Below, one piece after another: positions 1 to 40,038 of a stretch of 40,038 nucleotides of DNA (position 1 is its first letter; the number at the start of each line of letters is the position of its first letter). Position numbers and translations under genes: made by a program. Under the pieces are notes generated by a model. The model worked only from the letters and a program-made list of their open reading frames with translations. It had not been told where the DNA came from and did no database searches. Location of the stretch: positions 1-40,038 of IMG/VR virus record IMGVR_UViG_3300049893_000480; one strand, written 5' to 3'. Source of the stretch: a virus.

Positions 1-120
1 GCTAGCGTCAGGTCTTAGCGGTATCTAACGGGTCTCACAATGAGACTCACGGGCATAGCGTCCCCATGAGTTAAACGGTTAAGTAGGCTGAGTTAACTCA
101 ACGCTAGAGCCGAGACCTTA
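1..120. promoter_or_regulatory. Dyad-rich leader before terminase, candidate cosB-like site
   Basis: This non-coding stretch lies immediately upstream of the terminase small subunit, where lambda has cosB. It holds a hairpin-like repeat GTCTCA (32-37) / TGAGAC (41-46), a perfect 12-bp palindrome TGAGTTAACTCA (89-100) with a partial copy TGAGTTAA at 67-74, and four copies of a GGTCTY-type motif: 11-17 and 31-37 on the plus strand, 41-47 (one mismatch) and 112-117 on the minus strand. In lambda the small terminase binds repeated R sites here. A similar role is inferred from position and repeats only; an operator for the late operon is the alternative. In-frame stops at 67 and 94 rule out a longer first gene. 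Confidence 0.4.
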
Positions 121-672
121 GTGCTCGTCACGTTTTCTGAGTTCGCTGCACTCAAGGGGTGTTCAAAAGCAGCGGTTACAGCAGCGATCAGATCACGAAT
201 TGGCGCGGCCGTTGTTGAGAAAGACGGCAAGCGCTGGCTGGATCGTGATCTGGCGTTGGAGCTGTGGCGGAAGAACACCAAGGCAACGCACAACGCGAAG
301 ATCAGCAAGCCTGACCCTGTGGAGGCAGAGCCTGCGCCGCTGCCCGCCAGTCCGCGTGAGCTGCGCAAGGCGATCGACGCGCTGCCGGATGATGCGATCC
401 CTGAGCTGAACGAAAGCAGGGCCCGGCGTGAGCACTATCAGGCTGAGCTGGCAAAGCTGCAGGTGGCGCAGCAGCGAAAGGAGCTGGTGCCGGCAGAAGA
501 AGTGAAGAAACAGGCGTTTCAGATTGGACGCAGCGTGAGAGAGGCGCTGAGCAACCTGGCCGATCGGCTTAGCCACCAGCTTGCGGGCGAGACTGACCCT
601 GCGGTGATCCACCAGCTGCTGAGCGATGAGCACCGCGATGCGCTGCTGGCGCTGGTGGAGGCAGATCGATGA
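121..672 (+). CDS. terS: Terminase small subunit (Nu1-like)
   Basis: Predicted DNA-recognition subunit of the packaging motor, 183 aa. Residues 3-50 read as a MerR/Nu1-type winged helix-turn-helix (TFSEFAALKG, then a KRWLDRDLA wing segment). A proline-rich linker follows at about 60-85, then a long charged helical region likely to contact the large subunit. The start is GTG: it is the first possible start after an in-frame stop at 94. Its last codons overlap the large-subunit ATG (ATGA). Position ahead of a GpA-type large subunit supports the call. The assignment to the Nu1 group is by motif and context, since small terminases diverge quickly. Confidence 0.8.
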   Translation: MLVTFSEFAALKGCSKAAVTAAIRSRIGAAVVEKDGKRWLDRDLALELWRKNTKATHNAKISKPDPVEAEPAPLPASPRELRKAIDALPDDAIPELNESRARREHYQAELAKLQVAQQRKELVPAEEVKKQAFQIGRSVREALSNLADRLSHQLAGETDPAVIHQLLSDEHRDALLALVEADR

Positions 673-2543
673 GCGTGTGGCGCGAAGCATTCCTCGAGGG
701 CCTGCGGCCGGAGCCGCCACTAACGGTGAGCGTGTGGGCGGATAAGCATCGGCGGCTGAGCAGCAAGGCATCGGCGGAGCCTGGGCCCTGGCGCACGAAC
801 CGGACGCCGTATTTGCGGGAGCCGATGGACTGCCTGAGCACCACCAGCAACGTGCAGCGGGTGGTGATGATGTTCGCGGCGCAGACGGGCAAGACCGAGA
901 GCGGGAGTAACTGGCTGGGCTACGTGATCGCGCACGCGCCGGGCCCGATGCTGCTGGTGCAGCCCACGGTGGAGATGGCCAAGAGGCTGAGCAAGCAGCG
1001 GCTGGAGTCGCTGATCAGCGAGACGCCGGTGCTGACTGAGAAGATTGCGCCGGCGCGTGCCAGGGACTCGGGCAACACGATGTTTGCCAAGGAATTTCCC
1101 GGCGGGATGATGCTGCTGACGGGTGCGAATAGTGCGACGGGTTTGAGATCGACCCCGTGCCGCTACATCTTCATGGATGAGATCGACGCCTTCCCTGCTG
1201 ATGTGGACGGGGAAGGTGATCCGGTGAGTTTGGCTGAGAAGCGTGCGACCACGTTCGCGCGGCGGAAGATCCTGCTTACCAGCACGCCGACCGTGAAAGA
1301 TTTCTCGCGGATCGAGGCGGAATATGAGCGCAGCGATCAGCGGCGGTTTTTCGTGCCGTGCCCGTGCTGCGGTGCGATGCAATGGCTGAAGTGGCCGCAG
1401 CTGAAGTGGGAGAAAAACGATCCGAGCACTGCGGTGTATGAGTGCGAGGTGTGCCACGAACGGTTCGCTGAGATCCACAAGCCGGCGATGCTGCGCCAGG
1501 GCGAGTGGCGTGCAACGGCTCCGAGCGATGGCAAGACGGCGGGTTTCCAGCTGTCAGGGCTCTACAGCCCGCTGGGCTGGTTGAGCTGGGCCGACATGGT
1601 GGACGACTTCCTGCGGGCGAAGTCGGATGCGCCGATGCTGAAGTCGTTTGTCAACACGCGACTGGCGGAGACGTGGGAGGAAGATTTCGCCAGCAAGGTG
1701 AGCGCGAGCGCGCTGCTGGAGCGGTGCGAGCCATATGCGGCGGGCCGACTGCCGGAGGGTGCGCTGGCGGTGACGATCGGCGTGGACGTGCAGGGCGGCG
1801 GCGGATCAGCTGGTGATCGTCTGGCGGTGAGCGTGTGGGCCTGGGGCCGCGATGAGGAAGGCTGGCTGATTGACCACCAGGAGATCGCTGGTGATCCATG
1901 TCAGGCGGAGGTGTGGAAACAGCTGGACGTGTTGGTGCTGCACGAATGGGAGCACGTGAGCGGCGGCAAGCTGCGGGCTGATGTGGTGGCGGTGGACTCC
2001 GGCGGCCACGCGACGGCTGAGGTGTACCAGTACGCGCGTGAACGGCAGGGTGCTGGCGTGATCGCCATCAAGGGCCAGAGCCAGAGGGGGAAGCCGCCGA
2101 TCGGCAAGCCTGGGAAAGTGGATATCAACGCGCGCGGGCAGACGTTGAAGCGTGGCGCGCTGGTGTATCCGGTGGGCGGCGACACGGTGAAAACCACGCT
2201 GTTCGGAAGGTTGAAGCACAACGAACCGGGCGGTGGCTATTTGCACTTTCATGCGCAGACGGGCGAAGAGTATTTCGAGCAGCTGACGGCTGAGAAGCAG
2301 GCCCTGCGGTATGTGAAGGGCTTTCCGGTGAGGGAATGGGTGAAGAAACCAAGCGCGCGTAACGAGGCGCTGGATTGCCTGGTGTACGCATACGCAGCGC
2401 TAAATCGGCTTTATCAGCGGTATGACCGGAGAACTATCTGGGATCAGCTGGAAACAAGGCTGCAGAAGGCAGCTGATGGTGGGCAAAAGCCGCAGCTAAG
2501 ATCGAGCAAAGGCAAATCGCCTGCATTCGCTACCAGCTGGTGA
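669..2543 (+). CDS. terL: Terminase large subunit (GpA family)
   Basis: ATPase and nuclease that translocates DNA into the prohead and cuts concatemers. It has 624 aa, close to lambda gpA length. Visible motifs: Walker A in FAAQTGKT (about 69-76), Walker B in YIFMDEID (about 166-173), a zinc-like CPCC...CEVC pair near 230-265, and nuclease-domain aspartates in TIGVDVQG and VVAVDSGG, with a conserved RNEALDCLVYAYAA near the C-terminus. The ATG overlaps the small-subunit stop by four bases, so translation is probably coupled. GpA-type enzymes usually cut at cos sites, which fits the dyads at the window edges. Confidence 0.95.
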   Translation: MSVWREAFLEGLRPEPPLTVSVWADKHRRLSSKASAEPGPWRTNRTPYLREPMDCLSTTSNVQRVVMMFAAQTGKTESGSNWLGYVIAHAPGPMLLVQPTVEMAKRLSKQRLESLISETPVLTEKIAPARARDSGNTMFAKEFPGGMMLLTGANSATGLRSTPCRYIFMDEIDAFPADVDGEGDPVSLAEKRATTFARRKILLTSTPTVKDFSRIEAEYERSDQRRFFVPCPCCGAMQWLKWPQLKWEKNDPSTAVYECEVCHERFAEIHKPAMLRQGEWRATAPSDGKTAGFQLSGLYSPLGWLSWADMVDDFLRAKSDAPMLKSFVNTRLAETWEEDFASKVSASALLERCEPYAAGRLPEGALAVTIGVDVQGGGGSAGDRLAVSVWAWGRDEEGWLIDHQEIAGDPCQAEVWKQLDVLVLHEWEHVSGGKLRADVVAVDSGGHATAEVYQYARERQGAGVIAIKGQSQRGKPPIGKPGKVDINARGQTLKRGALVYPVGGDTVKTTLFGRLKHNEPGGGYLHFHAQTGEEYFEQLTAEKQALRYVKGFPVREWVKKPSARNEALDCLVYAYAALNRLYQRYDRRTIWDQLETRLQKAADGGQKPQLRSSKGKSPAFATSW

Positions 2544-2547
2544 GGCC

Positions 2548-3120
2548 GTGAACATCCCAAGCCAGATTCGAGCCGGTGACACGGTGACGTGGCGCGATGA
2601 GGCGGCGCGGGACAATCTCGGCAATGCGATCACCAGCTCGGCCTGGACGCTCACGTACTTCATCCGGTTCAACCGCAACAATCACGGGGCTACGGCAGTC
2701 GGCGTTGCTTCTGGAAGCGGTTGGCAGTTCACGCTGTCGGCTGCGACGACCGGCGGATTTCATGAGGACGACACCGGCTATTGGCAGGCCGTAGCCACCA
2801 AGGCCGGTGAAACGATCACGATTGGCGCCGGCCAGTTTGAGGTTGACGCAAACCTGGCTTACACGGGCACGCCGGCTGCGTTTGACAACCGCACGCAGGC
2901 GCAGAAAGATCTCGACGCTGTGCAGGCAGCGATCAGGGCGATCGTGTCTGGCGGCGTGGTGCAGGAATACAAGATCGGCACGCGCAGCCTGAAGAAATAT
3001 GAGCTGGCGGATTTATTGGCGCTGGAATCTACCCTGAAGGCGTCGGTAAAGCGTGAGCAAGCCGCGCAGCTGATGGCCAATGGCCTTGGCAACCCCCACA
3101 ACCTGTTCGTGCGATTCTGA
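2548..3120 (+). CDS. Two-domain head protein, gpW-like C-terminus
   Basis: Protein of 190 aa in the position of lambda W, between large terminase and portal. The N-terminal part (1-110) is rich in beta-prone T/G/W residues and looks like a small virion domain. The C-terminal part (125-190) is helical, with a YELADLLALESTLK pattern typical of gpW-like head-completion proteins. The start is GTG four bases after the terminase stop, and the TGA overlaps the portal ATG (TGATG). The fusion of a beta domain to a gpW-like tail is read from the sequence; the exact function of the first domain is unknown. Confidence 0.65.
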   Translation: MNIPSQIRAGDTVTWRDEAARDNLGNAITSSAWTLTYFIRFNRNNHGATAVGVASGSGWQFTLSAATTGGFHEDDTGYWQAVATKAGETITIGAGQFEVDANLAYTGTPAAFDNRTQAQKDLDAVQAAIRAIVSGGVVQEYKIGTRSLKKYELADLLALESTLKASVKREQAAQLMANGLGNPHNLFVRF

Positions 3121-4709
3121 TGGGCCTCCGATCCTCAATCCTCGGCTGGCTGCAGCGGGGTTCAGCGCCAACGCAAGCACCACGGCGCCGGATGTATCAA
3201 GGCGCAAGCGTTAGCCGCCTGACAAGCGACTGGGTAAGCAACGGAACCAGCGCCGACGCTGAGATTAAAGGCAGCTTGCCGCGGCTGCGGAACCGTTCGC
3301 GGCAGCTGGTACGCGACAACGACTATGCGCGCCAAGCAATCCGCGCGGTGAAGAACAACGTGGTCGGCACCGGCATCAAGATGCAGGCGCAGGTGCGGAT
3401 GCAGCGCGGCGGGGGCCGGCTAGATCAGCCGGTGAACGATGCGATCGAGACCGCATGGAAGGAGTGGGGCAAAAAGCAGTTCTGCCACACAGGCGGCCGA
3501 CTGAGCTGGCACGACATGGAACGCCTGATCATCGGCGCGATGGCCGAATCTGGCGAGGTGTTCCTGCGCAAAGTGCGGCAGCCGTTTGGTGGCAGCCGTG
3601 TGCCGTTTGCACTTGAGGTGATCGAGTCAGATCTGTTGGACGACACCTATACCGGTGCCAGCACAATCGATGGCAACGAATGGCGGATGGGCGTTGAGTG
3701 CGACAGGTGGGGCCGGCCGGTGCAGTATGCGTTCCTGAAAAAACATCCGGGTGATGCGCCGTTTCAGGGGCAGCCTGGGCCTCGTCACAAGCTGATTCCC
3801 GCAAACGAGATTGTCCACCTGTATCTCTGTGACCGCCCCGGCCAGACCAGGGGCGTTCCGTGGCTGGCGACTGCAATCCAGCGTCTGCACCACCTGGCTG
3901 GATATGAAGAGGCCGAGGTGATCCGCGCGCGGGCGAGCAGCGCACTGATGGGCTTTATCGAGAGTCCGGAGGGTGAGCTGCTGGGTGATGAAGTGATTGA
4001 TGGTGAGCGCGTTAGTAACTTTGAGCCCGGCGTGTTCAAGTATCTGGCACCTGGCGAAAAGGTGACCGTGCCTGCGCTTGATGCGCCTGATGGGCAGTTC
4101 GAGCCGTTTCTGCGGGCCATGCTGCGCGCAATGGCGGCCGGCATTGGCTGCAGCTACGAAAGCATCAGCCGAGATTTCAGCCAGACGAACTACAGCAGCA
4201 GCCGGTTAAGCCTGCTTGAGGATCGCGATCATTGGCGCGCGCTGCAGCATTACCTAATCGAAAATTTCCACCAGCCGGTGTTTGAGGCATGGCTGGAGAT
4301 GGCGGTGCTGGGCGGCGTGCTGAACCTGCCGGTGTATGAGACCGATCCTGAGCGCTATCGGCAGATCCGCTGGATGCCGCGCGGCTGGGCCTGGGTAGAC
4401 CCGGCCAAGGAAGTGCAGGCCTATAAGGACGCGGTGCGCTGTGGGTTCAAGACCCTGACCGAGGTGGTGGCCGAGCAAGGCGGCGACATTGAAGAGCTGC
4501 TGACGGCGCGCGCGGCTGAGCTGCAGATGGCCGATGAGCTTGATCTGATGTTCGACACCGACCCGCATGAGGTGAACGGATCAGGCACTGAGCAACCAAG
4601 CGATCCCGCTGAGGATCAGGCTGAGGAAACTGATCCTGCCAGTGATGCGGATCCGACAGACGATAATGGCGAGGATGACACTGAGGACACCGATGGACCT
4701 ATCGCGTGA
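3120..4709 (+). CDS. Portal protein, lambda gpB family
   Basis: Forms the dodecameric portal ring through which DNA enters the head; 529 aa. Family features include the N-terminal RSRQLVRDNDYARQAI block, the NNVVGTGIK segment, the central ANEIVHLYLCDRPGQTRGVPWLA block and the IGCSYESISRDFSQTNYSS segment. All match lambda-type portals. The last 50 or so residues are strongly acidic (many D/E, with P/T/S), unlike the body. The coding end overlaps the next gene by 17 to 68 bases, depending on that gene's start. Start ATG overlaps the previous stop. Confidence 0.95.
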   Translation: MGLRSSILGWLQRGSAPTQAPRRRMYQGASVSRLTSDWVSNGTSADAEIKGSLPRLRNRSRQLVRDNDYARQAIRAVKNNVVGTGIKMQAQVRMQRGGGRLDQPVNDAIETAWKEWGKKQFCHTGGRLSWHDMERLIIGAMAESGEVFLRKVRQPFGGSRVPFALEVIESDLLDDTYTGASTIDGNEWRMGVECDRWGRPVQYAFLKKHPGDAPFQGQPGPRHKLIPANEIVHLYLCDRPGQTRGVPWLATAIQRLHHLAGYEEAEVIRARASSALMGFIESPEGELLGDEVIDGERVSNFEPGVFKYLAPGEKVTVPALDAPDGQFEPFLRAMLRAMAAGIGCSYESISRDFSQTNYSSSRLSLLEDRDHWRALQHYLIENFHQPVFEAWLEMAVLGGVLNLPVYETDPERYRQIRWMPRGWAWVDPAKEVQAYKDAVRCGFKTLTEVVAEQGGDIEELLTARAAELQMADELDLMFDTDPHEVNGSGTEQPSDPAEDQAEETDPASDADPTDDNGEDDTEDTDGPIA

Positions 4710-6582
4710 TCTCGAAGGGCAGCTGCTGAAGCGCTCTGAAGTAGCTGACTTCACGGTCAGCGACGATGAGCGTTCTATTGAGTTCCCCTTCAGTTCCGAG
4801 TATCCGGTCGCTCGTTATTTCGGCAATGAAGTGCTGTCGCATGACGAGCGCAGCGCAGATCTGTCGCGGCTGAATGATTCAGCGCCGGTATTGTTCAACC
4901 ACGATCCCAACAAGGTGATCGGCGTTGTTGAGCGCGCCTGGATTGATGGCAAAAAAAAGCGTGGCTATGCCACGGTGAAATTCAGCCGCAACGCCTTCGC
5001 ACAGGAGGTGCTGGCTGATGTGAAGGATGGCGTTCTCCGTAACGTATCCTTTGGCTACGCGATCAACGATATGGAGCAACGCGGCAGCGGTGATTTCGTC
5101 GCTACCAGCTGGGCTCCCTATGAGATCAGCGTGGTTAGCATACCTGCAGACCCCACTGTGGGTGTGGGTCGGTCTTTCGAGGCCGATCCTGCGGCCCCAG
5201 CCGCATCACCAACCCCCGAAACAGAACCTGAGGTTCCGATGGAAAACACCCCCGACATCTCGGCGGTGCGGGCTGAAGCGGCTGCTGAGGCTGCCAAAGC
5301 TGAGCGCGCCCGCATCTCCGGCATCACTGCTCTGACTGAAAAGCACGGCATGGCTGATCTCGGCCGCCAGCTGATCGAGGGTGGCCGCAGCCTCGATGAG
5401 GCCCGCGCTGCTGTTCTCGAAAAGATCGGCGCCAAGCCCGTCGAGACCGTGGCACCTGTTGAGATGGCTCAGCAGGAGCGCGCTGGTTACAGCATCACCG
5501 CTGGCATCCGCGCTGCTCTGACCGGTGACTGGTCTTCCCGTGAGGCCGGCCTGGTGCGTGAGCTGAGCAAGGAAGTTGAGAAGTCTGGCGTTAGCAAGAC
5601 CGCTGAGCGTTCTTTCTTCGTTCCCTTCTCTGCTCTGGCAAAACGCGCCACCTACGTGACCTCTGGCGCCACTACCGGCGGCAACCTGGTTGCGACCGAT
5701 CTGCTGGCTGACGACTTCATTGAGTATTTGCGTAACAACTCGCTGATGCTCAGCCTGGGCGTGCGCACCATGCCTGGCCTGGTCGGCAACGTGGCGATTC
5801 CCCGCCGCTCCGGTGTGGCCTCGACCTACTACCTGAGCACCCAGACCACCGCGATCACCCAGTCGGAGTCCACCTTCGACCAGGTGACCATGGCTCCCAA
5901 GAACCTGGCCGCCCTGTCTAAGTACAGCCGCCAGACCCTGCTGCAGGGCACCCCTGGCATCGAGGAACTGGTGCGCCGTGACCTGACCGATGGCCTGAAT
6001 TTGTCTGTCGATCTCGGCATCCTGAACGGTTCTGGCTCCAGCGGCCAGCCCACCGGCATCATGCAGACCTCGGGCATCGGCTCCGTGGCGATGGGCACCA
6101 ACGGCGGCGCCATCACCCTTGAGAAGCTGGTGGACCTCGAAACTGAGGTGATGATCGACAACGGCGCCGTGAACCGCGACGCCGTGGCCTACGTCACCAA
6201 CGCCAAGGTGATGGGCGCTCTGAAGAAACTGCGCGCAGGTGGTTCTACCACCGGTGACGGTCCCTTCCTGGTCAACAGCGTGCCCAACGCTCTGGGCCGT
6301 GGCCCTGCTGGCAGCCAGATCAACGGTTACCCCATCGGCGTCACCAACCAGGTGCCCAGCAACCTCACCAAGGGCTCTAGCTCTGGCGTGTGCTCCGCTG
6401 TGCTGATGGGTGATTTCTCTCAGGCCATGGTGGGTTTCTGGGGCAACGGTCTCGAAATCACTGTGGGTGAGGATCAGGACGACTTCAGCAAGGCTCTGAC
6501 CAGCGTCCGCGGCATCATCACCTACGACGTGGCTGTGCGGAACGCCGTCAGCTTCGCCGCGATTCTCGACGTGACCACCTGA
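4693..6582 (+). CDS. Fused prohead protease and major capsid protein (HK97 type)
   Basis: One polypeptide of about 629 aa combines the maturation protease and capsid subunit. The protease part (about 10-170) shows the catalytic pair His71 (LFNHDPNKVIG) and Ser120 (VSFGYAI), followed by WAPYEISVVSIPADP. A helical, Ala/Glu-rich delta-type scaffold follows (about 183-260), then an HK97 coat domain to the end (TTGGNLVATDLLADDFIE, PRRSG, GDFSQAMVGFWG). I chose ATG 4693 because GAGG lies six bases upstream; in-frame starts at 4642 (GTG), 4645 and 4666 are alternatives. An internal ATG at 5239 with its own GAGG could yield a separate scaffold-plus-capsid product. Codon use in the coat part is strongly biased to C-ending codons, as expected for high expression. 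Confidence 0.93.
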   Translation: MDLSRDLEGQLLKRSEVADFTVSDDERSIEFPFSSEYPVARYFGNEVLSHDERSADLSRLNDSAPVLFNHDPNKVIGVVERAWIDGKKKRGYATVKFSRNAFAQEVLADVKDGVLRNVSFGYAINDMEQRGSGDFVATSWAPYEISVVSIPADPTVGVGRSFEADPAAPAASPTPETEPEVPMENTPDISAVRAEAAAEAAKAERARISGITALTEKHGMADLGRQLIEGGRSLDEARAAVLEKIGAKPVETVAPVEMAQQERAGYSITAGIRAALTGDWSSREAGLVRELSKEVEKSGVSKTAERSFFVPFSALAKRATYVTSGATTGGNLVATDLLADDFIEYLRNNSLMLSLGVRTMPGLVGNVAIPRRSGVASTYYLSTQTTAITQSESTFDQVTMAPKNLAALSKYSRQTLLQGTPGIEELVRRDLTDGLNLSVDLGILNGSGSSGQPTGIMQTSGIGSVAMGTNGGAITLEKLVDLETEVMIDNGAVNRDAVAYVTNAKVMGALKKLRAGGSTTGDGPFLVNSVPNALGRGPAGSQINGYPIGVTNQVPSNLTKGSSSGVCSAVLMGDFSQAMVGFWGNGLEITVGEDQDDFSKALTSVRGIITYDVAVRNAVSFAAILDVTT

Positions 6583-6590
6583 TAGGAGGC

Positions 6591-6618
6591 GGGGGCGGGC
6601 AACCGCCCCCCTTTTTTT
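6591..6618 (+). terminator. Intrinsic terminator just after capsid gene
   Basis: A perfect 8-bp GC stem, GGGGGCGG (6591-6598) and CCGCCCCC (6603-6610), closes on a GCAA tetraloop (GNRA class, very stable) and is followed by seven T residues (6612-6618). It lies between the capsid stop and the next ATG at 6621. It probably lowers transcription of the connector and tail genes relative to capsid. An AGGAGG at 6584-6589, just 5' of the stem, lies 31 bases from the next start but about 11 bases away if the hairpin is folded. Confidence 0.88.
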
Positions 6619-6620
6619 CT

Positions 6621-6803
6621 ATGAAGGTTCTGATCAACCGCACCTGCGCCGCTGAAGGGCAACACCTTGAAGAGGGCAAGGTGTATGAGCTGGGCGCAGA
6701 CGTGGCAGCTGAGTTGGTGCGTATCGGTCGCGCTGTTGAGGCGCCGGCTGAGGAAGCAAAGCCCAAGGCTGTTCGCAAGGTGAAGGCCGATGCCACTGAG
6801 TGA
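6621..6803 (+). CDS. Small acidic-basic protein after capsid, unknown
   Basis: A 60-aa protein opening with MKVLINRTC and a beta-like segment (EEGKVYELGADVAAELVRIGRA), then an A/E/K-rich tail. Similar short proteins with a KV-E-G-V-L-A-LI-GRA pattern often follow capsid genes in siphoviruses and may aid head completion; that role is inferred from position. The only good Shine-Dalgarno (AGGAGG, 6584-6589) lies on the far side of the terminator hairpin. The stop overlaps the next gene by 14 bases. Confidence 0.7.
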   Translation: MKVLINRTCAAEGQHLEEGKVYELGADVAAELVRIGRAVEAPAEEAKPKAVRKVKADATE

Positions 6804-7068
6804 GGATCTGAACGGGTTCCTCAATGATTTCGGCGTCAGCTGCACGGCTGGCGCTGTTTCTGCATTGGGCATTCTGGACATGCCGAGCCAGATAATCTCT
6901 GGCGACATGGTGCTGAGCACTGACTACAGCTTGACGGCCCGCACAGCTGATTTTGGCGGGTTGAAGTACGGCGACGCGATCACGGTGGCGGGCCTGAATT
7001 ATCAGGTGCGTGAGACGCGACTGATCGATGACGGCGCTTTTGTTGAGATCGGATTGCAAAAGGTATGA
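6790..7068 (+). CDS. Head-tail connector (gpFII/Gifsy-2-like)
   Basis: Protein of 92 aa with a beta-rich C-terminal half (ADFGGLKYGDAITVAGLNYQVRETRLIDDGAFVEI is the recognisable region, 57-89). This pattern fits the small stopper/attachment proteins of the lambda FII or Gifsy-2 group that seal the filled head and dock the tail. It overlaps its upstream neighbour by 14 bases and the tail terminator by four, as expected for a coupled connector set. Confidence 0.7.
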   Translation: MPLSEDLNGFLNDFGVSCTAGAVSALGILDMPSQIISGDMVLSTDYSLTARTADFGGLKYGDAITVAGLNYQVRETRLIDDGAFVEIGLQKV

Positions 7069-7490
7069 CCACCAAGCGCGAGCGGGTTCTGGCTGCTGTC
7101 ACGTCTGCGCTGGCGGGAACCACCGGCGTAAGCACGCGCATCTATCGCAGCCGCGTGGAGCCGATCACCAGGGCCGAGAGCCCGGCGATCGTGGTTGAAC
7201 CGATCAGTGATAACGCCGCGCAGAACACATCGCTGCCGACGCTGGACTGGTCGATGGTGGTGCGGATCAGCGTGATCGTGCGCGGTGCGGTGCCTGATCA
7301 GTTGGCTGATCCGATCATCGAAAGTCTGCACAGCAAGGTGATGGCTGATCTGACGCTGGGCGGTTACGCAATCGATGTGCAGCCGATCGGCGTGACATTC
7401 AACTTCACGGAAGCTGATGGCGCAGCTGGTGAAATCCAGTGCGACTATCGTGTTCTGTATCGCACCTCCGTCACAAATCTGGCGAGCTGA
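7065..7490 (+). CDS. Tail terminator (gpU-like)
   Basis: Protein of 141 aa, probably forming the ring that ends the tail tube and joins it to the head. The opening helix (REGVLAAVTSAL-like: RERVLAAVTSALAG) followed by alternating beta strands (IVVEPISD, WSMVVRISVIVRG) and a C-terminal DYRVLYRTS strand is typical of tail terminator proteins. Gene order, between connector and tail tube, agrees. The ATG overlaps the previous stop by four bases. Confidence 0.7.
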   Translation: MTTKRERVLAAVTSALAGTTGVSTRIYRSRVEPITRAESPAIVVEPISDNAAQNTSLPTLDWSMVVRISVIVRGAVPDQLADPIIESLHSKVMADLTLGGYAIDVQPIGVTFNFTEADGAAGEIQCDYRVLYRTSVTNLAS

Positions 7491-7492
7491 TC

Positions 7493-7669
7493 ATGGCTAC
7501 GATGGTGGACGAATACTGGGGCCAAGGCGGGAGTTACCTGCGTGACCCCAAAACCGGCAAGCGAAAGCTCATCGAGCGGACAGAGCCGGCCCAACCCTCC
7601 GAACCCCAAACAGAGGTAACGAGCAATGCCGCTCCTGACCCGCAAGCGCCTGATTCTGGCGAAAACTGA
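7493..7669 (+). CDS. Short proline-rich protein, unknown
   Basis: A 58-aa ORF beginning MATMVDEYWGQGGSYLRDP and ending in a proline/glutamate-rich tail. The pattern of an aromatic, glycine-containing N-terminus (usually holding a conserved GGSY-DP motif) is common in tiny proteins that precede tail tube genes in siphoviruses; no function is known to me. The start ATG lies three bases after the tail-terminator stop. The last 44 bases overlap the tail tube gene in another frame. Confidence 0.55.
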   Translation: MATMVDEYWGQGGSYLRDPKTGKRKLIERTEPAQPSEPQTEVTSNAAPDPQAPDSGEN

Positions 7670-8558
7670 AGCTACCTACGGCACCAGCGCCTCTCCCGCC
7701 GGTTCGGATGCTGTGCTGGTGCGCAACCTTGAGATCACGCCGATTCAGGCTGATGTGGTTAGCCGTGACCTGATCCGGCCTTATCTCGGCAACAGTGAGC
7801 AGATCCTCGCTCAGACCCGAGTAGAGGTGACGTTCGAGGTTGAGTTTGCCGGTTCTGGCACTGCCGGCACCGCGCCTCGTTATGGCTCGCTGCTGAAGGC
7901 TTGCGGCCTCTCTGAAACCGTGGTGGCCACCACCAGCGTGACCTATGCGCCTGTGAGCGCCAGCTTTAGCAGCTGCACCATTCACGTCAACGTGGACGGC
8001 GTGCTGCACCCGATCACTGGCTGCCGCGGCACCTTCAGCCTGAACGCTCAGGTGGGCCAGATCCCGACCATCAACTTCACGATGACGGGCATCTACAACG
8101 CACCGACTGACACTGCTGCACCGAGCACCACCTATACCAACCAAGCCACGCCTGTGATCTTCAAGGCTGGCAACACCACCAGCTTCTCAATCCTGAGCTA
8201 CAGCGCCTGCTTGCAGTCGCTGACGTTCGACGTAGCAAACGAGATCGTCTACCGCGAGCTGGTTGGCTGCGACAAAAACGTGCTGATCACCAACCGGGCA
8301 CCTTCCGGCAGTGCTGTCATTGAAGCTCCGCTGCTGGCCAGCAAAGATTTCTTTGCGATTGCCAACGCAGACACCACTGGATCGATCAGTTTCCAGCACG
8401 GTCAGACCGCCGGTAACATCATCACGTTCACCGCTCAGAAGATCGACATCGGTCAGCCGACCTATTCCGACCAGGACGGCATTCAGATGTTGAACCTGCC
8501 CTATGTGGCACTGCCCACCTCTAGCGGTAATGATGAGCTGAGCCTCGCCTTCACCTAA
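7626..8558 (+). CDS. Major tail tube protein
   Basis: Protein of 310 aa expected to polymerise into the tail tube. Features typical of this group: KTEATYGTSASP near the N-terminus, VRNLEITPIQADVVSRDLIRPYLG, a central GRCGTFSL-like element (GCRGTFSLNAQVG) and many T/S/G beta strands. The C-terminal half may form a second beta domain. A GAGG lies about 11 bases before the ATG. It precedes the frameshifting chaperone pair, as in lambda V-G-T order. Confidence 0.85.
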   Translation: MPLLTRKRLILAKTEATYGTSASPAGSDAVLVRNLEITPIQADVVSRDLIRPYLGNSEQILAQTRVEVTFEVEFAGSGTAGTAPRYGSLLKACGLSETVVATTSVTYAPVSASFSSCTIHVNVDGVLHPITGCRGTFSLNAQVGQIPTINFTMTGIYNAPTDTAAPSTTYTNQATPVIFKAGNTTSFSILSYSACLQSLTFDVANEIVYRELVGCDKNVLITNRAPSGSAVIEAPLLASKDFFAIANADTTGSISFQHGQTAGNIITFTAQKIDIGQPTYSDQDGIQMLNLPYVALPTSSGNDELSLAFT

Positions 8559-8568
8559 GGAGCACTGC

Positions 8569-8910
8569 ATGTTCGTTCTCTCGCAGAGCGAGTCATACAC
8601 CTGGCCGGTCACCGTCGAATTTCCCGTCGATGGTGGCCGGTTCGATAAACAGGCATTCGATGCTGAATTTCGCCGGCTGCCGCAGTCTCGGATCCGTGCG
8701 ATTTGGGACATGATCCAGGCCGGCGAGCTGAACGATGATGAGCTGTGCGCCGAGGTGCTGGTCGGCTGGGCCGGCATCCAGGACGCCAAGGGAACTGACG
8801 TGCCCTACAGCGAAAAGGCCAAAGCTGATCTGCTGAATGTGCCGCTGGTTGCTGCTGCTGTGGTTACCAGCTGGCTCGACAGCCTGAGCAAGGGCAAACG
8901 AAAAAACTGA
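8569..8910 (+). CDS. Tail assembly chaperone G
   Basis: Zero-frame product of 113 aa, the counterpart of lambda gpG. It starts at an ATG preceded by AAGGAG (8558-8563) and ends SKGKRKN, stopping directly after an A AAA AAC heptamer. It is predicted to bind and space the tape measure during tail assembly. The family is poorly conserved in sequence, so the call rests on length, position between tail tube and tape measure, and the frameshift signal. The -1 product continues to 9227. Confidence 0.8.
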   Translation: MFVLSQSESYTWPVTVEFPVDGGRFDKQAFDAEFRRLPQSRIRAIWDMIQAGELNDDELCAEVLVGWAGIQDAKGTDVPYSEKAKADLLNVPLVAAAVVTSWLDSLSKGKRKN

Positions 8911-8944
8911 TTGCCGCCGCTGAGTATTGGGCTCGCGGCGGTGA
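8901..8944 (+). promoter_or_regulatory. Programmed -1 frameshift signal for G-T fusion
   Basis: The heptamer A AAA AAC (8901-8907) is in the correct frame for tandem slippage and sits immediately before the G stop (8908-8910). A stem begins within three to six bases: CCGCCGC (8914-8920) pairs with GCGGCGG (8935-8941), extendable outward by U-A, U.G and G.U pairs (8911-8913 with 8942-8944) and inward by GAG/CTC after one bulged base. AAGGG (8890-8894) upstream may act as a stimulatory Shine-Dalgarno. The -1 frame runs open to 9227, giving a 219-aa fusion. Confidence 0.9.
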
Positions 8945-8987
8945 GAAGGACGAAACGGCAGATGATGCTGCTGTTCTGGGCGTTGCG

Positions 8988-9227
8988 GTGTCAGAACCCA
9001 GCGAGCCGAAACAGTTCGAGATATGGGAAGAAAACTGGGACGCCGTGGTGATGTGGACCCGATTGCAGACGCAATGGCGCGCAAGTGCTGGCGGTGTGAT
9101 CGGGCTCGATTACGGCGTCTTGGAATGGCTCCTTAGACTGTATGAAGTGAAGGATCAGCGCGCCTTGCTGGAGGATCTGCAGATCATGGAAGGCGCCGCG
9201 CTGGCCGCAATGCACAAGGAGGGTTGA
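8988..9227 (+). CDS. T portion of the G-T tail chaperone fusion (DUF1799-like)
   Basis: This open frame is the -1 extension of G. It is continuous from the slippery site, entering as LIAAAEYWARGG, so the real N-terminal boundary of the T segment is about 8907. The segment FEIWEENWDAVVMWTRLQTQWR...GLDYGVLEWLLRLY resembles the DUF1799/lambda T group. The GTG at 8988 has no Shine-Dalgarno, so independent synthesis is unlikely. It is expected only as part of a 219-aa GT protein that recruits tail tube subunits to the tape measure complex. Confidence 0.8.
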   Translation: MSEPSEPKQFEIWEENWDAVVMWTRLQTQWRASAGGVIGLDYGVLEWLLRLYEVKDQRALLEDLQIMEGAALAAMHKEG

Positions 9228-9230
9228 GCC

Positions 9231-12200
9231 ATGGCAATGACCCTCGACACTGCGATTAAGTTCACAGCAAAGCTGGAGGGCCAGGGGCTCGATCAGCTGA
9301 AGCGGAACCTGCAGGGCCTGGCGCAGCAAGGCAACGTCAGCAAGCGATTGCTTGATCAGCTTTACACCGCCACCAAAGCGCTCGGCAGTGCGTCAAACAA
9401 TACGATCGCGGGCCTACAGAAACAGGCGGCAGCGCTGCGTGTGTTGCGCGAGCAGGCGGAGTTTGGCAGCCGAAAATTCAAGCTACTGAGTAACGATATT
9501 GAGGCCGTTGAGGCACGGCTGCGCAAGTTTCAGGGCACTGCTGCCAAGGGTGCTGGCATTGGCCGCGGTGAGGCCCTTCTGGCTGGTGTGGCTGGTGGCA
9601 TCGCGGCAAAGGCTACGGATTATGCGGTGCAGGGCGCTGGCGCTGTGGTGCGGGTGGGACTCGATGCCGAGTCTTCGCGCGTGCGCCTGAAGGCGCTCAC
9701 TGACGAATTTGGCGATTACAACCAAGCGCAGCAGGCTGCGGCACGCATCGCACAAACGCTGCGACTGAGCACGACAGAAGCGCAAGCTGGCTTTGCAGAT
9801 CTCTACGCGGCGCTGCGCCCCACTGGGGTGACTGTTCAAGAGGTTGAAAAGGCTTTCATCGGCTTTACGGCCGCCGCCCGCAACAGCGGTGCAACTGCAC
9901 AGGAATCATCGGCTGCACTGGTGCAGCTAAAGCAGGCACTGGCTTCTGGTGTACTGCAGGGTGAAGAACTGCGCTCGATCCGTGAGCAGGCTCCGCTGGT
10001 GGCGCAGGCCATCGCCAAGGAGATGGGCGTCAGCATCGGCGCGCTGAAAGAGCTGGCCTCGCAGGGTGAAGTCACCAGCGACATCGTGCTGCGTGCGCTG
10101 GCAAAGCTTAGTGAGTCGCAGCTGGGCAAGCTCAACGCCCAGTTCGACACCGGCACGCAGGCCCTGAAGGATCTCAGCAACGCCGCGACTGAGCTGGGCA
10201 CTGAGGTGGCCAAAACATTTGGCCCCACAGCTGTCGCGCTCATCCGCGATTTCACGCGGTTTATCAAGCAAGCTGGTGAAGTTTGGGGCTCATTGTTTGG
10301 CGGCGATGGCGAGGCTGACGCTCGGCTGCAGGAATCAGTCAAAGCGCGCGAGTTGGCGCTGCAGGACGCAAACCGCCGATTCACCAATCCGTTCAGCTTC
10401 AACACAGGGGAGAAGGAGTCCTACCTGCGGCAGCGCGAGGCTCAAATCCGAGAACGTCTGGCACAGGAGCGCGTAACTCGCGAGTTGAAGTCGGACATGC
10501 TTACGCCTGCCCAGCTTGAGGCACAAAAGCAGGCTGACAAGGAGCGCGCGTCTGCCCGCGCCGCGGCCAATAAAAAAGCGCTGGAGGACGAAACCAAGGC
10601 CCGCGAGCAGATGGAGGAAAAGCTCGCGGACGCTGCGCAGCGCAATGCCGAGCAGCTGGCCGATTTCCGCGCTGAGACCATCAAACGCGCAGCCGAGCTG
10701 GAGCGCGACCTAGGCGATCGGCGGCTGGAGATCGAGCGCAGCATCGCTGAGGCCCGCCGGCGCATTGCTGAGCAGGAACAGGATCAGGCTCTGGAGGCCG
10801 AGCGGCAGCGGCTTGCTGCTGCTGGCTTGAGCACCGAGGGCATCGACGCAGCTAAGGAGCTGGGCGAGATCTCGCGGCGCTACAGCGAGCAACGGATCCA
10901 GAACGAGCAGAACGCAACCGATCGGCAGGTGCAACTCCAGCGCCAGCTGGAAGAGTTCAAGACCAGCGTGGCCGATGGCATCGGCAAGATCCAGGAGGGA
11001 TACGCCCGATCAGTCAGCAACATCCTGCAGGACGCTGGCAAGAAACTCGGCCAGAGCATGATCGACGGCGCCAGTCAGGCAGCCGGCGTGCTTGGTGGTG
11101 CCCGTGGTGGTGCGGTGGGCCCCTCCAGCCTGCGCAGCGGTTCTGTACGCGGTGGGCAGCTGAACGTCGGCACGCTAGTGGGCCTAGCCAAGGCGGCCGG
11201 TTTTAGTGATCGAGACGCGCAAATCATGGCGGCAATCGCCATGGCGGAAAGTGGCGGCCGCAGCACTGAGTTCAACGGCAACGCAGCAACGGGTGACAAG
11301 AGTTATGGGCTATGGCAGGTCAACATGCTGGGCAACATGGGCCCAGAGCGGCGCCGTGCGTTTGGCATTAGCGACAACGCCCAGCTGTTTGACCCGGCCA
11401 CCAACGCAAACGCCGCACGGCAGGTTTATCAGTCGCAAGGTTTTGGCGCCTGGTCGGTGTATCGCAGTGGTGCTTACCGGCAGTTTCTTCCTGGTGCCAT
11501 GGCGGCAGGCGCTGGATCACCTGCCGGGTTTAACAGCGCCGGCCTGATGGGTGGCATCCAGAAGGCAGGCCAGCAGCTTGGTGGTGCAATCGGCACTGAG
11601 AAGGCTGTGAAGGATCAGCAGGCCTTCAACGATCTGTTTGGCGCCTATCTGGGCAAGTTCGGTAATTACAAGCAGGATCTTGACGGCGTAACGCGGAGCG
11701 CCAGCCAGCAACTGCAGGATCAACAGCGCATCTATGAACTGATGCGCAGCGGTCTCAGCCCTGAACTGGCGCGTCAGCGGGTTGATGCCGAGAATGCTGC
11801 GGCTGCTGAAAACGAGCGCCTCAAGGCCCTCGAAACGCAGCTCGACAAGGAGCTGCAGCGCACGGATCTCACAGAGCAGCAGCGCGCGCAGCTGAAAGAT
11901 CTGCGCGCCGAAGTGATCGCTCGTCAGATGAACGAGCAGGGCATCACCGAGGAAATCCTCAAGCAGCAGCAGGCCCTCGAAGACCTGAACCGCCGACAGC
12001 AGGCCCTGGCTGATCTCACGCAGTCGATCGGCAGCAGTCTGTCGCAGGGCATCATTGGCGGCATCGATGCAGCGATCGGTGCTGCGATGACCGGCGCGAA
12101 GGATCTCGATGATCAGCTGAAGCAGATCGCTAGCGGTGTGCTGAAAGAAATCGGCATGGCGCTGATCAAGTTCGGCCTCAACAGCCTGCTGGGTGGCTTC

Positions 12201-12674
12201 CAAATCGGCGGCACTCAACTGTTCAAGTTTGCAGACGGCGGCGTGATGACGGGTGCCGGCCCCCTGCCCTTGCGTCGCTATGCGGGTGGCGGCGTCGCCA
12301 ACAGCCCGCAGATGGCCATGTATGGCGAGCGCGGTCCCGAAGCCTTTGTGCCGCTGCCTGACGGCCGCAGCATTCCGGTCAAGATGAAGCAGCGCAACGA
12401 TGCGCTGAACCGCTACCGGCCGATGGGTGGCACCGGCACAATGGCAGCTGACGGCGAGATGGCACCAGCTGGCGGCGGCGGTGCTGTTGGCCGCAACAAT
12501 GCGATCGACGTGCGCTACACCGTCGAGCGGATCAATAACGTCGAGTACGTGACCGCTGATCAATTCCAGAAGGGCATGAAGCAAGCGGCAGCACAGGGTG
12601 CCACGCTGGGTGAGCGCGCAGCACTACGCCGTCTGCAGTACAGCCCTGGCGGCCGTAAAGGGGTTGGAATCTGA
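9231..12674 (+). CDS. Tail tape measure protein with lysozyme-like domain
   Basis: A 1147-aa protein that sets tail length. Its N-terminal third (about 130-330) matches the tape-measure N-terminal pattern (LQGEELRSIREQAPLVAQAIAKEMG is in this block). Residues 420-620 are long charged coiled coils. Residues about 640-760 form a lysozyme/SLT-like domain: Glu673 in AMAESGG, then SYGLWQVNM, LFDPATNANAA and GFGAWSVYRSG, so the tail probably degrades peptidoglycan on injection. A second coiled coil and a GGV/GERGPEAFVPL C-terminus follow, typical of tape measures. The start has a strong AAGGAGGG seven bases upstream. Confidence 0.95.
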   Translation: MAMTLDTAIKFTAKLEGQGLDQLKRNLQGLAQQGNVSKRLLDQLYTATKALGSASNNTIAGLQKQAAALRVLREQAEFGSRKFKLLSNDIEAVEARLRKFQGTAAKGAGIGRGEALLAGVAGGIAAKATDYAVQGAGAVVRVGLDAESSRVRLKALTDEFGDYNQAQQAAARIAQTLRLSTTEAQAGFADLYAALRPTGVTVQEVEKAFIGFTAAARNSGATAQESSAALVQLKQALASGVLQGEELRSIREQAPLVAQAIAKEMGVSIGALKELASQGEVTSDIVLRALAKLSESQLGKLNAQFDTGTQALKDLSNAATELGTEVAKTFGPTAVALIRDFTRFIKQAGEVWGSLFGGDGEADARLQESVKARELALQDANRRFTNPFSFNTGEKESYLRQREAQIRERLAQERVTRELKSDMLTPAQLEAQKQADKERASARAAANKKALEDETKAREQMEEKLADAAQRNAEQLADFRAETIKRAAELERDLGDRRLEIERSIAEARRRIAEQEQDQALEAERQRLAAAGLSTEGIDAAKELGEISRRYSEQRIQNEQNATDRQVQLQRQLEEFKTSVADGIGKIQEGYARSVSNILQDAGKKLGQSMIDGASQAAGVLGGARGGAVGPSSLRSGSVRGGQLNVGTLVGLAKAAGFSDRDAQIMAAIAMAESGGRSTEFNGNAATGDKSYGLWQVNMLGNMGPERRRAFGISDNAQLFDPATNANAARQVYQSQGFGAWSVYRSGAYRQFLPGAMAAGAGSPAGFNSAGLMGGIQKAGQQLGGAIGTEKAVKDQQAFNDLFGAYLGKFGNYKQDLDGVTRSASQQLQDQQRIYELMRSGLSPELARQRVDAENAAAAENERLKALETQLDKELQRTDLTEQQRAQLKDLRAEVIARQMNEQGITEEILKQQQALEDLNRRQQALADLTQSIGSSLSQGIIGGIDAAIGAAMTGAKDLDDQLKQIASGVLKEIGMALIKFGLNSLLGGFQIGGTQLFKFADGGVMTGAGPLPLRRYAGGGVANSPQMAMYGERGPEAFVPLPDGRSIPVKMKQRNDALNRYRPMGGTGTMAADGEMAPAGGGGAVGRNNAIDVRYTVERINNVEYVTADQFQKGMKQAAAQGATLGERAALRRLQYSPGGRKGVGI

Positions 12675-13135
12675 TGCAGTACGCAGTCGGTCATCTGCTG
12701 AAAGTCGGCCCCACGGGCAGCGTCCGGCACTGCTTCCAGAACTTTGCCGTCAACGCCGTGGTTTCATGGTCTGGCGTCAATCATTTATTCCTGCCATTCG
12801 GCTTCAGCGGTGCAGTGGCCAGCCTCAAAGGCGACAACCTGCAGGCCAGCATTCAGCTGGCCAACAACGATATTGCAAGACCGTGGGCCAAGCAGGCGCT
12901 TGATGAGGTTTGGGTCGCACAGGTGTCTGTGATGCTGTTCACTGTTGGCACCGGGACGCCGGAACGCTTGCTGTATGACTACTGGGGCGCAGTGAGTTCT
13001 GGCGGTTGGGACTACACCGCGCTGAACCTCAGCCTCGACAGCATCCTCGACGCAGTGGCCAGCGACATCCCCGCACGGAAACTGCATAGGGTGCAGGTTG
13101 GCAATTTGCCATTTACCGGGCAGATCCGTGTGTGA
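12674..13135 (+). CDS. Minor tail protein at the lambda M/L position
   Basis: Protein of 153 aa between tape measure and the NlpC-like gene. It is beta-rich (VNAVVSWSGVNHLFLPFGFSG, WVAQVSVMLFTVG) and ends with a QVGNLPFTGQIRV segment. By position it should be a distal tail protein linking tube to tip. I do not recognise a specific family signature. ATG overlaps the tape-measure stop (TGATG), and its stop overlaps the next GTG start. Confidence 0.6.
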   Translation: MQYAVGHLLKVGPTGSVRHCFQNFAVNAVVSWSGVNHLFLPFGFSGAVASLKGDNLQASIQLANNDIARPWAKQALDEVWVAQVSVMLFTVGTGTPERLLYDYWGAVSSGGWDYTALNLSLDSILDAVASDIPARKLHRVQVGNLPFTGQIRV

Positions 13136-13535
13136 TCATCTGATTGGATTGAAGTACAGACGTGGAGCAGACGGTAAAAGTGGAGAGATTGACTGTATTT
13201 CGCTGGTTTATCGAGCATTAGAAGCTCTTGACTTTGCCCCTCCACCTTTCAAGGGTGAGTGGTATGGCATGGGTCCACGGGCGGTTCTGCGTGAGCTGGA
13301 GACCTATGCCGCTCGGGTTGGGCAGGCCACTTATGATGGCGACATTGCCCTGCTTGCTGGCAGCTGGCCGGCCTTCGGTGTGACATGGCAGAACGGCATC
13401 CTCTACATCAACCATCAGCTGCAGCGCAGCGACTGGAAGCCGGCACAAAGCCTTTTAATCCGCCGCTCTTACCGTTTGAGAAAGACTTCATCCGTCTTCT
13501 CGGCTGCACTGAAGACGAATACCGCGAGTTCGTAA
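13128..13535 (+). CDS. NlpC/P60-like tail assembly protein (gpK-like)
   Basis: About 135 aa. The segment LIGLKYRRGADGKSGEIDCISLVYRAL contains the Cys of an NlpC/P60 site (DCISLV), and GDIALLAG...FGVTWQNGILYI follows the usual order. The position where active members have His before the GV strand is Phe here, so peptidase activity is doubtful. Start GTG 13128 overlaps the previous stop; TTG 13098 is an upstream alternative. The C-terminal 50 residues overlap the J-like gene in another frame by 151 bases and look arginine/serine-rich, so they may be non-conserved. Confidence 0.65.
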   Translation: MCDHLIGLKYRRGADGKSGEIDCISLVYRALEALDFAPPPFKGEWYGMGPRAVLRELETYAARVGQATYDGDIALLAGSWPAFGVTWQNGILYINHQLQRSDWKPAQSLLIRRSYRLRKTSSVFSAALKTNTASS

Positions 13536-16500
13536 GGCACGCTGAGCTGCGCTCAAGGGTTCGCCCGGCCGGCTACGAGCACATCCCTGAGATCGTTGGC
13601 GATCCGGTCAACATCATCGTCAGTCTGGTGATTGGCCTTGCGCTGTCCGCAGCTAGTTCGCTGCTGACGCCAAAGCCGACGATGCCGAGGGCCGGCAAGG
13701 AAGTCACAAACAAGGATTTGCCGGATCAGGTCGGCCCGAGCGCGTTCAACCAGACCACAGCGTTCGACAGTGTTGCGGCGCTGGCTGAGTATGGACAGGT
13801 CATCCCGATCCCGTTCGGCAAGCTCGGCACCGGCGCCGACGGGAAGCTGACCGGTGGCCTGGTGCTGGCACCATCGCTGGTCTGGTCGCGTTGCTTCAGC
13901 TATGGCAGCTATCAGCGCTTTCTTGGCATGTATGTTGCCGGCGAGTGGAGTTTGGCGGCGCCCAATGTCAACGGCATGTGGCTCGGCACCACGCCGTTGA
14001 CTGCACTTGCCTCGGATGACTTTGCGGTGTTCTGGTCATCGCGTGAAATTGGCAATCGCCTCAATCCTCTTCGCAAGATTGCCGGCACCACCGGATCCGA
14101 CTCGCTGGGAAATCCAACGGTCAGCGGCGACATCATGCTGTGCCCAACGTCGAGGGGCACCGACGATGAGGGCTTCTCGATGGCCTACAACCCGAGAAGC
14201 AAGGTCACATTTGGCACATCCACGCCGATCCACAACGGCTCAGCATTTCGCTTCAACTGGGAAGTAGTTACCAATCCTGGCGTCAAGGATCAGGATGATG
14301 ATGCCAAGGCTCGGGTGCGCGACTTCCGCCGCAAGATCTGTGGCGAAGAAGCCGATGGTGTGGTTTACGGAAGCATCAACAGCCTTGGATTTGAAAAGAC
14401 TGGGATGCCAGGTGTCGGCCGCGCTTACTCCCGCAAAATGGGGTTCATCGAGCTGAACGGTGCGCCGATCGAAAACCGAGCCATCCTTCCGATTGATGTT
14501 GGCAGCACTGCCAAGTTTTACATCGACGGCGGCAACTGGAAATCATTCGCACAAGATGATTTTAGGCGTAAAGTTGTCAAGCTGGACGACCTCGACAGCA
14601 GTGCTGATGCATGGCGACAGCGAGCTGATCAGCTGCTGAGCATTGGCTCCAAGTGGATCATTGGCGCAGCGGTCTGGAAGGTGACCGCACGCGACAGCGG
14701 CATTTGGACGAAGGGCCGCAACATGACCTACACGTTCGAGTGCATCGAGACGCTCGGTCCGAAAGAGATCGGCATCCCTGGTCGGCGCACTGTGCAGGAG
14801 CCACTGGGCGGCTACGAAGGCGCTGACTTCAACCCCACAAAGCACTGCGGCGCTGCGTTCTATAACATCTGCCGCTTTGACGATGCCGTTGTGCGCAACG
14901 TGCGTTTCGCTGATGTCATTGAGATCGGCATCAGGTCTCAGGTGTGGAACAAAGCAGCCGGCCTATGCAACTTCAACGCCATTCCTGAACCGGAGCAACT
15001 GCAGACTTACGACAATTACAGCATCTCGGTGAACACACCGAGGATGGATAAATATTTCGCCCGCACATCGTGCTTCTCGATTTGGGTGCGACCTATCGCT
15101 GATGGCGCGGATGGTGGAACAGTGCCTGCATGGAGCCGCATTCCGCAAGTGTTTTGTGTCACCGGCTCAGCGCCCATCGATCAGTACAACTGGCTGCGGA
15201 TCCGTCCGAGAACTGCTGGCCGATACGAATATCGCTTTGTTCCGCGCACCGGCAGCGACATTGCGATCAACTCATTGGATTCCGCGATCTTCTGGCGCCT
15301 GAACGCACAAACAGGCACAATCCACGGTCAAGATTTTTCCACTGCTTACGGCAACTTCAGGATCACTATCGCCGGGGATCTAATCGCGTCAACAACTGTC
15401 ACTCTGAACTCTGAACTAACTAGCGCGCCGTCGATTACCGCAGTCGAAGAATTGAGCAGCGCTCCAAGCTCGGTTGCATCTCTTGGCCTGAGTTCTAACA
15501 ACGGTGACATCAATCACATCTTGCAAGCGTGGACGCAGCAGGTGTTGGGCAAGTCGGCTTGGAACTATGCCGGCCAGACTCATACCGGAACATTCACACA
15601 AACAAAGGACGGCGGCGCCAGGAGCATCACCATCAAGGTGACGGCGACATCGATCAGTCTTTCGGGTCCGACCTATCAGGCGTTCACCGGATCCAGCTAC
15701 ACCTGGCAGAACCACACTTATCAAGTCGTCAGCTCGGTTGGACAGTGGACGCTGAACGAACCATTCAATCGTCCTGAATCGATACCGTCCGGCAATCCGT
15801 TCCGTAGCCAATGGGGTTACACGATCGTTTACCACAACTTCCAGATCTCTGGGATGGCAGACGTTGCCGGCAACTACAACGTCGCCACCGGCGAGCGAAT
15901 CTTCGAGGAAAACAGTCAAGTCTCTGATTGCAGCCACTACCTCGAGCTGCAGAAGTCGAACGAGTCGGCGCCTGAGCACCAGATTGTCTATGTGAACGAG
16001 TGCGTCGCCAACGAAATTAAGCCGACCTATGACGGCATGAGCACGATGGCCTTGTCGATCAAGTCGAGCAACAACATCACGGCCGTCGATCAGCCGCGGA
16101 TCTACACACCGACTGGCATCAACGTCGAACGCTTGGTGGATGGCAATGTCGGCCCCAGCAATCTGTTTTCTGATTTCGTCTACTACCTGCTCACCTCGCG
16201 CACGCAAGGCGCTGGCGGCATTGTCCCGACCCGGCTGATTGACCGCGATTCACTGGTTGCCACTGGCCAGTTCCTGCGCGCCAATCGCCTGTATTTCGAT
16301 TCGGTGCTCGAGCAGCCCACAAACCTGCGTGAATACATCTACAACATGGCGCCGCTGCTGCTGTGCAACTTCACAATCAAGAACGGCCGCTTCGGCATGA
16401 TGCCGGCACTGCCAACCGATTCATCAAACGCGATCAGCACTGGCCCGGTGCCCATTGAGCAGATCTTTACGGCCGGCAACATTATTGAGGATTCGCTGAA

Positions 16501-17164
16501 TGTTGAATACATCGGCAGCAGCCAACGCAAGGACTTCCGCGCTGTCGTCAGCTATCGCACCAACGTTGCCAACGAGCTGCCATCGCAGTCTGCCTTGGTG
16601 GTGGAGTGGGCAGATGCAGGCACCACAGTGCCGAAGGAAGAAACGATCGATCTCACCGACTTCTGCACCAACCGTGAGCAGGCGTTGTTGACCGCTCGTT
16701 TCCTGCTGAGCGTGAGGCGCCGCGTTGATCACACAATCAGCTTCAAAACAGTGCCCGATGGCATTGCAGTTGGACCTGGCTCCTACATCCGCGTGGTCAC
16801 CGAAGCCAATACCTATAACGCCGCCAACAACGGCATCATCACCGACGCCGGCACGTTGGTCAGCGCCACATCGGTCACGGACGGCACCTATTCGGCGATG
16901 GTCTACAGCACCTCAACCGGTGAAGTCACTGAGCGGTCGATCACTGTGGTCAGCAACACGGTCACGGACTCGACCCTCTACAACTCGATCTTCACGCTGC
17001 TGGCGCCCAAGGTGTCAGAAGGCGTCTACCAGATCGAGCAGCTGACATTGAACGAGGATGCCCTAGTGGAGATCGCTGCTGTGCATGTTCCGACTGACGG
17101 AGCCATGGCGAGTATCGTGGCAAAGGACGTGATGACCCCTGGCCTGTTCCGGGTGTTTGAGTGA
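13385..17164 (+). CDS. Tail tip attachment protein (gpJ-like)
   Basis: A 1259-aa tail-tip protein. It opens with a conserved-looking LPFEKDFIRLLGCTEDEYREF segment (about 29-49), a hydrophobic, gpI-like stretch (IIVSLVIGLALSAASSLL, about 78-95), then a large tip body with RVDHTISFKTVPDGIAVGPGSYIRVV near the C-terminus, as in J proteins. It should carry host-recognition or tip-hub function. The ATG at 13385 lies within the K-like gene with a weak ribosome site (GGTG); no in-frame ATG follows before the conserved segment. Stop overlaps the next ATG. Confidence 0.85.
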   Translation: MAERHPLHQPSAAAQRLEAGTKPFNPPLLPFEKDFIRLLGCTEDEYREFVRHAELRSRVRPAGYEHIPEIVGDPVNIIVSLVIGLALSAASSLLTPKPTMPRAGKEVTNKDLPDQVGPSAFNQTTAFDSVAALAEYGQVIPIPFGKLGTGADGKLTGGLVLAPSLVWSRCFSYGSYQRFLGMYVAGEWSLAAPNVNGMWLGTTPLTALASDDFAVFWSSREIGNRLNPLRKIAGTTGSDSLGNPTVSGDIMLCPTSRGTDDEGFSMAYNPRSKVTFGTSTPIHNGSAFRFNWEVVTNPGVKDQDDDAKARVRDFRRKICGEEADGVVYGSINSLGFEKTGMPGVGRAYSRKMGFIELNGAPIENRAILPIDVGSTAKFYIDGGNWKSFAQDDFRRKVVKLDDLDSSADAWRQRADQLLSIGSKWIIGAAVWKVTARDSGIWTKGRNMTYTFECIETLGPKEIGIPGRRTVQEPLGGYEGADFNPTKHCGAAFYNICRFDDAVVRNVRFADVIEIGIRSQVWNKAAGLCNFNAIPEPEQLQTYDNYSISVNTPRMDKYFARTSCFSIWVRPIADGADGGTVPAWSRIPQVFCVTGSAPIDQYNWLRIRPRTAGRYEYRFVPRTGSDIAINSLDSAIFWRLNAQTGTIHGQDFSTAYGNFRITIAGDLIASTTVTLNSELTSAPSITAVEELSSAPSSVASLGLSSNNGDINHILQAWTQQVLGKSAWNYAGQTHTGTFTQTKDGGARSITIKVTATSISLSGPTYQAFTGSSYTWQNHTYQVVSSVGQWTLNEPFNRPESIPSGNPFRSQWGYTIVYHNFQISGMADVAGNYNVATGERIFEENSQVSDCSHYLELQKSNESAPEHQIVYVNECVANEIKPTYDGMSTMALSIKSSNNITAVDQPRIYTPTGINVERLVDGNVGPSNLFSDFVYYLLTSRTQGAGGIVPTRLIDRDSLVATGQFLRANRLYFDSVLEQPTNLREYIYNMAPLLLCNFTIKNGRFGMMPALPTDSSNAISTGPVPIEQIFTAGNIIEDSLNVEYIGSSQRKDFRAVVSYRTNVANELPSQSALVVEWADAGTTVPKEETIDLTDFCTNREQALLTARFLLSVRRRVDHTISFKTVPDGIAVGPGSYIRVVTEANTYNAANNGIITDAGTLVSATSVTDGTYSAMVYSTSTGEVTERSITVVSNTVTDSTLYNSIFTLLAPKVSEGVYQIEQLTLNEDALVEIAAVHVPTDGAMASIVAKDVMTPGLFRVFE

Positions 17165-17538
17165 TGCCGTTTCCATCTCTCAGACCTTCTTCTCGATCTT
17201 TTGATCCAGGCGACTGGCCGATCAAGGCATTTCGCGCGCAATCCGGCGCTGAGGTTCGAATCCTGTACGGCAGTGCTCGCACTGGCATGACGATTGAGCT
17301 GAGTTACGAGAACATCACGGATAGTCAGGCGGAGACATTCTTGACCCACTACAACGAAACACTGGGCACCTTGCGCACGTTCACGCTGCCAACAGAAACC
17401 CGCGCCGGCTGGAGCGGCACCGCCGGCAGCATCAACGTGCCATCCGGCAATGCATGGCGCTACTCCAAGGCACCGGCGCTGACAGCTGTACGGCCTGGCG
17501 TTAGTACAGTGACAGTTAGTCTCGTCGGTGTGCTGTGA
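17164..17538 (+). CDS. Accessory tail protein
   Basis: A 124-aa protein beginning MPFPSLRPSSRSFDPGDWP and containing EVRILYGSARTGMTIELSYENI and FLTHYNETLGT. I recall similar sequences next to tail-tip genes in cyanophages, where they are treated as virion or tail proteins without an assigned role. The ATG overlaps the J stop (17162-17164 TGA, shared A), and the gene's stop overlaps the next start. A tail-tip accessory role is inferred from position. Confidence 0.6.
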   Translation: MPFPSLRPSSRSFDPGDWPIKAFRAQSGAEVRILYGSARTGMTIELSYENITDSQAETFLTHYNETLGTLRTFTLPTETRAGWSGTAGSINVPSGNAWRYSKAPALTAVRPGVSTVTVSLVGVL

Positions 17539-17969
17539 TGGCTAAGGCTTACACCGGACGCGACGGTCAGCTGCTGCTCGGCACCAACGTGCTGGTGAAG
17601 GTGACCAGCTGGAGCCTGCAGTCTGACCTCGAGCTGCTGGAGACCACCAGCTTGGGCGATGGCGTGCGCAATTTCACGCCCGGCATCCAAGCCTTTAGCG
17701 GCAGCGCCAGCCTCATCTACTACAAGGACGACGACAACTCCAACGATGCCAGCACGCTGCTGCGCAGGTTGGTGAAGACGGGATCTGCTGGCGTGGCGGC
17801 GTCTGACACGGTGACACTGACGCTGCGCCTGCTGGATGGCAACACCGCTAGCGACGTGACACTGACGGCCTACATCACCAGCGCCACCTTTGGCGCATCG
17901 GTTGGCGAGGTGGTTTCAGCGCAGATCAGCTTCCAGGCAACTGGGGCGCTCACCACGGCGACAGTCTGA
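17538..17969 (+). CDS. Second tail-tube-like protein
   Basis: A 143-aa beta-rich protein (AYTGRDGQLLLGTNVLVKVTSWSL..., LLETTSLGDGVRNF, FSGSASLIYYKDD, TLTAYITSATFGASVGEVVSAQISFQ). This strand pattern is typical of tail-tube/V-like folds, yet the main tube gene is at 7626. It may form a tip ring or an adaptor between tip and fibres. It is flanked by TGATG overlaps on both sides, so it is cotranslated with its neighbours. Confidence 0.6.
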   Translation: MAKAYTGRDGQLLLGTNVLVKVTSWSLQSDLELLETTSLGDGVRNFTPGIQAFSGSASLIYYKDDDNSNDASTLLRRLVKTGSAGVAASDTVTLTLRLLDGNTASDVTLTAYITSATFGASVGEVVSAQISFQATGALTTATV

Positions 17970-18865
17970 TGGCGGTCTATCTCGGCACATTTGGCGAGGT
18001 GCAGCTTCTGCGGAAGTCCGTGGAAGGTGCCAAAGAGTCGGTGGTCAACCCCTCCGATGTAAACGTGATGCGCAAGCGGTTCTCGTTCGACTTTGAGACT
18101 GGCTTCCTGATTACTGGCGATCAAATCGAAATCACCAGCACCAACGGCGCGGTGCTCGGTTTTGTTGATGAAACGGGATGGAGTGATGGGACCAAGCAAT
18201 CAAATGGCAAATGGTTTGTGCATGTTGATGAGCTAGGAGGGATTCGCCTGTATTCGAATTTTGGAGACGCATTGAGCGGCACCACTGCTGCGGCTATCGC
18301 TATGGACACCATCGCGGCAAACATCCCGATCCGTGTTGTGGTGGCCAATGCACTGCCCCGCATCCTTGGCGCGATCACGAGCTACGAATTGAACACCAGC
18401 CGGGAGACGATCGACATCACAGCGCTGTCGGATCAGTTTCGCAGCCAGTGGAGCAGCCTGATGTCGGGCTCTGGCCGCATCAGTTGTCAGTGGGATTACA
18501 AGGATTGCTGCGGCGGCGGCGGTTACGAGACCCCGCACTACCTGCTACAGCTCGCGGTTCGTTCTGAGGTTGGCTCTGAGTTTTCTGCGCGGTTGTTTCT
18601 CAAGACCGACAGCTACAACCCCAGCGGCGAGATAGCCGCTAGCGACGACCAGATCTGGTACGAAATCGACGGAATCATTACTGCATCGGCGGTGCAGTTT
18701 GCTCCCGGCACGATCGTTGAGATGACTGCCGAGTTCATCACCACTGGACCAATACGACTGCTCACTAAGACCGTTGTTGAAGACAAGATCCTGCAAGAGG
18801 ACACCGGTGAAATCAGGCTTGAGCAGGACGCGACTGCTAGCCTGCTTCAAGAGGGTGCAAGCTAA
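17969..18865 (+). CDS. Virion protein, unknown (tip/fibre junction)
   Basis: Protein of 298 aa opening MAVYLGTFGEVQLLRKS and rich in beta strands (FSFDFETGFLITGDQIEITSTNG). It has a CQWDYKDCCGGGGYE cluster near residue 171-186 with three Cys, and ends in a repeated QEDTGEIRLEQD / LLQEGA motif that resembles C-terminal strands of other phage tail proteins. No enzymatic motif is seen. Position between tail-tube-like protein and the fibre suggests a baseplate-like or fibre-anchoring role. Confidence 0.55.
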   Translation: MAVYLGTFGEVQLLRKSVEGAKESVVNPSDVNVMRKRFSFDFETGFLITGDQIEITSTNGAVLGFVDETGWSDGTKQSNGKWFVHVDELGGIRLYSNFGDALSGTTAAAIAMDTIAANIPIRVVVANALPRILGAITSYELNTSRETIDITALSDQFRSQWSSLMSGSGRISCQWDYKDCCGGGGYETPHYLLQLAVRSEVGSEFSARLFLKTDSYNPSGEIAASDDQIWYEIDGIITASAVQFAPGTIVEMTAEFITTGPIRLLTKTVVEDKILQEDTGEIRLEQDATASLLQEGAS

Positions 18866-18879
18866 CCAGCTGGGTTGTC

Positions 18880-21800
18880 ATGGCTGATCTAAGGATTTCC
18901 GAACTCGCTGCCCTCGCCGGCGCCAATCTTGCGGCAAGCGACCTGCTGCCGGTTGTCGATGTCTCAGCGAGCGAGACGAAGAAGATCACCGTCATCGATC
19001 TGGTGGGCAATGCCACCACGCTGATCGCAGACGCGACCATCCCTGGCGCCAAGATTCTGTTCGGATCCAGCCAAGTGCCCGGCACGGCGTTGATCAACAG
19101 CGGCGTCAGCACCAGCAAGTTGGCAGACGATGCTGTCACGGCAGCCAAGCTGGGCGATGAGTCAACCGTCGATCTTGTCACCACGCTGCCAGCGAGCGGC
19201 GCGTTTATCGGCCAACTGGCCCTCGATACGGACGACCTGAAGTTCTACTGCTGGGATGGCAGCGTCTGGCAGTCTATCAAGGCCGCTGGTTCCATCAATA
19301 CCGTCACGGGTAGCGGCGCCGGCATCGTCAACGTCAGCGTCACCACCAGCGGCGATGCGGCCACGATCTCGACCACGCTCGACAACACCGCAGCTGCCGG
19401 TCAATTCCTTGCTGGGCCGTCATCAGGCGCTGGTGCTGTCGGTTATCGCAACATCATCGGCACTGATCTGCCTGCTGCAACCACGTCCGCAAAGGGTGGC
19501 GTAATCGTCAACGGCAACGGCCTGACCATGAGTGGCGACACAATCGTTGTCGACAACACGGTCACAGCCAGCACGTCTGAGTATCAAGTTGTTCAATACA
19601 ACAACAAAGGACTTATCACTGGCGGTCGCGCTATCACTGGCGCCGACCTGCCGCTGGCGACTGGTGGCTCAGTCGGCGCAATTAGGCCAGATGCTGACCT
19701 AACAGTCAGCGGTGCTGGCGTGCTCACTCACACCAATGCGGTCACGGCTGGCACTGCCACAAAGGTCACCTTTAACGCGCAAGGGCACATCACAACTGGC
19801 ACCAACTTGGTGGCCGCTGACATCCCCGAAATACCTGCCAGCAAGCTCACCTCAGGCACGCTGTCAACGTCGCTGATTGCAAACAACTCAATCGCTGGCA
19901 CCAAGCTCGCAAATGCTTCCACGGTGAAGTTTGGCGGTGCCGGATCAACCGCGGGCGTGGTCACGTTCCCAACGGCTGACTATCAGGGCCAATACTTTTT
20001 TGATGCGCTCAATGGCGACCTTTACTTGTATGACGGCGCAGCTTGGCAGCCGATCACAATCACATCGGGTGAGCTGATCTACGCAGGCACCTACAACGCC
20101 AACACAAACCGCGTGAAGTCGCTCACAGCGGCAGGCACAGCAGCTGGTCTGGTGGTGGGGAGCGCACTGCCAGCGGGATCAAACGGCAATCTTCGCTATT
20201 ACCTGGTTGTTGCCGACAGCGGAACCGGCGTAGCTCCGGCCCCTGCGGTTTCTCTGGCACCGCCGGACATGATCGTGTCCAACGGTGCGACGTGGGATTT
20301 GATCGATGTCTCAAATGCCATCGCTGGTCAAACCGCCACAAACATCTCATTCACGCCCTATTCAAACCTTGCGGCAACAAACGTCCAGACCGCTCTTCAA
20401 GAGCTTGAGGATGAAAAGCTGCCCATCGCCGGTGGAACGATCACCGGCAATCTAGAGATCGGCACAACCGGCAGCTTGACCTTTGAAGGCTCGACGGCTG
20501 ACGGATTTGAGACTGCTCTGGCGGTCACCGACCCAACAGCAGATCGCACCATCACATTGCCTGACGCAACCGGCACAGTGGTGTTGAGCGGCGCAATCGT
20601 TAACGCCGACATCAACGCCAGCGCCGCTATTGCCGACAGCAAGCTGGCCACAATCTCAACCGCCGGCAAGGTATCTAACTCGGCCACCACAGCCACCAGC
20701 GCAAACACTGCCAGCGCGATCGTTGCACGCGATGGATCAGGCAATTTCACTGCCGGCACCATCACCGCTACGACGTTCAGCGGTAGCGGTGCATCGCTCA
20801 CCAACGTACCGGCCGGCCAGCTGAGCGGAACGGTGCCGAGTGGCGTGCTGGGCAACAGCAGCCTGTTTGTTGGCACCACCTCAGTCGCACTTAACCGCTC
20901 GAGCGCCAACCAGGCACTTACCGGTATCAGCTCAATCGCGCTGCCTGGTTCCACCAGCGGCACCGTCACCCTGCTGCCGTCTGGAACTGCTGGCACCACG
21001 ACGATCACGCTGCCGGCAACCACCGGCACGGTGATCACCTCCGGCGATACCGGCACGGTCACCAACACAATGCTGGCCGGCTCAATTACCGACAGCAAGC
21101 TCAGCACGATCAGCACCGCTGGCAAGGTGGCCAACAGTGCCACGACTGCGACAAATGCCAACACCGCTAGCGCGATCGTTGCCCGTGATGGCAGCGGCAA
21201 CTTTGCGGCAGGCCAAATCTCCAGCACCACCGGTTTGGTTGGTGCATCAACGGCGCTGAGCAACGTCTATTCGATCTCCACTCAGCTCACGCCTGCGCTG
21301 CAGGTTGAGGGCAACACCGGCAGCGCTGCAGCACTGTCGATCACCCGGCAGACCAGCGCTGCTGCCAACCTGTTCTTGCAGCGCGGCGTGACCGGGACAC
21401 CGGTTGCTGACACAGAAGCTGTCGGCCAAGTCAATTTCAACGGCTTTGACGGCACCAACTATTTCAACGCGGCACTGATTCGCGCTGTTGTTGACGGAAC
21501 GCCAAGCACAGGGTCAATGCCTGGCCGATTAAGCCTTCAAACAACGCCAAGCGGATCAACCACGCCAGTGGAGCGGCTGCGCATTACAGCCGCTGGCCGA
21601 CTTCAAACAACCGGCGCTTACGACTCAAACATCACCGCTGTCAGCGCCCTCGACATTGATTGCGCTACCAGCAACTACTTCACCAAGACCATCAACGGAC
21701 CTTCGACGTTCACGGTATCCAATGTGCCCAGCAGCCGCTCCTATGCGTTCACACTGGAGCTGACGCACACCAGTGGAGCCATTACATGGTTTAGCGGTGT

Positions 21801-21921
21801 GGAGTGGCCTAATGGCACTGCACCAACGCTGACCACTGGCAAAACGCACCTATTCATGTTCGTCACCGATGACGGCGGCACTCGCTGGCGGGCATCGAGC
21901 CTGATCAACTACACGAACTAA
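18880..21921 (+). CDS. Tail fibre protein
   Basis: A 1013-aa, low-complexity A/G/T/S-rich fibre. The N-terminus (ADLRISELAALAGANLAASDLLPVVD is the family-like opening) probably attaches to the tail; the shaft contains pseudo-repeats, including an SKLxTISTAGKV...TASAIVARDGSGNF unit near residue 586 and again near 738. The C-terminal 90 residues (SALDIDCATSNYFTKTI..., TDDGGTRWRASSLINYTN) resemble receptor-facing ends of phage fibres. Repeats point to duplication within the shaft. The start ATG is 15 bases after the upstream stop. Confidence 0.85.
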   Translation: MADLRISELAALAGANLAASDLLPVVDVSASETKKITVIDLVGNATTLIADATIPGAKILFGSSQVPGTALINSGVSTSKLADDAVTAAKLGDESTVDLVTTLPASGAFIGQLALDTDDLKFYCWDGSVWQSIKAAGSINTVTGSGAGIVNVSVTTSGDAATISTTLDNTAAAGQFLAGPSSGAGAVGYRNIIGTDLPAATTSAKGGVIVNGNGLTMSGDTIVVDNTVTASTSEYQVVQYNNKGLITGGRAITGADLPLATGGSVGAIRPDADLTVSGAGVLTHTNAVTAGTATKVTFNAQGHITTGTNLVAADIPEIPASKLTSGTLSTSLIANNSIAGTKLANASTVKFGGAGSTAGVVTFPTADYQGQYFFDALNGDLYLYDGAAWQPITITSGELIYAGTYNANTNRVKSLTAAGTAAGLVVGSALPAGSNGNLRYYLVVADSGTGVAPAPAVSLAPPDMIVSNGATWDLIDVSNAIAGQTATNISFTPYSNLAATNVQTALQELEDEKLPIAGGTITGNLEIGTTGSLTFEGSTADGFETALAVTDPTADRTITLPDATGTVVLSGAIVNADINASAAIADSKLATISTAGKVSNSATTATSANTASAIVARDGSGNFTAGTITATTFSGSGASLTNVPAGQLSGTVPSGVLGNSSLFVGTTSVALNRSSANQALTGISSIALPGSTSGTVTLLPSGTAGTTTITLPATTGTVITSGDTGTVTNTMLAGSITDSKLSTISTAGKVANSATTATNANTASAIVARDGSGNFAAGQISSTTGLVGASTALSNVYSISTQLTPALQVEGNTGSAAALSITRQTSAAANLFLQRGVTGTPVADTEAVGQVNFNGFDGTNYFNAALIRAVVDGTPSTGSMPGRLSLQTTPSGSTTPVERLRITAAGRLQTTGAYDSNITAVSALDIDCATSNYFTKTINGPSTFTVSNVPSSRSYAFTLELTHTSGAITWFSGVEWPNGTAPTLTTGKTHLFMFVTDDGGTRWRASSLINYTN

Positions 21922-21924
21922 ACC

Positions 21925-22575
21925 ATGGATCCTACAAGTCTTCGATTGATGCAAGGGGCGTCTGGAAGTGGAACTGCCATTGAGTTTGTGGCGTCAGCAC
22001 AAGCACAAAATGCAGGGGGTTCAACAGTCGTTATTTCCAAGCCTACGGGGACTCAGCAAGGCGATCTAGTGGTCGCATTATGCGCTGCTGCTACAGGCAG
22101 AACCTGGACCGGCGACACAGGTTGGACAGAAGTAATTGATCAAGGTTCAGCGCCTTCTATTCGCGTTGCGTACAAACTTGCTGGAGCAAGTGAGCCTGCA
22201 AATTATACATTTACATTAAGTGCTTCAACGAATGCCAGCGGCGTAGTTGTGACATTTCGAAATGCTGCTTACGATACAGTTGGAACCATCTCAACAACAG
22301 CCTCAGGCAGTATTCAAACTGCCCCAGCGATTACATTGTCATCCTCGTCGTCTGCAATTCTTGCCCTTTTTGCACACGATGTTAATAGCAGAACGTGGAG
22401 CAGCCCTACATCTGGCCTTGTGTCAACGGCCACTGATTCTGATGGGAACAACCCGTCGTGGGCGCTGTACCGCGAGCTAAATCTGTCGTCTGGAAGTACA
22501 GGTACCCGTTCTGCCACTTGTTCCAACGTTACTGGCAATATTGGTTGCCTTCTTGTCGGCATCAAGCCGGCCTAA
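21925..22575 (+). CDS. Fibre-associated adhesin-like protein
   Basis: A 216-aa protein of mostly beta-prone S/T/G/A residues (VVISKPTGTQQGDLVVALCAA, YKLAGASEPANYTFTLSAST, SCLLVG-like end). The pattern resembles small beta-sandwich domains found in phage fibre tips and adhesins. Compared with both neighbours it uses more A/T-ending codons (for example TTT, ACA, GCA), which suggests a different origin. It starts four bases after the fibre stop. Function is inferred from position. Confidence 0.55.
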   Translation: MDPTSLRLMQGASGSGTAIEFVASAQAQNAGGSTVVISKPTGTQQGDLVVALCAAATGRTWTGDTGWTEVIDQGSAPSIRVAYKLAGASEPANYTFTLSASTNASGVVVTFRNAAYDTVGTISTTASGSIQTAPAITLSSSSSAILALFAHDVNSRTWSSPTSGLVSTATDSDGNNPSWALYRELNLSSGSTGTRSATCSNVTGNIGCLLVGIKPA

Positions 22576-22590
22576 CCCCTGTCGAGATCC

Positions 22591-23043
22591 ATGGCCTACA
22601 TCAACACAATCACCGGCCATTATCCGCTCTCTGCAGCGGATGTTCGCGCCGCACACCCAAACACAAGTTTCCCGGCAGAAGTCGCAGGCTTTGAAGAATC
22701 CCTTGCCGAAATGGGCTACGCCGTCGTGCAGCAGGTTCCCGAACCTGTCATCACCTACACCCAAAACGTCACGGAAGGTGTCCCCAAGAAAGGCAAAAAC
22801 GGCTACACCCAGACCTGGGTGGTCAGTGATGCCAGTGCCGAAGAGGTGGCGCAGCGCACCGCCGATAAATCGACCAACGTTCGCCAAGAACGCAACCAGC
22901 GTCTAGCAGATTGCGATTGGACCCAGCTTTCCGACGCACCTGTGGATGCAGCAGCCTGGGCCACTTATCGTCAAAATCTGCGGGATGTCACCAGCGAAGC
23001 AGGTTTCCCGTGGAACATCACTTGGCCTTCTGAACCCTCCTGA
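22591..23043 (+). CDS. Tail fibre assembly chaperone-like protein
   Basis: A 150-aa protein. The N-terminal half (HYPLSAADVRAAHPNTSFP) resembles proteins encoded next to phage fibre genes. The C-terminal segment RNQRLADCDWTQLSDAPVDA...WATYRQNLRDVT...FPWNITWP matches the phage tail assembly chaperone C-terminal pattern (RN-L-DWTQ-D-P-W-YRQ-LRD-FP-WP). It may assist fibre folding or be part of the fibre. Its stop overlaps the next small gene (TGATG). Confidence 0.75.
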   Translation: MAYINTITGHYPLSAADVRAAHPNTSFPAEVAGFEESLAEMGYAVVQQVPEPVITYTQNVTEGVPKKGKNGYTQTWVVSDASAEEVAQRTADKSTNVRQERNQRLADCDWTQLSDAPVDAAAWATYRQNLRDVTSEAGFPWNITWPSEPS

Positions 23044-23180
23044 TGGCTGTACGCAGCAAGACCGGCACCGCTCGCATCGAGCACCAGCCCGGCCCGCCAA
23101 AAACAACACGCCAGGGATTTGGCCAACATTCGCGGCCACGTCGTAGAGGCAGAAAGCCTTACAGGGGACAAGGGCGCTAA
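23043..23180 (+). CDS. 45-aa highly basic cyanophage protein
   Basis: A 45-aa ORF, MAVRSKTGTARIEHQPGPPK at the N-terminus and PYRGQGR at the C-terminus, with 11 Arg and 4 Lys. I recall short cyanophage proteins with the same frame of KSKTG...KKTRQG...YRGQG; their function is unknown. Coupling is shown by the TGATG overlap with the preceding stop. Nucleic-acid binding or virion packaging is possible from the charge, but nothing in the sequence proves it. Confidence 0.7.
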   Translation: MAVRSKTGTARIEHQPGPPKTTRQGFGQHSRPRRRGRKPYRGQGR

Positions 23181-23190
23181 CCAGTGCTTG

Positions 23191-23238
23191 CGATCACGCA
23201 CGCGATCAGTAACGGTCCCACTCGTTACGATGTGATCG
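23191..23238. promoter_or_regulatory. Nested inverted repeats before lysis genes
   Basis: An outer pair CGATCAC (23191-23197) / GTGATCG (23232-23238) encloses an inner pair GTAACG (23209-23214) / CGTTAC (23223-23228), separated by eight bases. This lies in the 73-base gap before the first membrane gene. No T-tract follows, so an operator or regulatory RNA hairpin is more likely than a terminator. The inner GTAACG box is the same core that is repeated in the 38.8-39.1 kb array. Confidence 0.4.
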
Positions 23239-23253
23239 AGCGCAGGCGCCCTG

Positions 23254-23487
23254 ATGGCTGACGATCCGAAGACCGTTGGCGGAGTGTTTGCTGCTTCCCT
23301 CCCGGCAGCACTCGCAGCCGGCATGGTCGCCATCGGGGCGCTTCTGATCTCGATGCAGGTTCAATCTGCACGCATTGAGGCCACCATCGTGCAGATGGCC
23401 AAATCAGTGGATGAGCTGAAGACTGACGCGCGATCGCAGCTGGCTGATCTAGACGAGCGTGTGCGTGCTCTTGAAATGCGGAACTAA
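23254..23487 (+). CDS. Small membrane protein, holin- or spanin-like
   Basis: A 77-aa protein with one predicted membrane helix (about 10-34, VFAASLPAALAAGMVAIGAL then LISM) and a C-terminal coiled coil (ARIEATIVQMAKSVDELKTDA... LDERVRALEMRN). This topology resembles XhlA-type hemolysin/holin partners. It stands two genes upstream of the endolysin, which supports a lysis role. Topology is predicted by eye and no signature motif is diagnostic. Confidence 0.6.
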   Translation: MADDPKTVGGVFAASLPAALAAGMVAIGALLISMQVQSARIEATIVQMAKSVDELKTDARSQLADLDERVRALEMRN

Positions 23488-23502
23488 CTTAGGAGCAACA
23501 GC

Positions 23503-23661
23503 ATGGACACTATGAGCCCTGAAACCGCTGCCGTCATTGCGATCGTCATCGCGGCCGGCTCTGAAATCATTGCACTCAGCCCGCTCAAATCCAACAGCTG
23601 GATCCAACTGCTGCTGCAAGCTGCTCGGCTGATGTTCCCAAAAAAGCCCGCCGGTCGCTGA
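23503..23661 (+). CDS. 52-aa membrane protein of lysis module
   Basis: A 52-aa ORF with an N-terminal hydrophobic helix (AAVIAIVIAAGSEIIALSP, about 9-27) and a conserved-looking PLKSNSWIQLLLQAARLMFPKK tail in two blocks. Similar short SEII-SPLKSNS proteins are familiar from cyanophages, with no tested function. A clear AGGAG (23491-23495) precedes the ATG. Position between a membrane protein and the endolysin makes it a holin candidate. Confidence 0.7.
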   Translation: MDTMSPETAAVIAIVIAAGSEIIALSPLKSNSWIQLLLQAARLMFPKKPAGR

Positions 23662-23664
23662 ACG

Positions 23665-24747
23665 ATGGCCAACGCCGCACCGATCACCCTCGAGCAGCTG
23701 TTTCGCTTCTACAGGGGGTTGCCACATCAGGCCGCGGCGATCGCTCAGCTCGAACAGGATCTCGCCCTGAACGGTTACGCCGCAGCGATGCGACGGGACC
23801 GGGCGTGGTTCAACACTTGGAGCCAAGACGGCAAGCAGGCGGACTTGGCAGCCGCGCTGAAGCTGATCAAGGACTTCGAGGGCTGTCACCTCGACGCCTA
23901 CCCCGACCCGCTCTCAGGCGGCGCACCGTGGACGATCGGCTACGGGACAACCCGCTACAGCGACGGCAGGCCCGTAAGCAAAGGCGACAGGATCAACGCG
24001 ATCGAGGCTGACCTGCTGCTGCGGCAGGAAGTGGACAGCATCGCCGCCAAGCTGCGCAGCTCGGTCCCCTACTGGATCGAGATGGGCGACCACCAAAAGT
24101 GCGCGCTGATCTCCTTCGCCTACAACCTCGGCGCTGGCTTCTACGGCGCAAAGGGATTCGAGACGATCAGCGCCAGGTTACGCGACAAGAACTGGGCCGG
24201 CGTGCCCGATGCCCTGCTGCTCTACCATAACCCTGGCACCAACGTGGAGGCTGGCCTCAAGCGGCGCCGCATTGCAGAGGGTGATCTGTGGGGCCGCGAG
24301 CGGCAGACCACTGGCCCGATCTCCGCGATGTTCACGCCGGAGTCGCCCTTCTCCCACAAGCTCACGCCGCACATCACCTACGGCGAGTTCGCGCTCGGCC
24401 AAGAGGCGCGGCGTTTCGACCACCAGCACCAATGCGACACCGCCATGCGGATCGCGCAGTTCTTGGAGAAGACACGCGCACAGTTCGGCGGCCGGCCGGT
24501 GGTGATCACCTCGGGCTACAGGCCCACAGCAATCAACAAACTGGTGGGTGGCGCCAGCAGCTCCGAGCATCTCTATGACGCGCCCGGCGTGGGTGCGGTC
24601 GATTTCTACATCGAGGGCGCCGACATCAATGCGGTGCAGGCCTGGTGCGACAAACAATGGCCGTACAGCGTGGGGTACGGTGCGCCGCGTGGCTTTGTCC
24701 ACCTTGGCATCCGCAAAGGCGCGCCTAGGGTTCGCTGGGATTACTAA
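23665..24747 (+). CDS. Bifunctional endolysin: GH24 lysozyme plus M15 peptidase
   Basis: A 360-aa lysis enzyme. The first 55 residues form a helical leader region (LEQLFRFYRGLPHQAAAIAQ). Residues 60-205 are a T4-type lysozyme: Glu72 in KDFEG, the GYGTT box with Thr95, and the SFAYNLGAGF segment. Residues 215-360 are an M15A-type peptidase: ITSGYRP, then zinc ligands His302 (SSEHLY), Asp313 (GAVDFY) and His346 (FVHLGI). So it should cut both glycan and peptide bonds of peptidoglycan. The H-to-D spacing is longer than the common SxHxxGxAxD form. No signal peptide is visible, so it needs the neighbouring holin. Confidence 0.92.
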   Translation: MANAAPITLEQLFRFYRGLPHQAAAIAQLEQDLALNGYAAAMRRDRAWFNTWSQDGKQADLAAALKLIKDFEGCHLDAYPDPLSGGAPWTIGYGTTRYSDGRPVSKGDRINAIEADLLLRQEVDSIAAKLRSSVPYWIEMGDHQKCALISFAYNLGAGFYGAKGFETISARLRDKNWAGVPDALLLYHNPGTNVEAGLKRRRIAEGDLWGRERQTTGPISAMFTPESPFSHKLTPHITYGEFALGQEARRFDHQHQCDTAMRIAQFLEKTRAQFGGRPVVITSGYRPTAINKLVGGASSSEHLYDAPGVGAVDFYIEGADINAVQAWCDKQWPYSVGYGAPRGFVHLGIRKGAPRVRWDY

Positions 24748-24755
24748 CCAGCTGG

Positions 24756-25271
24756 ATGCCCCTCCCCGACTATGAGATCCACGATCTCTGCAAGCGTCAC
24801 GCGATGGTGGTGCCGTTTGATCCTGATCTAGTCAACCCGGCCAGCATTGATGTGCTGCTGGGCGATCGGATCATGATCGAGGTGCCTGAGTCACCGCAGC
24901 TGCAGATCCACGGCATCGCCGGCCACACAGCAGAGGATCCGTACTGGCTGCAGCCGGGTGAGTTCTGCCTGGCGGAAACGCGCGAGATCTTCAACCTGCC
25001 CGACTGCATCGCTGCGCAGTTCGTGCTGAAGTCCAGCCGCGCACGCGAAGGTCTTGAGCATCTGCTGGCCGGCTGGTGTGATCCTGGCTGGCATGGCAGC
25101 CGCCTCACCTTGGAGCTGAGCAACGCGCGCAAGATGCACCCGGTCGCAATCTGGCCTGGCATGAAGATCGGCCAGATGGTGTTCCACAAGATGGAAGGCA
25201 TCCCCGGCCGCAGTTATGCGGTGACCGGCAGGTACAACGGCGACCTAGCGGTGACAGCCAGCAAGGGCTAG
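24756..25271 (+). CDS. dcd: dCTP deaminase
   Basis: A 171-aa enzyme converting dCTP to dUTP, feeding dTTP synthesis. Family blocks are clear: NPASIDVLLGDRIMIEV (about 27-43), LQPGEFCLAETREIFNLPD, the nucleotide-binding LKSSRAREGL, and the GWCDPGWHGSRLTLEL catalytic block, ending WPGMKIGQMVFHKM. The only recognisable nucleotide-metabolism gene in the window, it sits after the endolysin and before a terminator, a typical place for an accessory cargo gene. It may adjust nucleotide pools or the base composition of replicating DNA. Confidence 0.9.
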   Translation: MPLPDYEIHDLCKRHAMVVPFDPDLVNPASIDVLLGDRIMIEVPESPQLQIHGIAGHTAEDPYWLQPGEFCLAETREIFNLPDCIAAQFVLKSSRAREGLEHLLAGWCDPGWHGSRLTLELSNARKMHPVAIWPGMKIGQMVFHKMEGIPGRSYAVTGRYNGDLAVTASKG

Positions 25272-25293
25272 CGTTGGCGCGTGGACGACGGAG

Positions 25294-25318
25294 CCCGGTC
25301 TAGCCAGCCGGGTTTTTT
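25294..25318 (+). terminator. Terminator of the rightward late operon
   Basis: CCCGG (25294-25298) pairs with CCGGG (25308-25312) around a nine-base loop, followed by six T residues (25313-25318). It ends transcripts from the late and dcd genes. The integrase stop codon (minus strand, 25300-25302) lies in the loop, so the hairpin overlaps the last integrase codons. There is no T-tract on the other strand. Confidence 0.75.
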
Positions 25319-26424
25319 ATTTGCCCGGCCACCAGCGCAGCAGCAGCCGCGGCCGACTCATCAATCAGATGAGCGTAACGCTGCGTCGTCTGCGGGCTGG
25401 CATGGCCAAGCAGACCACCGATCTGTGGCAGTGTGAGCCCGGCGCTGATGGCCAAGCTCGCGTAGTTGTGCCGCAGATCATGGATGCGCAGGTTTTGGAT
25501 GCCGGCTGCAGCGATCAGTTGCGACCACATGCGCCAGTAACTGACCAGCGGGCCATTGCCATCGCCAGCGATGATCCACTCGCTGTTTGTCTCGCATCGC
25601 AGCCTTCGTAGGATCGCCATAGCAGCAGGCGGCAGATGCACTACGCGCTCACTGCCATCGCCGCCTGTCTTGTGGGCTTCGGGTGGCAAGGTCAGCCGCG
25701 CTGCACCCTCATCGAGCCAGCACCAGCGCGCGCACATGATTTCGCGCACGCGGCAGCCAGTGAACAGCAGCAGCCTGACCATCTGACCAAACCGCCAGCG
25801 GATGCCAGCCGCAGGGAGCTGATCCAGTGCGGTGAGCAGCCGTTGCAATTCATCGCGGGACAGGTAGCGCCGTCGTTTGCGCTCGATGTTGGCGATCACG
25901 CCACTGCATGGGTTGGTTCCCTGTGGCCGCAGCTCCCACAGCTCGGCCAGTGACATGGCCTTGCTGAGCACCTCAAGCGATCGGTTTGCGCGCGTGGGCC
26001 GATCAGCGCTGTGAACGTTGAACCACGCGATCACTTGCCGTCGCTGCAGCTCGACGACCTTTGTCGATCCAAATACCGGCAGCAGGTGCAGCCGCCAGAT
26101 CAGTTCGTTATTGGCCACGGTGCCGGGCCGCAGCCGCGGCCAGTGCTCGCGCTTGATGCGCTCCAGCAGCTGGGCAATAGTTGGCGCTCTGCGGCGCTCC
26201 TGCCTTGCGCTGGTGGGTGCCTGTCCGGTGGCGACGGCTGCCAGCAGCTTGTGCGCCTCCTCCCTGGCCAGCGTGCGGCTCACCACATCAGCCCGGCCGA
26301 TCCGGTGGTGTTGTTGCTTGCCGCCGGGCTCCCGGTAACGCAGATACCAGGTGCGCACACCTGACGGCAGCTGCAGGATGCCAAGGCCGGGAACTTTCGA
26401 GTCTGCTATCCATTCGCGCACCAT
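25300..26424 (-). CDS. int: Tyrosine integrase
   Basis: Site-specific recombinase, 374 aa from the ATG at 26424, chosen because GGAGG lies nine bases upstream; a longer reading to 26493 is open. The N-terminal part (IQLPSGVRTWYLRYREPGG-like, 10-40) resembles an arm-binding DUF4102/AP2-type domain, followed by a SAM-like core-binding domain. Catalytic residues: Arg225 (FTGCRVREI), Lys252 (AHKTGG), His315 and Arg318 (HDLRHNYAS), His341 and Tyr350 (LLGHASPQTTQRYAHL). The set is complete, so it should be active. Arm-type repeats overlap its start codon, hinting at autoregulation. Confidence 0.95.
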   Translation of the reverse strand: MVREWIADSKVPGLGILQLPSGVRTWYLRYREPGGKQQHHRIGRADVVSRTLAREEAHKLLAAVATGQAPTSARQERRRAPTIAQLLERIKREHWPRLRPGTVANNELIWRLHLLPVFGSTKVVELQRRQVIAWFNVHSADRPTRANRSLEVLSKAMSLAELWELRPQGTNPCSGVIANIERKRRRYLSRDELQRLLTALDQLPAAGIRWRFGQMVRLLLFTGCRVREIMCARWCWLDEGAARLTLPPEAHKTGGDGSERVVHLPPAAMAILRRLRCETNSEWIIAGDGNGPLVSYWRMWSQLIAAAGIQNLRIHDLRHNYASLAISAGLTLPQIGGLLGHASPQTTQRYAHLIDESAAAAAALVAGQIKNPAG

Positions 26425-26431
26425 TCGCGCA
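26411..26431. repeat. Left arm-type tandem repeats (11-bp period)
   Basis: Two copies of CATTCGCGCA (26411-26420 and 26422-26431) spaced 11 bp apart, one helical turn. They overlap the integrase start codon. A third copy in inverted orientation, TGCGCGAAC, is at 26456-26464. They match the repeats on the other side of the att core, and are read as integrase arm-binding sites. Confidence 0.6.
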
Positions 26432-26545
26432 ATCCTCCGTGAAACGGCGTGAATCTGCGCGAACAAACGAGAGAAGGTCAAGCGCAAAAGCATTGACCGG
26501 CCAGAGGCTTAGCGAGCCACAGTGAACAATCGGTAACTGATACAC

Positions 26546-26595
26546 CGAGGCTCATAACCTGAAGGCCGCAGGTTCAAATCCTGCCCCCGCAACCA
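26546..26595 (+). other. attP core: 3' half of initiator tRNA-fMet
   Basis: This segment has an anticodon loop CTCATAA (CAT anticodon at 26553-26555), a T arm GCAGG-TTCAAAT-CCTGC (26568-26584), the acceptor strand CCCCGCA (26585-26591), discriminator A and an encoded CCA (26593-26595). The A at position 72 of the acceptor is the initiator-tRNA hallmark. No 5' half (CGCGGGG, D arm) is present upstream, so this is not a complete tRNA gene. It should be the identity block by which integration restores the host tRNA-fMet gene. Confidence 0.85.
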
Positions 26596-26600
26596 AAAGC

Positions 26601-26632
26601 GCCCGCTAGGTCAGTGACTTAGCGGGCTTTTT
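26601..26632 (+). terminator. Terminator next to attP
   Basis: GCCCGCTA (26601-26608) pairs perfectly with TAGCGGGC (26620-26627), extended inward by G.U, G-C and T-A pairs to leave a five-base loop, followed by five T residues. It begins six bases after the tRNA CCA. After integration it would supply the 3' terminator of the restored host tRNA gene and isolate it from prophage genes. Confidence 0.85.
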
Positions 26633-26659
26633 GATTCTTGAACTAGCAGCCTGCGCGGC

Positions 26660-26681
26660 CGTTCGCGCACTATTTGCGCAT
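26660..26681. repeat. Right arm-type tandem repeats (11-bp period)
   Basis: CGTTCGCGCAC (26660-26670) and TATTTGCGCAT (26671-26681) are adjacent 11-bp units resembling the left-arm copies CATTCGCGCA. They lie about 65 bp to the right of the tRNA 3' end. Together with the left pair they frame the att core as expected for integrase arm sites. Confidence 0.55.
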
Positions 26682-26858
26682 CGGATGCTTCAGCTCCGCC
26701 ATTCGAATCCGGTGGATCCGGTTGGGCGCTTCGCAGGGGTCATCGAGCGGGATCAAGGTGTAGTCGTCACAGCCATGGCGCTCGGCCCAGACTTGGGCGC
26801 CGATGTGGTTGTCGAACGGTCCAACGTGCCAGGGACCGATGCGGAGGATGTAGGTCAT
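26670..26858 (-). CDS. 62-aa hypothetical protein
   Basis: Starts MTYILRIGPWHVGPFDNHIG and ends KHPMRK. It contains a W-H-V-G-P-F aromatic N-terminus and a central DDYTLIPLDDP block; no family is recognised with certainty. An upstream ATG at 26888 would give 72 aa. The start codon lies inside a 7-bp inverted repeat (26857-26879), so its expression may be controlled. It faces the 60-aa gene at 26965 across a short divergent region. Confidence 0.55.
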   Translation of the reverse strand: MTYILRIGPWHVGPFDNHIGAQVWAERHGCDDYTLIPLDDPCEAPNRIHRIRMAELKHPMRK

Positions 26859-26879
26859 GCGGGAAACGCTAACCCGCAT
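26857..26879. promoter_or_regulatory. Inverted repeat over a start codon, plus direct repeats
   Basis: ATGCGGG (26857-26863) and CCCGCAT (26873-26879) form a perfect 7-bp dyad with a nine-base spacer, covering the start codon of the 62-aa minus-strand gene. In the same divergent gap, GTCACA occurs at 26900-26905 and 26910-26915, exactly ten bases apart. These are plausible operator or translational control elements; the effect is not known. Confidence 0.4.
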
Positions 26880-26964
26880 ACGGGGCACACCGTGGCGTAG
26901 TCACAATCCGTCACAGGCCCGATTCGGTTCTCCTCGCTACCGTGCGTCAAGCGGCGGCCAGCCC

Positions 26965-27147
26965 ATGCGGGCGTTCTACCTAGAGATCTCCGCCAAGCTG
27001 ATCATCCGATCCGATTCCGAACCCGACGACCTGCCAGCTGACATCTATAGCCACCTGGCCGAGTTCATCCCCTCCGATGAGGACATCATCGACATCGAGG
27101 TGAACTGCGTTCCCCTGCCGCCGGACCTTGGACCGTCACCACATTGA
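26965..27147 (+). CDS. 60-aa acidic hypothetical protein
   Basis: Starts MRAFYLEISAKLIIRSDSEP and has an acidic SDEDIIDIEVNCVPLP segment. The pattern of a beta-alpha-beta small domain (ISAKLIIR..., DIYSHLAEFIP, IIDIEVNCV) suggests a compact fold. No known family is recognised. It lies on the plus strand within an otherwise mostly leftward region and overlaps the HNH gene start by 20 bases. Confidence 0.5.
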   Translation: MRAFYLEISAKLIIRSDSEPDDLPADIYSHLAEFIPSDEDIIDIEVNCVPLPPDLGPSPH

Positions 27148-27433
27148 TGAGACGCGCCTAGTCACACGGCGCTCGGCACGCGATCAGATCTTGCTGGCCT
27201 GGAATTACCGCTGCGCCTATTGCGGCGATCCGCTGGGCCGATCACCAACGCTCGACCACGTAGTGCCCAAGGTCCACGGCGGCCTGACAGTGCGCGAGAA
27301 CCTAGTGGCCTGCTGCTGGGCGTGCAACTCATCTAAAAGCGGGTCACCGTGGGTCGATTGGTATAGGCGCCAGCCGTTCTGGTCCACGCTGGGCGAGTGG
27401 GCAATCGCGCGCTGGGTGGCGGGTGAGCGCTAA
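27128..27433 (+). CDS. HNH endonuclease
   Basis: A 101-aa nuclease. The zinc-coordinating CAYCG and CCWACN pairs flank the active-site LDHVVPKVHGGLTVRENLV block, a typical HNH fold. Start is taken as TTG 27128, as no in-frame ATG exists before the motif. Possible roles are packaging helper (HNH proteins assist terminase in some cos phages) or free-standing mobile endonuclease. The position far from terminase favours neither. Its stop overlaps the 28-aa minus-strand ORF by four bases. Confidence 0.85.
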   Translation: MDRHHIDETRLVTRRSARDQILLAWNYRCAYCGDPLGRSPTLDHVVPKVHGGLTVRENLVACCWACNSSKSGSPWVDWYRRQPFWSTLGEWAIARWVAGER

Positions 27434-27516
27434 GGCAGGATCCGGCTGCAGACCCACAGCGCAATCAGGCACGTCGCCCAATACTCCACGATCAAGATCA
27501 GCACGTCGCGGAGCAT
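27430..27516 (-). CDS. 28-aa hydrophobic micro-protein
   Basis: MLRDVLILIVEYWATCLIAL then WVCSRILP: one membrane-length hydrophobic helix with a positively charged N-terminus. Its ATG shares a base with the stop of the preceding gene (TGATG), so it can be translated by re-initiation at the end of the coupled gene chain. Conservation in relatives would be needed to prove that it is a gene. Confidence 0.4.
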   Translation of the reverse strand: MLRDVLILIVEYWATCLIALWVCSRILP

Positions 27517-27689
27517 CAGCGGGCGAGCAGGTGGTCGAGATACAGCTCGGCCTGCCACAGGTCGCTCGAGTAGCGGCAGGTGCCACCGACGCAGCTGCGG
27601 TAGTACAGCTCCCCGCCGCCGTCAGGCTCGAGAGTTTCGATCCATCCGCCGTCACGATCAGTGCGGCCAATCACCTTCGGCTGGCTCAT
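27516..27689 (-). CDS. 57-aa hypothetical protein
   Basis: Starts MSQPKVIGRTDRDGGWIETL and ends AELYLDHLLAR. Contains a two-Cys segment (RSCVGGTCRYSSD) in a small beta-type domain. No function recognised. It overlaps the previous gene by 32 bases and is coupled to the 28-aa ORF. Confidence 0.55.
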   Translation of the reverse strand: MSQPKVIGRTDRDGGWIETLEPDGGGELYYRSCVGGTCRYSSDLWQAELYLDHLLAR

Positions 27690-27999
27690 AGATCTCGCAC
27701 CTGGCCGCATAACGGCCGCCGCTCTGCTTCGATTCTGGCAACGACATCTCGCAGCGATTGCGGTGAGTGTCCCAGTGCAGACAATCCCAGCACATCCGCT
27801 GGCCGCCAGCTGGGCGCAGCTGCACCAGTGCCGCTTGATAGATAGCTTGCGCGCGGATCAGAGCGGTCTGAAGGTGCATGGTGCCGGTGTCGGCATCCAG
27901 CTGGTGCTCAGGCTTCGGCCCCAGAATCACCTTGGCGTGCCAGTTGCGATCGGAGCGGCTGCACACCAGCAGCAGACGGCCGGCGTGCAGGCTGATCAC
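27658..27999 (-). CDS. Cys-rich hypothetical protein
   Basis: A 113-aa protein. The C-terminal part has a four-Cys, zinc-like arrangement (MCWDCLHWDTHRNRCEMSLP, then ARCEIYEP). The N-terminal part is a mixed alpha/beta segment (KVILGPKPEHQLDADTG, IRAQAIYQAALVQL). GTG start overlaps the upstream stop by four bases (GTGA), with GAGG close upstream. Function unknown. Confidence 0.6.
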   Translation of the reverse strand: MISLHAGRLLLVCSRSDRNWHAKVILGPKPEHQLDADTGTMHLQTALIRAQAIYQAALVQLRPAGGQRMCWDCLHWDTHRNRCEMSLPESKQSGGRYAARCEIYEPAEGDWPH

Positions 28000-28229
28000 T
28001 CTTCCTCTCCGTATGCCGGCTGGTGAAAAATCCTCTCCAGCTGCATCGATGCCGGCTCTGGCTTGTAGTTGGAGACGTAAGCAGCCACTGGGTCAGTCGG
28101 ATCGGCCGCTGTAAACACAATCGGCCAGCGGCGTTCCTTGACCACCACCAAGCAAGTGCGAGGGCTGCGCACCAAGATCCACAACGCAAGGCGCTCAATG
28201 AGGTTTAAGCCGGGCAGGATGCGCATCAT
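27996..28229 (-). CDS. 77-aa hypothetical protein, membrane-proximal
   Basis: Starts MMRILPGLNLIERLALWILV with an amphipathic hydrophobic stretch, followed by RTCLVVVKERRWPIVFTAADPTD, and ends AYGEEE. It may associate with the membrane. Coupled by ATGA to the DUF3310 gene upstream. Function unknown. Confidence 0.55.
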   Translation of the reverse strand: MMRILPGLNLIERLALWILVRSPRTCLVVVKERRWPIVFTAADPTDPVAAYVSNYKPEPASMQLERIFHQPAYGEEE

Positions 28230-28438
28230 CCTTCCAGTTTGCCGAGCAGTCGCCGTAGATACCACTGCGCCTTGGCCAGCGATACCGCCTCACCCTTGTG
28301 GCGCTCGCGCCAGGTGTATTTGATCACGTTCCCTTTGCAGTAACCGCGGAACTCCTCTGGCGTCAGGGCAGCCTCGATCGCATCGATGCACTCGATGCCA
28401 CCCTGCCGATAGTGCTCTGGGTTGATCTGGTCGCTCAT
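28226..28438 (-). CDS. DUF3310 family protein
   Basis: A 70-aa protein. The pattern NPEHYRQGGIECIDAIEAAL, FRGYCKGNVIKYTWRE and AKAQWYLRRL matches the DUF3310 domain found in many phages, sometimes annotated as nucleotide-kinase-like; activity is unproven. Start ATG 28438 overlaps the previous stop (ATGA). Confidence 0.85.
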   Translation of the reverse strand: MSDQINPEHYRQGGIECIDAIEAALTPEEFRGYCKGNVIKYTWRERHKGEAVSLAKAQWYLRRLLGKLEG

Positions 28439-28644
28439 GCCAGCACCTGCTGCTCTGCGTTCTTCCAGCGTTTGCGGTTCACGATGTCGCAAACGTGCGC
28501 CACAGAGATGCCGTAGGTGATCGCGATCTGCAACATGGTCTCGCCCTTGGCGTGCAGCTGACGGATCTCGATCGCGTTCTGCGGCGTTAGCACCGCAGTA
28601 CTTGGAATGTGGCCGGCCTTGAAACTATGGCGGTTGCTGGTCAC
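28435..28644 (-). CDS. Small HTH protein
   Basis: About 69 aa. Residues 20-62 form a helix-turn-helix: TPQNAIEIRQLHAKGETMLQ then IAITYGISVAHVCDIVNRKRW, a resolvase/HNH-associated type HTH. It could be a transcription regulator. I chose GTG 28644 because it overlaps the upstream stop (GTGA) and has GGAGA at a suitable distance; GTG 28650 is the alternative. Confidence 0.7.
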   Translation of the reverse strand: MTSNRHSFKAGHIPSTAVLTPQNAIEIRQLHAKGETMLQIAITYGISVAHVCDIVNRKRWKNAEQQVLA

Positions 28645-28934
28645 GCCCACTTCTCCCCCAACAGCTGCGCACGGCAGACCTGGATCGCCTGCTGCGCGTT
28701 CTTCTGCGTCATCACCGACTCGGTGGCATCCATGGCGCGCACCACACGGTCGAGCAGGTCGGGGTAGTAGGTGTCGCGGAAGTTAGCGGCCAGATCGCGG
28801 CAGAACTCCTCCCACAATCCGGTGTAGGTGGAACGCAACGGGTGACCGTAAGGCAGCTGATCGCGACCGCTGCGCTCGTAGAGCGCGTCCATCATGTCGG
28901 CGCGCTGCTGATCTGGGAACGTGGCAGATTTCAT
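28641..28934 (-). CDS. 97-aa hypothetical protein
   Basis: Starts MKSATFPDQQRADMMDALYE, contains GLWEEFCRDLAANFRDTYYPDLLDRVV as two helical blocks, and ends LLGEKWA. Predicted all-helical. Part of the coupled chain: four-base overlaps at both ends. No family recognised. Confidence 0.6.
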   Translation of the reverse strand: MKSATFPDQQRADMMDALYERSGRDQLPYGHPLRSTYTGLWEEFCRDLAANFRDTYYPDLLDRVVRAMDATESVMTQKNAQQAIQVCRAQLLGEKWA

Positions 28935-29119
28935 GTGTCAAGTAATTGGCGAATGTGCAACAGCTCAGCGCAGAGCAGTTCGGTGCGTGGCACGGTGCGT
29001 AGCTGGTCGATTCTGATGTCAATCAGCTGCTGCAGCCGGTGGCGTTCATCATGGCGACCCTGCTGATAGGTGCCGCTATCGGTGAGCAGCTGATTGATGC
29101 GGTCGCGGATCTCCCTCAC
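28931..29119 (-). CDS. 62-aa helical protein
   Basis: GTG start at 29119 overlaps the previous stop (GTGA) and has GGAGG just upstream. The product (VREIRDRINQLLTDSGTYQQ..., QQLIDIRIDQLRTVPRTELL) is a predicted helical hairpin. Function unknown. A longer open frame upstream is a shadow. Confidence 0.55.
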   Translation of the reverse strand: MREIRDRINQLLTDSGTYQQGRHDERHRLQQLIDIRIDQLRTVPRTELLCAELLHIRQLLDT

Positions 29120-29349
29120 GCCACCTCCACTGCAGCACCCGGCCAGCGGGCTTGTGCGTACCGGATTGCGTGCCGCTTGGATTCCGCGCGCGTGATCCAG
29201 GTCATCGGCCGGCAGCCCTGCGGATAGATCAGCAACTTGAACTCCTTGGTGCGCGCCTTCGGCTTCGGCCGGCTGATGCCGTCGCCGTGCTTGCTGGTGG
29301 GTTCCTCTGCCCATTGCCAAGGCAGCATTGCGCCGACAGTTTCAGACAT
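29116..29349 (-). CDS. 77-aa hypothetical protein
   Basis: Starts MSETVGAMLPWQWAEEPTSK; the C-terminal half (EFKLLIYPQGCRPMTWITRA, ESKRHAIRYAQARWPGAAVEV) looks like a small alpha/beta domain. Its ATG lies in an eight-base ATGTCTGA overlap with the upstream stop, and its TGA overlaps the next GTG. Function unknown. Confidence 0.6.
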   Translation of the reverse strand: MSETVGAMLPWQWAEEPTSKHGDGISRPKPKARTKEFKLLIYPQGCRPMTWITRAESKRHAIRYAQARWPGAAVEVA

Positions 29350-29515
29350 GGCAGTTCGGGTCGGTGACGGTTTCCGGGTTGAGCCATTCCAGCTCTGACC
29401 ACCACGGCAGCCAAGACTCGGCGGCGATGGCGACAGCTTCGTGAAATGTATGCGCCGTGATCGACTCGATCACGTTGGCGGATTTGATCTGGAAGTAGAA
29501 GCGGCGTTCAATCAT
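29342..29515 (-). CDS. 57-aa hypothetical protein
   Basis: Starts MIERRFYFQIKSANVIESIT, with EAVAIAAESWLPWWSELEWL as a Trp-rich helix, and ends PNCHV. Beta-alpha type small protein. The ATG is in an ATGATTGA overlap with the upstream stop. A GGAG from the end of the upstream gene is its ribosome site. Confidence 0.55.
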   Translation of the reverse strand: MIERRFYFQIKSANVIESITAHTFHEAVAIAAESWLPWWSELEWLNPETVTDPNCHV

Positions 29516-29834
29516 TGAGCTGCTCCAATGCGCGGCGGATCAGGTTTGAGTCTCCGCCAGATGTTTCAAATGTCGCTGCAAATGACTCAAAGTGGATCAG
29601 CGCCTGCTTCTTCAAACTCGGCGGCTTCGGGCGACGGGCGGCGCGGAGTTGATCAGCGTCCCAAGGTGTCAACTTGGGGATCCACTCACAGCACGCCTCC
29701 AACTCCCGATCAGCACCCCATTGGGCGGCGCGTGTTGCAATATGAAATTCATAAAGCCAATCGCGTTCGTCATAACTCTTTTCAGAAGCCCATTGCTCCA
29801 TGAGTTCACGAGGTGGGGTAATAGAGTCAGTCAT
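29508..29834 (-). CDS. ITPP...RRALEQL family protein, copy 2
   Basis: A 108-aa protein paralogous to the gene at 30493-30831. Shared blocks: ITPPxELxEQW at the start, AAQWGADRELEACCEW in the middle, LRAARRPKPPSLKKQAL and C-terminal IRRALEQLND. I recall many proteins of this type in cyanobacteria and their phages, with no known function. The last codons carry a GGAG for the next gene and end in ATGATTGA. Start ATG lies in an ATGACTGA overlap with the upstream stop and follows GGAGGA. Confidence 0.65.
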   Translation of the reverse strand: MTDSITPPRELMEQWASEKSYDERDWLYEFHIATRAAQWGADRELEACCEWIPKLTPWDADQLRAARRPKPPSLKKQALIHFESFAATFETSGGDSNLIRRALEQLND

Positions 29835-30009
29835 TAAGCAATCCTCCGTCAACAAGAATATCGCACCATTCTTTGAATGGCGCTTCAATTTGAGCCATAG
29901 TTTTGTTGTCAACAGTTTCTGGTTTACGAATCATGGCAATAGCTAGACCAAGAGCATTGCCAAGGCGGTTCTCAAGGTTGTTAAGTGGCACAAACTTGTA
30001 GTCAGTCAT
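29827..30009 (-). CDS. 60-aa hypothetical protein
   Basis: Starts MTDYKFVPLNNLENRLGNAL and ends DILVDGGLLND; predicted helical. The first 14 bases of coding sequence are nearly the same as those of the upstream gene (ATGACTGAYTACAA). Codon use is AT-rich relative to the rest of the genome. AGGAGA upstream is a good ribosome site. Function unknown. Confidence 0.55.
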   Translation of the reverse strand: MTDYKFVPLNNLENRLGNALGLAIAMIRKPETVDNKTMAQIEAPFKEWCDILVDGGLLND

Positions 30010-30500
30010 TACTCAATCTCCTGTTCAAAAGCAAAAACAAGTGCTGGCGGAAAGTAAACATCGGGATTGCTGGTCATCCACGATGCCACCTCGCGGATTG
30101 CGGCGCGGGCCATGGAACCTTGTTCCTTGATGCTTTCCATTAGAGCGCCTTCGACCCGTTCTACCAGCGAACTCCCAATTTGGGAGGAATTAGGAGATGG
30201 CTTGGAGCTAGGTCGTAGCAATGCGTTCAACTCCTCCTGTTGTTTTGCTGTGAGTTTTAGCGGTTTACTGATTTCGTAAACCTTTGAGGCTTGGCGTTCA
30301 GCAGCTTCCAATGACTCGACTCGGCTTGCCAAAGCCAAAATGTTGGCGCTGGTTTCAACGATGTGTTTGTGAGCAGCATTCTCTAGTGTTTCAATCCTGG
30401 CGCGGAGTTCAAGAATTGCAGAGCAATCAGAGCTGCCAACTACATCGGCGCATTTCTGAACTTGATTCCATTGATCAGACGTTGCTTTGTAATCAGTCAT
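30009..30500 (-). CDS. MTDYK family protein with coiled coil
   Basis: A 163-aa protein. An N-terminal segment (MTDYKATSDQWNQVQKCADV then CSAILELRARIETLENA) is followed by a coiled coil (ILALASRVESLEAAERQ), a linker and a C-terminal helical part (ERVEGALMESIKEQGSMARA, then WMTSNPDVYFPP). Proteins with the MTDYK...Q-W...CLLELRARVEALE frame are known to me from cyanobacteria without assigned function. Upstream start at 30584 is rejected in favour of the ATG with GGAG and ATGACTGA coupling. AT-rich codon use. Confidence 0.6.
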   Translation of the reverse strand: MTDYKATSDQWNQVQKCADVVGSSDCSAILELRARIETLENAAHKHIVETSANILALASRVESLEAAERQASKVYEISKPLKLTAKQQEELNALLRPSSKPSPNSSQIGSSLVERVEGALMESIKEQGSMARAAIREVASWMTSNPDVYFPPALVFAFEQEIE

Positions 30501-30831
30501 GGAGTTGCTCCAGTGCGCGGCGGATGGTCTGGGCGGCGTTGTTGTTGATGTGCCCACCTTCCCAAGCGTTCCCAAGCATTTCAAGCGCCTGCTCTTTCAA
30601 GCTCGGCGGCTTGGGCCGGCGGGCGGCGCGGAGGTTTGCACCAAAACAATCGTCGTCATCAACGGAGTTCACCCACACACAGCACGCCTCCAGCTCCTGA
30701 TCTGCGCCCCATTGGGCACCAAGCCGTACAAGTTCATACGCAGCGATTTTTGGTTTATTCGGGCAGCCAAAAAGCTGTTCACACCACTGCTCTACAAGCT
30801 CAGGCGGTGGGGTGATGGGATGCTCAGTCAT
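30493..30831 (-). CDS. ITPP...RRALEQL family protein, copy 1
   Basis: A 112-aa paralogue of 29508-29834. Opens MTEHPITPPPELVEQW, with LGAQWGADQELEACCVW, LRAARRPKPPSLKEQALEML and C-terminal IRRALEQLHD. The ATG has a strong AGGAGGT site eight bases upstream and sits in an ATGACTGA overlap with the preceding stop. Its own C-terminal codons provide GGAG for the next gene. Function unknown. Confidence 0.65.
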   Translation of the reverse strand: MTEHPITPPPELVEQWCEQLFGCPNKPKIAAYELVRLGAQWGADQELEACCVWVNSVDDDDCFGANLRAARRPKPPSLKEQALEMLGNAWEGGHINNNAAQTIRRALEQLHD

Positions 30832-30955
30832 GCCGCCCCACCTCCTGCGTGCCGGAGTGGGTGGGGCTGTGATGTGCGCCGGATTCGATGCCGATCATGG
30901 CAAACACTGCTGCAGCGATCAGCAGGCAGATGGCGTTGTTGATGCGGTTGATCAT
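30824..30955 (-). CDS. 43-aa membrane-anchored peptide
   Basis: MINRINNAICLLIAAAVFAM gives an N-terminal membrane helix, followed by a His-rich SGAHHSPTHSGTQEVGRHD tail. The ATG overlaps the previous stop (ATGA). The C-terminal codons contain the AGGAGGT that serves the next gene. Role unknown; it could be a small membrane toxin-like or regulatory peptide, but nothing proves that. Confidence 0.5.
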   Translation of the reverse strand: MINRINNAICLLIAAAVFAMIGIESGAHHSPTHSGTQEVGRHD

Positions 30956-31146
30956 GATGCGAGCGCCTGACGGACGCGGTAGCGGCTGAGGTTGAGTCGG
31001 GTGGCGATCTGTCGCTGGCTGAGACCAGTGCGACGCAAGATGCGAACGCGACGGGTTTCTGATGCAGTCAGCCAGTCGATCACTGCCACTACAAACAGCA
31101 GCGGCAGGATCAGCTTCCAGATCACCAGCAGAGTGGCGGTGAGCAT
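30952..31146 (-). CDS. Membrane-anchored HTH protein
   Basis: A 64-aa protein. Residues 3-24 form one membrane helix (TATLLVIWKLILPLLFVVAV). Residues 27-62 read as a sigma/LuxR-like helix-turn-helix (TRRVRILRRTGLSQRQIATR, LNLSRYRVRQAL). I recall related short proteins in cyanobacteria. A DNA-binding domain tied to the membrane suggests sensing of envelope state or location-dependent regulation. First gene of the coupled chain; preceded by a candidate promoter/operator at 31181-31236. ORF extends upstream to 31203 but without a start that fits. Confidence 0.65.
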   Translation of the reverse strand: MLTATLLVIWKLILPLLFVVAVIDWLTASETRRVRILRRTGLSQRQIATRLNLSRYRVRQALAS

Positions 31147-31180
31147 GGATGTGTTGCGGTGCCCGGTTGGGCGTCCCCGT

Positions 31181-31236
31181 ATTGTGCCCTGCCAGCGGGT
31201 CACACTGCCAACCGCTGTGACAGTTCTTCACACTGC
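31181..31236 (-). promoter_or_regulatory. Candidate promoter and operator of the leftward operon
   Basis: Reading leftward, TTGGCA (complement of 31206-31211) and CACAAT (complement of 31181-31186) are separated by 19 bases, a weak sigma70-type pair. A dyad TGTGA-N7-TCACA (31216-31232) lies just upstream of the -35 element, and another TCACA (31200-31204) lies in the spacer; TCACACTGC occurs at both 31200-31208 and 31228-31236. These may be regulator sites. Promoter strength and the regulator are unknown. Confidence 0.35.
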
Positions 31237-31461
31237 GTTGCTGCCGACCGCCAGCTCCACAGGCACCCGCAGAACGGGCACACTCTTTTTGGTGTCCGGC
31301 GTGCGCGCCCAGCCGATCGCCACCAGGTTCACCGGCAGCTCGACCGTGTACCAGACGTGCAGGCAGTCCACGCACCTCCGTTGGCGGGTCGTCTTGTCGG
31401 GCTCCTTTCCGTTGGTTGCGATCGCCCTGATCTCACCGCTACCGCAGCGTGGGCACTCCAT
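31228..31461 (-). CDS. Zinc-ribbon protein (NrdR-like N-terminus)
   Basis: A 77-aa protein. MECPRCGSGEIRAIATNGKE, then RQRRCVDCLHVWYTVE, forms a CxxC...CxxC zinc ribbon like the N-terminus of NrdR/TFIIS-type regulators. NrdR's ATP-cone is absent, so it is not NrdR itself. It may bind nucleic acid. It is divergent from the NblA-like gene at 31516; a palindrome TAGGTAACCTA lies at its start. Confidence 0.65.
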   Translation of the reverse strand: MECPRCGSGEIRAIATNGKEPDKTTRQRRCVDCLHVWYTVELPVNLVAIGWARTPDTKKSVPVLRVPVELAVGSNAV

Positions 31462-31515
31462 AGGTAACCTAAACCTGTACCCCGCCACTATGGCACAGTG
31501 AACTTCGGTGAGTGG
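31461..31515. promoter_or_regulatory. Divergent regulatory gap with palindrome
   Basis: The gap between divergent genes is about 54 bases. It holds TAGGT-A-ACCTA (31461-31471), a dyad with a single central base, followed by another AACCT half-site (72-76 of the same decade block, 31472-31476). Such a short divergent gap usually contains overlapping promoters with a shared operator. No strong -35/-10 pair is convincing by eye. Confidence 0.35.
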
Positions 31516-31701
31516 ATGGCGGTGGAACTCTCCACCGAGCAGCAATTCGAGATTGAAAAACAAGCCCGCACCCTGCTCAACAGCAAGGATGCGGGCGCTA
31601 TGGCTGCAGCTCTCCTGAAACAAGCCTGCTACCAGCAGCAACTGCTGCAGCAAGCCGTCAACGAAATCGCGCGGCTCGAATGCGAGCTGATGCAGCTCTA
31701 A
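31516..31701 (+). CDS. NblA-like small protein
   Basis: A 61-aa all-helical protein. The N-terminal AVELSTEQQFEIEKQART matches the LSxEQQFxLxK signature of NblA, the proteolysis adaptor that triggers phycobilisome breakdown, and length (about 60 aa) and the second helix (ALLKQACYQQQLLQQAV) also fit. NblA is known from some freshwater cyanophages. The C-terminal half is divergent, so this may instead be a small regulatory protein of an NblA-like fold. GTG 31498 would add six residues. Its stop overlaps the stop of the opposite-strand gene by three or four bases. Confidence 0.5.
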   Translation: MAVELSTEQQFEIEKQARTLLNSKDAGAMAAALLKQACYQQQLLQQAVNEIARLECELMQL

Positions 31702-32099
31702 AACAGATCGCTCTCGGTGATCTCGCTCACAGCCCCGCCGGTAGCCTTGGCCAGGCTCTGAGCGGCACCATCGGCAACCTTCGCTGCCTGGTGGGCCGCC
31801 AGCCGTTCCTCGACAGCCTTCAGCGTCTTGTAGTCAGGCTCAACAGTGATGCCCAGATACCTGATGCCGCTGGCCTCGCTCACGTTGTTGTAGCCGCTCA
31901 GCCGCACAACGATCTCGCCCTTGTCGTTGGTGTCGGCGTTCATGATGTAGCTCGCGAACGCCATCCGCTCCTCTTCCTTGATGGTGAAGAGCCCGTCCAC
32001 ATCGGGATATTTTTTCCCGGCGTCATAGCGATCGCCCAGCCGTTGCTGCAGCTTCTCTGGGGTGTTCTTGAAGATTGCGCCCTTTGCTTTGAAAGTCAT
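31698..32099 (-). CDS. RecT-associated protein, possible ssDNA-binding
   Basis: A 133-aa protein: MTFKAKGAIFKNTPEKLQQR, then a beta-rich core (DGLFTIKEEERMAFASYIMN, GEIVVRLSGYNN, IRYLGITVEPD) that could be an OB-like fold, and a helical C-terminus ending ITESDLF. The acidic-hydrophobic end resembles the tail of SSB proteins. Next to RecT and an exonuclease, an ssDNA-binding or recombination role is plausible but not proven. Confidence 0.45.
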   Translation of the reverse strand: MTFKAKGAIFKNTPEKLQQRLGDRYDAGKKYPDVDGLFTIKEEERMAFASYIMNADTNDKGEIVVRLSGYNNVSEASGIRYLGITVEPDYKTLKAVEERLAAHQAAKVADGAAQSLAKATGGAVSEITESDLF

Positions 32100-32326
32100 C
32101 GATTGGGTTGGGTAGGTGGATGGTTTGGAATCCCGCGCAGGTTCCGAAGCTCATACGCCTCGACCTCCGCTACGGGATACAGCACGCGGCCGCCGATCTT
32201 CACGAATCGGGGGCCTCGGTTCTGACTGCGCCAGTTGTCCAGCGTGCTCAGGGTCACGCTGTTACACCAGCGCGCCACAAGGTCAGCCGGCCTCAGATAC
32301 CCAGGCTGCTCAGAAGATCTCATCAT
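32096..32326 (-). CDS. Excisionase/AlpA-like HTH protein
   Basis: A 76-aa protein. LRPADLVARWCNSVTLSTLD, NWRSQNRGPRFVKIGGRVLY and PVAEVEAYE match the short MerR-like winged HTH of AlpA/Xis proteins (helix, then W-R, then GP-F-K-GR-V-Y). Candidate excisionase for the integrase, or transcription regulator. It overlaps the RecT end by 17 bases and the next gene by four. Confidence 0.75.
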   Translation of the reverse strand: MMRSSEQPGYLRPADLVARWCNSVTLSTLDNWRSQNRGPRFVKIGGRVLYPVAEVEAYELRNLRGIPNHPPTQPNR

Positions 32327-32999
32327 CGTCGGCCTCCACTGTTACCGGGTCCGTCTCAGGGGCCGGTTTCTTCACCTTTGCATTCAAATCAGTGATGCTC
32401 ACTGCCGCTGGTTTCTCCGGTGTGATGTCCACCGGTTCAACGTCCAGCACCTCTTCCTGCGTCTGGATGCCCACCAGCAGGTCGGGGATGTAGAGACGGC
32501 CCCAGAAAGCTGCCGCCCGGTATCTGATCATCAGATCGGGGAAGCTGAGCCACTTTGAGCCCGTCTTCGTGGCCCAGCCTTCACGCTTGGCCATAGCCAT
32601 CGTCACCTCAGGCCCGCGCAGCTCCTCGCCGGTGGCAAGTTCCGTAGCTGTGGCGATGCAGGCCAGCGTCTCGCCCTTGCCGCTCAGCTCATACCGCAAC
32701 GGGCTGAACCGGCCGCAGCCATTGATCAGGCCAATGATGAACTGGCTCGACCAGCTGGGCCTGCCGTGGATGATGTGCAGGTTTTGCATCACCATCAGCG
32801 GATCCATCTGCATCCGGCGCGCGATGTTCAGCGCCACCAGGCAGTTTGCAAAGCCCTGCTGCCCCTGGAACTGCTGCGGGATCAGAGTGCTGCTCGCTAG
32901 CGCCTTAGCGATCCTCTGCGCATCTTCGAACGCCTGAATCCCGCTGAACACGCCAGTGTTGGTCGATAACGCGAGGGCTCCAGATTGTTGGTCGGTCAT
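32310..32999 (-). CDS. recT: RecT family recombinase
   Basis: A 229-aa single-strand annealing protein. Family blocks: CLVALNIARRMQMDPLMVMQ, NLHIIHGRPSWSSQFIIGLI, ATGEELRGPEV and the aromatic FPDLMIRYRAAAFWGRLY. Works with the upstream RecE-like exonuclease to join overlapping DNA ends during replication or recircularisation. The C-terminus VEADDDEIF is acidic and ends in a hydrophobic residue, like the SSB tip DDDIPF. Confidence 0.9.
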   Translation of the reverse strand: MTDQQSGALALSTNTGVFSGIQAFEDAQRIAKALASSTLIPQQFQGQQGFANCLVALNIARRMQMDPLMVMQNLHIIHGRPSWSSQFIIGLINGCGRFSPLRYELSGKGETLACIATATELATGEELRGPEVTMAMAKREGWATKTGSKWLSFPDLMIRYRAAAFWGRLYIPDLLVGIQTQEEVLDVEPVDITPEKPAAVSITDLNAKVKKPAPETDPVTVEADDDEIF

Positions 33000-33129
33000 T
33001 GGGTTTCTCGAAAAGTAAGTAAATGAACCAGCAGCCTGCAGCTGCAGGCAGGAAGTCGATCGGCCAGAACTGGCTAAAGAACCAGCCGCCAGCCATTGCG
33101 GCCGCTATGTGCCGCGTCAGGGTTTGCAT
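32905..33129 (-). CDS. 74-aa membrane protein between RecE and RecT
   Basis: MQTLTRHIAAAMAGGWFFSQ, then FWPIDFLPAAAGCWFIYLLF, predicts one or two membrane helices. The ATG shares a base with the RecE-like stop (TGATG), so coupling is likely. The final 95 bases overlap RecT in a different frame; this part may not be constrained. It is the only gene that explains the 33000-33128 gap. Confidence 0.5.
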   Translation of the reverse strand: MQTLTRHIAAAMAGGWFFSQFWPIDFLPAAAGCWFIYLLFEKPNDRPTIWSPRVIDQHWRVQRDSGVRRCAEDR

Positions 33130-34019
33130 CAGTACAGCTCGATCTCAGGCGGCTCACCCTGGGGCAAGCCATCCGGGCGTGGCCGCATCCAACCCGGCAG
33201 GCCAATGATCTGCACGTCTTCGCTGTAGCCAGGCCAGCTGCCGGCTGCTTTGCACTCCGCCAGGCGCTGCAGATCGCGCATGGCCGTTTCGTACCCGATG
33301 CCGATCATCTCGCTGTCGGCGGCGTAGACCGCGACCGGATGCGGCGGTTCAGATTCGACGCACACAAACACGAACTGATCAGGCCGGCGCCCAGTGGCCA
33401 GCTCCAGCCCGTGCAGATACCAGGCTGCCTGTACGTGATAGCGATACTGGCCCACGCTCTTGCGAAATCCTGCAGGGCTTGCGTCGCGCGTGGTCTTCAC
33501 GTCCACCACGATCGCGCCGTCATCGGTCAGATAGTCCGGGCGGCATTTGCACTCCAGCCCGGTGCTCGGATCGATCCACATGTGGGTGGTCTCGGCCTGG
33601 CCCGGCAGGTTGAGCAGCATGGCCGCGGCCGGATGGCCCAGCACGGCCCTGCCCATCGTCATCACCTGCTGTGCAGTGCTGTGATTCAGAATCGTGCGCC
33701 CATCCTGCAGCAGGGCCTCATAGGTGGCCTTGCCCTCCTTGGTGGTGCGCTTCAGGCCCTCGGGCATCACGACATAGCGCGAATCCCACTGGTCAAGCTC
33801 TAGGACGTGGGTGTGCAGCGCAGAGCCAAGCGCCATCTGCTCGCTTGGTGCAGGCTCGATCCTGTTCGGGTCCAGATAACGCGCCCAGTAGTGCAACGGG
33901 CTGCGTGCGATCTGATCTAGGTGCGATTTCGATGCCGCCGCATGGCGGTGATACTCGGCGTTCTCCAGAGCGTCTTCCTCAGGGCTCTCGGAGCTTACCG
34001 GATATTCGGCTAACGTCAC
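33129..34019 (-). CDS. RecE-like PD-(D/E)XK exonuclease
   Basis: A 296-aa nuclease from GTG 34019, chosen for a strong GGGAGGA six bases upstream; the longer ATG 34145 reading overlaps the helicase gene. Motifs: ALGSALHTHVLE with His69, CRPDYL with Asp162, VVDVKTT with Asp173 and Lys175, and QYRYHVQAAWYLHGL. This order matches the lambda-exonuclease/RecE fold. It resects double-stranded ends so RecT can anneal them. Confidence 0.88.
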   Translation of the reverse strand: MTLAEYPVSSESPEEDALENAEYHRHAAASKSHLDQIARSPLHYWARYLDPNRIEPAPSEQMALGSALHTHVLELDQWDSRYVVMPEGLKRTTKEGKATYEALLQDGRTILNHSTAQQVMTMGRAVLGHPAAAMLLNLPGQAETTHMWIDPSTGLECKCRPDYLTDDGAIVVDVKTTRDASPAGFRKSVGQYRYHVQAAWYLHGLELATGRRPDQFVFVCVESEPPHPVAVYAADSEMIGIGYETAMRDLQRLAECKAAGSWPGYSEDVQIIGLPGWMRPRPDGLPQGEPPEIELY

Positions 34020-34103
34020 GCCAGTTCCTCCCAAGTCATTGAAATCGTTTGGTATTTCCCCCTGCGACTCAGTTACCACTACCGCTGTCGCAGGTCTAGT
34101 CCG
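34020..34103. promoter_or_regulatory. Divergent control region between recombination and replication genes
   Basis: Between the RecE-like gene (leftward) and helicase (rightward) lie 84 bases with an 8-bp dyad: CCTGCGAC (34061-34068) and GTCGCAGG (34087-34094), spacer 18 bases. Such spacing fits a dimeric repressor site. The leftward ribosome site is at 34026-34032. This is the best candidate for the early/lysogenic switch region. Confidence 0.45.
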
Positions 34104-35492
34104 ATGAGTCTCACGCTTCGCCCTTATCAGTCCCAGGCCGTCCACAATCTCCGTCTCGCTTACCGCGACGGCGCACGCGCACCCCTGCTCGTGCTGCCCA
34201 CCGGCGGCGGCAAAACCATCGTGATCGCTGAGATCCTGCGCGGCTTATCCGAACGCGGCCGCTCGGGCCTGGTCCTAGTCCACCGCCGTGAACTGATCGC
34301 TCAGACCAGCCACAAGCTCGACCTGGCCGGCGTACCCCACGGCATCATCGCCGCTGGCCACACCTGTGCAAATGCATCAATCCAGGTCGCATCCGTGCAA
34401 ACGCTCGCGCGTAGGCCCCACGCCATCGCGTCACCCCCCGATCTAATCGTCATCGATGAAGCCCACCACGCCACAGCCGGCTCGTGGTTGCGCGCGCTCG
34501 ACCGCTGGCCCGATGCGTCACGCCTGGGAGTCACCGCAACACCGATCCGCCTAGATGGTCGCGGCCTGTCGGCAGTCTTTGACCGCCTTGTTATCGGCCC
34601 ATCTGTTGCGGACCTGACTAGCTCTGGTTTCTTGACAACAGCACGCATCTACGCCCCACCGCAACTGGCGGACTTGTCGGGCCTCAAGCGCAGAGCTGGC
34701 GACTTTGCTGTGGATCAGGCCGCTGAACGTCTTGACCGGCCATCGGTCACTGGCGACGCGATCGACCACTTCCGCAGATTCGCTGGCGACCAGCGCGCGA
34801 TCACGTTTTGTTGTTCTACAACTCACGCGAGTCACGTCTGCGAATCTTTCAACGCTGCAGGCATTTCGGCCGCCACTTTGCTGGGTTCAACGGATCCAGT
34901 GCAGCGCGATCGTGTGGTCCAGTCATTTGCCGCGGGCTCACTGCAGGTGCTGGTGACCGTGGATGTGGTCTCGGAAGGCTTTGATGTGCCAGCAGCCGGC
35001 TGCGCCATCCTGCTTCGCCCCACGCAGTCGCTTGGCCTCTACCTGCAGCAGGTGGGCCGCGTGCTCAGGCCAGCACCCGGCAAGCAGCACGCCATCGTGC
35101 TTGATCACGTTGGCAACGTGCATCGCCATGGCTTCCCGGATGATCCGCGCGAGTGGAGCCTTGACGATCGCCTGCGCACTGGTCGCGGTGGTGGGGCCGC
35201 AGCGCCGTCAGTCCGAACCTGTGAGCAATGCTTCGCCGCGTTCAAACCGGCGCCAATCTGCCCCGTTTGCGGCCATCACTGCGCACCGCCTCCACGCCAG
35301 CTGCGCCACATTGATGGTGAGCTGCGCGAACTGAAGCGCACCGCCAAGGTGATCGAGTTCGAAGAACGCCACGCCAAGCGCGCTGAAGTCGGCCGCGCTC
35401 GCACCCTCGCAGAGCTGCTGATGGTCGCCAAGAATCGCGGCTACTCCGCTGGTTGGGCCTATCGCGTGCATCATGGCCGCAGCAGACACTGA
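34104..35492 (+). CDS. SF2 DEAH helicase
   Basis: A 462-aa helicase. Motif I LPTGGGKT (31-38), Ia LVHRRELI, II DEAH (118-121), III VTATP, V VDVVSEGFD and VI QQVGRVLRP are all present. A zinc-like C-terminal element CEQCFAAF...CPVCGHHC (about 373-392) follows. Probably a replicative or recombination helicase of the UvsW/RadD type. It begins the rightward replication operon. The ATG lies 10 bases after the dyad element. Confidence 0.92.
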   Translation: MSLTLRPYQSQAVHNLRLAYRDGARAPLLVLPTGGGKTIVIAEILRGLSERGRSGLVLVHRRELIAQTSHKLDLAGVPHGIIAAGHTCANASIQVASVQTLARRPHAIASPPDLIVIDEAHHATAGSWLRALDRWPDASRLGVTATPIRLDGRGLSAVFDRLVIGPSVADLTSSGFLTTARIYAPPQLADLSGLKRRAGDFAVDQAAERLDRPSVTGDAIDHFRRFAGDQRAITFCCSTTHASHVCESFNAAGISAATLLGSTDPVQRDRVVQSFAAGSLQVLVTVDVVSEGFDVPAAGCAILLRPTQSLGLYLQQVGRVLRPAPGKQHAIVLDHVGNVHRHGFPDDPREWSLDDRLRTGRGGGAAAPSVRTCEQCFAAFKPAPICPVCGHHCAPPPRQLRHIDGELRELKRTAKVIEFEERHAKRAEVGRARTLAELLMVAKNRGYSAGWAYRVHHGRSRH

Positions 35493-35895
35493 CGCCGTGG
35501 CCAACGCCGAAACCGAGCTGCAGCAGCGCATACGCCTCGCACTCGGCACTCGGCCCGATATACGCCTATTTCGCAATCAGGTGGGCCAGCTGCCTGACCC
35601 ACGCACCGGCCGGCCCGTTCAGTTCGGCCTCGCACGCGGCTCCGCTGATCTCATCGGCTGGCGCACCATCACCATCACCCCAGACATGGTTGGGCAGCGC
35701 CTCGCTGTGTTCACATCGCTGGAAATCAAAACCACCACGGGCCGCCTCACACCTGCACAGCACAACTGGCTCGGCGCTGTGCTCGCTGCTGGTGGTGTTG
35801 CTGGCGTGGCGAGATCCGTGGCCGACTCGTTGCGCATCCTTGAAACACCGCTAGGCTTTTCCCAGCGATCCCCCAGCGATCCCCATGCAGCCTAA
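35473..35895 (+). CDS. VRR-NUC nuclease
   Basis: A 140-aa nuclease. Motifs: ETELQQRIRLAL, FRNQVGQ, GSADLIGW, LEIKTTTGRLTPAQHNWL and AGGVAGVARSV, the set of the VRR-NUC branch of PD-(D/E)XK nucleases (Holliday-junction or flap type). Next to a helicase it should process branched DNA. Overlaps the helicase end by 20 bases. Confidence 0.9.
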   Translation: MAAADTDAVANAETELQQRIRLALGTRPDIRLFRNQVGQLPDPRTGRPVQFGLARGSADLIGWRTITITPDMVGQRLAVFTSLEIKTTTGRLTPAQHNWLGAVLAAGGVAGVARSVADSLRILETPLGFSQRSPSDPHAA

Positions 35896-36040
35896 GCGCA
35901 GCACGCGCCGCACCATCACGCTTGATCTCCCGCCAGAGCAGATCGCCTGGCTCGATCAGCTCGCCACTCAAGCCCTCATCTCACGATCAGGCTTCGTCCG
36001 TCAGCTCATCGCAGCTGCCATGCAGAAGGCAGCCGAATGA
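35885..36040 (+). CDS. Ribbon-helix-helix protein
   Basis: A 51-aa protein. RRTITLDLPPEQIAWLDQLA then SRSGFVRQLIAAAM is a CopG/Arc-type ribbon-helix-helix. A transcription regulator, or antitoxin-type protein, most likely autoregulatory. Overlaps VRR-NUC by 11 bases and the next ATG by four (ATGA). It is the only clearly DNA-binding regulator of the replication operon. Confidence 0.8.
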   Translation: MQPKRSTRRTITLDLPPEQIAWLDQLATQALISRSGFVRQLIAAAMQKAAE

Positions 36041-36309
36041 TCAACCCCAATCGCATCCGCGATCGCTTCCTGGCTGATCTTGATGCCTGGCTTACGCCTG
36101 AGCTGCTCTATCACTGCTTCACCGGCGAATCCGATCCAGATGAGCTGGAACGCATCGCCAACCTTGATCACGTTCTCCAGTCGTCGCTTCTTGCCAAGGT
36201 CGAGCGCCTCTGGCCAGAACGCCTCGCTCTCATCGCTCAGTCACGCCGCAAGGAGCAGCAGGAATCGAAAGCGGCCGTTCAGCAGTTCGTACTCAGCCTC
36301 TCAGCATGA
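36037..36309 (+). CDS. 90-aa helical hypothetical protein
   Basis: MINPNRIRDRFLADLDAWLT, then LERIANLDHVLQSSLLAKVE and RRKEQQESKAAVQQFVLSLS. All-helical, no known family. Between the RHH gene and the primase, coupled by four-base overlaps on both sides; probably a replication accessory. Confidence 0.65.
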   Translation: MINPNRIRDRFLADLDAWLTPELLYHCFTGESDPDELERIANLDHVLQSSLLAKVERLWPERLALIAQSRRKEQQESKAAVQQFVLSLSA

Positions 36310-38813
36310 CCCGCATCACAGATCTCGCCACCGGCCACTGGCCGTCGATCCTTGGCGCACTGGCGGGCCTCTCCGCTGAGCAGCTCACCGATAAGCATCA
36401 GCCCTGCCCCATGTGCGGCGGCAGTGATCGCTATCGCTTCGATGATCAGAACGGCTCCGGCTCCTGGTTTTGCAATCAGTGCGGCGGGCCTCAGCAATCC
36501 GGTGGTGCTGGCAATGGCATGGAGCTGTTGTTGCGTCAAACCGGCTGGACATTCAAAGAGGCCGCCCAGCGCATCGAGCAGCACCTCGGCATCGCCCCAC
36601 AACGCCCAGAACCGCCCACCAAAGGCGCAGAGACCGTCTGGCGCTACAGCGACACCTTTCTGGTCTGCCGCTTCCCTGGAAAGAAAATCAGGCCGCTCTG
36701 GTTCTCCGGCAGCCGCTGGGAGTGGAAGGCGCCACCAGCACCGCGCCCACTGCTCAACCTCGACCAGCTGCGGTCACGCACCGGCACAGTGCTGATTGTT
36801 GAAGGTGAGAAGGCCGCCGACGCTGCAGCACGCCTTTATCCCCGCGCTGTCGTCACCACCTGGCCCTCAGGCTGCAAAGCGATTGACAAGGCCGACTGGG
36901 CGCCCCTGCAGGGTCGCCGCGTCATCCTCTGGCCTGATGCCGATGCCGTAGGCCAACAGGCCATGGATCGCCTCGCCCAGCTGTTGCTCCGTCTTCCCGT
37001 CGATCGGGTGCAGATGGTGACCCCACCCGCTGACTCACCAGAAGGCTGGGATCTCGCTGATGCCACCTGGAGCACCGATGAGGCCGCGGCCTACATCAAG
37101 GCCAACATCTCAGAGCCCCTGGAGCTGGATCCAGAGCAGCCCGCACAGCGGGAGCTGCAGGCCGACCCAGAGCCCGACGACGACCTGCCAGATCTCGACG
37201 CAAACAATCACTACACCTGCCTGGGCTTCGATGGCGACGCCTACTACTACCAGCCGCACAGCACTGGGCAGATCATGCGCCTTTCACGTTCGGCGCACAC
37301 CGCAACCAATCTCGTGGCCCTGGCACCGTTGCCCTACTGGGAGCAGCTGGCGCCCGGTGCTCGCGGTGGCATTGATTGGACACGCGCTGCTGCCACCCTG
37401 TTCGCCATCAACGCCGACCGTGGCGTCTACAACCCCGATCGCATTCGAGGCCGCGGCGCATGGTGGGATAACAAGCGCACCGTGCTGCACCTAGGCGATC
37501 GCCTGATCGTTGATGGCATCTCACGGCCCGTGCTGCGTCCCTTCGACAGCGGCTACCTCTACCAGCGCATGTCGGAGCTGCACGGCCCCGGCAAGGCCAG
37601 GCCGCTCAGTGACGCTGAGGCACTCTCGATCTGCGAGCTGGCTGAGCGCTTCCACTGGGAAGTCCCCGCATCCGGCTTGCTTCTGGCCGGCTGGGTCACA
37701 CTCGCGCCGATCTGCGGCTCGCTGCCATGGCGCCCTCATGCCTGGCTCACAGCAGCAGCAGGTTCCGGCAAGTCCGCCATTCTCGATCGTTATGTCGCGC
37801 CGCTTCTGGCCGATATGGGCCTGATCGTCGCTGGCAACACCACCGAGGCCGGCCTACGCCAAACCCTGCGCTGCGATGCCCTTCCTGTTGTTTTCGATGA
37901 GGCCGAGTCCAACGAAAAGGCCGATCAGGTTCGGATGCAGAACATCCTCTCGCTAGCTCGTGTTGCGTCCAGCGAGTCTCACGCAACTCTGCTCAAGGGC
38001 TCGCCCGGTGGTGATGTCACCCGCTTCAACATCCGCTCGATGTTCCTGATGTCGTCCATCGCCACAGCCCTCAAGCAAGGCGCCGACCGCAGTCGCTTCG
38101 CTCAGCTCACACTGCGCTCACCCACTGAGCTGCCCAAGGAAGAACGCCTCAAGCACTGGGAGGCCCTTGACCGCGACCTCGACCGCTACATCACCCCTGA
38201 GGTGGCCCTACGCCTCATCGCTCGCACCGTCTCCCTGGTGCCGGTCATTCGCCAGTCGATCAGGGTGTTCACCCGCGTGGCTGCTGAGCACTTCGACTCC
38301 CAGCGCCTCGGTGATCAGTACGGCACCCTGCTGGCCGGTGCATGGTCGCTGATGTCGTCAGAGGTGCCCACACCGCAGCAAGCCAAGGCCCTCATCGATC
38401 AGAACGACTGGGAGCCCTACAGCCAGACCACAGAGGTGCCAGACGAACGCCGCTGCATTCACCGCATCCTTCAGCATCAGGTCCGCGTCGAAACCGACGA
38501 CAAGACCTACACCCGCACCCTTGGTGAGCTGGTCGAAATCGCAGCCCACCAGATCAGCGACATCGATGTGACTGCTCGCAAGGCTCAGGACACTCTCGGC
38601 CGCCATGGCCTACGGGTTGAAGCGGACGCCGATCAGCTGCTGGTGAGCAACACGGCAGAGGCCCTGGCCACGATTTTGCGTGACACTCCCTGGTCGCACA
38701 GCTGGGCCACGGTGCTCAGTCGACTGCCTGGTGCGGCGAAGGCAGGGGCCACCCGTTTCAGGGGTGTGGGGGCCATCTCCAGGGCGATTGCGTTACGGAT
38801 TTCGGCCCTGTAA
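36306..38813 (+). CDS. Primase-helicase (zinc finger, TOPRIM, P-loop)
   Basis: An 835-aa replication protein. Residues 30-70 form the primase zinc ribbon (CPMCGG...FCNQCGG). TOPRIM-like motifs: VLIVEGEKAAD (about 160-170) and ILWPDADAVG (about 212-221). Residues about 430-660 form a helicase-type ATPase with Walker A TAAAGSGKS (482-490) and Walker B-like VVFDEAES. The arrangement resembles P4-alpha and DUF927-type primase-helicases. It should start phage replication at the adjacent iteron array. The stop TAA lies inside one GTAACG iteron. Confidence 0.92.
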   Translation: MTRITDLATGHWPSILGALAGLSAEQLTDKHQPCPMCGGSDRYRFDDQNGSGSWFCNQCGGPQQSGGAGNGMELLLRQTGWTFKEAAQRIEQHLGIAPQRPEPPTKGAETVWRYSDTFLVCRFPGKKIRPLWFSGSRWEWKAPPAPRPLLNLDQLRSRTGTVLIVEGEKAADAAARLYPRAVVTTWPSGCKAIDKADWAPLQGRRVILWPDADAVGQQAMDRLAQLLLRLPVDRVQMVTPPADSPEGWDLADATWSTDEAAAYIKANISEPLELDPEQPAQRELQADPEPDDDLPDLDANNHYTCLGFDGDAYYYQPHSTGQIMRLSRSAHTATNLVALAPLPYWEQLAPGARGGIDWTRAAATLFAINADRGVYNPDRIRGRGAWWDNKRTVLHLGDRLIVDGISRPVLRPFDSGYLYQRMSELHGPGKARPLSDAEALSICELAERFHWEVPASGLLLAGWVTLAPICGSLPWRPHAWLTAAAGSGKSAILDRYVAPLLADMGLIVAGNTTEAGLRQTLRCDALPVVFDEAESNEKADQVRMQNILSLARVASSESHATLLKGSPGGDVTRFNIRSMFLMSSIATALKQGADRSRFAQLTLRSPTELPKEERLKHWEALDRDLDRYITPEVALRLIARTVSLVPVIRQSIRVFTRVAAEHFDSQRLGDQYGTLLAGAWSLMSSEVPTPQQAKALIDQNDWEPYSQTTEVPDERRCIHRILQHQVRVETDDKTYTRTLGELVEIAAHQISDIDVTARKAQDTLGRHGLRVEADADQLLVSNTAEALATILRDTPWSHSWATVLSRLPGAAKAGATRFRGVGAISRAIALRISAL

Positions 38814-39070
38814 CGCCCTTGTAACGGGGGCTGTTACGGCTGAAATCCATTGCGCCGGAACGGGTTTAGGAAAAACGTAACGGTGTAACGGTTTTCGGCC
38901 GAAATACTCTCTCTCACACACACACACAGACACACACAGACACACACCCTCTCATCCCCTTATTAATTAATCTCTATTTTTAGAAATAGGTGTTACAGCG
39001 TTACGCGCCGCTCGGATCGCCTCTGCCGCAGAGGGTCTCGGGTGTAACGCCTCCTGTTACACCCGGTTAC
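38792..39070. other. Candidate replication origin with GTAAC iterons
   Basis: Eleven GTAAC/GTTAC units occur in 279 bases: 38792, 38810, 38821, 38833, 38877, 38885, 38992, 39000, 39044, 39056 and 39066 (start positions). The longer form TGTAACG is seen at 38809, 38820, 38884 and 39043. Between the two clusters lie a CA-rich tract (38907-38954) and an AT-rich segment (38960-38990) with TTAATTAA and a CTATTT/AAATAG hairpin. A perfect 12-bp palindrome TTTCGGCCGAAA is at 38893-38904. The non-coding stretch is 38814-39137 and follows the primase gene, as typical of phage origins. Confidence 0.65.
38907..38954 (+). repeat. CT/CA microsatellite in the origin region
   Basis: A pyrimidine-purine tract: CTCTCTCT, then (CA)n interrupted by GA, then CCTCTC. 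About 48 bases nearly free of G on the plus strand. It separates the left iterons from the AT-rich segment and could ease unwinding or form Z-DNA, or reflect replication slippage. Confidence 0.85.
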
Positions 39071-39137
39071 GTCTGTCACGGCTACGGCTCACCTGATCTC
39101 ACTCGCCTGGCCCGGCCTCCCCGCCTACCCTTGGCCC

Positions 39138-39857
39138 ATGAGCACCGTCCGCATCGACTTCGACGCAGAGGCCCTCAGAAGGCTCGATAACCGCGTTCGG
39201 CTACTCACAGACCAGAACCTGCGTTACGTGGCCTCCAGGGCCCTTACAGGGGCCGCTCAGAGCGCTCAGGCGCAGCTCAAGCAGGACACGCCCCGATTCA
39301 TCGACAACCCGACCCGCTGGACGCTGGGCGGCACTTACGTGAAGTTCGCCAAGGCCAGCAACCTGGAGGCCGAGGTGGGCTTCAAGCAGGACATGCAGGG
39401 CCGAGGCAATGCCGCAGGCCGCTATCTGCTGCCCATCGTCAAGGGCACCACGCCCAAGCTCAAGGGCGCAGACCTATCGGCAACCAAGATCGCAGGCCAG
39501 GCCCCTGGCGCTGTGCTCGTGCCAGCCAAGGGCAGCCCACTGCGCAAGACCGCAGCAGGCAACTACACCATCAGCGCCTACGCCAAGGTGCTGGGCTCTG
39601 CCCGCTCGGGTGGCGATGGCAGGCAATACTTCCTGGCCCCGGTGCGCCAGGGCAGCAGCACGCAGGCGATCTTCACCCGCACTGGCCGCGGCGGTAAGCA
39701 GCTGCGCAGGGTGTTCACGATCGACCCCAACCCCAAGACCAGGCGGCCGCAGTTCCCGGTGCGCGAGATCCTCACCAGGGCGTTCGGGCAGGCATGGCCT
39801 GCTGAGGTGCGCAGGGCCTATGAGGCCGAGGTGGCCCGGAGGCTGGGCAGGGGCTGA
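39138..39857 (+). CDS. Putative virion morphogenesis protein
   Basis: A 239-aa basic protein. The opening RIDFDAEALRRLDNRVRLLT, then RYVASRALTGAAQSAQAQLK and DTPRFIDNPTRWTLGGTYVK, resembles a family of siphovirus/podovirus structural proteins that have the RALT-A-A-Q-PRFIDNPT-F/W pattern. It may act in head or tail joining, similar in position and character to minor tail Z proteins. It lies between the origin and terminase, on the late strand, so it is the first gene of the late region if the genome is circular. Confidence 0.55.
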   Translation: MSTVRIDFDAEALRRLDNRVRLLTDQNLRYVASRALTGAAQSAQAQLKQDTPRFIDNPTRWTLGGTYVKFAKASNLEAEVGFKQDMQGRGNAAGRYLLPIVKGTTPKLKGADLSATKIAGQAPGAVLVPAKGSPLRKTAAGNYTISAYAKVLGSARSGGDGRQYFLAPVRQGSSTQAIFTRTGRGGKQLRRVFTIDPNPKTRRPQFPVREILTRAFGQAWPAEVRRAYEAEVARRLGRG

Positions 39858-40038
39858 CCCATACAACGGCATCGTGATGTCGTAGGCCGCAAGAACCGTT
39901 GCAGCGCAAGCGTTCTCAACTGCGCACCCTGCTGACATCACGGCATCGTTGTACCGTCACACACCCCCATCGCTGAGATCCCTTGCGCCGCAAGGGGTTT
40001 GGGGCACGGGGGCCGGCCTATGCGCCCAGGCGCATGGG
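39858..40038. other. Structured non-coding region, candidate cos
   Basis: No gene is seen here. An imperfect inverted repeat spans 39862-39953: TACAAC/GTTGTA (39862-39867, 39948-39953) and CGTGATGTC/GACATCACG (39873-39881, 39934-39942), with ACGGCATCGT present in both arms. A perfect hairpin CCCTTGC-GCC-GCAAGGG lies at 39980-39996 and a dyad ATGCGCC-CA-GGCGCAT at 40020-40035. None is followed by a T-tract. Position before terminase suggests cos or packaging signals. Confidence 0.45.

Follow-up and report, generated by a model that had tools for sequence, protein, structure and literature searches.

We identified a mirrored array of short DNA boxes at the end of a primase-helicase gene in a virus contig and found by sequence comparison that, among close relatives, a single residue in the predicted wing of the encoded protein (residue 817) predicts the first two letters of the boxes without exception. 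We propose that the array is very probably a phage replication origin, with the primase-helicase acting as a self-loading initiator and its C-terminal winged helix as the reader of the boxes. Covariation, cassette exchange, conserved array geometry and a predicted winged-helix fold all emerge from comparative sequence analysis.

The window analyzed here is the full 40,038 bp of record IMGVR_UViG_3300049893_000480, a linear virus contig. As the record is linear and lacks end repeats, the circular genome mentioned in the first-pass annotation is only an assumption. Because of its gene content, including terminase, portal, tape measure, integrase, a PD-(D/E)XK nuclease, a DEAD-type helicase, a VRR-NUC protein and the primase-helicase, the window looks like a temperate tailed phage; a match to RecT was weak. 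A near-identity search of the window in phage records returned zero matches, and the closest cultured relative by primase-helicase is Synechococcus phage S-H1 at 60% identity. The cyanobacterial palindrome GCGATCGC is present in 6 copies across the window (1-40038) compared to ~1.2 expected, and this excess together with the kinship to S-H1 weakly suggests a cyanobacterial host. Near the window end, a strong inverted repeat, ATCCCTTGCGCCGCAAGGGG (39978-40010), resembles hairpins found between the box clusters of some relatives' arrays (e.g. L149 and L059) and may be a dispersed palindromic repeat.

The first-pass annotation had described eleven GTAAC/GTTAC boxes around an AT-rich core, and direct counting gave exactly 11 boxes within the 279 bp at 38792-39070 (Table 1), the first lying inside the end of the primase gene and the second overlapping its stop codon (38811-38813), as originally reported. 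The window as a whole contains 46 boxes, a count that no dinucleotide shuffle attained (20.7 +/- 4.9). Since the shuffles give 20.7 boxes per whole 40 kb, ~0.14 are expected per 279 bp; the earlier estimate of ~0.5 was conservative, and the excess itself stands. None of the other 279-bp stretches of the window that do not overlap the array came near 11 boxes, and a blind scan for clustered 6-mers ranked the array first in the window. The boxes follow a 7-bp consensus, 5'-NNTNACG-3', in the window mostly [T/C]GTAACG, and their starts are spaced in a mirrored arrangement of 18, 11, 12, 44 and 8 bp on the left and 8, 44, 12 and 10 bp on the right of a core that measures 107 bp between the nearest boxes of the two half-arrays. 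AT content is 58% over the 100 bp at 38890-38990 versus a window average of 39%. The description of the core as AT-rich holds for only 36 bp (38955-38990, 75% AT), whereas the remainder is a CT/CA-repeat tract of 52% AT. The RHH protein named as a neighbor could not be located, as we saw no RHH gene beside the array in the window; such genes follow the array in other clades.

Table 1. Features of the primase-helicase gene and the box array in the window.
Feature	Coordinates	Strand	Evidence
Primase-helicase, proposed self-loading initiator, 835 aa	36306..38813	+	phrog_35358 1e-144
Codons 745-835, part of the putative reader domain exchanged with the array in relatives	38538..38810	+	cassette breakpoints
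Codon CGT, Arg817, last residue of predicted wing strand 811-817	38754..38756	+	covariation with box type
Outer left box cluster (boxes at 38792, 38810, 38821, 38833)	38791..38838	.	
Inner left box pair (38877, 38885), 8 bp apart, 44 bp from outer cluster	38876..38890	.	
Core between half-arrays, CT/CA-repeat tract then AT-rich tract; proposed unwinding element	38890..38991	.	
Inner right box pair (38992, 39000), 8 bp apart	38991..39005	.	
Outer right box cluster (39044, 39056, 39066), 44 bp past inner pair; mirrors left half	39043..39071	.	
Minor tail protein gene, next after array, outside the origin	39138..39857	+	phrog_1924 5e-28

We compared the window across a set of 112 non-redundant primase-helicase sequences, the window included; a scan of genome contigs yielded only two distant relatives. 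An array is found immediately after the gene in 112 of 112, with only part of it visible where a contig ends there, and box enrichment at the same place in related phages, the test set by the first-pass annotation, was thus observed throughout. The letters of the boxes vary among relatives (xGT[A/T]ACG, CCTAACG/CCTCACG or TCTNACG) and the geometry is kept across box types: on either side of the core the inner boxes converge on it at a spacing of 8-9 bp, outer clusters start ~32-45 bp beyond the inner boxes, and the core is ~86-110 bp long. The shared placement, and spacing and orientation kept despite the change in letters, support the original proposal of an origin recognized by a phage initiator. 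In L128 (Tyr817; 3778-4056) and L050 (Trp817; 9149-9658) an RHH-like gene and the gene of a DnaN-like sliding clamp (PF00712, 8e-13) come after the array, together forming a compact replication module. This module lies outside the window's clade, where the minor tail gene takes its place, and the presence of a clamp gene just beyond the array in relatives counts in favor of an origin.

Several arrays showed individual peculiarities. The right half of the L138 array has decayed, and in L037 (3690-4031) an ORF-like insert separates the left from the right GTAAC-type boxes, which looks like the entry of a gene into the origin core. Hairpins between box clusters are strong in some relatives (L059, L112) and weak or absent in others, the L112 example (8588-8640 region) folding at -31.7 kcal/mol between the outer and inner left boxes of a TCTCACG-type array. 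As conserved initiation sites we rejected such hairpins, since they are inconsistent across relatives; with regard to an RSF1010-like origin with single-strand initiation hairpins in both half-arrays, this mixed pattern points neither way.

Pfam, PHROG and structural modeling place a Zn-ribbon/TOPRIM primase, a helicase and a predicted C-terminal DNA-binding domain in one chain: a Zn ribbon at residues 30-63 (Pfam Zn_Ribbon_Prim, 4e-16), a DnaG-like TOPRIM primase at ~97-276, an MCM/Cch-like AAA+ helicase at ~304-709 and a C-terminal winged helix at ~713-835. In VIA comparisons of the full-length AF2 model (pLDDT 84.7), the best structural match was SCCmec Cch (5dgk, Z 14.7 over 304-835, rmsd 13, reflecting interdomain motion), and further matches were S. 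aureus DnaG (4edg, Z 14.0 over residues 99-276), MCMs (Z 13-14 over ~400-709) and SaPI5 Rep (7ola, Z 13.2). Based on these models, the helicase core is predicted to be of the MCM/Cch-like AAA+ type. AlphaFold2 modeled residues 690-835 with a pLDDT of 89.5 (63 sequences in the alignment). Foldseek with the C-terminal domain alone gave nothing significant, and a PDB sequence search with a C-terminal profile gave nothing meaningful. In VIA, the top rows for this domain were mostly winged-helix DNA-binding domains, each weak singly (Z 3.5-4.9), led by TcpK-oriT (Z 4.9) and including the Cch C-terminal domain (Z 3.5). Together the AF2 model, this second look with VIA and the full-length match led us to assign the C-terminal domain a predicted winged-helix DNA-binding fold. 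The wing in the full model consists of strands 811-817 and 824-831, and residue 817 ends the first of these.

With box type defined from the DNA alone, we tested all 835 protein columns against it and found that residue 817 matched in 112 of 112 sequences: Arg with xG boxes (53), Trp with CC (38) and Tyr or His with TC (21, comprising 20 and 1). Mutual information at this column was 1.49 bits, equal to the entropy of box type, making it the sole perfect column of the 835; the second best reached 0.50 of the maximum. Box type changes 10 times on a tree of residues 1-700 and 4 times on a tree of the C-terminal domain with column 817 excluded, and independent pairs on the former agreed in 6 of 6 cases (sign test, p = 0.03). 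Two further scans provided a held-out set of 33 new primases, 29 of which had a readable wing and array. All 29 fit the rule (23 Arg/G, many of them closely related to one another, 3 Trp/CC, and 1 Tyr and 2 His with TC). Two Arg proteins (L214 and L216) have TGTTGCG boxes, in which letters 1-2 are kept and letter 5 is altered. A literature search, with subscription journals mostly outside its reach, found no paper describing a residue-to-box rule. In TcpK, the wing rather than the helix enters the major groove and an arginine contacts guanine (PMC6137059), offering a precedent by analogy for Arg817 reading G.

Comparison of closely related genomes revealed that the putative reader domain and the boxes are exchanged together. 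Relative to the primase end, L149 and L128 are ~97% identical in DNA from -2460 to -300 and from +300 onward and only 38-72% identical between -300 and +300, and their box types differ. The exchanged cassette of ~600 bp comprises the last 91 codons and the array, and box type switches along with it. Similarly, L149 and L075 proteins are ~98% identical over residues 1-735 and 58% identical in the C-terminal domain, and L059 and L131 align collinearly for 14 kb save mainly for the cassette, the array being the one unaligned place around the gene end. Where the N-terminal parts of two proteins share at least 90% identity, their C-terminal domains are 83-100% identical for the same box type and 57-85% for different types. 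Because box type covaries and is exchanged with the domain, the C-terminal winged helix of the primase-helicase is likely the box reader. The swap moves 91 residues at once and therefore points to the domain rather than to residue 817 alone. One array counts against this reading, as its two halves differ in box type while only one reader is present: in L119 (8470-8990) the left half carries TCTCACG boxes, fitting its Tyr817, while the right half, beside an RHH gene, carries TGTAACG/TGTTACG boxes, which may reflect either a half-swapped origin (a recent half-cassette recombinant) or an assembly chimera. We hold only tentatively, at somewhat short of an even chance, the stronger proposal that residue 817 alone sets the first two letters (Arg/Lys for xG, Trp for CC, Tyr/His for TC) and that exchange or mutation of the 600-bp cassette of reader and origin gives these phages a new replicon identity, probably as a way around incompatibility or attacks aimed at the origin.

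Repressors of the RHH class, omega among them, bind to arrays in which short repeats stand in direct and inverted orientation, and in several clades the array directly precedes an RHH-like gene (weak NikA-like Pfam match), as would be expected if the boxes were operators of a transcriptional regulator, for example the downstream RHH protein, controlling its own gene or the primase operon. However, L149, L059 and L128 share one and the same DNA-contacting N-terminus of this protein, MPEIKINVTADDLARLNAEAAAHG, although the boxes of L128 differ from those of the other two. As the same N-terminus accompanies both box types, we rejected the RHH protein as the box reader. The operator explanation is also countered by the tail gene that occupies this place in the window's clade, by the intergenic location of the array at quite different places in distant phages, and by the covarying residue, which belongs to the primase-helicase; we regard it as very unlikely.

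We also looked for arrays in phage isolates whose primases are 34-40% identical, and found in each one array of the same design, intergenic and located beside the gene or up to 14 kb away. Boxes of the xGT type accompany an Arg wing in Acinetobacter Acjo_20, Bordetella PY223, Bdellovibrio phi1422 and Pararheinheimera KLER1-1, and a Lys wing in Serratia MQ-4 and Bordetella PHB04; Pseudomonas ZRG1 (Gln) has GCTAACG boxes, and the closer S-H1 (Trp) has CCTAACG, its array being located at ~17.65-17.93 kb. The array lies upstream of the gene in Acjo_20, 1.6 kb downstream in MQ-4, and at distances of ~4.6 kb in ZRG1, 11 kb in PHB04 and 12 kb in PY223, all intergenic per annotations. In most isolate genomes the blind clustered-6-mer scan ranked the array first or joint first. 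A second dense repeat cluster (ATCCTA/ATCGGG) in the tail-gene region of ZRG1 (L313, 37084-37505) is apparently a coding or tail-module repeat.

For seven further isolates, predictions were written before the scan. The boxes agreed with prediction in Dolphis, Jeremy (a near relative of Dolphis) and ST4 (Lys), and in phiT5282EW and fHe-Yen8-01 (Arg). The prediction failed for Touem01, where Ser was predicted to go with a non-G letter and the boxes are GGTAAC, and Mecenats66 (Arg), with six boxes in 450 bp and other stretches equally dense, was not counted. Boxes are diverged in KLER1-1, PHB04, ST4 and fHe-Yen8-01, and these four give weaker support because the register was chosen after seeing them. 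Among the distant phages, the boxes with a register set in this way are TGTAAGC, TGTTCC, GGTATCC and GGTAGCG. Given the isolate results, including the failure in Touem01, the safe form of the rule suggested by these sequences is that Arg or Lys at 817 goes with G at position 2, and Trp, Tyr, His or Gln with C, with Ser as an exception. The annotation of fHe-Yen8-01 (L360) places two hypothetical genes (51816-51947 and 52114-52251) over the TGTTCC iteron array; these genes are probably spurious.

Cumulative GC skew, a check suggested by the first-pass annotation, agreed with an origin in part of the genomes. In the window and its three close relatives G002, G003 and G004, which form one clade, the skew turns from negative to positive at the array and has its circular minimum within ~1 kb of it. 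Neither S-H1 nor any of six further relatives tested showed such a sign at the array, and it was partial in G015. As a general proof of the origin we rejected GC skew, since it holds for the window's clade alone. Copy control often involves additional iterons bound by the initiator, and an array marked by skew in some clades only would also suit an autoregulatory site of the primase-helicase with the origin elsewhere. We find this very improbable, as the array is downstream of the gene in the window and as far as 14 kb from it in other phages, and the first or joint first rank of the array in the blind scan of most isolates suits an origin better than a promoter operator.

Centromeres too are made of iterons, and the array sits between early and late genes, with terminase starting at the opposite window end, an arrangement that could also fit a partition (centromere-like) or packaging site instead of a replication origin. 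Yet we found no ParA/ParB-like gene at the array and no relation to terminase genes in relatives, the covarying partner is the domain of a replicative helicase, and a core of the unwinding type is kept, leaving a partition or packaging role with little probability.

Because the anatomy matches the Cch/SaPI type, the best explanation is an origin at which two helicases are loaded, directed either at the core or across it. In the mechanism we propose, the C-terminal winged helix would bind the 7-bp boxes, with residue 817 of the wing setting the first two letters and Arg or Lys pairing with G at position 2. Helicase subunits would be loaded at each mirrored half-site, probably as a single hexamer, after which the AT-rich tract of the core would melt and the fused primase would start synthesis. 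We infer these physical steps, from binding through hexamer loading and melting to origin firing. The putative reader domain and the array travel jointly by recombination as a ~600-bp specificity cassette.

P4 alpha combines a primase, a helicase and a C-terminal iteron-binding winged helix in one protein, the same three functions predicted here for a single chain. It differs in box sequence, array geometry and position, and homology was detected at the primase end only: P4 matches the window protein only over residues 1-57 (the Zn-ribbon region, 54%), and its origin-binding domain is absent from the fold-match lists of the C-terminal domain. Lambda O and the lambdoid origins similarly pair a phage initiator with adjacent iterons in a type-specific manner, but lambda O is neither helicase nor primase, reads with its N-terminus and has its iterons inside its own gene. 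SaPI Rep and SCCmec Cch and Cch2 are AAA+ helicases whose C-terminal DNA-binding domain recognizes short iterons directly downstream of their own gene, and we likewise find short iterons and an AT-rich core directly downstream of the helicase gene. The C-terminal domain of Cch2 binds its putative origin, and SaPI primases are of the archaeo-eukaryotic type (PMC7581432), in contrast to the fused Zn-ribbon/TOPRIM (DnaG-type) primase found here. A further difference from SaPI and SCCmec is that at least three natural reader-origin specificities track one wing residue, and that the carriers are phages rather than islands. TcpK-oriT of plasmid pCW3 shares a winged helix that reads short tandem repeats through a beta-wing in the major groove (PMC6137059), but TcpK is a stand-alone conjugation accessory protein without a helicase, and at the low Z only the fold type is comparable. 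In the PLE satellites of V. cholerae, the initiator DNA-binding domain and origin covary and are swapped as a module, an exchange that escapes the origin-directed nuclease Odn (PMC8263062). These modules differ in having a RepA_N reader and ~30-bp iterons and in belonging to satellites rather than phages, and they are not known to follow a residue-to-letter rule. By analogy, our guess is that the swaps could be driven either by interference aimed at the origin, from which they would offer an escape, or by incompatibility with related prophages.

The system is very probably a self-loading-initiator origin, an already known kind, to which it adds a code linking reader and box that is unusually clear. 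For most phages with primases of this type, neither origin nor initiator has been identified, and the sequence rule finds both, even when they are kilobases apart. It also provides more than 100 natural matched reader-origin pairs of three or more specificities and makes origin specificity testable by a change of one residue and two letters. The rule could aid origin annotation in uncultured phages and the design of orthogonal laboratory replicons, and our results suggest that phages, like PLE satellites, exchange their origin identity as a cassette.
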